A stretch of DNA of 64,000 bases, taken from the NCBI RefSeq assembly GCF_963576615.1, contig NC_088714.1, positions 65,108,667 to 65,172,666 of the forward strand, written 5' to 3'. Below, piece by piece: positions 1 through 64,000 of this stretch. Numbering within the stretch: position 1 is the stretch's first letter; every line of letters begins with the position of its first letter. The notes beneath the pieces are model-generated. The model was not told the origin of the DNA. It saw only the letters and a program-made list of their open reading frames with translations, and searched no databases. The DNA is from Watersipora subatra. Lineage: Eukaryota > Bryozoa > Gymnolaemata > Cheilostomatida > Watersiporidae. A program made the position numbers and the translations under genes.

Positions 1-3000
1 ATACCACTTGCTGTCATAAAAAAACAAATCACTGCCTAGTTTTTCCCAAGGACGGTTGGGGAATTCCGAACGGAGAAGAGGAGCTTGCTGAACATTAGAC
101 TCCTTCCTGCACGCTTCACACCTACGCACCATTTCAGCTATCTGTTGGGACATGCTAGGCCACCATACTGATTGGGCAGCTCTAGCTCGGCACTTTACAA
201 TACCAAAATGGCCACTGTGAATTTTTTCAAGGACCGAAAGACGCTCAATTTGGGGGATTACGATACGGTCATCAAAAACCAGGACACCATCAACTATAGA
301 AAGCCTAGAGCGGCACTCAAAATAGGGACGTAGTAAAATCTCATGAGAAGGGAGGTACGTAGGCCAGCCAGACCTCACATAACTGAGAACGCGGGAGGTG
401 ACCTCATCATGCTCTTGTTGAACTTTCAACTCCTCTAAACGAGGTGATGAGGCAGTGCAATAAAGTGCTGACACAGCAAACAACTCAACATCCTCCATTA
501 ACATAACATCATCTTCACTGATAGGACCAAGAGAACGTGACAACGCGTCAGCAATAACGTTATTCTTTCCTGAGATGTGTTCAACACGGTAGTGAAACCT
601 CATGAGACGCATTCGAAACCTCTGGATACGGGCTGGGTTTTTGTCTAATTCTATGTCGTTCAGTAGTGGGACCAAGGGCTTGTGATCGGTTTTTATCACT
701 ACTTTCAAGCCTATGATATAATCTCGAAACTTTTCGCATGCCCAGACAACACCTAAAGCTTCCTGCTCAATAGTGGCATACCGTTTCTCGGTTTCACTCA
801 GCGCTCGAGAAGCTGCACTGACTAATCGCAACTCCCCATCATCTTGCACTTGAAACAGGGCAGCACCGATGCCACCTCGAGAGGCGTCTGTGTGTATAAC
901 TGTTTCACGTTGTGGGCTATATGGTGCAAGTTCTACTGAACGCTTCAACTCTTCCTTGACACCATTGAACGCTTGTTCCTGAGCTCTATCCCAAATCCAC
1001 ACAGAATTTTTGTGAAGTAACTCTCGCAATGGAGCACTGAGTTCACCAAGCTTGGTGGTGAACTTGCTGAGCTGGTTTGCCATACCTAAGAAACTACGGA
1101 CATCCTTAACACAGGTTGGCTTGGCAAAACTTTCAATGCCTTGAATAGCCTCAGGGTTAGCGCGAATACCGGAAGCAGATATGACATGACCGAGAAATTT
1201 TATGCTGCTGCAGGAGAACTTGCACTTATCAACATTTAGAGTCATACCAGCCTCAATCATCCTACTCAACACAGCACGAACTCTGGCATCATGCTCAGCA
1301 GTGGATTTTCCCCATATGCACACGTCATCCATATGGACTATTACGCCTTCGAGGCCATCCAGAACTTGAGACACAATTTTGGAATACAACTCTGGGCTAG
1401 ATGACAGACCGAAAGGCAACCGATTAAAAGCAAACCTACCAAATGGAGACAAGAATGTGGTTAACATTTTTGCTTTAGGGGAGAGAGGAATTTGGTAAAA
1501 ACCCGAATTGGCATCAAGGACAGTAAAAACGGTACCATTTCTGAGTTTGGCAAGACTTGACTCAACGTGAGCCATTGGGTGAACCTCTCGACGGACAACT
1601 TTGTTTAATTCTGTGTAGTCAACACAAATTCGGACTTTTTTGTTGGCTTTAGGAACAACAACCATAGGGGCGCACCAATCGGTAGGCTCACTGACGGGGG
1701 ACACGACACCTTTGGTAACCATATCGGCTAGCTCTTGTTTAACATTAGGCAACAACGGATAGGGCACGGACCGTGGGGTGTTGATAGCGAAGGGTCTGCA
1801 GTCAGGGCGTAATTCTATGCCTACTTCCTGTTTCATCTTACCTAAGCCTTGAAAAAGTTTAGGAAACTCACTACGAAATACACAAGGTGCAGTAGTATCG
1901 TAAACAGAGTCTACATCACATTCACAAGATATCAAACCTAGTTTAACACATGCACTGCGACTAAGTAACGCTTTGGTTTGATTTACAACATACATTGTTT
2001 CACTATGACTAACGTTATTGACAGTAAGTACAGCCCTAAATGAACCTAGTACTGGTATCTTAATGTTACCCGGGCCTACAAACTGTTTCTTTGTTTTTTC
2101 AAGGGCTACATGTACACAGAGTGTACTAGGTAGTATGGAAACGTCTGCGCCGGTGTCCAACTTGAACTGAACGGGCGCATCGAGCTTGTCAACAGAGATG
2201 GTTTTTGTCCACACACCCACACTGGTGTCGGTTATTTCACCAAGGAATATGCGTTCTTCTTCTTCTACTTGGCTGATGTTGGGTTCAGATTTAGATCTAC
2301 ACACTTTAGCATAGTGACCGACCTTTCCACAAGATTTACAGCTAACGTCTTTGGCAGGGCATGTTCCTCTTGTATGCGTCAAATATCCACATCTGCCGCA
2401 TGGAGTGTTATTACTCAGCTTGCTGACGTTACTACTCGCTAGGTGGTTGCTCCTAGACTTGGGTCTGCTGCTGCTTTGAACTCTTGAGACGGCGTCGACG
2501 GTGTCAGATTTGTTTGCCGCAGCTCCTCCATGCCCAGCCAAGTCTTTCATGTGTTTGTCCACCTCTTCTGATTGTCGAGCCATGTTAATGGCAACTCCTT
2601 CTGTTAGCTGGTCCACATTCATCTTTTGCATTTCACGGCTGCAGTCAGTGTCGACGATGCCAACTACTATACGGTCTCGCATTTGCTCAGACCTGTTTGA
2701 AAACTCACACCTGTCTGCAATGTCATTAAGGGCTCGGATATATTGCTCAACTGTCTCTCCTGGCTGTTGATCGCGTCTGAAGAACCTAGCCCTTTCATAA
2801 ATAATGTATTTACGTGGGGTAAAATATTGCTGAAAAGCTTCAGTGACTTTTTTGTAGCTTTTTGCATCATCAGCGGACAGACTTAGGCCATTAAATATGC
2901 CTTCACTTTTACTTCCTAGGCAGTATAAGAAACTGTCTATCTGCAACTGCTCTTCATCTTCACTGAGCTTCGCTACTGCATGATAGCGGTTCCAACGAGC

Positions 3001-3063
3001 AAACCATTCCGTCCAGTTTGCCGGGTCAAAGTCAAACTCCTTCGGAGGATTAAATTTTGGCAT
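1..3063 (-). CDS. Gag-Pol polyprotein of a Ty3/Gypsy element, C-terminus off-window
   Basis: The frame opens at ATG 3063-3061 and stays open for 1021 codons to the window edge; I found no stop or frameshift. Gag is followed by two CCHC zinc knuckles at residues 222-255 (positions 2400-2299), each C-x2-C-x4-H-x4-C. The aspartic protease signature DTGAD is at residues 303-307. Reverse transcriptase carries the catalytic HMDD motif at residues 577-580; H replaces the usual Y, which I believe occurs in other invertebrate Gypsy elements. RNase H has its first aspartate in HTDAS (D726), then EQEAL and KTDHKPL. The HHCC zinc-binding head of integrase starts at H949 and ends in CEAC. Gag and pol share one frame with no visible shift signal, so they would be made as one polyprotein. 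The DDE core of integrase lies beyond the window. Confidence 0.93.
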   Translation of the reverse strand, partial: MPKFNPPKEFDFDPANWTEWFARWNRYHAVAKLSEDEEQLQIDSFLYCLGSKSEGIFNGLSLSADDAKSYKKVTEAFQQYFTPRKYIIYERARFFRRDQQPGETVEQYIRALNDIADRCEFSNRSEQMRDRIVVGIVDTDCSREMQKMNVDQLTEGVAINMARQSEEVDKHMKDLAGHGGAAANKSDTVDAVSRVQSSSRPKSRSNHLASSNVSKLSNNTPCGRCGYLTHTRGTCPAKDVSCKSCGKVGHYAKVCRSKSEPNISQVEEEERIFLGEITDTSVGVWTKTISVDKLDAPVQFKLDTGADVSILPSTLCVHVALEKTKKQFVGPGNIKIPVLGSFRAVLTVNNVSHSETMYVVNQTKALLSRSACVKLGLISCECDVDSVYDTTAPCVFRSEFPKLFQGLGKMKQEVGIELRPDCRPFAINTPRSVPYPLLPNVKQELADMVTKGVVSPVSEPTDWCAPMVVVPKANKKVRICVDYTELNKVVRREVHPMAHVESSLAKLRNGTVFTVLDANSGFYQIPLSPKAKMLTTFLSPFGRFAFNRLPFGLSSSPELYSKIVSQVLDGLEGVIVHMDDVCIWGKSTAEHDARVRAVLSRMIEAGMTLNVDKCKFSCSSIKFLGHVISASGIRANPEAIQGIESFAKPTCVKDVRSFLGMANQLSKFTTKLGELSAPLRELLHKNSVWIWDRAQEQAFNGVKEELKRSVELAPYSPQRETVIHTDASRGGIGAALFQVQDDGELRLVSAASRALSETEKRYATIEQEALGVVWACEKFRDYIIGLKVVIKTDHKPLVPLLNDIELDKNPARIQRFRMRLMRFHYRVEHISGKNNVIADALSRSLGPISEDDVMLMEDVELFAVSALYCTASSPRLEELKVQQEHDEVTSRVLSYVRSGWPTYLPSHEILLRPYFECRSRLSIVDGVLVFDDRIVIPQIERLSVLEKIHSGHFGIVKCRARAAQSVWWPSMSQQIAEMVRRCEACRKESNVQQAPLLRSEFPNRPWEKLGSDLFFYDSKWY

Positions 3064-3120
3064 TATATGTTAGAGAACGTATCTAAATATATGCAATCAG
3101 TGTTTGTGCATCTAGAATTA

Positions 3121-3137
3121 GCACGTACTGGGCACCA
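3121..3137 (-). other. Primer-binding site (tRNA) of the Gypsy element
   Basis: On the minus strand the LTR end AACACAACA is directly followed by TGGTGCCCAGTACGTGC. It begins with TGG, as expected for a site complementary to a tRNA 3' CCA end, and sits about 57 bases before the gag start codon. I cannot name the primer tRNA. Confidence 0.65.
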
Positions 3138-3470
3138 TGTTGTGTTTTAGCATACTGATGCGAAGGATGTAACTTGGAAATGAATATTTCGGTGAACATT
3201 TATTTAACCGGAAACTGACTGAATCTCGATACGTTTATATAATAACATTACGAGAATAAGGAAACAATACTACATAAGTATTGATCTCCAAAAGAGTATT
3301 ACGATTATACAACAAGAACTACAAGATTTGCTGACTGATGGGTACGTAATTTATGTTTTTATTTCAGTCATAATGTCATGAGATATTGGAACTACTAGGT
3401 TGTGAGTGGTACTCGTGCGATTACGATGCTGTGTTGCTGGTTTGTACATTTGCCATCACGGCAAGGAACA
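3138..3470 (-). repeat. 5' LTR of the Gypsy element (outer end uncertain)
   Basis: In element orientation the LTR ends in CACAACA at 3138. It contains a TATATAAA-type TATA box (positions 3234-3241) and an AATAAA polyadenylation signal (3199-3204) in the right order. The outer end is set at the first plausible TGT (3470) but has no second LTR to compare with, so 3470 is a guess. Confidence 0.55.
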
Positions 3471-5126
3471 CTAGATAAGAGATAATATATGATGAATTGA
3501 ATCGGCGTTTCTACTCAGAAACTTGGGCATGATAATCTTTACAAAAACAAGATCTAGCATGTCAAGAGAAAAATACGGCAAAAGCAGTTTTCAAATTTAA
3601 CTTTAGCTGCTAACGGTGCACTTTCCAATTTTGCAGGGTTTGGGAGATAGCATAGATCAGAGTTGTTAAATAGATTCTTAACGGTGGATAGAATGCAAAT
3701 ATAACTCATCAAAAGATTGGCTAATTAGTTAGTTTATTTATTAACCGGCAAAAATCTGCATGTTGCGGTGTGTTATACGTGTGTGCAAAACATGTATGTT
3801 AAAGAAAAGTGAATTGTAACGATATTTACATAGTACGTTAACAAAAATGGTTCACAGCTAATTTCTGAAATACTCGATATAGTATATAAACTAGACTTTA
3901 AAGTAGAGCCAGCAATCTTACTAATTAATAAGAGACGCAAAGGATTTCAAAATAAATATATACTACAGATACTTTCAAAGAACTTTAGCATCGGATAATG
4001 ACTGATAAAGTTTTCTTTCCGCATTAGCTGAAAGTGAGTACATAATTTTAGGGTGTACATTAAATTCATTACAGTTGCATTTATGATTTTTATTTATTAA
4101 AAGATTTAAATTTTGTGCAAACAATGTATATTCATTTTGCGCGAAAACTTTGCCGGTGCTATGCAAAACATATTTACTGGTTGCCATGTCTACATCCTGA
4201 TCCAGGGCCTAGTTTTGATTGTGATTTGATTTGCTTTGGTTATCGTTATTGTCCTGTTTTGTTTCACGTGAGCAACGAAATTGCATGTTTATCGGTCGAT
4301 TGGGAGCTTTAATGGTCAAGTATTAAATATAAAACAAGGTTTGTATTTATTCTATATATATTGCATTTAAAATAATAACTATTTCACGACCTGTATTATC
4401 ACGGACCATTCAATCGACAGCCGAAACTAGGTTCTGACTGGTGTTTTTGATTTATGCAGTTATATAGTTGCTTAGCTTGAGATTGTAAAAACATAAAAGG
4501 TTAACAGTTTAACTTACTGTTTTACTGTATGTATATTTATTATAAGTCAAATTAGACAATAACGCTATCTTGTGATAAGTAAAGTTTCGTTGTTTATATT
4601 TGGTTCCATGATTGCGGCTATGTATAATGCAATTGCCGTTTAAGATGTTGAAATGTTCAAGTAATCATTTTCTTGTAACATTTGAAAAAGTTTGATGGAT
4701 AAACAAGCATACGCAAATCTTATTAAAAATACCAAAAATTTTGTTCAATCGAAGTTTTGAAACGTTACAACAATGATCTGTATTTTTCTATTTTATGCCC
4801 AAGAAGTAAGTATGCTTATTTTTCGCTTTTGATGAGGATGCTTTTTAATAATCATTGCTTATGTATGTCTTTCAATTGTTTATTATCTAAAGTGGTTGGA
4901 TAACTTGAAATTTGTTGGTTTTGGTATTTCCTTTTCATGAATGAAAAAAATATTCGGTTTCATCTTGGAAAAAATTTATACTTATTTTTTGTCTACTCTT
5001 AGCTTGAATAAAACTGTTTAACTGCTAATTGTTTTGGTGTGGTAGTAAGATAATGTGCAACTATTTTTTGACATGCAAAAAATACTATCAGCTTTAAAGT
5101 TGTTAATACTATTAGAGCTTCATTCT
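3471..5126. other. AT-rich interval upstream of the acylated coiled-coil gene
   Basis: No convincing coding region. It may hold a promoter or non-coding first exon for the gene starting at 5140, because a 3' splice site (cattctag, AG at 5127-5128) lies 11 bases before that ATG. I could not place the upstream exon. Confidence 0.4.
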
Positions 5127-5128
5127 AG
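5120..5128 (+). promoter_or_regulatory. 3' splice site in the 5' UTR, 11 bases before the start codon
   Basis: The sequence tcattctag followed by gaaaagacaaa-ATG looks like a splice acceptor joined to a very short leader. It implies a spliced 5' UTR exon upstream or a spliced leader added in trans. The polypyrimidine tract is weak. Confidence 0.4.
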
Positions 5129-5139
5129 GAAAAGACAAA

Positions 5140-8100
5140 ATGGGTTGCGGTTCAAGTGCCCCAGCTCACCAGCCTGTTTCACACCATAAACCCCGACCAC
5201 AGGCTTCAGTCAGACCTCAGCAGCAGGTTAGTTCTATCAAACCCCATTTGATAGTTTATCTTTAACATCCCTACCAAAGCCACTACTTTAGACATTGGTC
5301 TGCTACATTCCGATCTTTTTAATTTTTTATTGTATAGCCTTAAAAATAGTTATTTTGTCAAAGTTACTTTGCAGTCAGTTCTTAATTTGCTTGAATGATG
5401 TATTTAGCAACAGCCGGTTGCGGCGTATAATCCACAGGTAAGTAGTGGCTCTTATAAATGGTAACCCAGATTTTTTGCTTGTGTGCTCTTCACTAATCCC
5501 ACCAATAGCACTGCTGTATGTCTAACTATGGTCACCATGCATATTAACCATAAAAAAGTTTGTTGCTGCTTTTTTGCATGTGCTTTTTAACGTGTCACGA
5601 GTTTGTATGTCTTTGCTCTCAGCACTCCCAGCATGCTAACCAGCAGCAAATGGCACCTGCTTCTCAACCAATGCCGTCGCACACCGCCACAGCTTCCCAG
5701 CCACCTATGGGCCAACGCTCGACAATGGGTGGTTTTGGTACAGGCTACAATGATGAGGTAATATAATGAGTATCCTGAATAATATTTTTAACTGGTACTA
5801 CTCCTAGTACTCTACCCCTGAACCTATTGCATGTTTTCTGTACAGTTCGCTCTAATTGTTAAAGCATGTCTGACTTTTAATAGACTTTTTGATAATCTTG
5901 TGTTTTTGAAGTGCAAGCTGCATGTTATTAATGACTTGAAACCATGTTCAAAACATTTTTTGCTAGTGTTCATAAGTGTCTTACTATGGCTTTAACAAAA
6001 AAGCTGTGTTAACACATGTAATGCTACTCACTGCGGGCCCTCTTTGATTTCTCAGGTGACAGTATGTTAGTGATGTGTTTCTCATTATGATAATTTGCCA
6101 AATATGTTTATATTCTCGCAACTGTGTTCAACATGGCATCATGATGGTCACCTGGCATGCATAGGCTATTAACTAATGCTATGAAGTTTTTATTGACCAG
6201 CTGAGATGGCAAATACTTGAGTATGAAGACGCTTATCCATATTCAGTAATTGCGTTTTTGTGTTTCTACGCTCTACTTTAGTAGTTGCCTTCTCTTGTTG
6301 CTGTCCTTCGCACCCCCCCCCCCCCCCTTACCCCTAATTATTGCTAGAAGTTCTTATACTCTAATTGCTTGCTCTTGACACAAAGAGTAGTTGTGTTCTT
6401 TTCGTGCATCCGCCTTCCTTTGTCTCATTGATGCCACATCACAGAGCATAACAAGAGTTGCTGTCTGGACGTTGGTTCTTTGTTTACTAAGGAACAGCAA
6501 AACCTACAGAGCAAGCTTTTTATGCTGCCATTACAGTGCTACTGATAGGCTAAAACTCACAATTCTGGTGATTGGGTCAATCATAAGAATGGGTGTCTAG
6601 CAGGCTCGATAAGGCAACTCACTGCTTCGCTAATATATATCTATAGCTAGTCTGTAATTCTGTGTTTTGGTTTATTGCCCTGGCATACTATCATTGCTAT
6701 TGGAACTTATGAGTGATCAACAATGTTATTTTACTTGTAAACTTGTACACACAGACAAAGCATGAATTACCTACATTAGTTCTTGAAGATATATCACTTT
6801 AAAATACACTTCTGGTTTGATCAGTCGATTAGGTTGTCTGTTCTTTTTACAAAAAATTGACGTTCTATGGAATATAATCTTATTTGAAATTTCATTGAGT
6901 TAGGAAGCTAAGCTTTTCATTTAGTGAATAAAGTCATTTAATTTCTTTACTAAAAAAGTTGAAATAAATAAAACTATTTCTTCTCCCAAAACAATTGTAC
7001 CTGCATTTTTAAATGAAGTGATTTTTTAAACGCGCCTCACAGACTCATCAAACAATGTGAAACGAAGTACATTATTTTTTGTAGCAAACAGAAATAGCGG
7101 TTAAAGATATAAAAACAACAAAGGAGCTTTTGCAACAATACATAGACATCGACAACAAAGTACGGGCCTATGAGGCCAAGTACACACTGAAAAAGTACAC
7201 GGAGATGCACACGGAACACGCCGCACTTCAGGAGACCTGTGTCAAACTAGAAAAGGCTTACCGTGAAGCCCAGGAAAAAACGTAAGTTGTGTCAGCTTTT
7301 CATAATGGGCTGTGTAAAACTATGTCTACAGAAAACATGCAGTATAAGTTAAGTTGGTTAAAATATATCAAAGGTACTAAAAAATATCACAAAGGTATAA
7401 AACTACTTATGAACGCATTTAAAATTTGTAAATGGTTTTCTAACTGCGCTTTTATGGATAAATGCTTTAGCCGCTGACGGCTTGCTGTCACTTACTCTAA
7501 AGGTAATTTCTAAGAAGACATCAATTTAGCTTGAACCTCGGCATTTATTTTTGTTTTTATAAAGCATGATGTTTGTTGGAGCGATCAGACCTACATGTTA
7601 CCGTATATTGTAGTAGTAGTTTATATGGTGGTAGTAGTTTATATGGTAGTAGTAGCTTATATGGTAGTAGCAGTTTATATGGTGGTAGTAGTAGTTTATA
7701 TGGTAGTAGTAGTTTATATGGTAGTAGTAGTTTATATGGTAGTAGTAGTTTATATGGTAGTAGTAGTTTATATGGTAGTAGTAGTTTATACGGTAGTAGT
7801 AGTTTATATGGTAGTAGTAGTTTATATGGTAGTAGTTTATATGGTAGTAGTAGTTTATATGGTAGTAGTTTATATGGTAGTAGTAGTTTATATGGTAGTA
7901 GTAGTTTATACGGTAGTAGTAGTTTATATGGTAGTAGTAGTTTATATGGTAGTAGTTTATATGGTAGTAGTAGTTTATATGGTAGTAGTTTATATGGTAG
8001 TAGTTTATATGGTAGTAGTAGTTTATACGGTAGTAGTAGTTTATATGGTAGTAGTAGTTTATACGGTAGTAGTAGTTTATACGGTAGTAGTAGTTTATAT

Positions 8101-11100
8101 GGTAGTAGTTTATATGGTAGTAGTAGTTTATATGGTAGTAGTAGTTTATACGGTAGTAGTAGTTTATACGGTAGTAGTAGTTTATATGGTAGTAGTAGTT
8201 TATATGGTAGTAGTAGTTTATGTGGTAGTAGCAGTTTATATGGTAGTAGCAGTTTATACGGTAGTAGTAGTTTATATGGTAGTAGTAGTTTATACGGTAG
8301 TAGTAGTTTATATGGTAGTAGTAGTTTATATGGTAGTAGTAGTTTATGTGGTAGTAGCAGTTTATATGGTAGTAGTAGTTTATATGGTAGTAGTAGTTTA
8401 TATGGTAGTAGTAGTTTATATGGTAGTAACAGTTTATATGGTAGTAGTTTATATGGTAGTAGTAGTTCATATAGTAGTAGTTTTAAGGGAACGCTTAATA
8501 AAGTACATCATAAATGGAACCTTTTTAATTAGCTAGATCTCTGTACAAAGTATCAACGTTCACCACCAGAACAGGTCATGAATGGGGTTTGAACTCTGCT
8601 AATGTACATGCACAACCCAACCATGTGCCCCATACTGAAACCCAGCATATATATAAGTTCTATCAGGCTCATCTTAGTGTAGGGGATACGAGATTACATT
8701 TAGCTAGCTACAGTCGTGGCCTGCATTAACATCCAATAAAGGGAGGTTTGCAGATGAATGGAGTAAACTAACGCAGTTCAATAAAAATCACTAAACAAAC
8801 TAGTAGAGCATTTTAGTCTAGGACGACAAGAGCTGAAGTCATCGTCTCTTCAGACAGAATAGAAGAGGCGAGGTCTTCGCGCCCTCGGCCAATAGTGTCT
8901 TCTGAAGGCTATTCATTGGCATACATTATATTGTTACGCCAATGGTTTCCATTAAGTCAAAATCGAGTAGCAGGAACTCAGCACCGTAGTGTTCTCTACT
9001 GATCTAAGTAGATAGCTGTTTCATCTATAATCCACTTTTAACGCGCTAAGGGCAAAGGAGAAGGGAGAGTATGAAGATTTATTCTCAGTTTGGAGCAAGT
9101 CAATTGGTGGTAATCAGGAGGAAGAGAGCGATCCCAATGTTATGAAAGAAAAGGTACGTTAATGACAACTTACTTAACAAGCTATCACCAACTGAACTCA
9201 TCGTTTTTTTCACACTTTGGAGTTGTCTTATTTTTGCGCATTATTTTGTGTTTATGTTATGATGTCATATGGATATATGGAAATATAGGGTTATTGACTC
9301 AAGATCACTCTGATTTATACATTCTTACTCTACCAAATACCTAATTAACCTGAAATCACACAGAAATTAAGCAGTTGCTAGCCAGTTACGATACTATTTA
9401 TGCAGAGATAGCATTTGGTAGATTACGTGTTATTATTGGTTGCTGGTTGCTAACAAATCACTTGAATTGACTAATTAGAAAGAGTGGATTGAGGCAAAAG
9501 GAGAAGAGGAAGTAGCTAAAGCAGAGCTTGAAGCGGTCAAGGTTAAATTAGCAAAAAGTGAAACGACACTACGAGAGAGTGAACCTTTCTTTGAAGAACT
9601 TAAGGCTAAGCATAAAGAGCAAGAGGAGCTCTTAGGTGAGTCCATCAAAATCTTATTTTCTCTCAGGTTAGCTTTTGATTTAGATCACTCTCGTAATCAT
9701 TGCGGAAATAACTGGAACTCTATCTATAAGATTTGAGGTTAACTTATTACGCTATTTGTAACAGGTCAAGCAAAAATCTTTTCCATTTGCCAAGTTTTTT
9801 GGTTTAGCGGAGAACCTCCAGTCGCACTTTTGTATTTTTAGTTACAAACTTTATGATAGCTTTAAGGTATGTCTTAGCACTTAAGTTTGTTTAGCTAAAA
9901 TACATTATATTTTGTGATTTTTTTTGTATTTGGAGGTCCAAGATTAGAATATTGCTGTTTTTACTCCGAATTGAATTATTAACCTCTTGACTTTCTTTTG
10001 GACACACTAAAGCATGAACAAGTTGTGTCCCTCATAAATTAAAGTCCTTAGTCAGCATTTAACAGTGTGTGTCGCATTGCATTGTGGTTAGGCTTCGGAG
10101 CAGCGTGTTAGAATTTTTGAGTTAGAAAGTTGTGTTAGCAGTGTTATATATGCAGTTAGTGTGCAATCCTTGATTTAAGTTCTCCGACAGCTCGGGAAGG
10201 AAGCTGTTATGGTACACCGATTTGCTGGTGTATATTGTAAGAGGTTCTCCTCTCGTTATAGCTCGAGTAGAGACCATATCTATAAGTCGAGTTTGTTTAA
10301 GTTCATCGTAAGAGCTTGACAGTGTGGTTCTCTTCTTGAAATAAAGTGCAATGTAGGCATGCATGTTTTATTTTCATGTGTTTGTTGACAAGTGTCAACG
10401 TTGTTTTATTTGGTTTTTCTATACACATTTTCAATAAAAGTTAGCATTATCTTTTTCTAAATTCTTAGTCAAAAATTTATACGCAGTTTTGATTTAATCT
10501 GTTGAAGTCAGCTACTCATTTGTTACTTGTTACCTTTTATATTAATTTTGCTGTCAAGACCAATTATTATTATTTGTTGAGGCAGTAAAAACAGTCACAT
10601 TCTTTTTAGCACTTTCTGAAATGTGTAAAAAGCCAACAAGCAGCAGTCGGCGTGATCTGGCTCTAGTTACACACAAAGTTATATTTCTATTCACTGAAAT
10701 GGTGCTCTTTATAACACTTGCTGTTACATGGTTCTTACACTACTCTGAAGTAGGCATACAGGCTTTATTGATTACAGCTGTCAAGAATGTGTTCAAATAA
10801 TCAATAGAAACACGCAATGGTCTTTTCCTGATTGGGCCACTTGCCCTTTTGTTCTATAATGTGGCTAGCTAACTTCGCTAGGGCGTAGTCACGCAAGCCT
10901 AAACTGTCAGAGTTAGCTCCAGTTAGAAGGTAGATTAGATTACTTCTAGTGTGTGCAGTAGGGGCAGCCTTTATTTGTCTTCTCGAAGTTATATGGTATC
11001 AGTTACAACAGCCAACCCCCAACAACATTGTTTTACCTTGGCTGCATCAAATAGGTTTGCTTGGCAGAACATCACACAAGGTTCGTGTAGCGTAAGTTAC

Positions 11101-14100
11101 ATAAAAAGAATTGGTCAATTGTTATTGCAACATATTTAGAGTTGTCTTTTTATTTGCAGAGGGAAAGTAAGTCTATTTTTATTACTAGTTTTTGAATATT
11201 ACCTTAATAATATATTATTAGTGGGTGAGGTTTTTAATTTGCCTCTGCAATATTGAACATGAAAATATAGTCATAATGTGTTTGTTTTATTGTTTTGGCA
11301 TTTTATGCAATGCGATAGAACGTGTTGAGCATTTGAAAGATTTGTTTAGTAAAATGCTGCTGCAAAAAACAAATTAAATATATTATTTTGATGCACTACA
11401 GCAAATTAATTTTTATCAAGTATGTCAGATTTTATGCATTCTTATCAAGTTTTCTTTATGAAGATCTTTAGCTCCGACATCTGAGTTTATCTTTTCATCT
11501 CAATATTTGCTACCAACACAAAGATTATTGACTTGTTTCTTTGGCAGTTTTACCCTATATCACTATAATGCCATCATTAATACTATAATACCATCATCTC
11601 TAGATAGTCCTTAATAGTACCTATACCACCATCTCTAGATAGTCCCTAATAATACCTATACCACCTCCTCTAGATAGTCCCTAATAATACTTATACCACC
11701 TCCTCTAGATAGTCCCTAATAATACTTATACCACCTCCTCTAGATAGTCCCTAATAATACTTATACCACCTCCTCTAGATAGTCCCTAATAATACCTATA
11801 CCACCTCCTCTAGATAGTCCCTAATAATACCTATACCACCTCCTCTAGATAGTCCCTAATAATACCTATACCACCTCCTCTAGATAGTCCCTAATAATAC
11901 TTATACCACCTCCTCTAGATAGTCCCTAATAATACCTATACCACCATCTCTAGATAGTCCCTAATAATACCTATACCACCTCCTCTAGATAGTCCCTAAT
12001 AATACCTATACCACCTCCTCTAGATAGTCCCTAATAATACTTATACCACCTCCTCTAGATAGTCCCTAATAATACCTATACCACCATCTCTAGATAGTCC
12101 CTAATAATACCTATACCACCTCCTCTATATAGTCCCTAATAATACCTATACCACCATCTCTAGATAGTTCCTAATAATACTTATACCATCATCTCTAGAT
12201 AGTCCCTAATAATACTTATACCACCTCCTCTAGATAGTCCCTAATAATACCTATACCACCTCCTCTAGATAGCCCTTAATAATACCTATACCACCTCCTA
12301 TAATAGATAGCCCCTAACAATACCTATATCGCTATCTCTAGATAGACCCTAATAATACCTACACCACCTCCTCTAGATAGTCCCTAATAATACCTATATC
12401 ACCATCTCTAGATAGTTCCTAATAATACCTATATCACCATCTTTAGATAGTCCCTAATAATACCTATATCACCATTTTTAGATAGACCCTAATAATACCT
12501 ATATCACCATCTCTAGATAGTCCTTAATAATACCTATATCACCATGTCTAGATAGTCCTTAATAATACCTATACCACCTCCTCTAGATAGTCCCTAACAA
12601 TACCCATATCACCATCTCTAGATAGTCCTTAATAATACATATACCACCTCCTCTAGATAGTCCCTAATAATACCTATACCACTATCACTTCACTCACTTT
12701 TGTCTAGATATGTTACGGCTACTTTCGGCGTTACTTGAACACCACAATTTGCTTTAGTTCCTGCTTGTCAACTTGCAGAACTCTAATAGTAAGAATGAGA
12801 TAGTAAGTTTTACATCTGGTTATCTTGAGTGGTAGTTGAAGCCAATTGTATGGGGTAGATTACACAATCTAGCATGCCGAGGTTGATGGTCTGGTGTAAA
12901 GTATCATAACTTCTTTTACATGTAAACAGCTATCAGAACACGGTAGCAGTAACAAATAAGAGCATATTTGTTAATAGCATAGTTGTCTACACTTGTAGCA
13001 GTAGTAAAACAACTCCATTCATATGGTAGCAAAACACTGCAGGAAATGGGAGTTTTTTTCTCTCAAAAAGTGTTGATAATTCTAGGTATTTACGTGCATG
13101 TGGCAAACTACCTGAATGTTCATGCATCCTTTAAGAGATTGGGTCATAAGAATTCAATCTCCTACAGCACTCTTAATAAACACTTATCTGCCAATAACAT
13201 CTGGAAGTGCTTGCAACTCGAACCCTTTTGTGCCACCTACAACTATTTTCTGATACGTCTGCTTTGAGTGGTCAATTATCACGGCACTCTTTCTCTTGTT
13301 GTAATTTTTGCTTATTTTTTCTTGCAGCGGCCATCTTTAAAGGAAAGTATGGATCTGATCATGAAAATAAACTGGAAGCAGAATTTGACTTCTTGGATGA
13401 CAGAAAACAGAGAGTGGGTGCCGCCCGCTACAAATGGACAAATGGTAAAAACCTTCTAAGTCATGCTACTTCACAGCTATGTGTCGCCTGCAAGAAGTGG
13501 ATGATGTTGCCGACAATGAACCCTGCGTAAGTTCACTATGAAAATAGACTGAGGTCTAAACTTTTGCTTCAATTTCACTATTTACCTATTAGCCTGATAG
13601 TTTGTGTCATTTTCTGCTCTGAAAATATTTATACCTTATACCAACTCTGCTAACAAGAGATGCATGTTGTTTATGCATGCCACTTGTCACAAGAAAAGCG
13701 TTTTTGCATGTGAGAGTTTGCTGTAACTTGAAAGCGATTTCGGTATATAACATGTATATCTATGCTTTTATAGTGATCAGCAAGGGCGTTACGTAGTAGC
13801 GACAGAAGCAAGGAATAACATTGTCGCGGCAGCCCAGAACATAACGTCTGCAAAGCGATACCTCAACACTATAGAGTTTCCCTACTGCAAGCCAGCAGAA
13901 GTTGCAGTGCTAGAAAAGGCTGCTGCCCATGTCTACACTGACATGCAGAGTCATCAAAGACATCAATATGTCTATGCCAATGTCTATCACAGCATGTACC
14001 TTCGGTGTAAAGAGCTTGTCAAGTGGTTTGCACATGTAAGCATTTTATTCTGCCTCACCCCTTTTCAAAAAAGACAACTCTGTTTTAATGATTATGTTTC

Positions 14101-17100
14101 CCTTTTGTTTAAGCGGACAAAAATGGTTATGCCTTTCATGTCCTCTTGCTATCTAATGCTACCTTATGCTATGGCACCAAATGTTATGCTTTATTACCTT
14201 AAGAAAGGGTAGGCTTCTTACCTTTTGAGGGCTTTCAAAAATGGGAAATTTGAATAACTATTCAACCCAATCCATTAACCTAGACCATATCATGTTTTGG
14301 TCACACCGCCATGCCATGACCACCCACTGTGTTTTCTTCTATTTTCATACCCCTAATAATACCTATACCGCCATCTCTAGATGGCCTATAATAATTCTTA
14401 TACCACCATTTTTACATAGACCCTAATAATACCTATACCACCACCATCTCTAGATAGTCCCTAATAATACCTATATCACCTCCTCTAGATAGACCCTAAT
14501 AATACTTATACCACCTCCTCTAGATAGTCCCTAATAATACTTATACCACCTCCTCTAAATAGTCCCTAATAATACCTATACCACCTCCTCTAGATAGTCC
14601 CTAATAATACCTATATCACCTCCTCTAGATAGTCCCTAATAATACTTATACCACCTCCTCTAGATAGTCCCTAATAATACCTATACCACCTCCTTTAGAT
14701 AGTCCGTAATAATACTTATACCACCTCCTCTAGATAGTCCCTAATAATACCTAGACCACCTCCTCTATATAGTCCCTAATAATACCTATACCACCTCCTT
14801 TAGATAGTCCCTAATAATACTTATACCACCTCCTCTAGATAGTCCCTAATAATACCTAGACCACCTCCTCTATATAGTCCCTAATAATACCTATACCACC
14901 TCCTTTAGATAGTCCCTAATAATACTTATACCACCTCCTCTAGATAGTCCCTAATAATACTTATACCACCTCCTCTAGATAGTCCCTAATAATACTTATA
15001 CCACCTCCTTTAGATAGTCCTTAATAGTACTTATACCACCTCCTCTAGATAGTCCCTAATAATACTTATACCACCTCCTCTAGATAGTCCCTAATAATAC
15101 TTATACCACCTCCTCTAGATAGTCCCTAATAATACCTATACCACCTCCTCTAGATAGTCCCTAATAGTACTTATACCACCTCCTCTAGATAGTCCCTAAT
15201 AATACCTATACCACCTCCTCTAGATAGCCCCTAATAATACCTATATCACCTCCTCTAGATAGACCCTAATAATACCTATATCACCATCTCTAGATAGTCC
15301 CTAATAATACTTATATCATCATATCTATATAGTCCCTAATAATACCTATATCACCATATCTAGATAGTCCCTAATAATACCTATATCACCATCTCTAGAT
15401 AGTCCCTAATAATACCTATATCACCATATCTAGATAGTCTCTAATAATACCTATATCATCATATCTAGATAGTCCCTAATAATACCTATATCATCATATC
15501 TAGATAGTCCCTAATAATACCTATATCATCATATCTAGATAGTCCCTAATAATACCTATATCATCATATCTAGATAGTCCCTAATAATACCTATATCACC
15601 ATCTCTAGCTAGTACTTAATAATACCTATACCGCTACTTCTAAATGGCCCCTAATAATGCCTATATCACCTCCTTTAGATACATGTCTCTTTGACTCTGT
15701 GACCTTCCTGAAATTGATAAAATGTGACTTCTGTGTTAATATCACCATAACTTTATTTTGTTTAAAAGTTTTCAATTCAAAGTTACATGTATTTTAAATT
15801 GTCCTTCGTAACTGCTTATTTCATATTTGTATAAAATTTAAGAAAAGACTACAATTTGCAAAGCGAAGAAGCGTAAAATGTAAGCACAAGTCTAGTTAAA
15901 CTCGAGCGAGGGTTTACTATTTGTAAGCACTTTCAGTTCTACTCTTTCTGGCGGACAGCAAATACTAATATTTTGCAATAGCTGTGTGTCATAGCCCAGT
16001 TTCAGAGCTCACCTTATGTTAGATCAAATTTGGCTGGTTTTATGTTTGCGCGACATTTTTTGACCAGATGCAAAAAAAAATAAAGCAAACCTACACGTGG
16101 TTTTATCCATAATTATGCAAGAGGTTAAGCCATGGTTAATCAGTTTTGGCCACCATTGTGGCATCTTTTACATTTGCACTTTTCATAACATACACCAGTT
16201 GCGTTAAGTTCATGGTCTAACAGATGATCAGCTCGTAAATTATTATCAAGAGTATATTTTAACTCTTGTAGAGCTTTCTATCTCAAGAGAGAGGCACAAA
16301 TTTTTTTACAATAAGAAAAACTAACCTTACAACTTTAATTCATTACAAAGTTTATTTTGTTTATTTTTAAATGGTCCCTTTGTGATCTCAACTGGATCAT
16401 ATATGAGAGCATTTTCTGTTTGATCAAATGCAATTTGATCAAACAGCTGTAATACATGACTATTAACTTCTAAGGCCATTTCAAGAAGTTATCGATCTTT
16501 GTAATGTTTCAGCAGACATTCATTCAATTCCGGAATTTTATTGACAATCGCTTGCTTTCGTCTCTCCGTATTATTCCAGGGTATTACCTTCTCCTCAAGT
16601 ACGCCTCTTTGAACTGAATAAATTTGCAATTAAAATCAACATAACATTGACATAAGTAGTTATGGTACACCGGCGCCTGAGCCGGTCTTTTAAAGAGAGC
16701 CATGCATAAGGAAGGACTTGAGGAGTGTGCTTGACAACCAAAAGACATTTAGATAATAGCAGGCTGAGGTCAATACTTGAGAACTAGTCTGCGCTTAAAA
16801 AAAACGACCTTGTTTCATGGAACCCCAGATTCTTCGTGGAGTTGTTAAAACCAGCAAACAGCATACATTTATATTCATAGTCAGCAGTAGTGAAGGCAAA
16901 CATCAGTTTAAAGTCTTAACATTATATTTTTAAAATCTGCTAGAAACTAGATTTACATAAATGATGAGAGACCGGTTATGCATGCATCAAAGAACTTCAT
17001 GACACGCTGAAGGCTTTGCCGCTCAAAATGACACTATTGGCAAGTGCTGCCTCTATTCTCAAGTTTATTCACATACTGATCTGGTGTTTCTTCAGGTCTT

Positions 17101-18891
17101 GACTGAAACAATATCTGAGGATCTGAAGGATGCCACGACTGCTGCAAATGCCAAAGCTCAAGAACTCCGACAAGAGAGGTTAAATCTAATCTCAGTTAAA
17201 GTTAAGGAAGAACTTCAGCAGGAAGTGACCTTTGAAGCTCATGCTGCAGGTAATTTCTTTATGGATAGCTTATTTACACACGCCAGCTCTCCATCATTTC
17301 AAAAGTCTGAAACAGATTTACTCGATTGACCTTTTTTAATATTCTTAAGCCCCATTAAGGTGATTGATTTCAACTGCTAAATGGTTGATCATCTTGCAAT
17401 TAGTAAAAGGTTTTTTAGTTGTTCCACTAAAGGCTTGTTAAACTAAAACAGCAAAATTTAATTTGTTGTTGTATGATATTCCAACACTAACAGGCCAATA
17501 GTCAGACACAAGGAGGCTTGTCGATAGTGATAGCTCTCTGCTTGCTTGCATTTTTAGCCAACAAAATAAATCTGTTAGCTCACATTTTTGTTGCAAATTT
17601 TGACTAACTCTTAAAATAATGCAATGAACCAAATGTAGAGTTTGCTTTTTAGTAAAAAAGAAAAGTTCATTTCTTTGTCTGCAGTAATTTAGTGGTTAGC
17701 ATAATTTGTTTCAAATTGACAGGCCCCTGCACTTAACCTTGTCCTTTTGTAGAGCAAGAGGAGACAGAGGACTTGGGAGAAGAAGAGAATGCTGAGCAGG
17801 TGTTTGAGGCAGAGGGGGCCGCCGGAGAAGATACCAGTGAGGAGGAGCCTCCTTCAACTGAGATAGAGGCAGACCAGCCATTCAACCCTGTGCCCCTCAA
17901 GGAGCTCGTTCAGGCACCGAACAAGGAGGATCTCTTTGGTGAGAAATACCTAAATGAGAAATCTTTGTAGTTATGTGACCGTATTTGGAGTGTGAAATAT
18001 GTGTGAATGTTTAGCTTAACCAGTTTATCAATTTTTCCATCTTTGATAAGTCTATCAAAGTTGCCTGTTTCTATTTTTGTGCCAAGAGTATCTGTCATTT
18101 TTTATCAGGCTCCCTCTTACACTTTTTTGTTACATTCGTTCCCCAACTTTCTGGTGTACTTCTTTTATTCGAATTCTTTTGTCAAGCGCCTTTCTGTCAC
18201 ACTCATCCAGTCACACTTTCTGTCACACTCAACCAGTCACACATTCTTTGGGTCTCTTTTTCTGTCACACTAATTTGTCATGCTTCTCTTTAAAAAATGC
18301 TCTGTCACACCCTCCCTGTCACACCATCACTGTCATACTCTCTCTGTCCCACCCTCTTTGTCACACCCTCTCTGTCACAATTTTTCTGTCACAACTTTTC
18401 TGTCATTACCTTCCTGTCACACATCATTTGGTCACACCTTCTCTGTCACACCCTCTCTGTCACACCCTCTCTGTCACACCCTCTCTGTCACACGCTTTTG
18501 TCACACCCTCTCTGCCACAATTTTTCTGTCACAACCTCTCTGTCATACCCTTCCTGTCACACCCTCTCTGTCACACTCTTTTTGTCACGCCCTCTCTGTC
18601 ACACCTTTTTTGTCACCCCTTTTTTGTACCACCCTTTCTATTTGTTATACACTTATCACGCTTTTGCTATCATCCATATTTCTAGTCATATAATCTCTTA
18701 CCATCTGATCTGTAACAGGTGACGCCCAGGAACTGTATAAGAGGCATCAGGAGAACCTTGAGGAGCTAGAAAAAAACCAGATGGTAAACAAAGCTCGCCA
18801 GGAACAAGGTCTGGAAGAGAAGCTCAAAGCTCGTCGCAGCAAGCGGCAGCGACAGGCAGCAATTGCTGTCGAGGAGCAAGCCAATAGCTAA
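5140..18891 (+). CDS. N-acylated coiled-coil protein, 11 exons, 560 residues, family not recognised
   Basis: Exons: 5140-5226, 5408-5437, 5623-5757, 7085-7281, 9051-9153, 9479-9635, 13328-13526, 13774-14035, 17096-17249, 17753-17938, 18719-18891 (TAA). All introns are GT-AG, phases join without a break, and the sum is 1683 bases. The protein starts MGCGSSAPAHQP: Gly2 fits N-myristoylation and Cys3 palmitoylation, so it probably sits on a membrane. Residues 10-80 are rich in Gln, Pro, Ser and His. Residues 85-236 form a charged coiled coil. Residues 237-390 are a compact, probably helical region with DFLDDRKQRVGAARYKW, KKWMM and a Tyr/His-rich stretch; residues 391-441 are helical. Residues 442-480 are strongly acidic, and the tail is basic (KARRSKRQRQ). 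I cannot assign a reaction; a membrane scaffold or signalling adaptor is inference. Exon 2 is a 30-base microexon. Introns 4, 6, 8 and 10 carry minisatellites. Confidence 0.87.
6311..6327 (+). repeat. Poly-C tract
   Basis: A run of about 17 C in intron 3 of the acylated coiled-coil gene. The rest of that intron (5758-7084) shows no recognisable feature. Confidence 0.8.
7611..8482 (+). repeat. Minisatellite of mixed 15- and 18-bp units, intron 4
   Basis: The core is GGTAGTAGTAGTTTATAT (18 bp), with a 15-bp form that lacks one TAG triplet and rare 21-bp forms. About 50 units span 870 bases. All units are multiples of three, so long frames stay open (SSSLYG on plus, NYYYHI on minus). These frames lie inside an intron and have repeat composition only, so they are not taken as genes. 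Scattered T-to-C changes (TATACGG, TATGTGG) mark individual units. Confidence 0.95.
8553..8656 (-). mobile_element. tRNA-derived SINE-like fragment, intron 4
   Basis: The minus strand reads GGGGCACATGGTTGGG, like an A box, and about 30 bases later GAGTTCAAACCCC, a good B box. What follows differs from the 228-bp SINE family seen elsewhere in the window, so it may be a second family. No cloverleaf closes well enough to call a tRNA gene. Confidence 0.4.
11160..11166 (+). other. Candidate 7-base microexon (poison exon or decoy), intron 6
   Basis: A strong acceptor (gtctttttatttgcag) and a perfect donor (gtaagt) are only seven bases apart. Including agggaaa between exons 6 and 7 would shift the frame and meet TAA soon after, so normal mRNA should skip it. 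Confidence 0.25.
11580..12687 (+). repeat. 35-bp minisatellite, array 1 (intron 6)
   Basis: The unit is 35 bp, built from TAGTCCCTAATAATAC, then CTATACCACC and TCCTCTAGA. About 32 units. The most regular part is in the middle; the right third carries ATATCACCATCTC variants. The same unit forms a second array in intron 8. Confidence 0.95.
14349..15681 (+). repeat. 35-bp minisatellite, array 2 (intron 8)
   Basis: Same unit and orientation as the array in intron 6; about 38 units. The left and middle parts carry the CCACCTCCTCTAGA form and the right part the TATCATCATATCTAGA form, so variants are grouped in blocks. A short local duplication (CTAGACCACC followed by CTATATAG) recurs near 14750 and 14860. 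Confidence 0.95.
15682..17095. other. Right part of intron 8 with no recognised feature
   Basis: AT-rich sequence between the 35-bp array and exon 9. I see no coding exon, transposon end or RNA gene. The string gttatggtacaccg near 16660 also occurs near 10205 in intron 6 and may mark an old dispersed repeat. Confidence 0.35.
18195..18630 (+). repeat. 14-bp pyrimidine-rich minisatellite, intron 10
   Basis: Units of CTCTCTGTCACACC, diverging at both edges. About 30 units fill the space before the acceptor of exon 11 (AG at 18717-18718). Because 14 is not a multiple of three and the unit lacks stops, three overlapping frames stay open; these are composition artefacts. Confidence 0.92.
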
Positions 18892-19011
18892 AAGCCTTTC
18901 TTCTTTATCTTTATCATCTCTTATTTATACTTCTTAATATTCTTATTACTTCTTTTATACATATTCTCAAGTCGATAATTTCCACTTAAAAGAAAACATC
19001 GTTTTATCTAC

Positions 19012-19279
19012 ATAAATTACTGTGATAGACCCACAGAGGTACAAATTACTGTGATAGACCCACAGAGGTACAAATTACTGTGATAGACCCACAGAGGTAC
19101 AAATTACTGTGATAGACCCACAGAGGTACAAATTACTGTGATAGACCCACAGAGGTACAAATTACTGTGATAGACCCACAGAGGTACAAATTACTGTGAT
19201 AGACCCACAGAGGTACAAATTACTGTGATAGACCCACAGAGGTACAAATTACTGTGATAGACCCACAGAGGTACAAATT
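19012..19279 (+). repeat. 29-bp minisatellite, nine essentially identical units
   Basis: Nine copies of a 29-bp unit containing TGTGATAGACCCACAGAGG lie about 120 bases after the stop codon of the acylated coiled-coil gene, perhaps in its 3' UTR. I see no unit-to-unit change, unlike all other arrays here. No AATAAA signal was found between 18892 and this array. Confidence 0.95.
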
Positions 19280-19370
19280 TGAACAAGTGACTGTATCAAC
19301 TATTATGTTTTTCTGTCTTTTCAAATTTGCCTGAGTTAGTTAGGAAGCATGAAGCTACATGGGCACCTCA

Positions 19371-20658
19371 TCTGGTATGTTACACACCGTATGTGTAGTC
19401 TGGTATGTTACACACCGTATGTGTAGTCTGGTATGTTACACACCGTATGTTACACACCGTATGTGATGTCTGGTATGTTACACACCGTATGTGTAGTCTG
19501 GTATGTTACAAACCGTATGTGTAGTCTGGTATGTTACACACCGTATGTGTAGTCTGGTATGTTACACACCGTATGTTACACACCGTATGTGAAGTCTGGT
19601 ATGTTACACACCGTATGTGAAGTCTGGTATGTTACACACCGTATGTTACACACCGTATGTGAAGTCTGGTATGTTACACACCGTATGTGAAGTCTGGTAT
19701 GTTACACACCGTATGTGTAGTCTGGTATGTTACACACCGTATGTGAAGTCTGGTATGTTACAAACCGTATGTGAAGTCTGGTATGTTACAAACCGTATGT
19801 GATGTCTGGTATGTTACAAACCGTATGTGTAGTCTGGTATGTTACAAACCGTATGTGAAGTCTGGTATGTTACACACCGTATGTGAAGTCTGGTATGTTA
19901 CACACCGTATGTGTAGTCTGGTATGTTACACACCGTATGTTACACACCGTATGTGATGTCTGGTATGTTACACACCGTATGTGATGTCTGGTATGTTACA
20001 CACCGTATGTGATGTCTGGTATGTTACACACCGTATGTGTAGTCTGGTATGTTACAAACCGTATGTGAAGTCTGGTATGTTACAAACCGTATGTGATGTC
20101 TGGTATGTTACAAACCGTATGTGTAGTCTGGTATGTTACAAACCGTATGTGATGTCTGGTATGTTACAAACCGTATGTGATGTCTGGTATGTTACACACC
20201 ATATGTTACACACCGTATGTTACACACCGTATGTGAAGTCTGGTATGTTACAAACCGTATGTGAAGTCTGGTATGTTACAAACCGTATGTGATGTCTGGT
20301 ATGTTTCACACCGTATGTGTAGTCTAGTATGTTACAAACCGTATGTGAAGTCTGGTATGTTACAAACCGTATGTGATGTCTGGTATGTTACAAACCGTAT
20401 GTGATGTCTGGTATGTTACAAACCGTATGTGATGTCTGGTATGTTACAAACCGTATGTGATGTCTGGTATGTTACACACCATATGTTACACACCGTATGT
20501 TACACACCGTATGTGAAGTCTGGTATGTTACACACCGTATGTGAAGTCTGGTATGTTACAAACCGTATGTGATGTCTGGTATGTTACAAACCGTATGTGA
20601 TGTCTGGTATGTTACACACCATATGTTACACACCGTACGTTACACACCGTATGTGATG
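19371..20658 (+). repeat. Composite minisatellite of two alternating 14-bp modules
   Basis: Module A is GTATGTTACACACC and module B is GTATGTGAAGTCTG; both begin GTATGT. They usually alternate as A-B (28 bp), but A-A and A-A-A runs occur. A has CACACC/CAAACC forms and B has GAAGTC/GATGTC/GTAGTC forms. About 90 modules in all. Confidence 0.95.
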
Positions 20659-20659
20659 T

Positions 20660-23374
20660 TGCTCTAAAGATAAGAACTATGACCACCACTTGATTGCCAC
20701 CAAAATACACCTAGTATGTAAATGTTCGATTATCGAGAGTGGACGCTTGTCGCCCGAATAGTTGTGAGTTCTTTTCTATTTCTCTATTTTATGGATCAGG
20801 CATCAAAACAAGTTATTCTATATTAATGAGCATGAAAATACTTTTATAGATTTTTAATATTAATGCAAAGAATATTTCTAAAGATTTCTTTTGTGATATG
20901 AAATTCATAAAATATAATGATGGGTCAAACTTGAGATAAAAAATGGAATAATGAGCCAATCAAAGGATACTCTAACAGTTTTAAATGTTACGGCTTCCAC
21001 TATTCGACGCAATTATCCATTAGGTCGTTTGGTGTCAGGCTTGAAATAAACCAAAGTTGTTGAGGGAATTAAGATGGCTACTCAGGCAGAGAAAAAGCTT
21101 AGTCAATAAAACTGAAGCGGAGTTTGAATAGTGATGAGAATATGCTTGTCTTAACAACCTTCTTCAGATAGATGTAAGTTGTTCAAATTTTAAGTGATCG
21201 CAATTAGCTGACATTCCAGCCTATCGCAAACATCCTTTAGTACCTCGCTTACCTTGACAAAGATAATTGAAAGCGACGCTAGTAAGTTGACATTTTAGTT
21301 TCTTCTCTGTTTTCAAATATCTTGGTTAAGTCAAGGGCAACACTCTTCAATCGTTGTAAATACTAATTTTAACCTTCAGGCTAAACTCTGGACTCTTAAA
21401 AAACGATGGTTTAGTTGGAATGCAGCAAGGGAAGGTAACTCCACAAAATGCTGTTGCATGATTGTACTGTTTTTATAAACTGAGTTGGCTAAACAGGAAC
21501 AACTCTGGTATTGGCTAATAAAAGAGCCCAATTAAAAGTCTCAACTTTTTGATTGAATAAATCTCCTGCTTGTAAACTTCATAATTTTAGTTTACCAAGT
21601 ATGGGCATTGAGTACCTTTAAGATTACTTTCAAGGTAAAAAAAATTGATGGACTAAAGTTTCCTGTTCATTGTCTGACTTATGGTGCACCTACATTGTAT
21701 TTTCTGGAATTAGTAATCCGCAAGGGAAAGTTATAAAAGTTTTCCCTTGACCAGGTGGTCCTAAAAAAGGATATGGCCTAACTCATTATTCACACAGCAA
21801 AACCCCATTCTAGGAAATAAAAGTTGTTCCTTAATGTAGACAGGACAATAGCTTTTTTATAATATATAAAAATAATCAAAACATTGTAAGACATAATATC
21901 ATTACAGCAATGCTTGAAGTCCTTTTGAAGATGTGATTGCGTCAAATTTCAGTTGATATTAACGAAAAGTATTAACTTTTTTTATCAGTTGATATGTTGT
22001 TGGTTGTTTTAAGCAATCTCATCATCAAAATATTTAAAGATTAAAATTGACCAAAATTGATTGTGGTAAGAATGCTCAGAAAAAAAGATGCGCCCAGACT
22101 TGCCCAAAATGTTGTATATTGTGAAACAGTCAGTCTCTATCTCTCATATTCACATCAGCTATTGCGATAAAAGTCTAGTCCTACGCGGCTCTATTGACAT
22201 ATATTTTATTTTGTAATTGCTCATGATTGCTAGGATAAAATTTCTAATTTACCTACAGCTACAGATAAAAGTCTCAAACGCTTCAAATAAAGATAATTAA
22301 AAATTTGTCATATCACGTAGTTTTTCTAAATTCTGTGTAAACATTTGAGTACCTACTACGATTCTACCAATTTATGGTAGTTAGGTTGTTCAGTAAACTT
22401 ATGTTACCGCGGCTTTTGTATCTGCTAAGTTCTCAGTTGCTACCCACACCAGAAACTAGTTACTAAATAAAATAAGCACGCCGCATCTTTGAAAAGAAAA
22501 TGTTCAAATTATATATGGTTACTATATAGTTACCTTTTGCATAGAGTAATGCATAGAGTAATGCATAGAGTAATGCTGTCTTTAGTGATAAATTGTTCAA
22601 CAGGTGTTGATTGTTATTAAAGTTGGAAGGGATTAGTTTATAGCCTACTTAATATTGATTAAAATTATTTTTAAAAATACTCATAGGATTGTTGTTAGTT
22701 ATGCATTAAATGCTTGTATAACAACATTAATGCTTTCAACAATTTTCAACAAATAATTTCTATCATTTGGTGATGTAAAAATATTGAACTCCCAGTTGAA
22801 ATCATTAAAAAGTTGAAATTCTTTTTCATAGTAAAATTTATTTTGATAAAAAATTAATCATTTGTTCATTGTCTCTGAGAACTCAATATTCTTACATCAG
22901 TGATAGGACTTCAATTTGAATTATTTTTGGTAAATTTCGCTATAAAAATGGTTGTTGGAATTTCAGATCAAATGACTATCAGAATATCTGCCACTTAGTA
23001 TTAAATCTTATGTATTTTTAAATTGTTAGCACAAGAAAGGATTAGATATCTATGGAAATAGGTCTTTAATAAAATATTAATGTAATATCAATAAGAAGAA
23101 AAAAATAATAGTATCAGAATATACTAAAAGTTTAATGGTTGCTTTTGAGGGGGCGTGTTTAAACTTGCCCCAGAGAAATAAAAATTATTCAAAGTTATTG
23201 TCATACTTGTGGTATCTTGTTGAACTGCATTAGCTAAAATGGTACAAGTTGATAGTTCATCAATTAATGAGACAGAATTTATGATCACATCTGAAAAGTC
23301 CACACTCTGTTAACTAAAATAATGCATTACATATAGCTTTAAAAGACATTTTGGTAGCTGAACATTGTACAGTT
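20660..23374. other. AT-rich intergenic region
   Basis: No gene, RNA or transposon that I can support. The only clear structure is a 12-bp triplication (GCATAGAGTAAT) at 22539-22574. Confidence 0.5.
22539..22574 (+). repeat. 12-bp unit repeated three times
   Basis: Three exact tandem copies of GCATAGAGTAAT. Confidence 0.9.
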
Positions 23375-23607
23375 AATCTTCACTTAATAAAAGTCATATC
23401 TGTCTGTCTATCTGTTTGTCCATCAGCCATGCTAACAGCTTTAGGAAAAAAGATTACACCACACAAAGATCGAACTTGGATATTTAGATTTGCAGGCAGG
23501 CGCACTACCACATGCACCATTGGACTACCTTGCAGCATCATCTAATAAGTGAGGACACACTGATTACACTTTATGGTCTCTCACGAGACTGCCTGTGGAG
23601 TACTAGT
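23375..23607 (-). mobile_element. tRNA-derived SINE, copy C (233 bp)
   Basis: Read on the minus strand it starts ACTAGTAC and ends in CTTTTATTAAGTGAAGATT. Inside are an A-box-like stretch (GGTAGTCCAATGG), a B-box-like stretch (AAGTTCGATC) and the family string AATCTTTTT. Start, end, order and length match the copies at 43761-43988 and 50181-50408. A GACA-rich stretch precedes the tail. Confidence 0.6.
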
Positions 23608-24673
23608 CTCACGTCCCACGAGACTGTTGGAGTAATAGTCTGGTCTACCACAATAACTGGCAATTATAAAGCACAAAACACCAAACTAAGTATTGTTTTT
23701 TCTTTCATTGATCAGCAAAATTAGGAGCAGAATGTACAACTCTATGTGTAAGACAGTGAGCTTGTTACAATCTAAAATTCTAAAAGCTATTTCTAAAACA
23801 GTCTGAAACAATTACTGCTAAGTTTATATAGAAAAGTTTTTTATATTAATGATCACTTTTATTCAAAAGTAGAACCTTAGCAACTCATAGCATCTTAGCC
23901 TTAGCACCTTAGCCCACTCATTCAGATGTGTGTAATATGAGACCTCAAGAGCAATGAGCCATGGTTTTGTGGAGTCACACAAACAGAGGCAAATCTGGTG
24001 TATGAGAACCAGATTATTATAGATTCTGGCTTTGAGCTCAATAGAAGCTGATTTGTTTGCATAAATACGTATTATAAATTAATATGTCCTACAATAAGTT
24101 TTACTCCAAAAGCGAGTGACAAAGTCGTTGCCGACACACTCAGCAGGTGCCTTTGTTGACCAGCTATGGACCTTGTCAATAGAAAACAAGTCTATCATTG
24201 AAAGGGTTTTAATTAAACATGTACTAAACCATTGAGGGATATCACAGTAACTTGCTTGAAAGACTCAACAGAGTAAATGTTGGCTTTTTTGATCACATCA
24301 AATGCACTGAAAGAAATATTGCATGACTTCTAAATTCCACAATGACAAAAATATATTTTAAAAAGCAAATTTAAAACTTAAAAAAAGAAATCTGCATAAT
24401 GTGCATTTAATACTTTTGTATGAAAACAAAACTTACTAAATACATCGTTTGAACAAGTTCTTGCAAGACATTTCAGTTGTCTTCACAGATCCAAAAATGT
24501 AATCTTAAGTAAGAACTGACAACTCTTAAAATTAGTGTGAGTTGACTAAATAGTTGTTTCATTGTTGTAGTATTGGAACTAGGCAGCGAGTTAGAAATAA
24601 AATCACTGTCATAAATAGTTCTACACTCATTCTAAGCCGATAGTATCTAGAAACCATGATCTCATGATGATTT

Positions 24674-24909
24674 CTATCGTGAGATTGAGAGGGCGTCTAG
24701 GGTGAGATTGAGAGCTCCGCAAGGCTCGATCAGGCTTGCCTTACGACCAAGGCAAATGGCAGAAGAGGATGCTGCCGAGAGGTAAGCTGGCAGGACAGCG
24801 ACATGAGAAGTGTTGATGTCTGTAATGTATGGATATCGGTTTATGTTGGCAGGGCTGCCGGAGAGAGTTGGTTTCGATGTTGGAATGTTTGTGACCATTC
24901 TTGAGGTTG
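24674..24909 (-). CDS. bcl11: BCL11-like terminal coding exon
   Basis: The acceptor tattctgcag precedes CAACCTCAAG. The exon enters in phase 1 from the exon at 27999-28171 and runs 77 codons to TAG, ending [14 protein letters not shown]. It has no zinc finger and is rich in Ser, Ala and Leu. I do not recognise this tail from vertebrate BCL11, so it rests on splice signals and open phase only. The nearest AATAAA on this strand is about 0.8 kb downstream (23858-23863). Confidence 0.6.
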
Positions 24910-27900
24910 CTGCAGAATACACAATTGCTGTATTTTATTATGTGCGCAATTTCTAACCTTTTTATAAGGTTAAAAATACTATGCTGATTGACCAGCCTGT
25001 TTGGCAGCTCACATCATAAAACATTCCACCCATACTTTTGCTATTTTACCATCCATATCGGTAAAGGTTTTTGATATAAATTTTTAGAAGTTCTGCTTAG
25101 CTGTAGAAATTTTCAAGTTCTGAAAAACAAGATCAGTCTACTAATAAAACTACTAAACTACTACATGATGCCTTTAATTCTCATCTGCTGAAATAACTAC
25201 TGAAATCTTATAAAACTCAAGGTGAGTTTACACCAGGATGAATTGTCTGAGTTGTGTTCCCGCTGAGAGAGTTGAAGTTGGAATAGTTTCTAGTCTGTTT
25301 ATGATTTGAAATGTTTTTGCAAAGACTTTACACCAAACTAACTTAAACTCTGGCTATGCAAAATTAGTCACCAATTTTGTCACCAATATGTCACCAAAGT
25401 CATCTTTTTTAACCAATGAGAAATTAACTATTAACTTTGCAAGATATGATTGGTCAATCCCATGTTGTACCTCATCAATGATGGCCACCAAAAACGAACA
25501 AACATAATATGCAGCATGTTAATGACCTTGTGTCGCGCCTAGGACAACACCATTTTTACAATAGTTTTTCATTCTACACCAAACCGACTTTGTCTGTCTG
25601 TTTGTCTATGAGGAAACAACTCCGATAAATTCTCCTGGTGTAAATGCGCCTTAAAAACTAGAGGCTAAATTAAAATGCTTAAACACGAGAGAACAATTAC
25701 TAATAAAATGTTTAGCTCATCAGACTAGCTGCAGGTGCTTTGTTTCCACTCACTAAAACAAGAAGTAAAATTTAGATGCTATGACCAATGAAATCTTTAG
25801 GGAATGTTGCAACAAGTTACCAAGTTGCACAACACTACAAAACTGGATTTTATGGTGTCATCATTGTTTGCTCTACATAAAGTTATTTCCATCTGTTTTC
25901 TATGCGCTTCCAGGGAAGCGCATAGAAAACAAGCCACAGACAAGGTTGAGTCAGCTTTCCAAGTTGTGCTGATTTTTACAGAGCTAACTCGTTTATTAGC
26001 TCAGATGAGCATTTAGTTTCTTTATCTATTTGTTTGTAGAGCTTTTCTCTTTCCTCTTTTCTCTATTTATCCTATTTATTTATTTATTCTTTTTTTCTCT
26101 TTTCTTTCTGTATTTAACTGTTTTCCTTTTTACAGTAGAGTCATTATTTTTTTGCGATCAGGTGAAAAACTAGACTGTTTGTTTTTGACAAGTGAAGCAG
26201 GTGGCTTATGAAAGTTTGGCATTACTCAATGTAATGTAATTGAAAAGATCTACCACAAATATGTAAAGAAAGGCACGATGTAAACAGCTAGTAAGACATG
26301 CGCAAGCATCATTAGCCTGCACTGTATTTAGTTGATGATACTGTACTAACTCAGCTATCGCTGTGAAAGTCACAGTTGGTTGCGCTAGCAACGGTGCCAT
26401 TGCAGGAGCTAATTTTTGGAATGTATTAACCAGCTGTGATAAGTAGAAAATGTCTTACACCAGCAACTTAATACTGGTACATGCTATCCACCAATATGGC
26501 CTTCAGTTTTTAGCACAAACAAAAATATTTTTTTCGTATATCATGAACATTTCACTTCATATTTTTAAGTGAGTTGAGCTCAGTTTTCATTGACTAGTAA
26601 GAGCAGGTGATAGTTGTCTCTTATGGACTAGTGTTATCAGGTGATAGTTGTCACTCTTGAACTAGTAAGAGTAAGAAAATGAAGACTTAGCATTACTTAT
26701 GCTTGTATACTTGGCTGAGTAGATAGTAGACTTTAAGATTATAATAATACAGGCTCACTATAATATACTACAATAATTAGTAGTAGTTGTATAACCTATT
26801 TTAGACTCTAGTAAACTTTAATAATAATAGTTCAAAGTTTGCATTGCTTTGCCCAACTGAAAAATGGTTATACATATAAATAGTTTCATGGGAAGATTAC
26901 TTCTGATCAAAATATGCATGATTGTTTTGTGAGCTTACTAATGTGTAGACTTTGCCTCTGTCACGTCTTCTTATCTGATTTTGTGAATGTAAAAAAGTTA
27001 AACCACAAGCTACATAATTAGGAAAGATTTTTAACTAGTAGGCTTACTTAGTAGGCTCTCTAATTTACATTCCACGCTAAAGAGAATAAAAAGTTTTTTG
27101 GTGGCTGATTAAGTACTCTAAAACTGTGTCACCTGTTAAAACTGCTTGTACTTATTTTTTAGATCAATGAGAAAAGATCCTCAAGTCTGTTTAAAGTAGT
27201 TAAATAGAGGATGCTTTAACACACAATATCTTAAATGAACTGTGTTTGTGTCTGTCTAGACCATCTACTCGTCAGCAATTTTGCAGTGTATAATAGTTAT
27301 TAAGCACAGCACTGCAGCAGATAAGACTTGCGGAGGTTGCTTAAGGTCTTATTGTTGCTATGGCAATGTATAAAATGATTCTGACTGCTAAGTACAGTGT
27401 GATTAAATGACTAAAAGCTGGTTCACATTATATCACCGTATCTCGGCTATCACCGTATCAGTGATAATAATGGTCACACTATCATAAACCTGTCTGCATT
27501 TGAATCAGCGAATACTCCGAGACGTAGTGCACTTCTTTTTCTTTTTAATTTTTTTCGAAGGAACTATATTGTTTTCACATGCTCGAATACAATACTAGCC
27601 TCGCAGAAATTATCCTAAACAGAAATAAATCATACTAACCACAACAGCGAATCACCATCCACGAAATAGTGCACATTGTACGGCTGTCGTTGATGCTTAG
27701 CGAACTGTTGGGAAAGTTTGACAGCTGCAAACTTTCCCAACGTGTCCGCGTTGCTTTGTCGATGCCATCGGTTTCCTGTGCACATAATCGAGGATGACTG
27801 CCAAAAAGACAATACGGCATATTACAATATATTGTGAACCAGCTTTAAGTGCGTGCCGAGCTATTTACTTCCCTTACAAGGTACCTTTAGCTTAAAGCAG

Positions 27901-30900
27901 GCAGGCTCAGCTTAATCCATTCTACAACCTGAAAACCTAATATGCAACCAGCAGTGCATATAGAAAATATTGTGGATTTGAAGGCACCAAACACTTACCA
28001 TCAGATAAGGTTGCCATATGGCTCTGCTCTTGTACAGCGTTTACACTGATGGAAAGATGACGAGGACCAAGTTGTGAGTCATGACTTCCTGTTTTGAGGT
28101 GGGAGCGTCTTGCTGTATTCAGTTTGTCTAGCTTTTGTTTTACACAGCCTCTCATGTGTTTCTCCATCGTCCTAAAACACGAAGAATTATTAGTTTAATT
28201 CTTAAAAGAATTTGGTCGCGTATCATGAGTATCTCTCAACCAAAAACCTTCATCTTAAAAAGCTCTGGCTGATTGAAATTTTCAGTGGGCCCCAAGGCTT
28301 CAGCAGGTTTGACAGATTACCAAAATAGGGTAATGTTTCTATGCTCAAAGGAGACGGAGACCAGAGTTGATGACAGTTGTTATTTGGGGCAACTAAGAGT
28401 TCCCTGTGTGACAAGAGTAGTTTTTTGAAAGATCCCTCTGTGCAAGAACAAAATGTGGAAAGACCCAGAGCTCTATAGTTTATAAACAGTCTAGCTACTA
28501 ATGTACAGTTGAATATTTCTTTTTTCCAATTGTATTCCGCTGCAAGAGTAAATTATTAGCAATTTCATACATCTTACTTTCATAAAGATTTATCATCAAC
28601 AACTATTACTTTTATTATATTTTAGTGATACCATTTACTGCTAAAAAGTTGAATAACTCGGCTCAAAATCTGATCATAAAACTAGAAAAGATTTCATTCT
28701 TGAATAATTGAGAAAAAGACTGACATAAATTTCCTTGTCTGGTTCAGCACAAAACATCAGCATTTTAGTCCACTTGTGAGGAATAGCAACGCTTCCTGAG
28801 ATTATATTTATGTATAGAAATCAGTCTAAAGCTAGCTGACTCCCGACACATGATCTTTATTATGTGAATAGTTTTGTTACAAGTTGGATGGACAACTCCT
28901 GTCATCCGCGTGGGATGCCCTAGGTATGATTTTATTAACTTTGTGGATTTGCTGAGATCTGATGTTTGGGACACAACCAACCCTCTTTTCATTTACATTG
29001 GACACGTAGAACAAGTTTCTAAATAGAGATCAACTAGACCTACTATAGTGAAGCAAAGAAAAGAGAGGGCAAAGGTCAAACTCCAAAGGCAGATCAAGGT
29101 AGAAAGCTCATGCCAGCACAGCACAGTACCAGAATTAGTTTTTTTAACAACAAATTTTTTTTATTTCACTTACATTTATTTATTTATTTTTTATTATTTA
29201 TTTATTTTTTTATTTATTTTATTTTTATAGTTTTTGTAACAATAAACTGAAAGTGTCACATCAGAATATCTGCTTATGAGAATATAACTGCTGCAGTCGG
29301 ATGTTTTAAGAGTTCCTAATCATATCTTAACCTTTATGAACTTGTAGCTTTATGACATATAAAATAAAAACAATAAATAACTACATGTTACAAATACAAC
29401 TTTGAATAGTCTGAGGTTTTATGCAAAACTATAACATAGTACTAATTTTTGGAAACATTCATAAAAAATAACCTTATTCAAATGCATCTCAACATAAAAC
29501 ATGTTAGAGTTGCTTCGATTTTGGTATCGGAATTGATATTGGTGGCGATATGGGTGTTAAGTATCTGAATCGGTATCGGCCAAACTTTTTTTGAAAAATC
29601 TGAAACTTCAGATACTTTTCACAGATCAGCTATTTAGCAGAAAACAGTATTTTAGCCTGCTACACTAATGAAAATCGTCAGCTGCGACTTTCACCTAATG
29701 AATTTCGGGCCTGCCACACAATTTATTTCATATCTATTGCTTGCTCAAAATCAACACAGCTGAGGAACTTTTTTGCTTTAGTTAAGAGGTAATCACTAAG
29801 TGTGATATTTCCCAATTACAGTGATAAGATCTATTGCAGCCAATCACGAACAAGATAGCAAAGATGAGAAACAAGAATGTCATGTAATATTTCTATTTAC
29901 TAGCATTACGAATGTAATTTAAGCAGTCGATGCATAAAGTTATCTATCACTCTTTTGATCCTGACGATACAATGTATCGTTTGTATCGTACAAAATACGG
30001 TAACCCTGGTGGCTTATCAGTATTTGGCCTGTCCTCCATCATCTGTAGCAAGTGAGTCCCTCTTCAAAACGACTGGCTATATTGATAGTGGTAGAAGAAA
30101 GAGGCTTCTTACTGAGAGAATTTAATCACTAACGGTAATTAAAAGAAACATTGAATTGCTCTAAACTTGTACAGGCGCAACAGTCCGTTCAGCAACAAAA
30201 GAGAGACTTCATTATCACAGGTAGAGAGAGCTGTACCATTAACAGTAATTACCTTTATTAATTATGAATTACAAGAAAGATTGACTGTTTTGTTACTACA
30301 TGCACGTTATGTCAGTATGTGAGTATATATAATTTTTTTCCATAAATACAAATAAATACATTAATATTCATATTTTCTTTGCATCATATTTGCATAAGAA
30401 AATGGACAATTATCTATGCAACACAAAAGATCTGAATCGGCATCTAAATCAGATTATTTTTCAATAAGAATTGGTATATCGAATCGGTATCTGAATAGGC
30501 TGGTGATTTTGGAATCGGAGCATCTCTAATAGGCCTGCATGTAGTTTAGTGTTCTCAGTGTTTGCCTTGCTACCATTTCGTTTTTTATTAAATTCTTATT
30601 ATAGCAATAGGATTATAATAAAGTAATACTTTAATTGTTATAATAGGCTATAGCAATTAAAGTATAGCATGCCACTTGATTTGAGCTTCATTTGAGCAGA
30701 ACCTTCAGATCTAGAGGCAGCGAACCTAACCATTAAGCTACACAGAATACAAGGGGTTCATTGGGCAAATATTCATTACATTGGTTAAGATACCCACGCG
30801 TAAAGCACCTGCTTGGGGTTAATAACTAGCACTGCTGAACATTACGCGTAATGATTGCTGGCCCAAAATGTTTTAGTGATGACTTTAGTAAAGATCTAGC

Positions 30901-33900
30901 TTTCCAGGTAAGTTACTCAAATTCATTAGGTAATTATTCTATTACCCGTGCAACGCCGGACATTCAGCTAGTCTTCACTATAGTTGAGCAATGACCTTCT
31001 GAAAGCATGGAAGATGAGGCTATATAGTTGATCAACTCTGTCTTACTTGGTCATCAAAAACAAACACCCTGTACACAGTGCAATTGTACGCACCAACGTA
31101 ACATCCTTATTTTCAATGACCTTATGATACAATTACATAGATCCACTTAAACTGGCAGGACGTCTATGCTTTCTCCCAAATTCTCTTCAGTTCAGCCAAA
31201 CTACGAAATAGTTATGTTTAAAAAGTGCGATACCAAAAACACTATAGCAAGTCTTATTTGTATTTTTAGTAAAACTGTATCACTTTAATAAAACCTGCGA
31301 ATTGGCGGTCAAAACAATAATATGTTCAAAGAAACATTTTTGTATTATTTTGGTTAAATTAATTCACAAAGCTGAAAACAGTAGTTATACACAGCTTCAC
31401 ATGAACATGACAAGGCAAGTAGACATGAGTAGCCTGCTACAACTTGTGACAAGTTGTGCCTGTCTCTGACAGCCTTCATTGATCCTCTGCATTATTCTTG
31501 TGATCACAGTACAAATATTATCACTGCACCTCATTGTAAGCTAGCCGGTTATTCAGCCATTGGTTTGGATGATTACATAACAACAATGTTTATTCAATAT
31601 AAACTCCCAAGTTAAAACTAAAATGTTGGCTAAATTGGTTAGTATTTCATCACACTGTATCACAATGTTTTCATGACGCAAATGATACACATTTGCATTT
31701 GCTGGCATGTTGAGATAATGTGCCCGCAAATGGTTCAAGGGACATTCGTATGACGCGGACTAACACAAGCACTTTATTAAAAACTATAAGGATTTCTATG
31801 CCATATATCATAGCGGCCCATTTAGAACTGCTCAAATCAAAATAAAAATGACTAAAATGTGAAAAATGTTTAAAATTGAATAGCTTGGGCTGCTTTTTTT
31901 GGCGAATCATCTGCAAGTGCCGTTTTCATCATTCGCAAACATGAAACATTCAATAAAGATTTGCGAGTACCAAAATTCGCTTGACTTGGGAATTTTTGCC
32001 ATCTCCATCTTGCGGATGATTTGTACATTGACACAAACTTGTGGATTAACCTCATCATGTAAACATAGTGTATATCTTAGCATGGGCATGGTTAGGAGTT
32101 ATCTTAGCATGGGCATGGCTAGGAGTTATTTTAGCATGGGCATGGTTAGGAGTTATCTTAGCATGGGCATGGCTAGGAGTTATCTTAGCATGGGATGGTT
32201 AGGAGTTATCTTAGCATGGGCATGGTTGAGAGTCATCTAAGCATGGGCATGGTTAGGAGTTATCTTAGCATGGGCATGGTTAAGAGTTATCTTAGCATGG
32301 GCATAGTTAGGAGTTATCTTAGCATGGGCATGGTTAGGAGTTATCTTAGCATGGGCATGGTTGAGAGTCATCTAAGCATGGGCATGGTTAGGAGTTATCT
32401 TAGCATGGGCATGGTTAAGAGTTATCTTAGCATGGGCATAGTTAGGAGTTATCTTAGCATGGGCATGGTTAAGAGTTACCTTAGCATGGGCATAGTTAAG
32501 AGTTATCTTAGCATGGGCATGGTTAGGAGCGCAGCTAGAGAAAAAGGTAGTATAACCACTTGAAACTATGTGTATTATGTTTGCTGGCCTTAGATATATG
32601 AAAGACACACCGTCAGTATTGAAACCATAGAGATAAAACTTTTAAGAGAGTTTGTAACCTCCAAGAGAGGACAAATCCAAGTATACACGCTCTGTTACTG
32701 TGGTTTTATAAAGAATTTAAGTTGCTGAATTGAATCCTGCAGCCCAGCTCCGGCAACATGCAGATCTTTATAAAGTAGAGTTGGCACTTCATACTTTAAC
32801 AAATCTGTAATTCTTAACTCATTTTAAAACATTAAGTTGTATGGTTCAAGTTTAGGGAGATGTGTGTATGGGATGAACATCTATTCTTATTTTAAAATCA
32901 TACAATGAATGTCTGGTCTACACTAAATCAATGCCCATGCCTCATACAAACAAGAACCATGAACTTCTTTCTTTAACAAAATGCACAAAATTTCTGATTA
33001 AATTTTTGAAAAACCTTTCAAGTTGTTCAGCGAACTAAGAACAAAGTAGTATAGACTAGGGGTTCACAGCCAGGTAGAATTCCCACGAGGTAATTTTTAT
33101 TATACTGGTGAGGAACAGAGAGGTGTCTGAATTTTTAAATTTTTAATTTATAGCCAGCAGTTCTGTATGAGTTTGGGTTCCTTCCTTCAACATTATGGTT
33201 TTATATATAACCCTAGTGGCTAATCATTAGCTACTAGTCAAAACCTAGATAGGCCTATATGTGAACTCCTCCATCTGGATGTCGATTGGATAATAAGTTA
33301 ATTTAGTCATAAAGCAATTCACCGCGATGCCAAAGGTCATGTGTTTTTGTGTGTTGTGTACGTGTTGTATAAAGATTAATATTATGCTGTTATATGTTTA
33401 GATGTCTACTATATAAACGGCAATTGTTGTCTGTCTATCTGTCTGTCCGCCTTATAGAGTACCGTACTTTTCGGACTATTAGCCGCTACTAGGTATTTAG
33501 GGTGCATTAACGGGAATCTCCGGTTAGTGCGTCTCTATACATACCTAACCTATTCATCGTTTTTACACAAAAACCACGTGATCTCTGGTTAGCGCGCCTC
33601 TTTACGGTGCCCAACGACACTGGTGCGTTTGAAACAGCAAAGTTGTTGCCGTGTTAAAAAGTGCCATCCTGAGTTCTGCGGCCTATACAAAGATGCCTAT
33701 ACAGCTATACAAATGTACTACTCATTAAATAAATTAATGAGTAGTAGTTTACATGCAATTAATATTTACTGCCAATGTGTACAGAGAAGGTCATGTAAGC
33801 GTTTGTTTCTTGCGGTCACTGGAAAAAACGCACTTCTCACCTACTAAATTTCCACATCAAAAAGATAAGTACTTTTTATTCAATGTTGTATTGTCTATGA

Positions 33901-36900
33901 ATTGCCACACTTCCAATACATAACCCTTTCACTTGCGTCCATGTACAAATTTAGCTATCGGCCTACTGCCAGCCATTTTGCCGATATTGCTTTATGAAAT
34001 TTTTTTCAATTTGAAACTCCATCTAGAACATTTGTTTTGGTTATATCGTAGATTTTGCCAACATTTTAACAAGCACTGCTATGCAAAAAATTAATTGTAT
34101 CTATACTTTGTGCATAGCCTCACATACTAAAGCGACGTGAGGCTACGAAGCTAAAACGATCCTCTACAATGTTCCTTATTCTTACAAAACCAATACTTTC
34201 ACCACCATCAGAGTCAGTGCTGCTATTGCTGTTTTAATTATCTGTAAAATCAGAAAAAATCTAAATCTGAATCGGCTATAATGTCATCAACATAAGTGAT
34301 TGTTTTCTAACTGGGTGGCGTTCTCAAAACTTACACAAAAATGGTTGTTTTTAAGTTGGAAATTCTCAAACAAAGGTTTAAAATTAAATTTTAGGCTAAG
34401 TTTATAGAGAAATCTTTGGACAACACTGTCACTACCATAAAAGTCTTAAAGATCATTGGTTATGTTATCAACGAATAATAAAATTCAATTACTAGCAATT
34501 GCTGGGAAAGTCGCAAAAATGTGTCTACGGCGGTCAGCCATAGAAAACGCATAAATGAGTCTACATCAGTGAAAGGGTTGAAAATGTTGAATTTGCCACT
34601 GTTTGTGATAGTAAACATGTTCATTTCTTTCCGCAGCTGAGTTACTGTTACTTTTTTTCCAGCTACGAGTACTACAGAACTACAGCTACTACAAAACACA
34701 TGGGCACTCCGAGCATTGCGATAGGCGATGGTGAGAAGAAAGCGAGCAGTGTATATTACAAAAAAGCACACCATCTCATTCACTTTTAAACTTCGGCATT
34801 GTACTGCTTTACGCTTGAAGCAGTACAATGCCTCCCAAAAAGCCTACTGTCCAAATGCAAGAACAGATTGATTCCTGTAGAGAAAGAGACCAAATTCGCA
34901 AAGCAGCAGCTAGACGAGCAGAAACTGCAGAGCAAACACAGCTACGCCCACAATGAAACAGAACTGCTACTGCAGCTGTTAGAAGTGCCGAAACTGCAGA
35001 GCAAACATAGCTACGCCTACAACGAAACAGAATAGCAGCTGCTAGAAGAGCAGAAACCGCTGAACAAACACAGCTACATCGAGAGCAGGCCAGAATAGAT
35101 TCTGCCGCTGCTAGAAGTGCAGAAACTGCTGAGCCGACCCAGCAGTGACTCAAACGGCTCAGAGCAGCCGCTACAGCGGCCAGGCGTGCAGAAACCTCCG
35201 AGCAGATGCAGCAGCAACATGAACATGATGCACTAGCTACAACAGCTGCGCGGCGAGCTGAATTTTCAGAGCAGATGACACGGCGACAACAGCAAGATGC
35301 ACTAACTACAGCAGCTGCTACCAGGCGCCGTGTATGGGCAGAAAACTTCGCACTTGACTACAGTCCTGCAACACAGTAAAGGGCCAAATTTTTTTATGGG
35401 ACGAATGTCCAAAAATGCCCCAGATGTAATGCTTTACGTTGGAAAGGCGAGAGGCCATATATGTAGTTTATATAGTAGATTTTATTGATAATAAATTTTA
35501 TCAACAACCGCATTACTGCTGCACAGTTGGTATATACCATGTCAAAACACAGGCTATAGACGAAGAACTGGTGAATCATGATTAGTGTTTCAAGCACGTA
35601 GAAGTCTCAATTCAATAAATGCTGGCGATAGCTTAGCAGTGTAATAGCAAAATATTTTCTAGAATTTCTTAAAATATGTAAAACTTTTCAATACTGCCAG
35701 TTTGAAGAACTTCAGTTTGCCTAGCAATGTCAATTTCATAATCAGTTCTGTGTACAAAATTAGGAAACTCCGATTTGAGTGGTTCGAGACTGATGCATTG
35801 TAGACTAGCTGTAAAACACATTGCATATTTCCATTGTTCTCTCCAACATTATTGACATGTACGACTGCATATGTGTATGCAGTCTGATCAGCACAAAAAT
35901 TTCAGTAGATTGAATATTTGGAGTTGTTTAACAGTATGAAAGACAACTCTCAATAAAACTATTGCTTCACGTAAATCTGTTCCCGAACACGGGTAATGCA
36001 GCTAGTGCACAATAAAATGGGGTTATAATTTTTATTGGTTGTTTTAGTCATGGGGTTTAAAGAACATGGGTGAATCAAATTTCTGAAAACACTTAGGGAA
36101 ACTGAGTAAAAAAGGTTAAGAACCCTTGGTATAGAAAGAGTATAACCTACTTGTAGACCTACATGCAAGTCATTTCATGTTAAAGCAAAGCTAAAGTCAC
36201 TTACGAAGAGTTTAAAAAAGTCGCCAGGCATATTCTGCATCGGTGTGACCCTCCATGAGTCTTCTTATGCCTTGTCAGTTTGCTAGACTGAGCACACGCA
36301 TACGGGCACTCATCACACTGAAATGGTTTTTCTCCTGTGTGACTTCTTCTGTGCACTTTTAGGTTACTTTTGTTGGTAAAGGTCTGAAACAACCGTTGAA
36401 AACTTGTGGCCTGTGTTCTATGATGACATCCGAGGAGTAGCGTCCTTACCACCCTCTCAGTAAGTGGATATAGAACTTTAAACAAAGAACAACTACAGAT
36501 ACTGATCTGATTTTCACAACCTTGAACTCTGTGATAGATGTCTAGTTTTTTCAATAGGTACCCATTAGCGTTGCTTCTTTTCAAAGTTAGTGAAAATGTA
36601 TTTTGATCTCCTTGGTCAACTCTTGTTATTCAAAGGAATGTTTCACATAATTGCAATATACTATATATTTGTAAATGCACTTCCAGAGACAGCAATGCAG
36701 CTGGCCTTCCATACCAAAGATGCTTTTTAAGCACATCAGAAGAATGTGTAGCATACATGTATAATAAATGTATTAATATATATCATAAAGTAAGTGTAAT
36801 AATATTATATTACAAGGTTTATAATTTACCTTTTGGCAACTTCAACAGTATTACCAATAAAGTGTTTAAGCTGATCTGTACTACAATAACATAACGTACA

Positions 36901-39900
36901 ATGCAATGCAGTGCAGCGTGTATAACATACATACATACAGTCACTCCTATAATGTAAAACTCATTTTATGTAAACTCCACTTAACCTAACGAATTTATGT
37001 AAAGTTTTGGCTTCCAATTGCATAAAAAATTTTGTATGACATAAAGAGTCAAGTCTGTGCAAGTTCTCAAATCTGATTTGATTATCGATAGTCCAAAAGT
37101 TAGCCTTAAAGTATCAGCTTCTCCCTTGCCGTACTTGGGAGAGAAAATGACGTATATGAGTATTTCTATTATATTATGCTAGTACCCTGACATATAGGGT
37201 ATCTCCATTATATTATACTAGTACCCTGACATATAGGGTATCTCTATTATATTATACTAGTACCCTGATCACAGCTATTCAGTTACACCTGTACAGTTAC
37301 ACCTGTACAGCTATACCTGTAAAGTTACACCTGTACAGTTACACCTGTACAGTTACACCTGTACAGTTACACCTGTACAGTTACACCTGTACAGTTACAC
37401 TTGTACAGTTACACCTGTACAGTTACACTTGTACAGTTACACTTGTAAAGTTACACCTGTACAGTTACACCTGTACAGTTACACCTGTACAGTTACACCT
37501 GTACAGTTACACCTGTACAGTTACACTTGTACAGTTACACCTGTACAGTTACACCTGTACAGTTACACTTGTACAGTTACACTTGTACAGTTACACCTGT
37601 ACAGTTACACTTGTACAGTTACATTGTACAGTCATTAAATTAAAGAGTTAGGTATGTTTGTTTTCCTTTTTGAGAGGCCAAATGAGTGAGTTTGGGAAGA
37701 TCATGGAATGTATTAGGCTATTTACACACGTTTTATGCTTCATAGAACAAGCATTTTCGGAATAAATTTTTTATGTTGCAGGAGCGTCTATTGTATTTCT
37801 CTTATTCTTGCTTTTTGGTGTACCCTTATGCCATTTGTATGTCATTATGTACCATTTGTACGGGTCTAATGTGAAGAAAAATGTAGTGACCCTTACAAAG
37901 ACAATGTTTTGGCTCGAGTCGAGTAAAAACAAAATTTCAAGTGATAGTATGCAAGCTCACCTTGCCACAGAATTCACACTGGCCAGATTTGAGAGGAAGC
38001 CTGGCAGCTGAAGGTCTGTAAAACTGTAGAGTGAGATCGGCCGCAGACACACTGTTCGGGTGAGGCAGTAGAAAATCTCTAACTGCAGCATTAGCTCTCA
38101 AGTCGGCAGCATCTTCAGCATTCAGAGTTCCATGGACCATCCTCGAACCTGTAAAAATGGTCAGAAATATGGTGTCACACAGAAACACTTGGATAGTAAA
38201 TCATAAAAATCCATATTTTCATGTATAAATAAAAACTAATTAGATACTACAATTTAAATAAACTAGCTAATAAAATTTATACCTAAAAGGAGCCCTTTTT
38301 GCAGTACTACTACTACTACTACTACAAGCTACTACTACTAGCTACTACTACTAGCTACTACTACTACTAGCTACTAATACTACTACTACTACTAGCTACT
38401 ACTACTACTTATACTACTACTACTAGCTACTACTACTAGCATAGTTTCATATGCTGACTTACAGTTTAGGCCAAGATCATCGCTGATCTGACGTCGGAAA
38501 TCACCGAAAGGAGGGCAGCCAGTTTGCTGACGGAGAAGAAAATGAGCGAGCATAGATTTGCTGTCACTGTTTGATCTGCTTCTGAACAAGCCTGCATTGC
38601 ATAAGAACAAGCCCGCATTACTTAGGAACAAACCTGCATTACTTAGAAACAAACCTGCATTGCATAGGAGCAAACTTGCGTTACTTAGGAACAAACCTGC
38701 ATTGCCTAAGAACCAATCAGCATTACTTAGGAACAAACCTGCATTGCATAGGAACAAACTTGCATTGCAAAGGAACAAACCTGCATTGCATAGGAACAAA
38801 CCTGCATTGCACAAGAATAAACCTGCATTGTACAGAAAAGCATGCCTTTTTTCCGACTTTCAAAGACTGTCAAATTTAAGGCATGCAATCCACACACCTA
38901 TTATTGTGCCAAATAGGCATTTGTATTAATTTTATGAACAATTGATGTCAAATAATACATTTTTAAAAGATTACAAACTATACTAAAATAACAATAAATA
39001 ATGAATAATTTATTTAAAACAACATATCTTAAAGTAACCAATTCTGCTGGGTGAGTCATTTGAATGGATCACCTGATTTAGGATGTATCAGTATTCTACC
39101 AATATAGTGAAAATACAACTACACCTTTTCCAAATATGTGTGTCAAGAAATCTTACAGATCATTTGATCTCTATAATAATGCCCAAACTTTTTAATCACA
39201 TCATTATATAAACTATTGTTAACTGGAGGTGCTAAATTTATGTGAACAATATTAAAATAGTTATTAGTTTATCAATGTAAGCACTTCTCTGGCAAAACCT
39301 GACTTTTCAATGAGCTTTGCAACACATTGTTGTCACTAACAGTAAACCTTATGCTCCAGCCTCCACTCAGATGTTTTTGAGAACTATTTTTCAATGGAAA
39401 CATGCGGAATAAAGCCCGAGTTGTACAGCTAAAGGCTCCCTGTGAGTTTTATATAGTTTTTGTTGCTCAAAGCTGAGTTGTTTCAAATGCTTACCTGCTG
39501 TTTCAAATAAACATGGTCTGGACCTAGTATTATGAGAAACACACTCTTTTAGAAGTACCAACTTATAAGAATCTGTAAGTCACATATCCTGCTGCTTAGA
39601 GTCTGTGATGATCTAAATTTACTGTTGAACTGTTTACAGCTGTTAAACTTTTACTCTTTTCAAATTATAGTATTTAACGCTTTCGAAAAATCCAATTTTT
39701 GACAAAAATAATAAGAAATTTAGCAAAGATGAAAAGTGTAAAAACAAGGAAATGCTTTACACAACTGGACATCCAGGAAATCAAAGGAGAGTGACTACGA
39801 GGATAACCACAAGTATGTGTTAGTGATAGCCCGGGCTGTGGAGATCAGTGAAAAGTGTGGGAACAACACACCATTAATCATACTAACACTAGTTGGTGCC

Positions 39901-42900
39901 AAGAGCCACCGTCACATTGCAGGTTTAGCTGTATTTTGCCCATTGTAGCTGTGTCAGTCCTGAACTGGTGAGGTGTTGAAATGTCAACTATCAAATATTT
40001 TTTCAGTATTCTCTAGGCTCTAGCAAATAAATTTTAGCCTTAGCTATATTAAAGCTATATTGGTTATTCCCATTGCAGGGTGCTTATCTTTCAGACCTTT
40101 TTTTAAAAATCTTGCTGCCAAAGATAAGCTGAAAGCATTTTTTATTAGCTAATGACGGATGAGGAACTATGGTTGTCTATAAAGTTTGCTATAGTGAACA
40201 ACTTGGCAAAAGAAAAATCTACACTCACATATACCAAAGAAATTACTTTCTTTTCCTAAAGTAAATCTATATTAATAATATAGCAATTATAATAAGATTC
40301 AATTGTACGATTTGTAAAATGTTGCAATCAATCACAGATTTCTGAATCTTTGTATTGTAAGAAAGGGATGATTTATAGCTGCCAGTAGCCAGCAGGTGAT
40401 TGATTTAACTGAATAGGAAGTGACAGGAAGTGACATGTATGTTAAGGCAATATCAGATATCAAATGTTAGCCTGTAAACCGACGCTCTCATAATTTTTAC
40501 TGCTTTGCAATCAAGCTATTGAGACACATAAAAAACAAAGCGTGTTTGACCATATTTAGAGTGTGCGGTTTTATATTTAGACGCTGCCTGTAAACAAGTT
40601 GAAACTTCTTTCTGGTTTTTTTCAGGTTTTAGAATTTGTGATGGAAACACTTGTAAATAAAAGCATCTGTATATCTAGCCATAGAAGTATACTTCAAATA
40701 TCTGTATACCTACCTAGCCATAGAAGTATACATCAAATATCAGCAATTATCTCTTTTGATTTTTATCTAGAATTTTTTGATCTTAAATAAAAGATAGTAT
40801 TTATGGATTACAAACTGTTATAATACATTTTATTATATTATAGTATAATATATTATATGTTATATTATCCTATATTAAATTATTATTTATGGTTATTCAT
40901 GAATATTACTATACTTGAAGGGTATCTATTTATCTAAATCTCTTACGTGATGTAATTTTTTGATATCACAGTCTATATCACAAGCTATATCGCAGGCTAT
41001 ATCGCAGGCTATATCACAGGCTATATCACAGACTGTATCACAGGCTATATCACAGGCTATATCACAAGCTGTATCACAGACTATATCACAAGCTATATCA
41101 CAAGCTATATCACATGATATATCACAGGCTATATCACAGGCTATATCACAAGCTGTATCACAGGCTATATCACAAGCTGTATCACAGGCTATATCACAGG
41201 CTATTTCACAGGCTATATCACAGGCTATATCACAGACTATATCACAGGCTATATCACAGGCTATATCACAAGCTGTAGCACAGGTATATCACAAGCTGTA
41301 TCACAGGCTATATCACAGGCTATATCATAGGCTTAAAGAAAAAATAATGGCTTTGAATGTTTACAATCAAACAACGTTTGTTGTTTGACAACATATTTAG
41401 TTAAATTACCATCATTATAGTATTCAATTGTATATTTTATTTACAACTATATGAAATATTTAAGTCAAATCATAGCATGCAGGTTAGTGCCAAGTATCTC
41501 TTTGTACAGACATATAATCTACTGCTGCCACTACAGACATATAATCTACTGCTGCCACTACAGACATGTAATCTACTGCTGCCACTACAGACATGTTTAG
41601 TTAAACAGCTGCCATTAGATAGTTTTATTAGCTATGTTTTAGAACAAAAGTAATTCTATAAAAGCCACTTATCATTTTATAATTTTGCCTTAATTAACAC
41701 CATTTTATAAGGCTATGTTTATTTTGGTGTAATTTCTTTAAATATTCCAAGTCAAATATGTTTACCTCAATGAAAATTTAAGCAATCTAGCATTGCAAAA
41801 AATATTGAAATTTAGCAGTAAAATCTGACGTCTGCATGAAAGCATGATGTAAGTATCCTAGGCATTCTCTATGGCTATGAGTTTATAAGTCTGATCACTC
41901 ACCTGTTCGCTGCTGCTTGGAGTTGTCACTTCCTGTAATGCCAGCTGATCCCTTAACTACCTGCACGAATAGTAACAGTAAGATCGATGCAACATCAAAC
42001 TAATAGCACTCAAGGCCGTGTCACAGACAATAATATCAATAATAATATCTGATTTCTGTATTAGGTTGCCAAATTGACATTTTAGGCCAAAATAATTTTT
42101 ATTAGCAAAATAAATTGGTAATTAAGGAAAAAGGTTTTAGATTGAAATTCTGCATAAAGTGCATTTAACAGCAAAGGTTCTTCGGCCACTAGGCTACTAC
42201 AATGTAGAGAGAAATTGCTTATCATCTCTCTCTTTTAAAAAGAGTAAATAAAAGCTAATTATTAATATAGCAATTATATTAAGATTTAATGGTACAATTT
42301 GTAAAATTTTGCAATCGATCACAGAGTTCTGGATTTGTGTCCTCTCAGCTGTTTTAACTACTAGTGTAGACAATATTGCTCAGTCAGATTGCGCTAGAGC
42401 CTCCTGTCACTTTCTGTGTATGTTGAGCTGTTACTAAAATTTTTATAAATAGTAAAACCATGTCTAACAAAGGATTGTTCAGTATTTTTAGGGGAAATCA
42501 GTAGTAAATGTACGAAAAACCTAGATTTCTGGCAGCTCACTAACATGCTATATTGTTTCAATTTTGACTGAGGGCATTTTGAATTCTTTGCTTCTTTTAA
42601 CCTTGAATAGACTTAATCTGCAAAGCTTGCCAAGATAAACTGGTGAATAAATCCTTTTTGTATTAGGTGCTGCCTTAAAGCTTTCTGCATTAGGTGCTAC
42701 CTTAACCCTTCCTGTATTAGGTGCTGCCTTAACCCTTTTTGCATGGGATGATGCCACATAACTAAAGACTTGTTGCCTCCTAATTTAATCTGCAAACTCA
42801 GCTGTCACCTAAATGTCAGACAAGCTAGACAAGCAGTCTTTAGAGAAGGCTAGCCTTAGCCTTAGTTTCTATATCTATACGGGAACATACCCTAGTACTC

Positions 42901-45900
42901 TCACATGTTTCTATATCTATACGGGAACATACCCTAGTACTCTCACGTGTTTCTATATATATACGGGAACATACCCTAGTACTCTCGCATGTTTCTATAT
43001 CTATACGGGAACATACACTAGTACTCTTATGTATCTCTGTACTAATTTCTTGTTTTACTTTAAATTTTGCCACAAAAATCTATTAAATTTGAGAGATTAA
43101 AAAATATTTGTTTTATTTTACAAGAGTGGACAACTCTTTAAAATATAATTTTCTATTCTTAGAGTCAGCAGTTGATATGACTGTGTTGAAATTGTGAGAG
43201 AACATCTGATATGGGCTTAAAATATGTATTGCATGTTGCTACTATTGGTTGTAGTTAACTGTGCTCTTGGAACAAAGCTGACAAAGGAATCTCTCAAACA
43301 CAAAACGTTTTAGAGGAAAAATGCAAATTATTAATAGTGAGAGCTTTAATAAAAAAAACTCGTCCTCTCTTTACTCAAAAAAATGCAAAAAACTTTCAAA
43401 GTTTAGCACTTTTTTGAAAAGCCTCAAACTTATATTGTTGCCTCTCAAGAGGTCATCATTTTATGATCAATTCATGAAAGCAGATATTAGTCAATATTAG
43501 TCAATAAGGCTCAGTGATCACTCGAAGATGACTGACAAAGTGTAGCATCTGTAGTGGTACCAGACCAATATTAATAGAGAAAGGAGTAAGCTAAACATCG
43601 GTTAAATGATTTGGTTCAAGCTACAATTGCTAGATTTTTTACTTTTCTCAAGTCTCTGAACAGTGTGCCTATTTGGCAGCATTAGGCATGTCGTATAGGC
43701 AGCAATGAATATTTAATTTCACCCGCTTGCTTTGGTCTCACTTACTTCTCTTTATATTACACTAGTACGCTGACAGTCCAGTAGAGCGTAACGGATCGTC
43801 AGGTGTGCCGATATGGCGGTAAACCATCTTCTGCACAACCATATGGCGAAACATGAAGGCAGTTTATTGATGCACATGGTAACACGCCTGTCTGTCATGT
43901 CTGAGTTCGAGTCCCTTATGAAGCAATCTTTTTCGCAACCTCTAACCATTGCTTCAAAAGGATACGGCTTTTATTATAGTAGAGATTATTCTGGTTTAGT
44001 TTTAGAAAATGAGCTGAATGAGCCAATTAAAAGGCTGCACACTTTTACTATCTCTATAATGTTTCTTATCTCCTTACCAATTCAGCTGGAACGAACCTTC
44101 GCTTCAAGGTCTTTCGTTCGCAACAGAGTGGCATTGCTGTAAGGTTGTACGAACAGGCTGGAGGAGTTGAAAGTTTGGCATTAGTTTGCATTGGTAATGA
44201 CTGCATTTCTGACAATCAAGTTTTAGTGTTGGTGGCTAGCTCTGCTCCGTGGTGGAGCATGATTAATGCCTCTAGATCGGTCGGATAAAATGGCTTTACA
44301 ATTACATAAATGCATTCTTTAGCCGTCTGGGCAGGACAAGAATAGAAAACCTTTATAGGTCAACTGTACTCTTACACAAACCTACGCGATGTCTTTCTTT
44401 GAGGCACCTGCTTTTCAGTTTACACGCAAATAACAATGCGTTACCTTCTGCCAAGAACCTAAAACTCCTTTTATAATATTGAAACAAGTTTGTAAACGAT
44501 TTTTGAACAAATCAATTATTAAATTAATTATGGAACAGGCTTGTCAAATGAGCAATGAAAAAATCAACAGTTTGAATCATTCAAAAAAGAAAAAAATCTT
44601 CCGATAGTCCGGTCTTGGGCTACTTGTGACCTAAATAAATTACCTAAATAGCACTGCACTAGTTACTAATTACCGACGAATCCAAAGAGCTTGAGCCAAA
44701 TATATTGCAGAGAATATGACAAATTTTTTAAATTCAAAAATTAAAATCTATCACACTTGACTCTATAAATTTGAAACAAACAAATTCCTGTACTCACTTT
44801 AGTTTTTGCAATTTGTCTGCAAGTGCAAGTTTCAAGGGAATATTTATGTCTATGATGACATCATACATAAAAATGAGTGGGCGACTCCGATTCTGCGTTA
44901 TTAGTATTACAATAATGAGATATCACCTGTAACGCAAGAAAAGAAGTGAACGTGTTTATTATTTTGTAAGATTTAGGTTGGTTTAGCCAATTCCAGAGGA
45001 AACAAGATGGTCAATCATTGGAATAACAATGTTGAATGATATGCGGGTTGTCAAATATGTTTATTCATTACGGCTTTTAGCGATAACACTTATTGAATAC
45101 TGTTTTAAATAGGTGCAGTCACTTATAAACAAAAGTGTAAAATTGTTTGTGAAATATTATATTAGTTTTGTTGTGTGTTTGGCAACTTTAGGTTTATATA
45201 TGTTTTGGCTGGTTTTTCATTCCATGTACATTTTTTAAGCCTGCAGTTTTTTCTATACTACTACTACTAGTTTATTTAAAAAGCTGTAAGCCTTAGAGGT
45301 TAGAGTCTAAAGAGAGTTTTTTAAAGAGAATCATTTAATGAGATAATTTTCTTTAACAATATCAAATTAAACTAGCATTTGTGCCCTGAGAAAAACGCAT
45401 TCTTATCGACTGAATGATAACTCTATTCAGAGAGCTTCTTAGTTGCTACAAAGCTAGTTCATCTTCCACATCATCTAACCTTGCATAAAGGCCTTACACC
45501 GTAGTAATTATATTTGATGGAAAGTTTTGGTAACGTTTTTTTAGAAAAAATGACTTCTGTATGTCACACTGATATATTATATTGGGCAGCATCCAAGCGT
45601 GTAATTCTGGGGATAGATGATATGTGCACATGTCACAGGATGGTTGCCTTGGCGTATTTGCCTGCGTACTTGCGTACTTGCCTGAAGGTTGTATGTAGTG
45701 AAAACTTTACCCTCGCTTTTAATATTCATTCCTGGCGCTTGCAAGTCGAGACGTTATATCGGCATAAAAAAGAACACTAGATGAAAATCGTCTCGTCGGA
45801 GACGCAAAGTCTTTTCAGATTTCTTTAGTAAAACCCCAATATTCACTAACAAACCTTTATCATAAGCCGAACTTAAAAGATTTCACCATTTTTGTAGTTT

Positions 45901-48900
45901 TATTACTCATTAAAAATAAAGAGCTTATCACTTAGTAAATTATTCATTTTAACGGACAAGTTCAATTAGTTTTTTAAAATCAAAGATTGACTTGAGGCTC
46001 TGAGTACGAAGAGACAGTAAAACTTATTTGGTTAAAAAATAAAAGGAAAATATTTAACCTCATACATAGAGTAGCGGAGAAAATATTATAATCTAACTAT
46101 GTTATTGTTGTCATGATATCCAAAAAGTAAGAAATTGGGTCCATTAGAGATTGGAGACCATAAATATCAAGGTCACAAGTGACAATATTGAAAATATTCA
46201 TCTTGAAAACTGGATACTTAAATGCTAAACCACGGTCAATATAACAAAGTTTATTTTTGTGTAAGAAGGCATCGTATCACATTCCCAGCTGCATAAAACA
46301 ACACATAATTGTCTTGCTCGCAAGAAAAATGTCTCGTCCGAATTATGTAATATAATATCAAAAACTTAAAATAGGATCAAGGTTGCTCGTGCAACAATAG
46401 ATTGATATGCCTAAAGCAATTTGCATCTTAGAATGACCAAAATGCAAAGCTACACTTTTATCAAATTTAGTAGTTAAAGTTTGTTTAAAAAAATTTAATT
46501 GTCTTTAAAAGGTTCTTGAAGGGTTGACAAGTTTAACAAAGTAAAAAGAAATTAATATATTATTAAGTATAATATATAAGTTTACTTTGCAAGCTCAGCA
46601 AGTGCGCCGGTATCTTCGTGTTTTTAAAAAATGTCTGGGCGCAGAGTAACCAAGAGGAAGCAGACAGAAAGGCGGAGCATATGCGGTCACCGTGAGCCTA
46701 ACCGATAAGTCAAATGCATTGCAAATAAAAGTACAAATTACTCGAGAATCTTAAAATGGTAGGAAACATTTCATAGAATAAGACAGTGTTAAACATGTTT
46801 TAAAAGATTATAAGTAATATTTAAATGCGCTTATACCTCAAAAAGTTAATTAAAACTTTTGTAGCTAGCTTTGTGCGGTATTCACTCTAGACAGTTATAT
46901 TATCTTTTAATAAGGAAAATATGTCATATTTAAATGTTTAAAGTAAATTATTTATCATTAAACTATTAGTAATTCAACACTGCAAGCTACAGTTCAGATG
47001 CAATTAGTTGTTTCAGCAAGAATAGAAATAAGAAATACTTATAAACATACCAAAGAATCTCATTTTGACCAACAAAAAAGATTTTTTTTTCAATATAATT
47101 CTCCAAGTCTTTTGCCCAGATGTCAACAAATATATAAATACAACAAATAAAAATGTCAATCTTAGCTGAGGCAAAGCTTTGGATAACAAGCACATTGTTA
47201 GTTTTAAATGTCTAGGAACTTTCTCAAAATTTAAATTAATAATGTTTTGGATATTGTAATTAAAAATAAAGTATTTGTGTATTATTATTTGTGTAATTAT
47301 TTGGCTGTTGAATAACGTAGTTCATTTAAGCAAAATTTAGTATATTGGCAAAATAGTTTTGCATTGTAATGTAATAATATGACAGATTTTAAAACCTCTT
47401 TCTCTGATGTAAAATGGCTGATTATAAAATGGCTGATTATAAAACAGTTGGCTATAAAATGGCTGATTATAAAATGGCTGATTATAAAATGGCTGATTAT
47501 AAAATGGCTGATTATAAAATGGCTGATTATAAAATGGCTGATTATAAAATGACTGATTATAAAACAGTTGGCTATAAAATGGCTGATTATAAAATGGCTA
47601 GTTATAAAACGGCTGATTATAAAATGACTGATTATAAAATGGCTGATTATAAAATGACTGATTATAAAATGGCTGATTATAAAATGGCTGCTTATAAAAT
47701 GACTGCTTATAAAATGGCTGCTTATAAAATGACTGATTATAAAATGGCTGATTATAAAATGGCTGATTATAAAATGGCTGCTTATAAAATGGCTGATTAT
47801 AAAATGACTGATTATAAAATGGCTGATTATAAAATGACTGATTATAAGATGGCTGATTATAAAATGACTGATTATAAAATGACTGATTATTAAATGGCTG
47901 ATTATAAAATGGCTGCTTATAAAATGGCTGATTATAAAATGACTGATTATAAGATGGCTGATTATAAAATGACTGATTATAAAATGGCTGATTATAAAAT
48001 GGCTGCTTATAAAATGACTGCTTATAAAATGGCTGCTTATAAAATGACTGATTATAAAATGGCTGATTATAAAATGGCTGATTATAAAATGGCTGCTTAT
48101 AAAATGGCTGATTATAAAATGACTGATTATAAAATGGCTGATTATAAAATGACTGATTATAAGATGGCTGATTATAAAATGACTGATTATAAAATGACTG
48201 ATTATTAAATGGCTGATTATAAAATGACTGGTTATAAAATGGCTGATTATAAAATGACTGATTATAAAATGGCTGATTATAAAATGGCTGCTTATAAAAT
48301 GACGGCTTATAAAATGGCTGCTTATAAAATGGCGGTATCTAAAATGACCACTTTCAATATGTTGTCCTGTTCAAAATGAGGAAACTGCTACAGCAGTTTG
48401 AACTAGTTGATTTTATATATGTAAACTAGTAACCGTGGAATAGCTGAAAACTTTCCAACCCGGAAAACAACTAATTTAAAATATATTCGTAAAGAATTGA
48501 AGGACATGTTTGAAGCTTGTGTCATCATATCCACATTGTATGCAGAGCTGATCTGGCGCTTACAGACCAGCCCTGATCAAATGGGACATCCTTTTTAAAC
48601 ATTTCTAAGTCCAAATTTTAGATTTTATTGTTAAAATATGTTTGCATCATTCTCTCTCATTAGTTTTTAGTCCAAGTTTTAGTTAATGACTCTACCAACC
48701 TTTTCATCTGTTAATATTGTTTATTATTTTTCACTTAACTTTGTGAGTCATTTTGGGTAAAACTGATGTTTTGTTACAAATATAAAAATTTATTAAAAAG
48801 ATGTAAAAAGTTTCAAAATGTCATTTTGACTCAATGTGGTTCTTTAAATCTTTAGACATGTTAGAGCTTATGTTATTTAGCCATCTCAGTTATCTTATAT

Positions 48901-51900
48901 GTTACAAATCAGTTAACAACCATGTAATCTTAAAACTGGCAAATACTAGCGAGGGAAGCATTAAAACAATGAACTCTTCAGATGGCCATAGGTACCTCTA
49001 TTTACTGCGATGCAGTAACATTCAACCTACTACCTGGCAATGAATAACTGATAACACGGATCAAAATTATCATAGTTGATCCAAAACTGGTAAGTTCTTA
49101 TCAACCGTGAGAAGCCTTATAATATGCAGAGTTGAAAAGGCGTATAGTGGTGTGAAACTTTGGATTATGTTGTCAAGGGTAGTGCAGAACTTGAAAGTGT
49201 TTAAAATTTTACCAGACAATGGGCACAGAGATACTAGGAGAAGTGTTTTATGAATGGTTTATGTCCTGCTAGCTAAAAATTAATTTCGATTAAAGTAAAA
49301 ATTATTTTATACCATACTATAACATAGCATAGCATTTTGCATTAAAAAATTAAATTACATCGTAATATATAGTAACATATTATTTTAAGGGTTATTTTAT
49401 CATGCTATAGTATTTTATAATATATATTGAAAATTTTTAATATTTTTAACAATTCCATAGAGTAGGACCTATTGTTATTAACAAGTTTTCTATGGATCTC
49501 TCTAAAATATAAGTATCAAACAGCCAAAATTCAAATCAACCCATTAGGTAGTTATAATCTAAAACAGCAACAAAAATTGAAAAATTCTAAAAACATGCTA
49601 ACAACATTGTTAGAATCATAACTGGTTTTTGAAGTCGAACAAAAATGCATTTTCTTAGTTTCAAAGCGACTTCTTTACAAGATTGAATTGTCTGTCTGTC
49701 TGTCTGTCACACTCTGATGGAGTGTTCTTGAGCTGACAACCTCCATCAGTTTGATGGCGTGACTATGGAGAGTCGCAGTGCCCCAGTCTTAATGGCACCA
49801 ATGTGTTTCCTGAAGCTTACATCTGCTGATTACACGGCTAAGCGCATAAATTTAAAATACGTGGTGACTCTATTCCTTGTGAATCTGGTGAGCTACTGAT
49901 AATACAGCATTGGTGGTTTAAAATTAAATAAAAATCTGTGATAAACCATCATAAATATTTCAAAAATCTATTTTTCACTTTATTTAAAGATATGTGGTCA
50001 AATAAAAATGGCCATTTTTAAAGGTTTGATCAAGGTGGTCAGTATTGAGGATAAACAATGTTATTGAAACTTGAGATTTATTTGTATTTTTATCTAACAT
50101 AGTATTTTATATTTATATATTAAAGAAATTTCTATCAGTTTTTTATAACAAGAAAAACTGAAGCTTTGGTTCTAATATTGACTAGCACACTAGCAGACCT
50201 GCGCATCGTGAGAGATTGTCATGTGTAAACCACTAAAACCATAAATATTGCATGGAGCAGCAAGGTGGTTGAGTGGTTTAGTGGTAGTTGGCATGACTTT
50301 TATCCGAAGCCCTGAGTTTGATTCTCATGCAAAGCAATCTTTTTCCCATCACTCTTTGCGCAGCTTCAGACAGATGGAAGGACGCTGTTTTTTATTATCA
50401 TAAAGATTGTATGGTTGTTCTTGTCACAGGGTCAAGAAGCAATTCAAATGTTATATCCTTGTATAAAGTACAACTCTGAGAATATTTTCTCTAGCATTGT
50501 GTTGTAATTTTATTAACTAATAACATGACAAATGAGGTAAAAGTTCACCCAAGACTAATTATATAATGCTACAGCTTTTTCCGTAACCTCAAATTTGTTG
50601 TTAGCATATGAAATCTCAATGTAATGCGTTTAAACAGTTAATGAATTGTTTGAAATGCAACATAATCAAATTTTAGACTATCTTACAAGTCAGAAGGATT
50701 TTAGTCTTTGAGCTATAATAATTTGGATGAGATTTTTTATAATGAGAATCTTGCGTAAAATTCAGTGAATTTTCAAAGTTTTCTAAACTTTCTCAAATTT
50801 TAATATGTCATAATATAGCATCTTATCTATCTAAAACTTTAATAACTTTTAAAATTGGTTTATTGGTTCATGATATATTGACGACTTTGTGACATCTCAT
50901 TGAGATGCAAATACCTGTGACTTAAGGACAACATGAGAGACATAAGACACTGATAAACTCGATAGCCCAGCATGGTGTGATACCCTATGTTTTTACTGAC
51001 TTACAGGAATAAATTTCCTATCAGATTGCTGGGACGCTGTTTGACTTAAGGGTTGGTAAGGGTTCATTCAGACTTTCTACACGGAAATAGAAAGAGTAAG
51101 CGTAACAAAATACCAAAAAAATACCTATTATGGAATAGAGGTACTTGTGAAGCACACGTTTTGTCCTACGCATATCCATAAACTTGGAGTTATCCGCTGT
51201 ATGCCACTTTCGATGAGACGTGACTGATATAGTAATCACTCTGTCAATGACCATGGTTGACCCCAAAGCAACATTGTCCGCATACACTGAGAGTGGCTGC
51301 TATGAGTCAAACTTTCAGTTATCGTAGCATCTGAATATCAATGTGTAGTTAAAGACCTCTGAGTACGACTTGCAATGTATTTATTGACTGTAAATACGGC
51401 TCATTGGCTCAACTATTACCTTCTCTCATGTTCTCTGTTCAACCCACAAACTACAGTCATTTTTGTTAAATTGGAAAGGGTTTGCATTTGAAATCTAAAA
51501 ATTTCATGTGTACATCAACTGTGTACATCCTACAAGAAGGGTGTTGAAGAGCGCTCTTAAAATTGTATATGATTTTTAACCAGGCTAGGAAACTGCAACT
51601 TGAGGCATAGCTAGTTTAAAGTCATGATAAGACAAATCAATTCATGCTAAAGCAGAGATAATGAAAGTTTTAGTCGAAGTGTATCCCTCTATGACTAGTT
51701 CTCTGAAAACTAAAAAGCTAAAAACTGTAGAAACTGCTTCAGCTCGTAGCTATTTCATTTTATAATTTTGTATGGTCATCTCTCAGAGATTTATGGAGAT
51801 TACATATATTGAATGGTAGAAGTAAGTCTAGTTCTGCTGACGTAACTAGAGCTACATTCGGTTGATAGTTATAACTACAGTGTTCTTTTGTATTGAACTA

Positions 51901-54900
51901 CTGCGAATTTATATATTCCTCCAGTTCTAGACTATTTGAATTTAAATTTAATTCCTTGTTTTTTAATTAGTAATTAAAAATCTATATGTGTTGACTATCA
52001 TGCTATGCAGCTATTAATAGAACTCTCGTAAGTTAGGATTTGTACCGCTCAAACAGCAGGTCATCATTAGCTACGCTATAAAAATTTTATACTAAAAGCT
52101 CACAAACTTGTTGCTTGTAGAGAAATTTATATTGATGGATCTGTAGATAGTTTCTAAACCACCCTTATAATGATTTTTCGCACTTTAATAGTCATCACAA
52201 ATCAGAGTATTTAGAAACTTATCACTGGATGTTAAACCTGCAAGTTAATACCCTGAGACTTCGTCAATAGTCCTTCAGAATTCGGGTCAATAGAAATTCA
52301 AACAGAAAAATTATTTTATCAAAAGTTTTGAAAATTAATTAAGTCGTTATTCATTTTATGGCGATACCAACAACAAAAAATAAAAATGGGATCTACATAG
52401 TATTTTGTCACAAATTGCCAGCTCATAGCTTAGTTTTTTCAGAATTTTTTGAAGGATCATAAAACAAATAAAAGCTCTGATGGATTGTGTAAATTCATCT
52501 TTTTCTTGCTTTCTACCATTTTTATTATTTGTTTGAGCAGATATTTTTTTCACAAATGATAGATAATGACACCTAATGACAAGTGACAACAACCAATGAC
52601 AGATGCTGACACCTAATGACAGGTGACAACAACCAATGACAGATGATTACAACCAATGACAGGTGATGACCAAAGCAAATCACCACTGGCCAACTTTCAA
52701 AGCAAAGTTTATTCGTAATAGTGTAAGTTAAACTAAAATGGTTTCCCGATGTAAGCGTACATACAATGAATAACATATATGTTATTATGACTGATGGTTT
52801 AAGCTGTGGAAGTCATCGCATAGTATTTTACTGGCTTCCTTAAGTTAACCTTCAGCAGTACCTAGCAATAGTTTCAAGTAATTCTACTAGGCAAATGTCT
52901 GCTAAATAAGGCCTTGCCAACCCTGCAAGGACAGTCTTAACTGCTAACAACACTGTAATAGCAATTTGAAAAGGTTATTTTCAGTATATCTCCAGGTGAA
53001 AGACAAGCTATTTTTTATCAGCGATGCATTTATAAACTCACCGTGGGGAAGAACTCTTTGCAAGTATTGCTGTCGGTTGTGAGAGTGCTGCCTGTTGCTG
53101 AGGAAAAGTGATTTTCATTTTCTCTTGAAGAGACAGATGTGTTTGTCTTTGCGGAAGAGCTGCAATAAATGCTGGTCTTCGAAGAAAGGAAGGCGCTACC
53201 ATTTGTATGAGAACTGTGAGGGTTGATGACTGTAATATCAGAGTCACTCCCATCATCTCTTGCTCTACTGAAGACTTCTGCAGCAAAGAGCCACACAATA
53301 TACAGCAAAGCAAATTAAAATATCTATCAATAAAATGATAAATGATATCGGAAAGTTATGTTACCAGTGGCCACTAACAGGTTTAGCGGCAGTTAGCGGT
53401 TTACTAAGCAGAGCTTAACAGATGTCATGAGATTACAGGTTCTAGACCAGCCAAAGATTCTTAACTTTTCTAGATATTTTGAGCGAGTTAGCTATTCTTA
53501 GTTATAATTTTTCAGTAAATTCTACTAACAGGAAAAAAATTTTTCTAATCTAGAATCAGCTTGCAGGCAGGAAGTTCTCTAATAAAGCATAATGCATTCG
53601 TCTGGCAAACCTTGCCAATGACATTCCTGCCTTATCAAATGACCAGATTAAAACCTGTGGGGGCTACGTGTACTCTTACATGCCAGAGCCTTAAAACCAA
53701 AGGTAGTTTTTAAAGAAGCTCCTTAACCACAGCCCTCCCTTTCATCTCAATAGCCGGTGAATCTGATTAGACAAGTCCAACCAGTCACATTAGCTAAGCA
53801 ATGGAAGTAAATGTGGGAAGTAAATGGAACAACATTCAGCCATTCAAACTGTCATTCTTTAATGTTATCCGCAATTATTTCAATATAATGTTATTATTAC
53901 AGGGTGATTGTGACCGCAACCGTATTGATATGTGGGTTCTCTTGCAGCAATCAGATGCAGGCATTTGCAACCTTCTTACAACCTTCAAGTTAGTTTGAGT
54001 CATTAGCTCTGAAAAATATTTTTGCCATAGGCAGTTAGTTACCTCTTGAAATAATGCTTTTATCTTAAAAGAGTTTCTTATCTAATTGAAACTATCGGTA
54101 GAATATTTGTTAGGCTTATTCCTCAATAGGACATTGGATGGCAGCTTAATGTGCTAGCAGCGCTGCCTCTATCCAATGCTGCCTCTATTCAATGCTGCCT
54201 CTATGCAGAGCTGTCTCTATGCAGAGCTGCCTCTATGTAGTGCTGACTCTATGCAATGCTGCCTCTCTGTAGAGCTGCCTCTATGTAGGGATGTCTCTAT
54301 GCAAAGCTGCCTCTATGCAGAGCTGCCTCTATTCAGTGCTGTCTTTATGCAGAGCTGCCTCTATTCAGTGCTGTCTCTATGCAGAGCTGCCTCTATGTAG
54401 TGCTGACTTTATGCAGTGCTGCCTCGATTCAATGCTGCCTCTATTCAATGCTGCCTCTATGCAGAGCTGCCTCTATGCAGTCGGCCTCTATGCAGTGCGG
54501 CCTTTATCCAGTGCTGCCTTTTTGCAGTCTAGTCTTTATCCAGTGCTGCCTCTATGCAGTGCTACCTTTATCCAGTGCTGCCTCTATCCTGCACTACTGA
54601 GCATTGACAACCGTTTTGATATTTAGTAAACTCTAGAGCTGTGAGAATGAGAGCTGTCTATTGATTATATTCCTCACGCCAATCATAATTTGTAAACAAA
54701 AGAACAAAAATTCGAGTTTTTTCTTATCAAGCTAAATGAATATAACATAAGCTGAAAACTACAGTTCTATAAAACTGAAGTATGTGATAGACTGTGGCCT
54801 TTAAAATCGCATTGATCAAAGTCTAGTCTATACTGCGAATGATTCCCGAACACAAACATAGCCTGGGATAAGTTTAGAGATTATAAATTGTAATAGCTTT

Positions 54901-57900
54901 CGTATTTTTTTACCTTTTAAAAAACTTCAATAAATAGATAAGTTAGATCTATATGGCTCTTGAGAACTATAAACAATTTATAGCTTTCATTGAAATAACT
55001 TTAGAAAACTAATAAGCTGAAAAAGTATTGAAATATGAATTCCAGTTTCCAGACTTCGAGTTCACCTGCTGTAGTATGTATATGTGTAGAATAACGTCAC
55101 TCTTGAACATCTAATTGTGTCATTTTTTGAGACTTTCCTTAATTAATAAAAGTGAAACGTGACAAAAAAATCGTCATCGACTAGCATTTTATGAAAAACT
55201 ACATTTATCATTTAAAACGGTAGTTGCCTTCTCTTAGGGTATCTAAGATATCGTTGCTTGATCCAAAAGTGGCCTAGGTCTGAAGGCCGTGCTGGGTGAA
55301 ATAATAAAGTTTCTTTATTATTTGGATGTTTTATGTTATTATTTGTCTGCAGCGTGACGCACGCGATATTGACAATTGAAATCTTTATGGCAATATATTA
55401 TTCAAATGTGAGATATAGCGATAATCATGATGACATTTAGAACAAAATGAGACAGATAAAGTTATTTATTCAAGCCTAAATCGGCATGCTGATTTATGTC
55501 TCGGTAAACCTTGACAAAGGGCAGTCTTCAGAATTGGCTTCGATTGCCAGTTTAAGACTTCCAACTTATTTGACTGAAGACTTCCAAAAATGTTTGTTAT
55601 TTATAATGTTTATATTATTTAAACAAAATTACGCTCGATCATTCCTAGACCTTGTAGTTCTATTATCGAAACATAGAAGTGCTTCCTTGACTGAAGATTT
55701 TACAGAGTCTAAAAAAGGCAATGAAATAACAGCCCATTTGTAAGTGTTTATTTATAGAATTTAATTAAAAGAAAAATTAAATTAAGAAAAAAATTAGCCT
55801 TACTATGAAATACCTGATGCATTATTATGAATAACTTTCAAACAATAAAAGAAGGCAAATTGAAATGTTCAAATGCTTTTTCAACTAATAGTTTTGAGAT
55901 ATTTTTCCTTGCAAATCCTTCTTTAACAAATTAATAACTTGTATGCCAAATTTACAGATATTGTATCAAAATTTTCATTTACTAACATAAACAATGACTT
56001 AGTTATAAAATGTTTAGGTATGTCAAAATATAATTTACTTACAAAAATTAAACTTCATAAATAACAAATGTAAAATAAGAGTGATGGTGTAAATAAGAGC
56101 TTAATATTATAATTTCAAAAACTAAAGATACAAACTGACCGAATGATTTGAAGTATTTATTTTAAAAGCCAAGGCTACAGATTGGTCAAGTGGTTTGAGG
56201 TATCAATTTTAAAAGCTAAGGCTACAGATTGGTCAAGTGGTTTGAGGTGTCAGCTTTAAAATGTTCAGGCTACAAATTTGTCAACTGATTTATATATCAA
56301 TTTTAATTGGGCAGCATTTTTCAAGGACTAATATTCTATTGATATATTTAGGTGCGTAGTTGGTCCACCTGACAGCGGGCAATCAACTAGGCTACAGAAA
56401 TGTGTCTCCAACTACTGAGTTTACACCTTTTTGTTTTACTTTTAAAATTGTAGTTGTAACCGATTACTGTTTCTATTTTTGACATTTGATCGCATGGGTA
56501 GACAGCGATGTCTTGGTGGGTGGTAGCCACTGGTGTGCCTATCTAATGTGACAAGTGAGGATATAATTAAATGTTTTCAAAGCAGATGTGTTGCCATGGT
56601 GATTAGATATATTGCTGATAGAAAACATCTCAGACACTTACATGCCAGAAATTTGAGTTCCACCAATTTTTCCATGAGTTCCACCAGTTCCACATCAATA
56701 TAATCTTTTCCTCTTTTTCTACTTTTTGAACTGGATGCCAAAAATATCTTTTGGTTTTATTAAATAGAAGCAAATCTTATATTTTAAAAGCGTTAGTAGG
56801 GCTAAACATTGCATAGATTTTCTGAAATACTATTAATTTTAGAAACCAAAGGTTATAGAACTGGCTCAGCTAGCATTTAGGTTTGGTTGGATTTCACCCC
56901 TTTGCTCCTCAAAGGACTCCTCAAATGTCGGGAAACAGTTTTTGTTAAAATATCAATAGAAGTTGGATTTTTCAGATTGTAATAAAATTCTAGGAAACAA
57001 ATTGTCAGTATCCTAAAAATTAATACAGTGAAACATGGATAACTCAAACTTCACGGGACCGAGCGAAAGTGTTTGAGTTATCAGAGCGTTCGAGTTATCA
57101 GAGCACAGTCACAAGTGAATGTATTTATTAGTAGATACATATACAAACTACATGTATATATAAAACTAAAGTATAGGTTGTTTGTTGTAAGTTAAAGGGC
57201 ATCTGATGTAGAGTTTTTTAAAGTATTTATCAGAAAGTATAGATACATGTATTTTTATACACTTGAGATTTGTGTGTTGTTTTAGGTGATGTGACTGCCA
57301 GAACTTTTTCAGATTAAAATTGGCAAAACCTAATCGCGATTAAAACGCTCAGAAGACATTTTTTCTTCTGAGTGTTTTACTCGAGATCAATTTTGCCAAT
57401 TTTAATCTTAAAACATCTTGTCAGTCACATAACCTAAAACTGCAAACAAATCTCAGCCCAATAGAAAAATATCTATTCTTTCTGATAATTTTTAAAACTG
57501 GACATGAGTAAACATTTATGACCAATGCAAAAAAGCATGCTTTACATCTGATCAGTTGTTTCATTTAAAAAACTTATCGAGTGTAGTCTGTGACAAGGTA
57601 TTTTTTTGACAAAGATCAACAGTGTGACTTATTGTAGAAATAGATTTTAAACAGTTATTATAGTCCTTAAAAACTTGTTAGCCTTTTCTAACAAAATTGG
57701 CCCATCGATAGGTACGCCTTCACTACACACTTGTCTAAACCAAGTCAATAATACACCATCCAAATCATCGTGCGACGTTGAACGATCTCTTAGCCTTTAT
57801 GAATTTTGGTCACATAACGATCTTATTCTTTCTTTTTGTTTAATCCATGTTGACACTGTACTTTTTGGAAGATTTTCTCTTTTTGATAATGCTGATAGCT

Positions 57901-59139
57901 TTTGTTCTGCTTCGATTTCCTCGAGTACTTTAAGTTTGTCAGAAGGTTGCTACGCTTTTCTTTGCTTGCGTGATGCCATCGTAAAGCGGATGTCTGTTGT
58001 AGCGGACGCCAAGCCACGAGCCTATTTGTGACATTTTATTTTTATGTATCCGCATATAATCACTGTTAAAATATGTTTTTTGCATGCTGTGTCTATCTTT
58101 ATTAAATTTGTATCGCTAATACCTTCCAATGTTTATAGCTTGGCCGTAACTAAGCGAGCGTCTTAGCGACCCTATTAATCATTTTTATACGATTTCTTTT
58201 TCGGTTCCATTATACGGTATGGGGGAAATTATACGTACACTATACGCGTACTAAAAGCGCTTTCGTTAAGAAAGCAGAGTAGTTTCAGCTCCGCGACTAG
58301 TGGAAACTCCTTCGAAATAAATTGAACGGAAACCGTTTGTGAATTCGGCAAAAAACTGTTCGAGTTAACGGTGCCGAGGTCGAGTTATATAAAGCCATTT
58401 ATCATTGCGTGGGAACGGACCAAGCAAATCCATTCGAGTTAACCATGTGTTCGCTATATCCGAGGGCGAGTTATCCATGTTTCACTGTACATATACAGTA
58501 TATAGACATATTGTATATAGTTTTATATGAATAATAGAAAAAATATTAAGAAGAAAATAAATTTTCAGTAAAAGCGTTACAAATCTGTTTCGTGTGATGC
58601 ACACCTCAGGCGCGGTTTGACTAAAGATTTTAGTCAAACCGCGCCTGAGGAGTGCATCACACGAAACAGATTTGTAGAGCTTTTACTGAAAATTTACTTT
58701 CTTCTCAATTTTTTTTCTATTATTTGATATTCCACTAATTATCTTTTTGGTTTTTAGTGTAGAGTTCTCTTTTTATATGCTTTTGCACCTGTTTTTAGTT
58801 ATTATACTTATATATAAATATATATACAAACATATATATATGCATATAACATATATATTATATATTAGTAAGTCCTTTATTTGTAAGAGAGGAAAATTTA
58901 TGAAAAATAAATAATAGGGCCTGATGGGCATTTCTTCTCTCTTTTTTGCGTCATATCTCTGGCTTGACGTCAGCTCTAAACGCAAAGGGTATTTGGGTCA
59001 TCAATTTGCCCAAAACAGGCAGAAATAAATAAACCATGACAGTAGCAAGCTTATGAAGAGTTGTGTTACCTGGCAGTGTTGAAAGCCTTGCTGGGGTCTG
59101 CTGGCCAGAGCTCTCAGTCATCAGGGTGCAAGCCATTGG
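24674..59139 (-). CDS. bcl11: BCL11/CTIP-family zinc-finger transcription factor (8 exons; possibly partial at the 5' end)
   Basis: Minus-strand exons in transcript order: 59139-59070, 53277-53042, 41960-41903, 38591-38463, 38148-37961, 36383-36205, 28171-27999, 24909-24674 (stop TAG). All junctions are GT-AG and all phases join. From the ATG in the first listed exon the product is 421 residues. The core is a triple zinc finger at residues 221-295, split over three exons: C221/C224/H237/H241, then C249/C252/H265/H269 with [12 protein letters not shown], then C275/C278/H291/C295. The strings [15 protein letters not shown] and [12 protein letters not shown] are hallmarks of the last three fingers of BCL11A/B, zinc-finger regulators that act in the nucleus on neural and blood cell fate in vertebrates. 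Upstream residues are Ser/Asp-rich and probably disordered. The CCHC finger and other N-terminal fingers of BCL11 are not in the window. Confidence 0.82.
25219..25652. mobile_element. Non-autonomous DNA transposon (MITE), 434 bp
   Basis: Imperfect terminal inverted repeats: left AAGGTGAGTTTACACCAGGA, right (read inward on minus) AAGGCGCATTTACACCAGGA, continuing with further matches for about 25 bases. Flanks TAAAACTC and AAAAACTA could be a degraded 8-bp target duplication, as in hAT elements. No coding capacity. It lies in the last intron of the BCL11-like gene. Confidence 0.65.
26010..26140 (+). repeat. Pyrimidine-rich low-complexity tract
   Basis: Dominated by TTTCTC and TTTAT strings; no other feature seen. 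Confidence 0.6.
27415..27845. mobile_element. PIF/Harbinger-like MITE, 431 bp, with TAA target duplication
   Basis: The left end AAGCTGGTTCACATTATAT and right end (read inward on minus) AAGCTGGTTCACAATATAT form near-perfect inverted repeats. Both are flanked by TAA (27412-27414 and 27846-27848), the 3-bp duplication typical of PIF/Harbinger insertions. Inside is a 14-base-arm palindrome at 27708-27742 (GTTGGGAAAGTTTG and its complement). A 60-codon minus-strand frame inside matches nothing I recognise. Confidence 0.75.
27999..28171 (-). CDS. bcl11: BCL11-like exon with second half of zinc finger 3
   Basis: The acceptor cttcgtgttttag joins TC from the previous exon to G, restoring ...[12 protein letters not shown] and completing the third finger as C2HC. 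The exon continues [17 protein letters not shown] and a Ser/Gln-rich segment to a GTAAGT donor at 27998-27993. Confidence 0.85.
29150..29232 (+). repeat. TTTA-rich microsatellite
   Basis: Irregular runs of TTTA and TTTTA. Confidence 0.7.
29505..30528. mobile_element. hAT-like non-autonomous element, about 1.0 kb
   Basis: The left end TAGAGTTGCTTCGATT and the right end read inward, TAGAGATGCTCCGATT, are inverted repeats followed on both sides by TATCGG-rich sequence. This end type is common in hAT-derived repeats. No transposase is visible and the flanking 8 bases do not match, so the copy is old or the ends are slightly off. Confidence 0.6.
30674..30756 (-). mobile_element. tRNA-derived SINE head fragment
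   Basis: The minus strand reads GTGTAGCTTAATGGTTAGG, like an A box, then GAAGGTTCTGCTC, a degraded B box, at tRNA-like spacing. No complete tail was found. Confidence 0.35.
32073..32528 (+). repeat. 27-bp minisatellite
   Basis: About 17 units containing AGTTATCTTAGCATGGGCAT, with GTTAGG/GTTAAG/GTTGAG variants and one unit lacking GC. It lies in the intron between the BCL11-like exons at 36205 and 28171. Frames stay open because 27 is a multiple of three; I do not call a gene. Confidence 0.93.
33458..33660 (+). mobile_element. DNA-transposon end remnant (TACCGTACTTTTCGGACT type)
   Basis: TACCGTACTTTTCGGACTAT resembles the end of a widespread animal DNA-transposon repeat. It is followed by two direct copies of a 24-base block (ATCTCCGGTTAGTGCG and ATCTCTGGTTAGCGCG). 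I did not find the opposite inverted end, so this is a one-ended fragment. A GACA-rich SINE tail fragment sits just before it (33400-33455, minus). Confidence 0.4.
34828..35379 (+). pseudogene. Degenerate transposon ORF with repeated ARRAETAEQ motif
   Basis: One frame from ATG 34828 to TAA 35377-35379 (184 codons) is broken by three internal stops. It still encodes about six copies of a roughly 23-residue repeat centred on [13 protein letters not shown] and ends [15 protein letters not shown]. Similar Ala/Arg/Glu repeats occur at the N-terminus of some Helitron-type and other transposon proteins; that link is from memory and weak. A 9-base-arm hairpin (GTACTGCTT and complement) lies just before the ATG at 34801-34826. 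Confidence 0.5.
36205..36383 (-). CDS. bcl11: BCL11-like exon: zinc finger 1 (part), finger 2, finger 3 (part)
   Basis: The acceptor acggttgtttcag precedes [15 protein letters not shown], which completes the finger begun by CEFCGK in the previous exon. The TGEKPFQ linker and the full second finger follow, then CRIC of the third. The donor is TC|GTAAGT at 36204. This is the most diagnostic exon for BCL11. Confidence 0.93.
37165..37268 (+). repeat. 39-bp tandem repeat, about 2.7 units
   Basis: The unit contains CTAGTACCCTGACATATAGG; copies start 39 bases apart. Confidence 0.85.
37278..37633 (+). repeat. 14-bp minisatellite with palindromic core
   Basis: About 25 units of CTGTACAGTTACAC with ACTTG variants. 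Each unit contains the 8-base palindrome CTGTACAG. It lies in the 1.6-kb intron before the main zinc-finger exon. Confidence 0.93.
37961..38148 (-). CDS. bcl11: BCL11-like exon ending in the first finger's CxxC
   Basis: The acceptor catttttacag joins T from the previous exon to GT (Cys). The exon encodes [20 protein letters not shown] and a Leu-rich stretch, and ends SGQCEFCGK exactly at the donor AAG|GTGAGC. The finger is therefore split between its cysteines and histidines by a phase-0 intron. Confidence 0.9.
38306..38441 (+). repeat. TAC/TACTAGC trinucleotide-based microsatellite
   Basis: Runs of TAC with interspersed TAGC. It fills nearly half of the 314-base intron between the BCL11-like exons at 38463 and 37961. 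Confidence 0.9.
38463..38591 (-). CDS. bcl11: BCL11-like exon whose 5' edge lies in a minisatellite
   Basis: The frame encodes [18 protein letters not shown] and on to [11 protein letters not shown], then donor T|GTAAGT. The acceptor chosen (atgcaatgcag|GC) gives the phase needed by the exon at 41903. A second acceptor ten bases inward (cttgttcag|AAG) would not join that exon in frame. The first ten bases of the exon derive from the adjacent 21-bp repeat. Confidence 0.75.
38592..38843 (-). repeat. 21-bp minisatellite with in-frame splice acceptors
   Basis: Twelve 21-bp units abut the exon at 38463-38591. On the minus strand a typical unit is TTTGTTCCTATGCAATGCAG plus one base: a pyrimidine-rich run followed by AG. 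About ten of twelve units keep the AG. The whole array is open in the exon's frame and would add NAGLFLC-like seven-residue blocks if an upstream unit were used as acceptor. Confidence 0.9.
40970..41333 (+). repeat. 12-bp minisatellite
   Basis: About 30 units of CTATATCACAGG with CACAAG and CTGTATC variants. The ISQA-repeat reading frame over it is a composition artefact. Confidence 0.93.
41505..41595 (+). repeat. 27-bp tandem repeat, 3.4 units
   Basis: Copies containing ATCTACTGCTGCCACTACAG start at 41505, 41532, 41559 and 41586. Confidence 0.9.
41903..41960 (-). CDS. bcl11: BCL11-like 58-base exon
   Basis: The acceptor attcgtgcag and donor ACAG|GTGAGT bound 58 bases. Only one frame is open ([19 protein letters not shown]). 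That frame enters in phase 0 and leaves in phase 1, exactly what the neighbouring exons need. Confidence 0.65.
42659..42747 (+). repeat. 27-bp tandem repeat, three units
   Basis: The unit contains ATTAGGTGCTGCCTTAACCC. Confidence 0.85.
42865..43032 (+). repeat. 42-bp tandem repeat, four units
   Basis: Copies start at 42865, 42907, 42949 and 42991 and contain CTATACGGGAACATACCC. Only a few bases differ between units. Confidence 0.92.
43761..43988 (+). mobile_element. tRNA-derived SINE, copy B (228 bp)
   Basis: Starts ACTAGTACGCTGACAG and ends CTTTTATTATAGTAGAGATT. The B-box-like GAGTTCGAGTCCC is followed by AAGCAATCTTTTTCGC. It has exactly the same length as the copy at 50181-50408 and shares its start, B-box region and tail. 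Confidence 0.7.
44150..47410. other. AT-rich intron sequence, no recognised feature
   Basis: Part of the 11-kb intron of the BCL11-like gene. A small GC-richer patch at 46597-46720 contains a short frame beginning [15 protein letters not shown], but nothing supports it as a gene. Confidence 0.4.
47411..48332 (+). repeat. 15-bp minisatellite with a 315-bp higher-order repeat
   Basis: About 61 units of AAAATGGCTGATTAT with GCT/ACT and GAT/GCT variants. A block of 21 units (315 bp) is duplicated: the marker ATTATTAAATGG falls at 47887 and 48202, and AAGATGG at 47845 and 48160. The MADYK-repeat reading frames are composition artefacts in an intron. Confidence 0.95.
48340..50180. other. AT-rich intron sequence with a CTGT microsatellite
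   Basis: No coding exon seen. A short (CTGT)n run at about 49690-49712 adjoins a GC-richer stretch to 49860 that may be an old SINE in minus orientation; its A and B boxes are not clear. Confidence 0.35.
50181..50408 (+). mobile_element. tRNA-derived SINE, copy A (228 bp)
   Basis: Starts ACTAGCACACTAGCAG and ends TTTTTATTATCATAAAGATT. A-box-like GGTTTAGTGGTAG and B-box-like GAGTTTGATTCTC are followed by AAGCAATCTTTTTCCC. It is co-linear with copies B and C. Confidence 0.7.
52563..52670 (+). repeat. About 40-bp tandem repeat, 2.5 units
   Basis: Built from CCAATGACAGATG and CCTAATGACAGGTGACAACA blocks. Confidence 0.8.
53042..53277 (-). CDS. bcl11: BCL11-like Ser/Asp-rich exon
   Basis: The acceptor tctttgctgcag and donor ACG|GTGAGT bound 236 bases. 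The frame used reads [18 protein letters not shown], then a Ser/Thr/Asn-rich stretch to KEFFPT. It enters in phase 1, matching the exon at 59070. A second frame is also open, but it does not fit that phase. The sequence looks disordered, as expected for the region before the BCL11 C-terminal fingers. Confidence 0.7.
54157..54597 (+). repeat. 16-bp minisatellite
   Basis: About 27 units of AGCTGCCTCTATGCAG with TGC, TTC and TCC variants. Overlapping Cys/Leu-rich frames are artefacts. Confidence 0.93.
54620..57020. other. AT-rich intron sequence with one degenerate repeat
   Basis: At 56122-56310 a 47-48-bp unit containing GGCTACAGATTGGTCAAG recurs about four times with divergence. Otherwise nothing recognised. 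Confidence 0.5.
57200..57515. mobile_element. Fold-back (palindromic) element nested in the Tigger copy
   Basis: Long arms with a centre near 57360: AGATTAAAATTGGCAAAA at 57319 is mirrored by TTTTGCCAATTTTAATCT near 57405, and GTTTTAGGTGATGTGACTG by CAGTCACATAACCTAAAAC. Matching continues outward to TATCAGAAAG and its complement. It interrupts the Tigger coding side, so it inserted later. Confidence 0.7.
57670..57979 (-). pseudogene. Tigger transposase, N-terminal fragment with stops
   Basis: From ATG 57979-57977 the minus strand encodes MASRKQRKA, then TAG at codon 10, then [20 protein letters not shown] and [14 protein letters not shown]. This is a CENP-B/pogo-type helix-turn-helix. A second stop follows, then [20 protein letters not shown], the start of the CENP-B-type second DNA-binding domain. 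The DDE catalytic domain is missing. It cannot make active transposase. Confidence 0.85.
58532..58722. mobile_element. Fold-back element with about 90-base arms and a 4-base loop
   Basis: The left arm (TTTTCAGTAAAAGC ... CGCGGTTTGACTAAA) is mirrored by the right arm around GATT at about 58626. Arms match almost fully over 65 bases and more loosely to the AATAGAAAAAA ends. It lies just outside the Tigger copy. A transcript would fold into a long hairpin. Confidence 0.85.
58641..58680 (+). ncRNA. Hammerhead-ribozyme-like core in the fold-back element (type I, short stem III)
   Basis: The right arm reads CTGAGGA (fits CUGANGA, 58645-58651), stem II GTG-CATCA-CAC (58652-58662), GAAA (58663-58666), stem III ACA-GATT-TGT ending in the NUH triplet GTA (58674-58676). 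Cleavage would follow 58676. Stem I (GCGC with GAGC) has one mismatch. The mirror arm has T instead of the last core A and should be weak or dead. Type I hammerheads with very short stem III are known from Penelope-like elements and retrozymes. Activity is not shown here. Confidence 0.4.
58790..58866 (+). repeat. AT microsatellite
   Basis: Imperfect TATATA runs. Confidence 0.8.
59070..59139 (-). CDS. bcl11: BCL11-like first exon in the window (may hold the start codon)
   Basis: The acceptor ctttcctttaccag precedes CCAATGGCTTGC, and the donor is CCAG|GTAACA. Of three frames only one is open: (P)[18 protein letters not shown]. It leaves in phase 1, matching the exon at 53277. The ATG is the fourth base of the exon, so this could be the first coding exon of a short isoform with a spliced 5' leader, or an internal exon of a longer gene whose 5' exons lie beyond 64000. 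Confidence 0.6.
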
Positions 59140-62100
59140 CTGGTAAAGGAAAGAGACAATGCCAGGATTGCTTACAGAGTAAAGCCTGAGCTAGATAACA
59201 TCAGCATATTTTTTAAATGCGTGCAGTCTCATATCATGCCTTCAATCTTGTCGCTGTTGCACCGAGTTGGCACAAGACTTGTTTGGTTGTTGCGTAACAT
59301 TACGTAATAGATCAAAAAGCCATCATTGCATAACTAGAGTTATTCTCAAACAGGCCAGGATAATGACCCACTGAAATGAGTTGACGCTGCGCCAAAGTTT
59401 TTTGGAAAGGCATCAAAAGATCAGACCTTGTGACTAGACAAACAAAGAAGAATGGCTGTTACGTAATATGCATTAGCTGAGTCACCCTCTGGCAGCGTTA
59501 GCGAACCCGATCTACTGTGACAGTTGATGATGCCGAAATATTTGCTAGACCTCAACAGTGTAAGCACCGGGCGCAGTTACGATAGGATGGCAGACTTGCG
59601 TAAAGCAAATAAGTGGAATCAGGACACTTTGTAAATCGACAGCTTTGGGAGTAGCACTTTGTAATGTTGAAAGTTAGGCTATAACAAAGAGATTATCAAG
59701 GGTACATTGCTGTGACAGCTAGGAAGTAGTGTATACCAGCGTAAAAACAGTCATAATTGGCACCTTGATGTACCAGTGTATTCAGCCGATTATGGAAGAA
59801 AGAACAGAATGCATGGCTGTTCTTTGCTCTTGTTAAAATTGATAACCATTTATAAGTGCTAGTCTATGTAGATTTCCAGTTTAAATTAGCCAAAGGAGAA
59901 ACGACAATGATTTATAGAATAGATTTGTAATTTATTTGGAAACCAAAAAAAACTAAAACGAGTTTTGCTTTTTACCAGAATTCTTTTAAACGCTGTCATG
60001 TTGTAAGAGTTCTGCGAAAGTCTCTCTTGCTGTCTTGCACAAGTTGTATAACATACCAGAGTACTAACCTCGCTCTACTAGCAGTATCACTATACATACA
60101 TGTAAGTTATACTACAGCATAAATATGAGCAAAGTATGAGATGGCCATGATTGGTAAAACCAGAATTGTCAGCTCAGTTTTTCTTGAGTATGTATCAGGC
60201 AGTATTATTGGTTGGCTGCAGTTATATTAAGATGTGTCTGGTTCATAGCACAAGCGTTGTTTTACGAATGCACATTGTTGATGAGATTAGGGTAAATCTT
60301 TGGCCTATCATTCTTTCTTGTTCAATATTTTAGGTAGCTAAAGTTCATACACTAAAAGTAAAGTTTTATTGTTATGTTTTTTATAGTATATATATAATAT
60401 ATATAATGGTTTTATAAAAAACTTGTCTTTTTTTATTTTTTTTACACAGGTCTCAGTGAAGATGTCTCAGTGCTTTGATAGAACCTCATGTATATTTTTG
60501 ACTCATGTGATACAACCGAGTTGCATTTTAGTTTTCGTAAATGCTGACCTCAGCGTATGACTTTTAAAGTGAGGGAGACAGTATGCAGATCACTTATGGT
60601 GATGGTGATGATAGCTGGCAGCTTGTGATAAAGTCATTCAGTGTGTTTCCATGGTCAGTGCTAGCAGATTATAAGACATTGTAGCACGGCTCATCAAACC
60701 GCCATGGAAACATTGGATTTTGTTCAGAGAGAAGTTTTTGAATTTTCGTTTTATCCAGAAAGTCTGAGTTTCAGTTTTGTGTCTAAAAAGTGGATTTATT
60801 CCAAAATTTTTGTAAACAGACAATATCAACCGCAAGAAAAAAATATATATTTTTAAAACACCAGCTGCAGTTGCCATTTTTAAAACACCAGCTGTAGTTG
60901 CCATTTTTAAAACATTAGCTGTAGTTGCCATTTTTAAGATACAATCTTATGACACTTTCAAAATGCTAGCTATAGCTGTCATTTTTATAATACCTGCTAT
61001 AGCTGCCATTTTTATAATGCCAGCTATAGCTCTCATATATAATACACTAGCTATAGCTGTTATTTGGCAGATCTGTTTAGTAGAACAAAGATGCGCCGAT
61101 TTCACTGCTTTTAGAGATAATATGTAACACATACTGTAGTAAATGCATGTTCTTTCGTGGTTCTATCAACCTATCAACTCAAAACTATGGAAACTTTAGC
61201 TAACAATTTCTATCACTAAAAACAATGTCTACATGACTAATAAATGACTGCCTTTGAGTCACCTTTAAAATCATCTGATTAATGAAAACATTTTACATCT
61301 GGTGTTTAATACATTAACAGTGGCCTTATTATAAAAAAAACTAAATGATGTAAGGTTTGTGGTAACAGATGGATTTTATTTAAGTGTTAAAATACTCTAG
61401 CAAAATATTTTTTTGTAGAAGAGAAGTCTTTAATAATAAAATACAATGCAGTACAAAACTGAATGGGTTCTAAAAATAAAACTAACTAATGTTATTGTGG
61501 TAATTATACTGCGGTGCAAAGATAGTTTTAGAGGAAGACATTATGTGGTGCTGATATTTACACACATATATCTGATATTCAGGAGATCTATTAAATGAGA
61601 TCACAAGTCTCAATGTGCCTGATTCATCAAACTATAGGCTGTATCTTCTTATTCACAGGCAGATTCTTATCACATTTCCCTTACGTCTTAAATCAAGACC
61701 CATGTGTTTTCATTGATGATTTTATGCTCTTTAACGCTCTTATATTTTATATCATTTACTGTCGCGCAAAAAATGTATTTAACTTTTAGTGCGTTATGCC
61801 ATCCACCATCTTTAAACCTAGCATTAAAAGTCAAATATTTTTGTGTGCAAGGTTACATACAAGTATAGTGTACTAGGCTCCAACTATTAAAGATCGCTTC
61901 TGATCAAGTCATACCGACGATCTTTGTGTGGTTCACCAGAAATACTGATGGATGTCATAGCAGTACAGAGCAATGTCAAAGCCAACCATAATCATTCTTC
62001 TGTTGGTCAGTAACAGAGCAATAATTGAACACTGGTGGGCGGGAGTCCATATAAGAGCCATGGTTCTCATTATAAACTGCTAGTAGGGCCCTACCTATGA

Positions 62101-64000
62101 TAACTAGCAGTCTCTAAGAGTACTAAAGAACTCAACTTGGAATCTGTTGAAACTCAACTTGGAAAAGCACTCTGTTTACTGTCAAAGATTTTTGAAGAAA
62201 TATTTTGCACATGTATCATACCTACTAGTTAAACGAGATCAATACTGAATTGAATGTTGAAACGCCAGCACAAGAGTATAAAAATGTTGCCACCAGCATG
62301 TAGTTTCGGTGCTATTATTTGGCAAAGAAAAGTGATTAATTTCTCACAACTTCATAACATACCAGAAAGGTTTCTAAAAAATCTGACTTAGGATATGATG
62401 AGAATCGTATACTAAACCAAAGCCGGACAAGACAACATAACAATCACCCCTATTAAGTCACGGCTTCTAGTTGAGCAACAGTATCTAATGAGTCCTGCAA
62501 GACTCGGTTCTGTAACAGAAGAGTTAGTGACAGAAACTTCGAAGGTTTCTGTCTCATTAAAGACAGAAACTATCGAAGTATAAGAAAATCTCCTGTAACA
62601 GCAAACTCATGATCTCTTGGAATCATCATGAATTGGATGTGAAGGATGAAAAACCTCTTGGGTAGGTAAAGTAAGAAGAAGCCTCTCGTCCGTATAATGT
62701 GAACAAATCACTGACTTTTATGAAGTCATGTTACTTCAAAAAAGCCTGTCAACTAGCAGGAGAAAATTGTATAATCTAATATTAGCCAAACTACATCTCA
62801 AGATAGTCAATGATTGTTAGAATCATGAGTGAAGTGTCAAGGTTTAATCCCATAGCTCAAGGTTTTCAAAAAAAATAATAGCCAAGATGGAGATTTTTTA
62901 AATATAATATATACTAATAAAATAACTTTATGCCTTCTGTTGAAAGGGTTGACCAAAGAACTGGTATGATGTGATTAAATAATCTGAGTGCAATGGTGGA
63001 TTGTTTAACATTCAACAATTGAAAAACCTACTTGTAGTGGTTGGGAAACATTTAATATTTCACATCCTCTTTGTTGTGCGAATATTAACACAACTTATCC
63101 CATGATATTACCTGATATAAACTTTATAAATGAATGAATATGAACTTTGTTTAAGGTCAACGTACGAAGCTAAAAAGGTCATAGAAATTATGACGAAATG
63201 ATAAAAGTGATTGCTGTAGATGAAGGAAAGAATAGTAATTTGCTCATGAGACTAGTGTGGCAACGCGTATCAGATGTGTCGCTCAATCTTTTACAGTGAC
63301 GCCTAGAGGAATGAATCAGACAGTTGAAGAGCTAGACAGTTGTTTGAGTACAAGCTAAAGTTACTCTGTTAGTAAGAAAGATGTGTACAAGAAATAAATA
63401 CTCCTAGCAAATGGCTCACTCAGCTAGGTTGAATACTAAAAATAAGTATTAATGGTAAAAGAGGAAAAGGAGGCTCATAGTGACTGAGTTTGTATCAGAA
63501 ATCAGGTTGTTGATTTGGTTTTTGAAATGCAAAAGTTAGCGAGAAAGGCAGTCTAACAGCATCAATTATATTTTTGAAGTTTTTAACTGAACCTAACTTT
63601 AAAAAGTGGCTGCAGTCTCAAAGAAAGACTAGCATGGATGTAAAACACAATACGATCAATAAATTGTGAGAATTTTATGATCAGTCATCAACAGAATCTC
63701 GACCTGAATGCCAAAAGTCAGCCATTATGCAAATAAATAAAACAACTTAAAACAACCGGGCCATATTAAGACCTGGCAAGACATAGGTTAATAATTCTAA
63801 AGACCTAATGATTCTCTACAAAGAGCTGTTTGGTCAAAAAGATATATAAATTTACTAAACTAGAAAAGCCTGATAACGTTGTTAGAAAAGCAGTTTTGAA
63901 AAAATTATTTCTAATGACAGATGCTGGGATGGAGTAAGGAGTTCATCCAATTTGATAAACATGGATTAAGTAAAAAACCTTTACACATCTGATCTAGTAG
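59140..64000. other. Mostly unassigned sequence upstream of the BCL11-like exons
   Basis: I searched the minus strand for earlier BCL11 exons (CCHC or C2H2 fingers) and found none. The interval holds the 27-bp array at 60853-61075. The stretch 62500-64000 has coding-like fragments with many stops in all frames, perhaps an old transposon, but no motif I can name. Confidence 0.4.
60853..61075 (+). repeat. 27-bp minisatellite
   Basis: About eight units containing GCCATTTTTAAAACACCAGC, diverging to the right (TATAATACCTGCTATAGCT forms). Each unit carries an AGCTGTAGTT or AGCTATAGCT segment. Confidence 0.9.

Follow-up and report, generated by a model that had tools for sequence, protein, structure and literature searches.

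A 21-bp minisatellite probably lies over the 3' splice site of a BCL11-like exon and offers several spare in-frame acceptors in the bryozoan Watersipora subatra

Tandem splice acceptors of the NAGNAG type consist of neighbouring AGs 3 nt apart, the choice of which alters the protein by whole codons. Splice signals can also be multiplied by longer repeats: in the portion of text available from PMC4526556 (citing Turri 1995), the minisatellite of IFI6 (6-16/G1P3) provides multiple splice donor sites, with three mRNA species. In the Rlec lectin genes of Macrobrachium nipponense, a coding exon contains tandem repeats of 30/33 bp whose number varies, and the alternative acceptors described in the accessible part of that account lie in other exons, outside the repeat (PMC7536079). 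The locus presented here has features of each of these systems. Like the Rlec genes, as far as the accessible text describes them, it ties tandem repeats to a coding exon. In common with what the available text says of IFI6, it combines a minisatellite on an exon edge (a predicted one in our case) with units bearing a splice signal, which is in frame in 8 of the 12 units; whereas IFI6 offers donors and three mRNA species, the array would offer acceptors, as predicted from genomic sequence. We regard IFI6, by analogy and within the limits of that text, as what may be the nearest precedent, of which our array would be the mirror case. As in NAGNAG sites, the AGs of the array would change the protein by whole codons, but their spacing is 21 nt rather than 3 nt and extends over 12 units, which places them outside the NAGNAG class. 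In a literature search of open-licence PMC text, no report of a minisatellite supplying acceptors was recognised.

The window, that is, the whole stretch of 64,000 nt that was analysed, was extended by 100 kb upstream, so that 164 kb were examined in total. Two BCL11-like genes are arranged in tandem on the minus strand (contig positions 65136666-65217944): gene B, the gene of the window, and gene A, upstream of the window. The assignment of gene B to the BCL11 type, already made in the first-pass annotation, agrees with its C-terminal finger triplet (ZF4-6), which is split across exons B4, B5, and B6 and shows 61% identity to human BCL11A across 61 alignment columns, and with an N-terminal CCHC-type finger at 81460-81374 (E=1e-6). 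PDB matches of the triplet include BCL11A, with other C2H2 proteins scoring higher. Gene A likewise carries a CCHC finger and a finger triplet, and also an MSRRKQ start. Within the 164 kb, the MSRRKQ motif occurs solely at 109278, where it fits gene A, and is absent for gene B; likewise, no second pair of fingers (ZF2-3) was found in either gene. Given that neither the MSRRKQ exon nor the ZF2-3 pair was found for it in the 164 kb, we name gene B BCL11-like only. A single-finger exon, missed by the human ZF1 query, is common to both genes (E=1e-4 in a comparison of open segments). Exon phases, obtained by checking exon ends and lengths and reading the frames by hand, are identical in genes A and B: 1-1 for the CCHC exon, 1-1 for ZF1, and then 1-0, 0-1, 1-1, 1-0, and 0-2. 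This common chain supports exon B3 and requires a phase-1 acceptor for it.

Table 1. Exons of gene B, splice-site candidates and tandem arrays around exon B3. Acceptor and donor scores, here and throughout the text, are based on human splice matrices.
Feature	Position	Strand	Properties
Exon B_CCHC	end 81256	minus	phase 1-1
Exon B_ZF1	end 70864	minus	phase 1-1
Probable exon B1.5, 236 bp	53042-53277	minus	phase 1 to 0; from the exon-chain search
Exon B2, 58 bp	41903-41960	minus	phase 0 to 1; donor score 13.3, top 0.013% of the window's GTs
21-bp minisatellite	38584-38830	minus (coding sense)	TRF: period 21, 11.8 copies, 82% matches, 0% indels
Eight further in-phase AGs	38633-38824	minus	exon starts 38822, 38801, 38780, 38738, 38705, 38696, 38654, 38633, adding 77, 70, 63, 49, 38, 35, 21, 14 residues
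AG of the favoured acceptor, exon start 38591	38592-38593	minus	score 7.68, top 1.89% of 20637 AGs
Exon B3, 129 bp, if the last array unit is the acceptor	38463-38591	minus	phase 1 to 1
Acceptor-like AG inside B3 (first base after it)	38526	minus	score 11.5, top 0.12%, strongest AG
Donor GT of B3 (AACT|GTAAGT)	38461-38462	minus	score 6.2, top 4% of the window's 7466 GTs
Second tandem array, TAG-rich on the coding strand	38305-38440	minus	TRF; begins 23 bp downstream of the B3 donor
Exon B4	37961-38148	minus	phase 1 to 0; ends in the first half of a zinc finger (CEFCGK)
Exon B5	36205-36383	minus	phase 0 to 2; BCL11 fingers 4 to 6
Exon B6	28001-28171		placed without 3' end; minus strand; completes the last finger

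B3 is probably a genuine exon, with the same predicted 1-1 phase as its counterpart in the tandem paralog. Of 4271 open windows outside exons, 2.5% attain its leave-one-out codon score of 0.239 per codon; the two alternative frames of this stretch yield 0.025 and 0.050. The codon model is moderate, as 6.8 to 11.3% of windows match the homology-supported exons A5, B5, and B6, and B2. B3 bears a weak resemblance to the paralogous exon A3 (local p=0.019, global p=0.055), the A3/B3 score being equalled by 49 of 2943 random open segments locally and by 77 of 2943 globally; B2 and A2 share no sequence similarity (p=0.55). In an exon-chain search whose codon model had the middle exons withheld from its training, B3 starting at 38591 belonged to the best chain under each of six penalties. 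At penalty 25, the chain of gene B comprised 53277-53042, 41960-41903, and 38591-38463, and at penalties 19 and 22 that of gene A comprised 92792-92644, 92527-92446, and 92206-92045, in both cases with phases 1-0, 0-1, and 1-1. Additional exons enter the chain as the penalty is lowered, including two inside the array at penalty 10; gene B acquires two more exons at penalty 22, and gene A is reduced to A3 at penalty 25.

The earlier description of a 21-bp array adjoining this exon is confirmed by TRF and by the unit pattern, which has 12 sites in the window, all of them within the array (shuffles give a mean of 0.24). The array ends inside B3, with which it shares 8 bases (38591-38584) rather than the ten initially thought to be repeat-derived. 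On the minus strand the consensus unit is GGTTTGTTCCTATGCAATGCA, translated as GLFLCNA in the frame of the exon. This frame is indeed open throughout the array, as had been stated, with zero stops versus five in either of the remaining two; on the plus strand, two frames out of three are open too, and under the observed changes a stop-free frame has P=0.59. In TRF, 0% indels are likewise seen for several further arrays of the window. The open frame and the absence of indels, considered as a sign that the array codes, were rejected on these grounds, and neither stands out in a region with 13% minisatellite content. Overall, 45 arrays (≥5 copies, score ≥150) make up 13.2% of the 164 kb, and 9 of 90 array-strands, ours among them, carry at least three AGs scoring at least 7; finding one that covers a splice site is therefore no great surprise in this region. 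Among the 16 placed exons of genes A and B having an acceptor (the start exon A_N is excluded), B3 alone has an acceptor that falls within an array. When the array plus B3 was searched against the 784-Mb genome, with very common words skipped, the single match returned was the query itself. The sole Pfam candidate for the same sequence, RRP40, was sub-threshold (E=0.023), fell within the array, and was discarded as implausible. Exon B3 has arrays on both flanks, the second one lying beyond its donor.

Between 38900 and 38463 there are 27 AGs, of which 18 lead to a stop in the B2-B3-B4 join and nine leave it open. These nine are exactly the in-phase AGs of the array, so that any in-frame junction between B2 and B3 has to draw its acceptor from the array. 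As judged from the sequence, the repeat probably lies over the 3' splice site of B3 and would provide its acceptor plus several spare in-frame ones. We lean towards a history in which the array overran an ancestral acceptor, the last unit (38591) splices B3, and the upstream units are latent. A locus-specific minisatellite would have expanded across the 3' end of the intron preceding B3; its last unit would now contribute the polypyrimidine run and the AG, and the units upstream would be latent copies of this signal, with eight more in-frame AGs. We infer that B3 is spliced from 41903 to 38591, that an older acceptor was overrun, and that splicing to the other units is rare or absent. The 41903/38591 junction is in frame by its phases and its open join, as had been proposed. 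Total exon scores (codon plus splice) place 38591 first with 27.1, ahead of 38633 and 38654 (both 23.0) and of 38822, the lowest array start (14.4), the fall along the array partly reflecting near-identical units being counted repeatedly. Two out-of-phase starts, 38581 (24.3) and 38526 (23.8), come close behind. The former (TTCAG|AAGCAG) had been put forward as a candidate acceptor that would speak against the repeat; its phase does not fit, and a join to it runs into a stop. With 38591 as the sole acceptor in use, the length of the array would have no effect on the protein, and the locus would still be a clear case of a splice site derived from a fast-mutating kind of repeat.

The best-surviving alternative, which we consider rather unlikely, is that several units serve as alternative acceptors, yielding isoforms with 0 to 11 hydrophobic heptads in a range that varies with array length. 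In its favour, six array AGs, all in phase, have nearly equal scores (7.68 to 7.92 for starts 38822, 38801, 38780, 38738, 38654, and 38591), within the range of the other 13 scored acceptors of genes A and B (-1.6 to 11.3); starts 38696, 38633, and 38705 score 5.89, 5.27, and 4.40. CTAA sites are located 31 nt above both 38591 and 38654, and branch-point-like sites occur above the array (38870 among others) as well as inside it (38727, 38717, 38685, 38643, and 38622 among others). Joins to the spare units stay open, and the first-pass annotation was right that other units preserve the frame: this applies to eight units and to the AG of 38705, with in-register units adding multiples of seven residues. 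Its statement that most units carry an AG stands for 8 of the 12, in which CAG|G is in register (38591 and seven of the eight spare starts, 38705 being in phase but outside the unit register). It fails for two units (38758 and 38674) in which an AAG one base off shifts the frame and the joins reach stops, and for two without an AG at the register position. Four of 12 units thus lack an in-phase AG, which counts against the use of many acceptors, as does the variation between units: across 11 full units and 21 positions there are 25 differences, 4 of them at the two AG positions, above the average of 2.4 expected. The AGs show no more conservation than the other positions of the unit, and selection for many acceptors is not indicated. 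Given these equally variable AGs and the first rank of 38591, the proposed use of spare units in splicing is unsupported. A working ladder, in which cells sample several units and array length between individuals shifts the range of isoforms, seems to us unlikely on the sequence at hand; if it were used, minisatellite length polymorphism would alter a developmental transcription factor in seven-residue steps without a frameshift.

Many units in 38591-38824 read CAG|GTTTGT on the minus strand and are both acceptor-like and donor-like, one such junction scoring 5.8 as a donor. Recursive splice sites likewise resemble acceptors and donors at once. On the ladder reading, whole units could even be spliced out within the array via these junctions.

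Very unlikely, in our estimation, is that the array is plain intron, either because 38526 is spliced from B1.5 with B2 skipped or because B3 is no exon at all. The AG of 38526 outscores that of 38591 (Table 1), the phase 0 of this start fits the end of B1.5, its total score is the one given above, and the join of B2 to B4 without B3 is also open. Joining 41903 to 38526 meets a stop. Two other exons of gene B, B_ZF1 (12.0) and B_CCHC (10.8), carry internal AGs above 10 that beat their own acceptors; such decoys are common here, and 38526 is weakened as the true start of B3. Codon scores, too, are high on both sides of 38526 (0.337 and 0.290), although the first 13 codons of B3, above the pyrimidine stretch and without it, reach just 0.177 per codon.

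Least probable is a reading in which 38822, as the first AG of the array, serves as the acceptor and every transcript has the entire array translated: a branch-point-like TTGAC at 38870 has 38822, 48 nt away, and not 38591 as the first CAG below it, and unique unit differences are skewed towards synonymous ones (10 of 16 versus 6.4 expected, P=0.034), but this signal is fragile (P=0.035 for all differences in the exon frame, P=0.085 in the TRF register), and the array has a codon usage unlike that of exons (-0.305 per codon) and its lowest total score at this very start. For calibration, 2.1% of 48 frames from eight other arrays reach P=0.035.

Further repeats and remnants are present in the window. 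By eye, similar stretches occur in the introns around B2 (~42250-42335 and ~40260-40350), perhaps an interspersed repeat. About six decayed 69-bp (23-aa) repeats with internal stops lie on the plus strand at 34900-35320; we take them to resemble STPR-type repeats. On the minus strand, a zinc-knuckle-like reading frame at 2320-2565 (CGRCGYLTHTRGTC) is perhaps the remnant of a retroelement.
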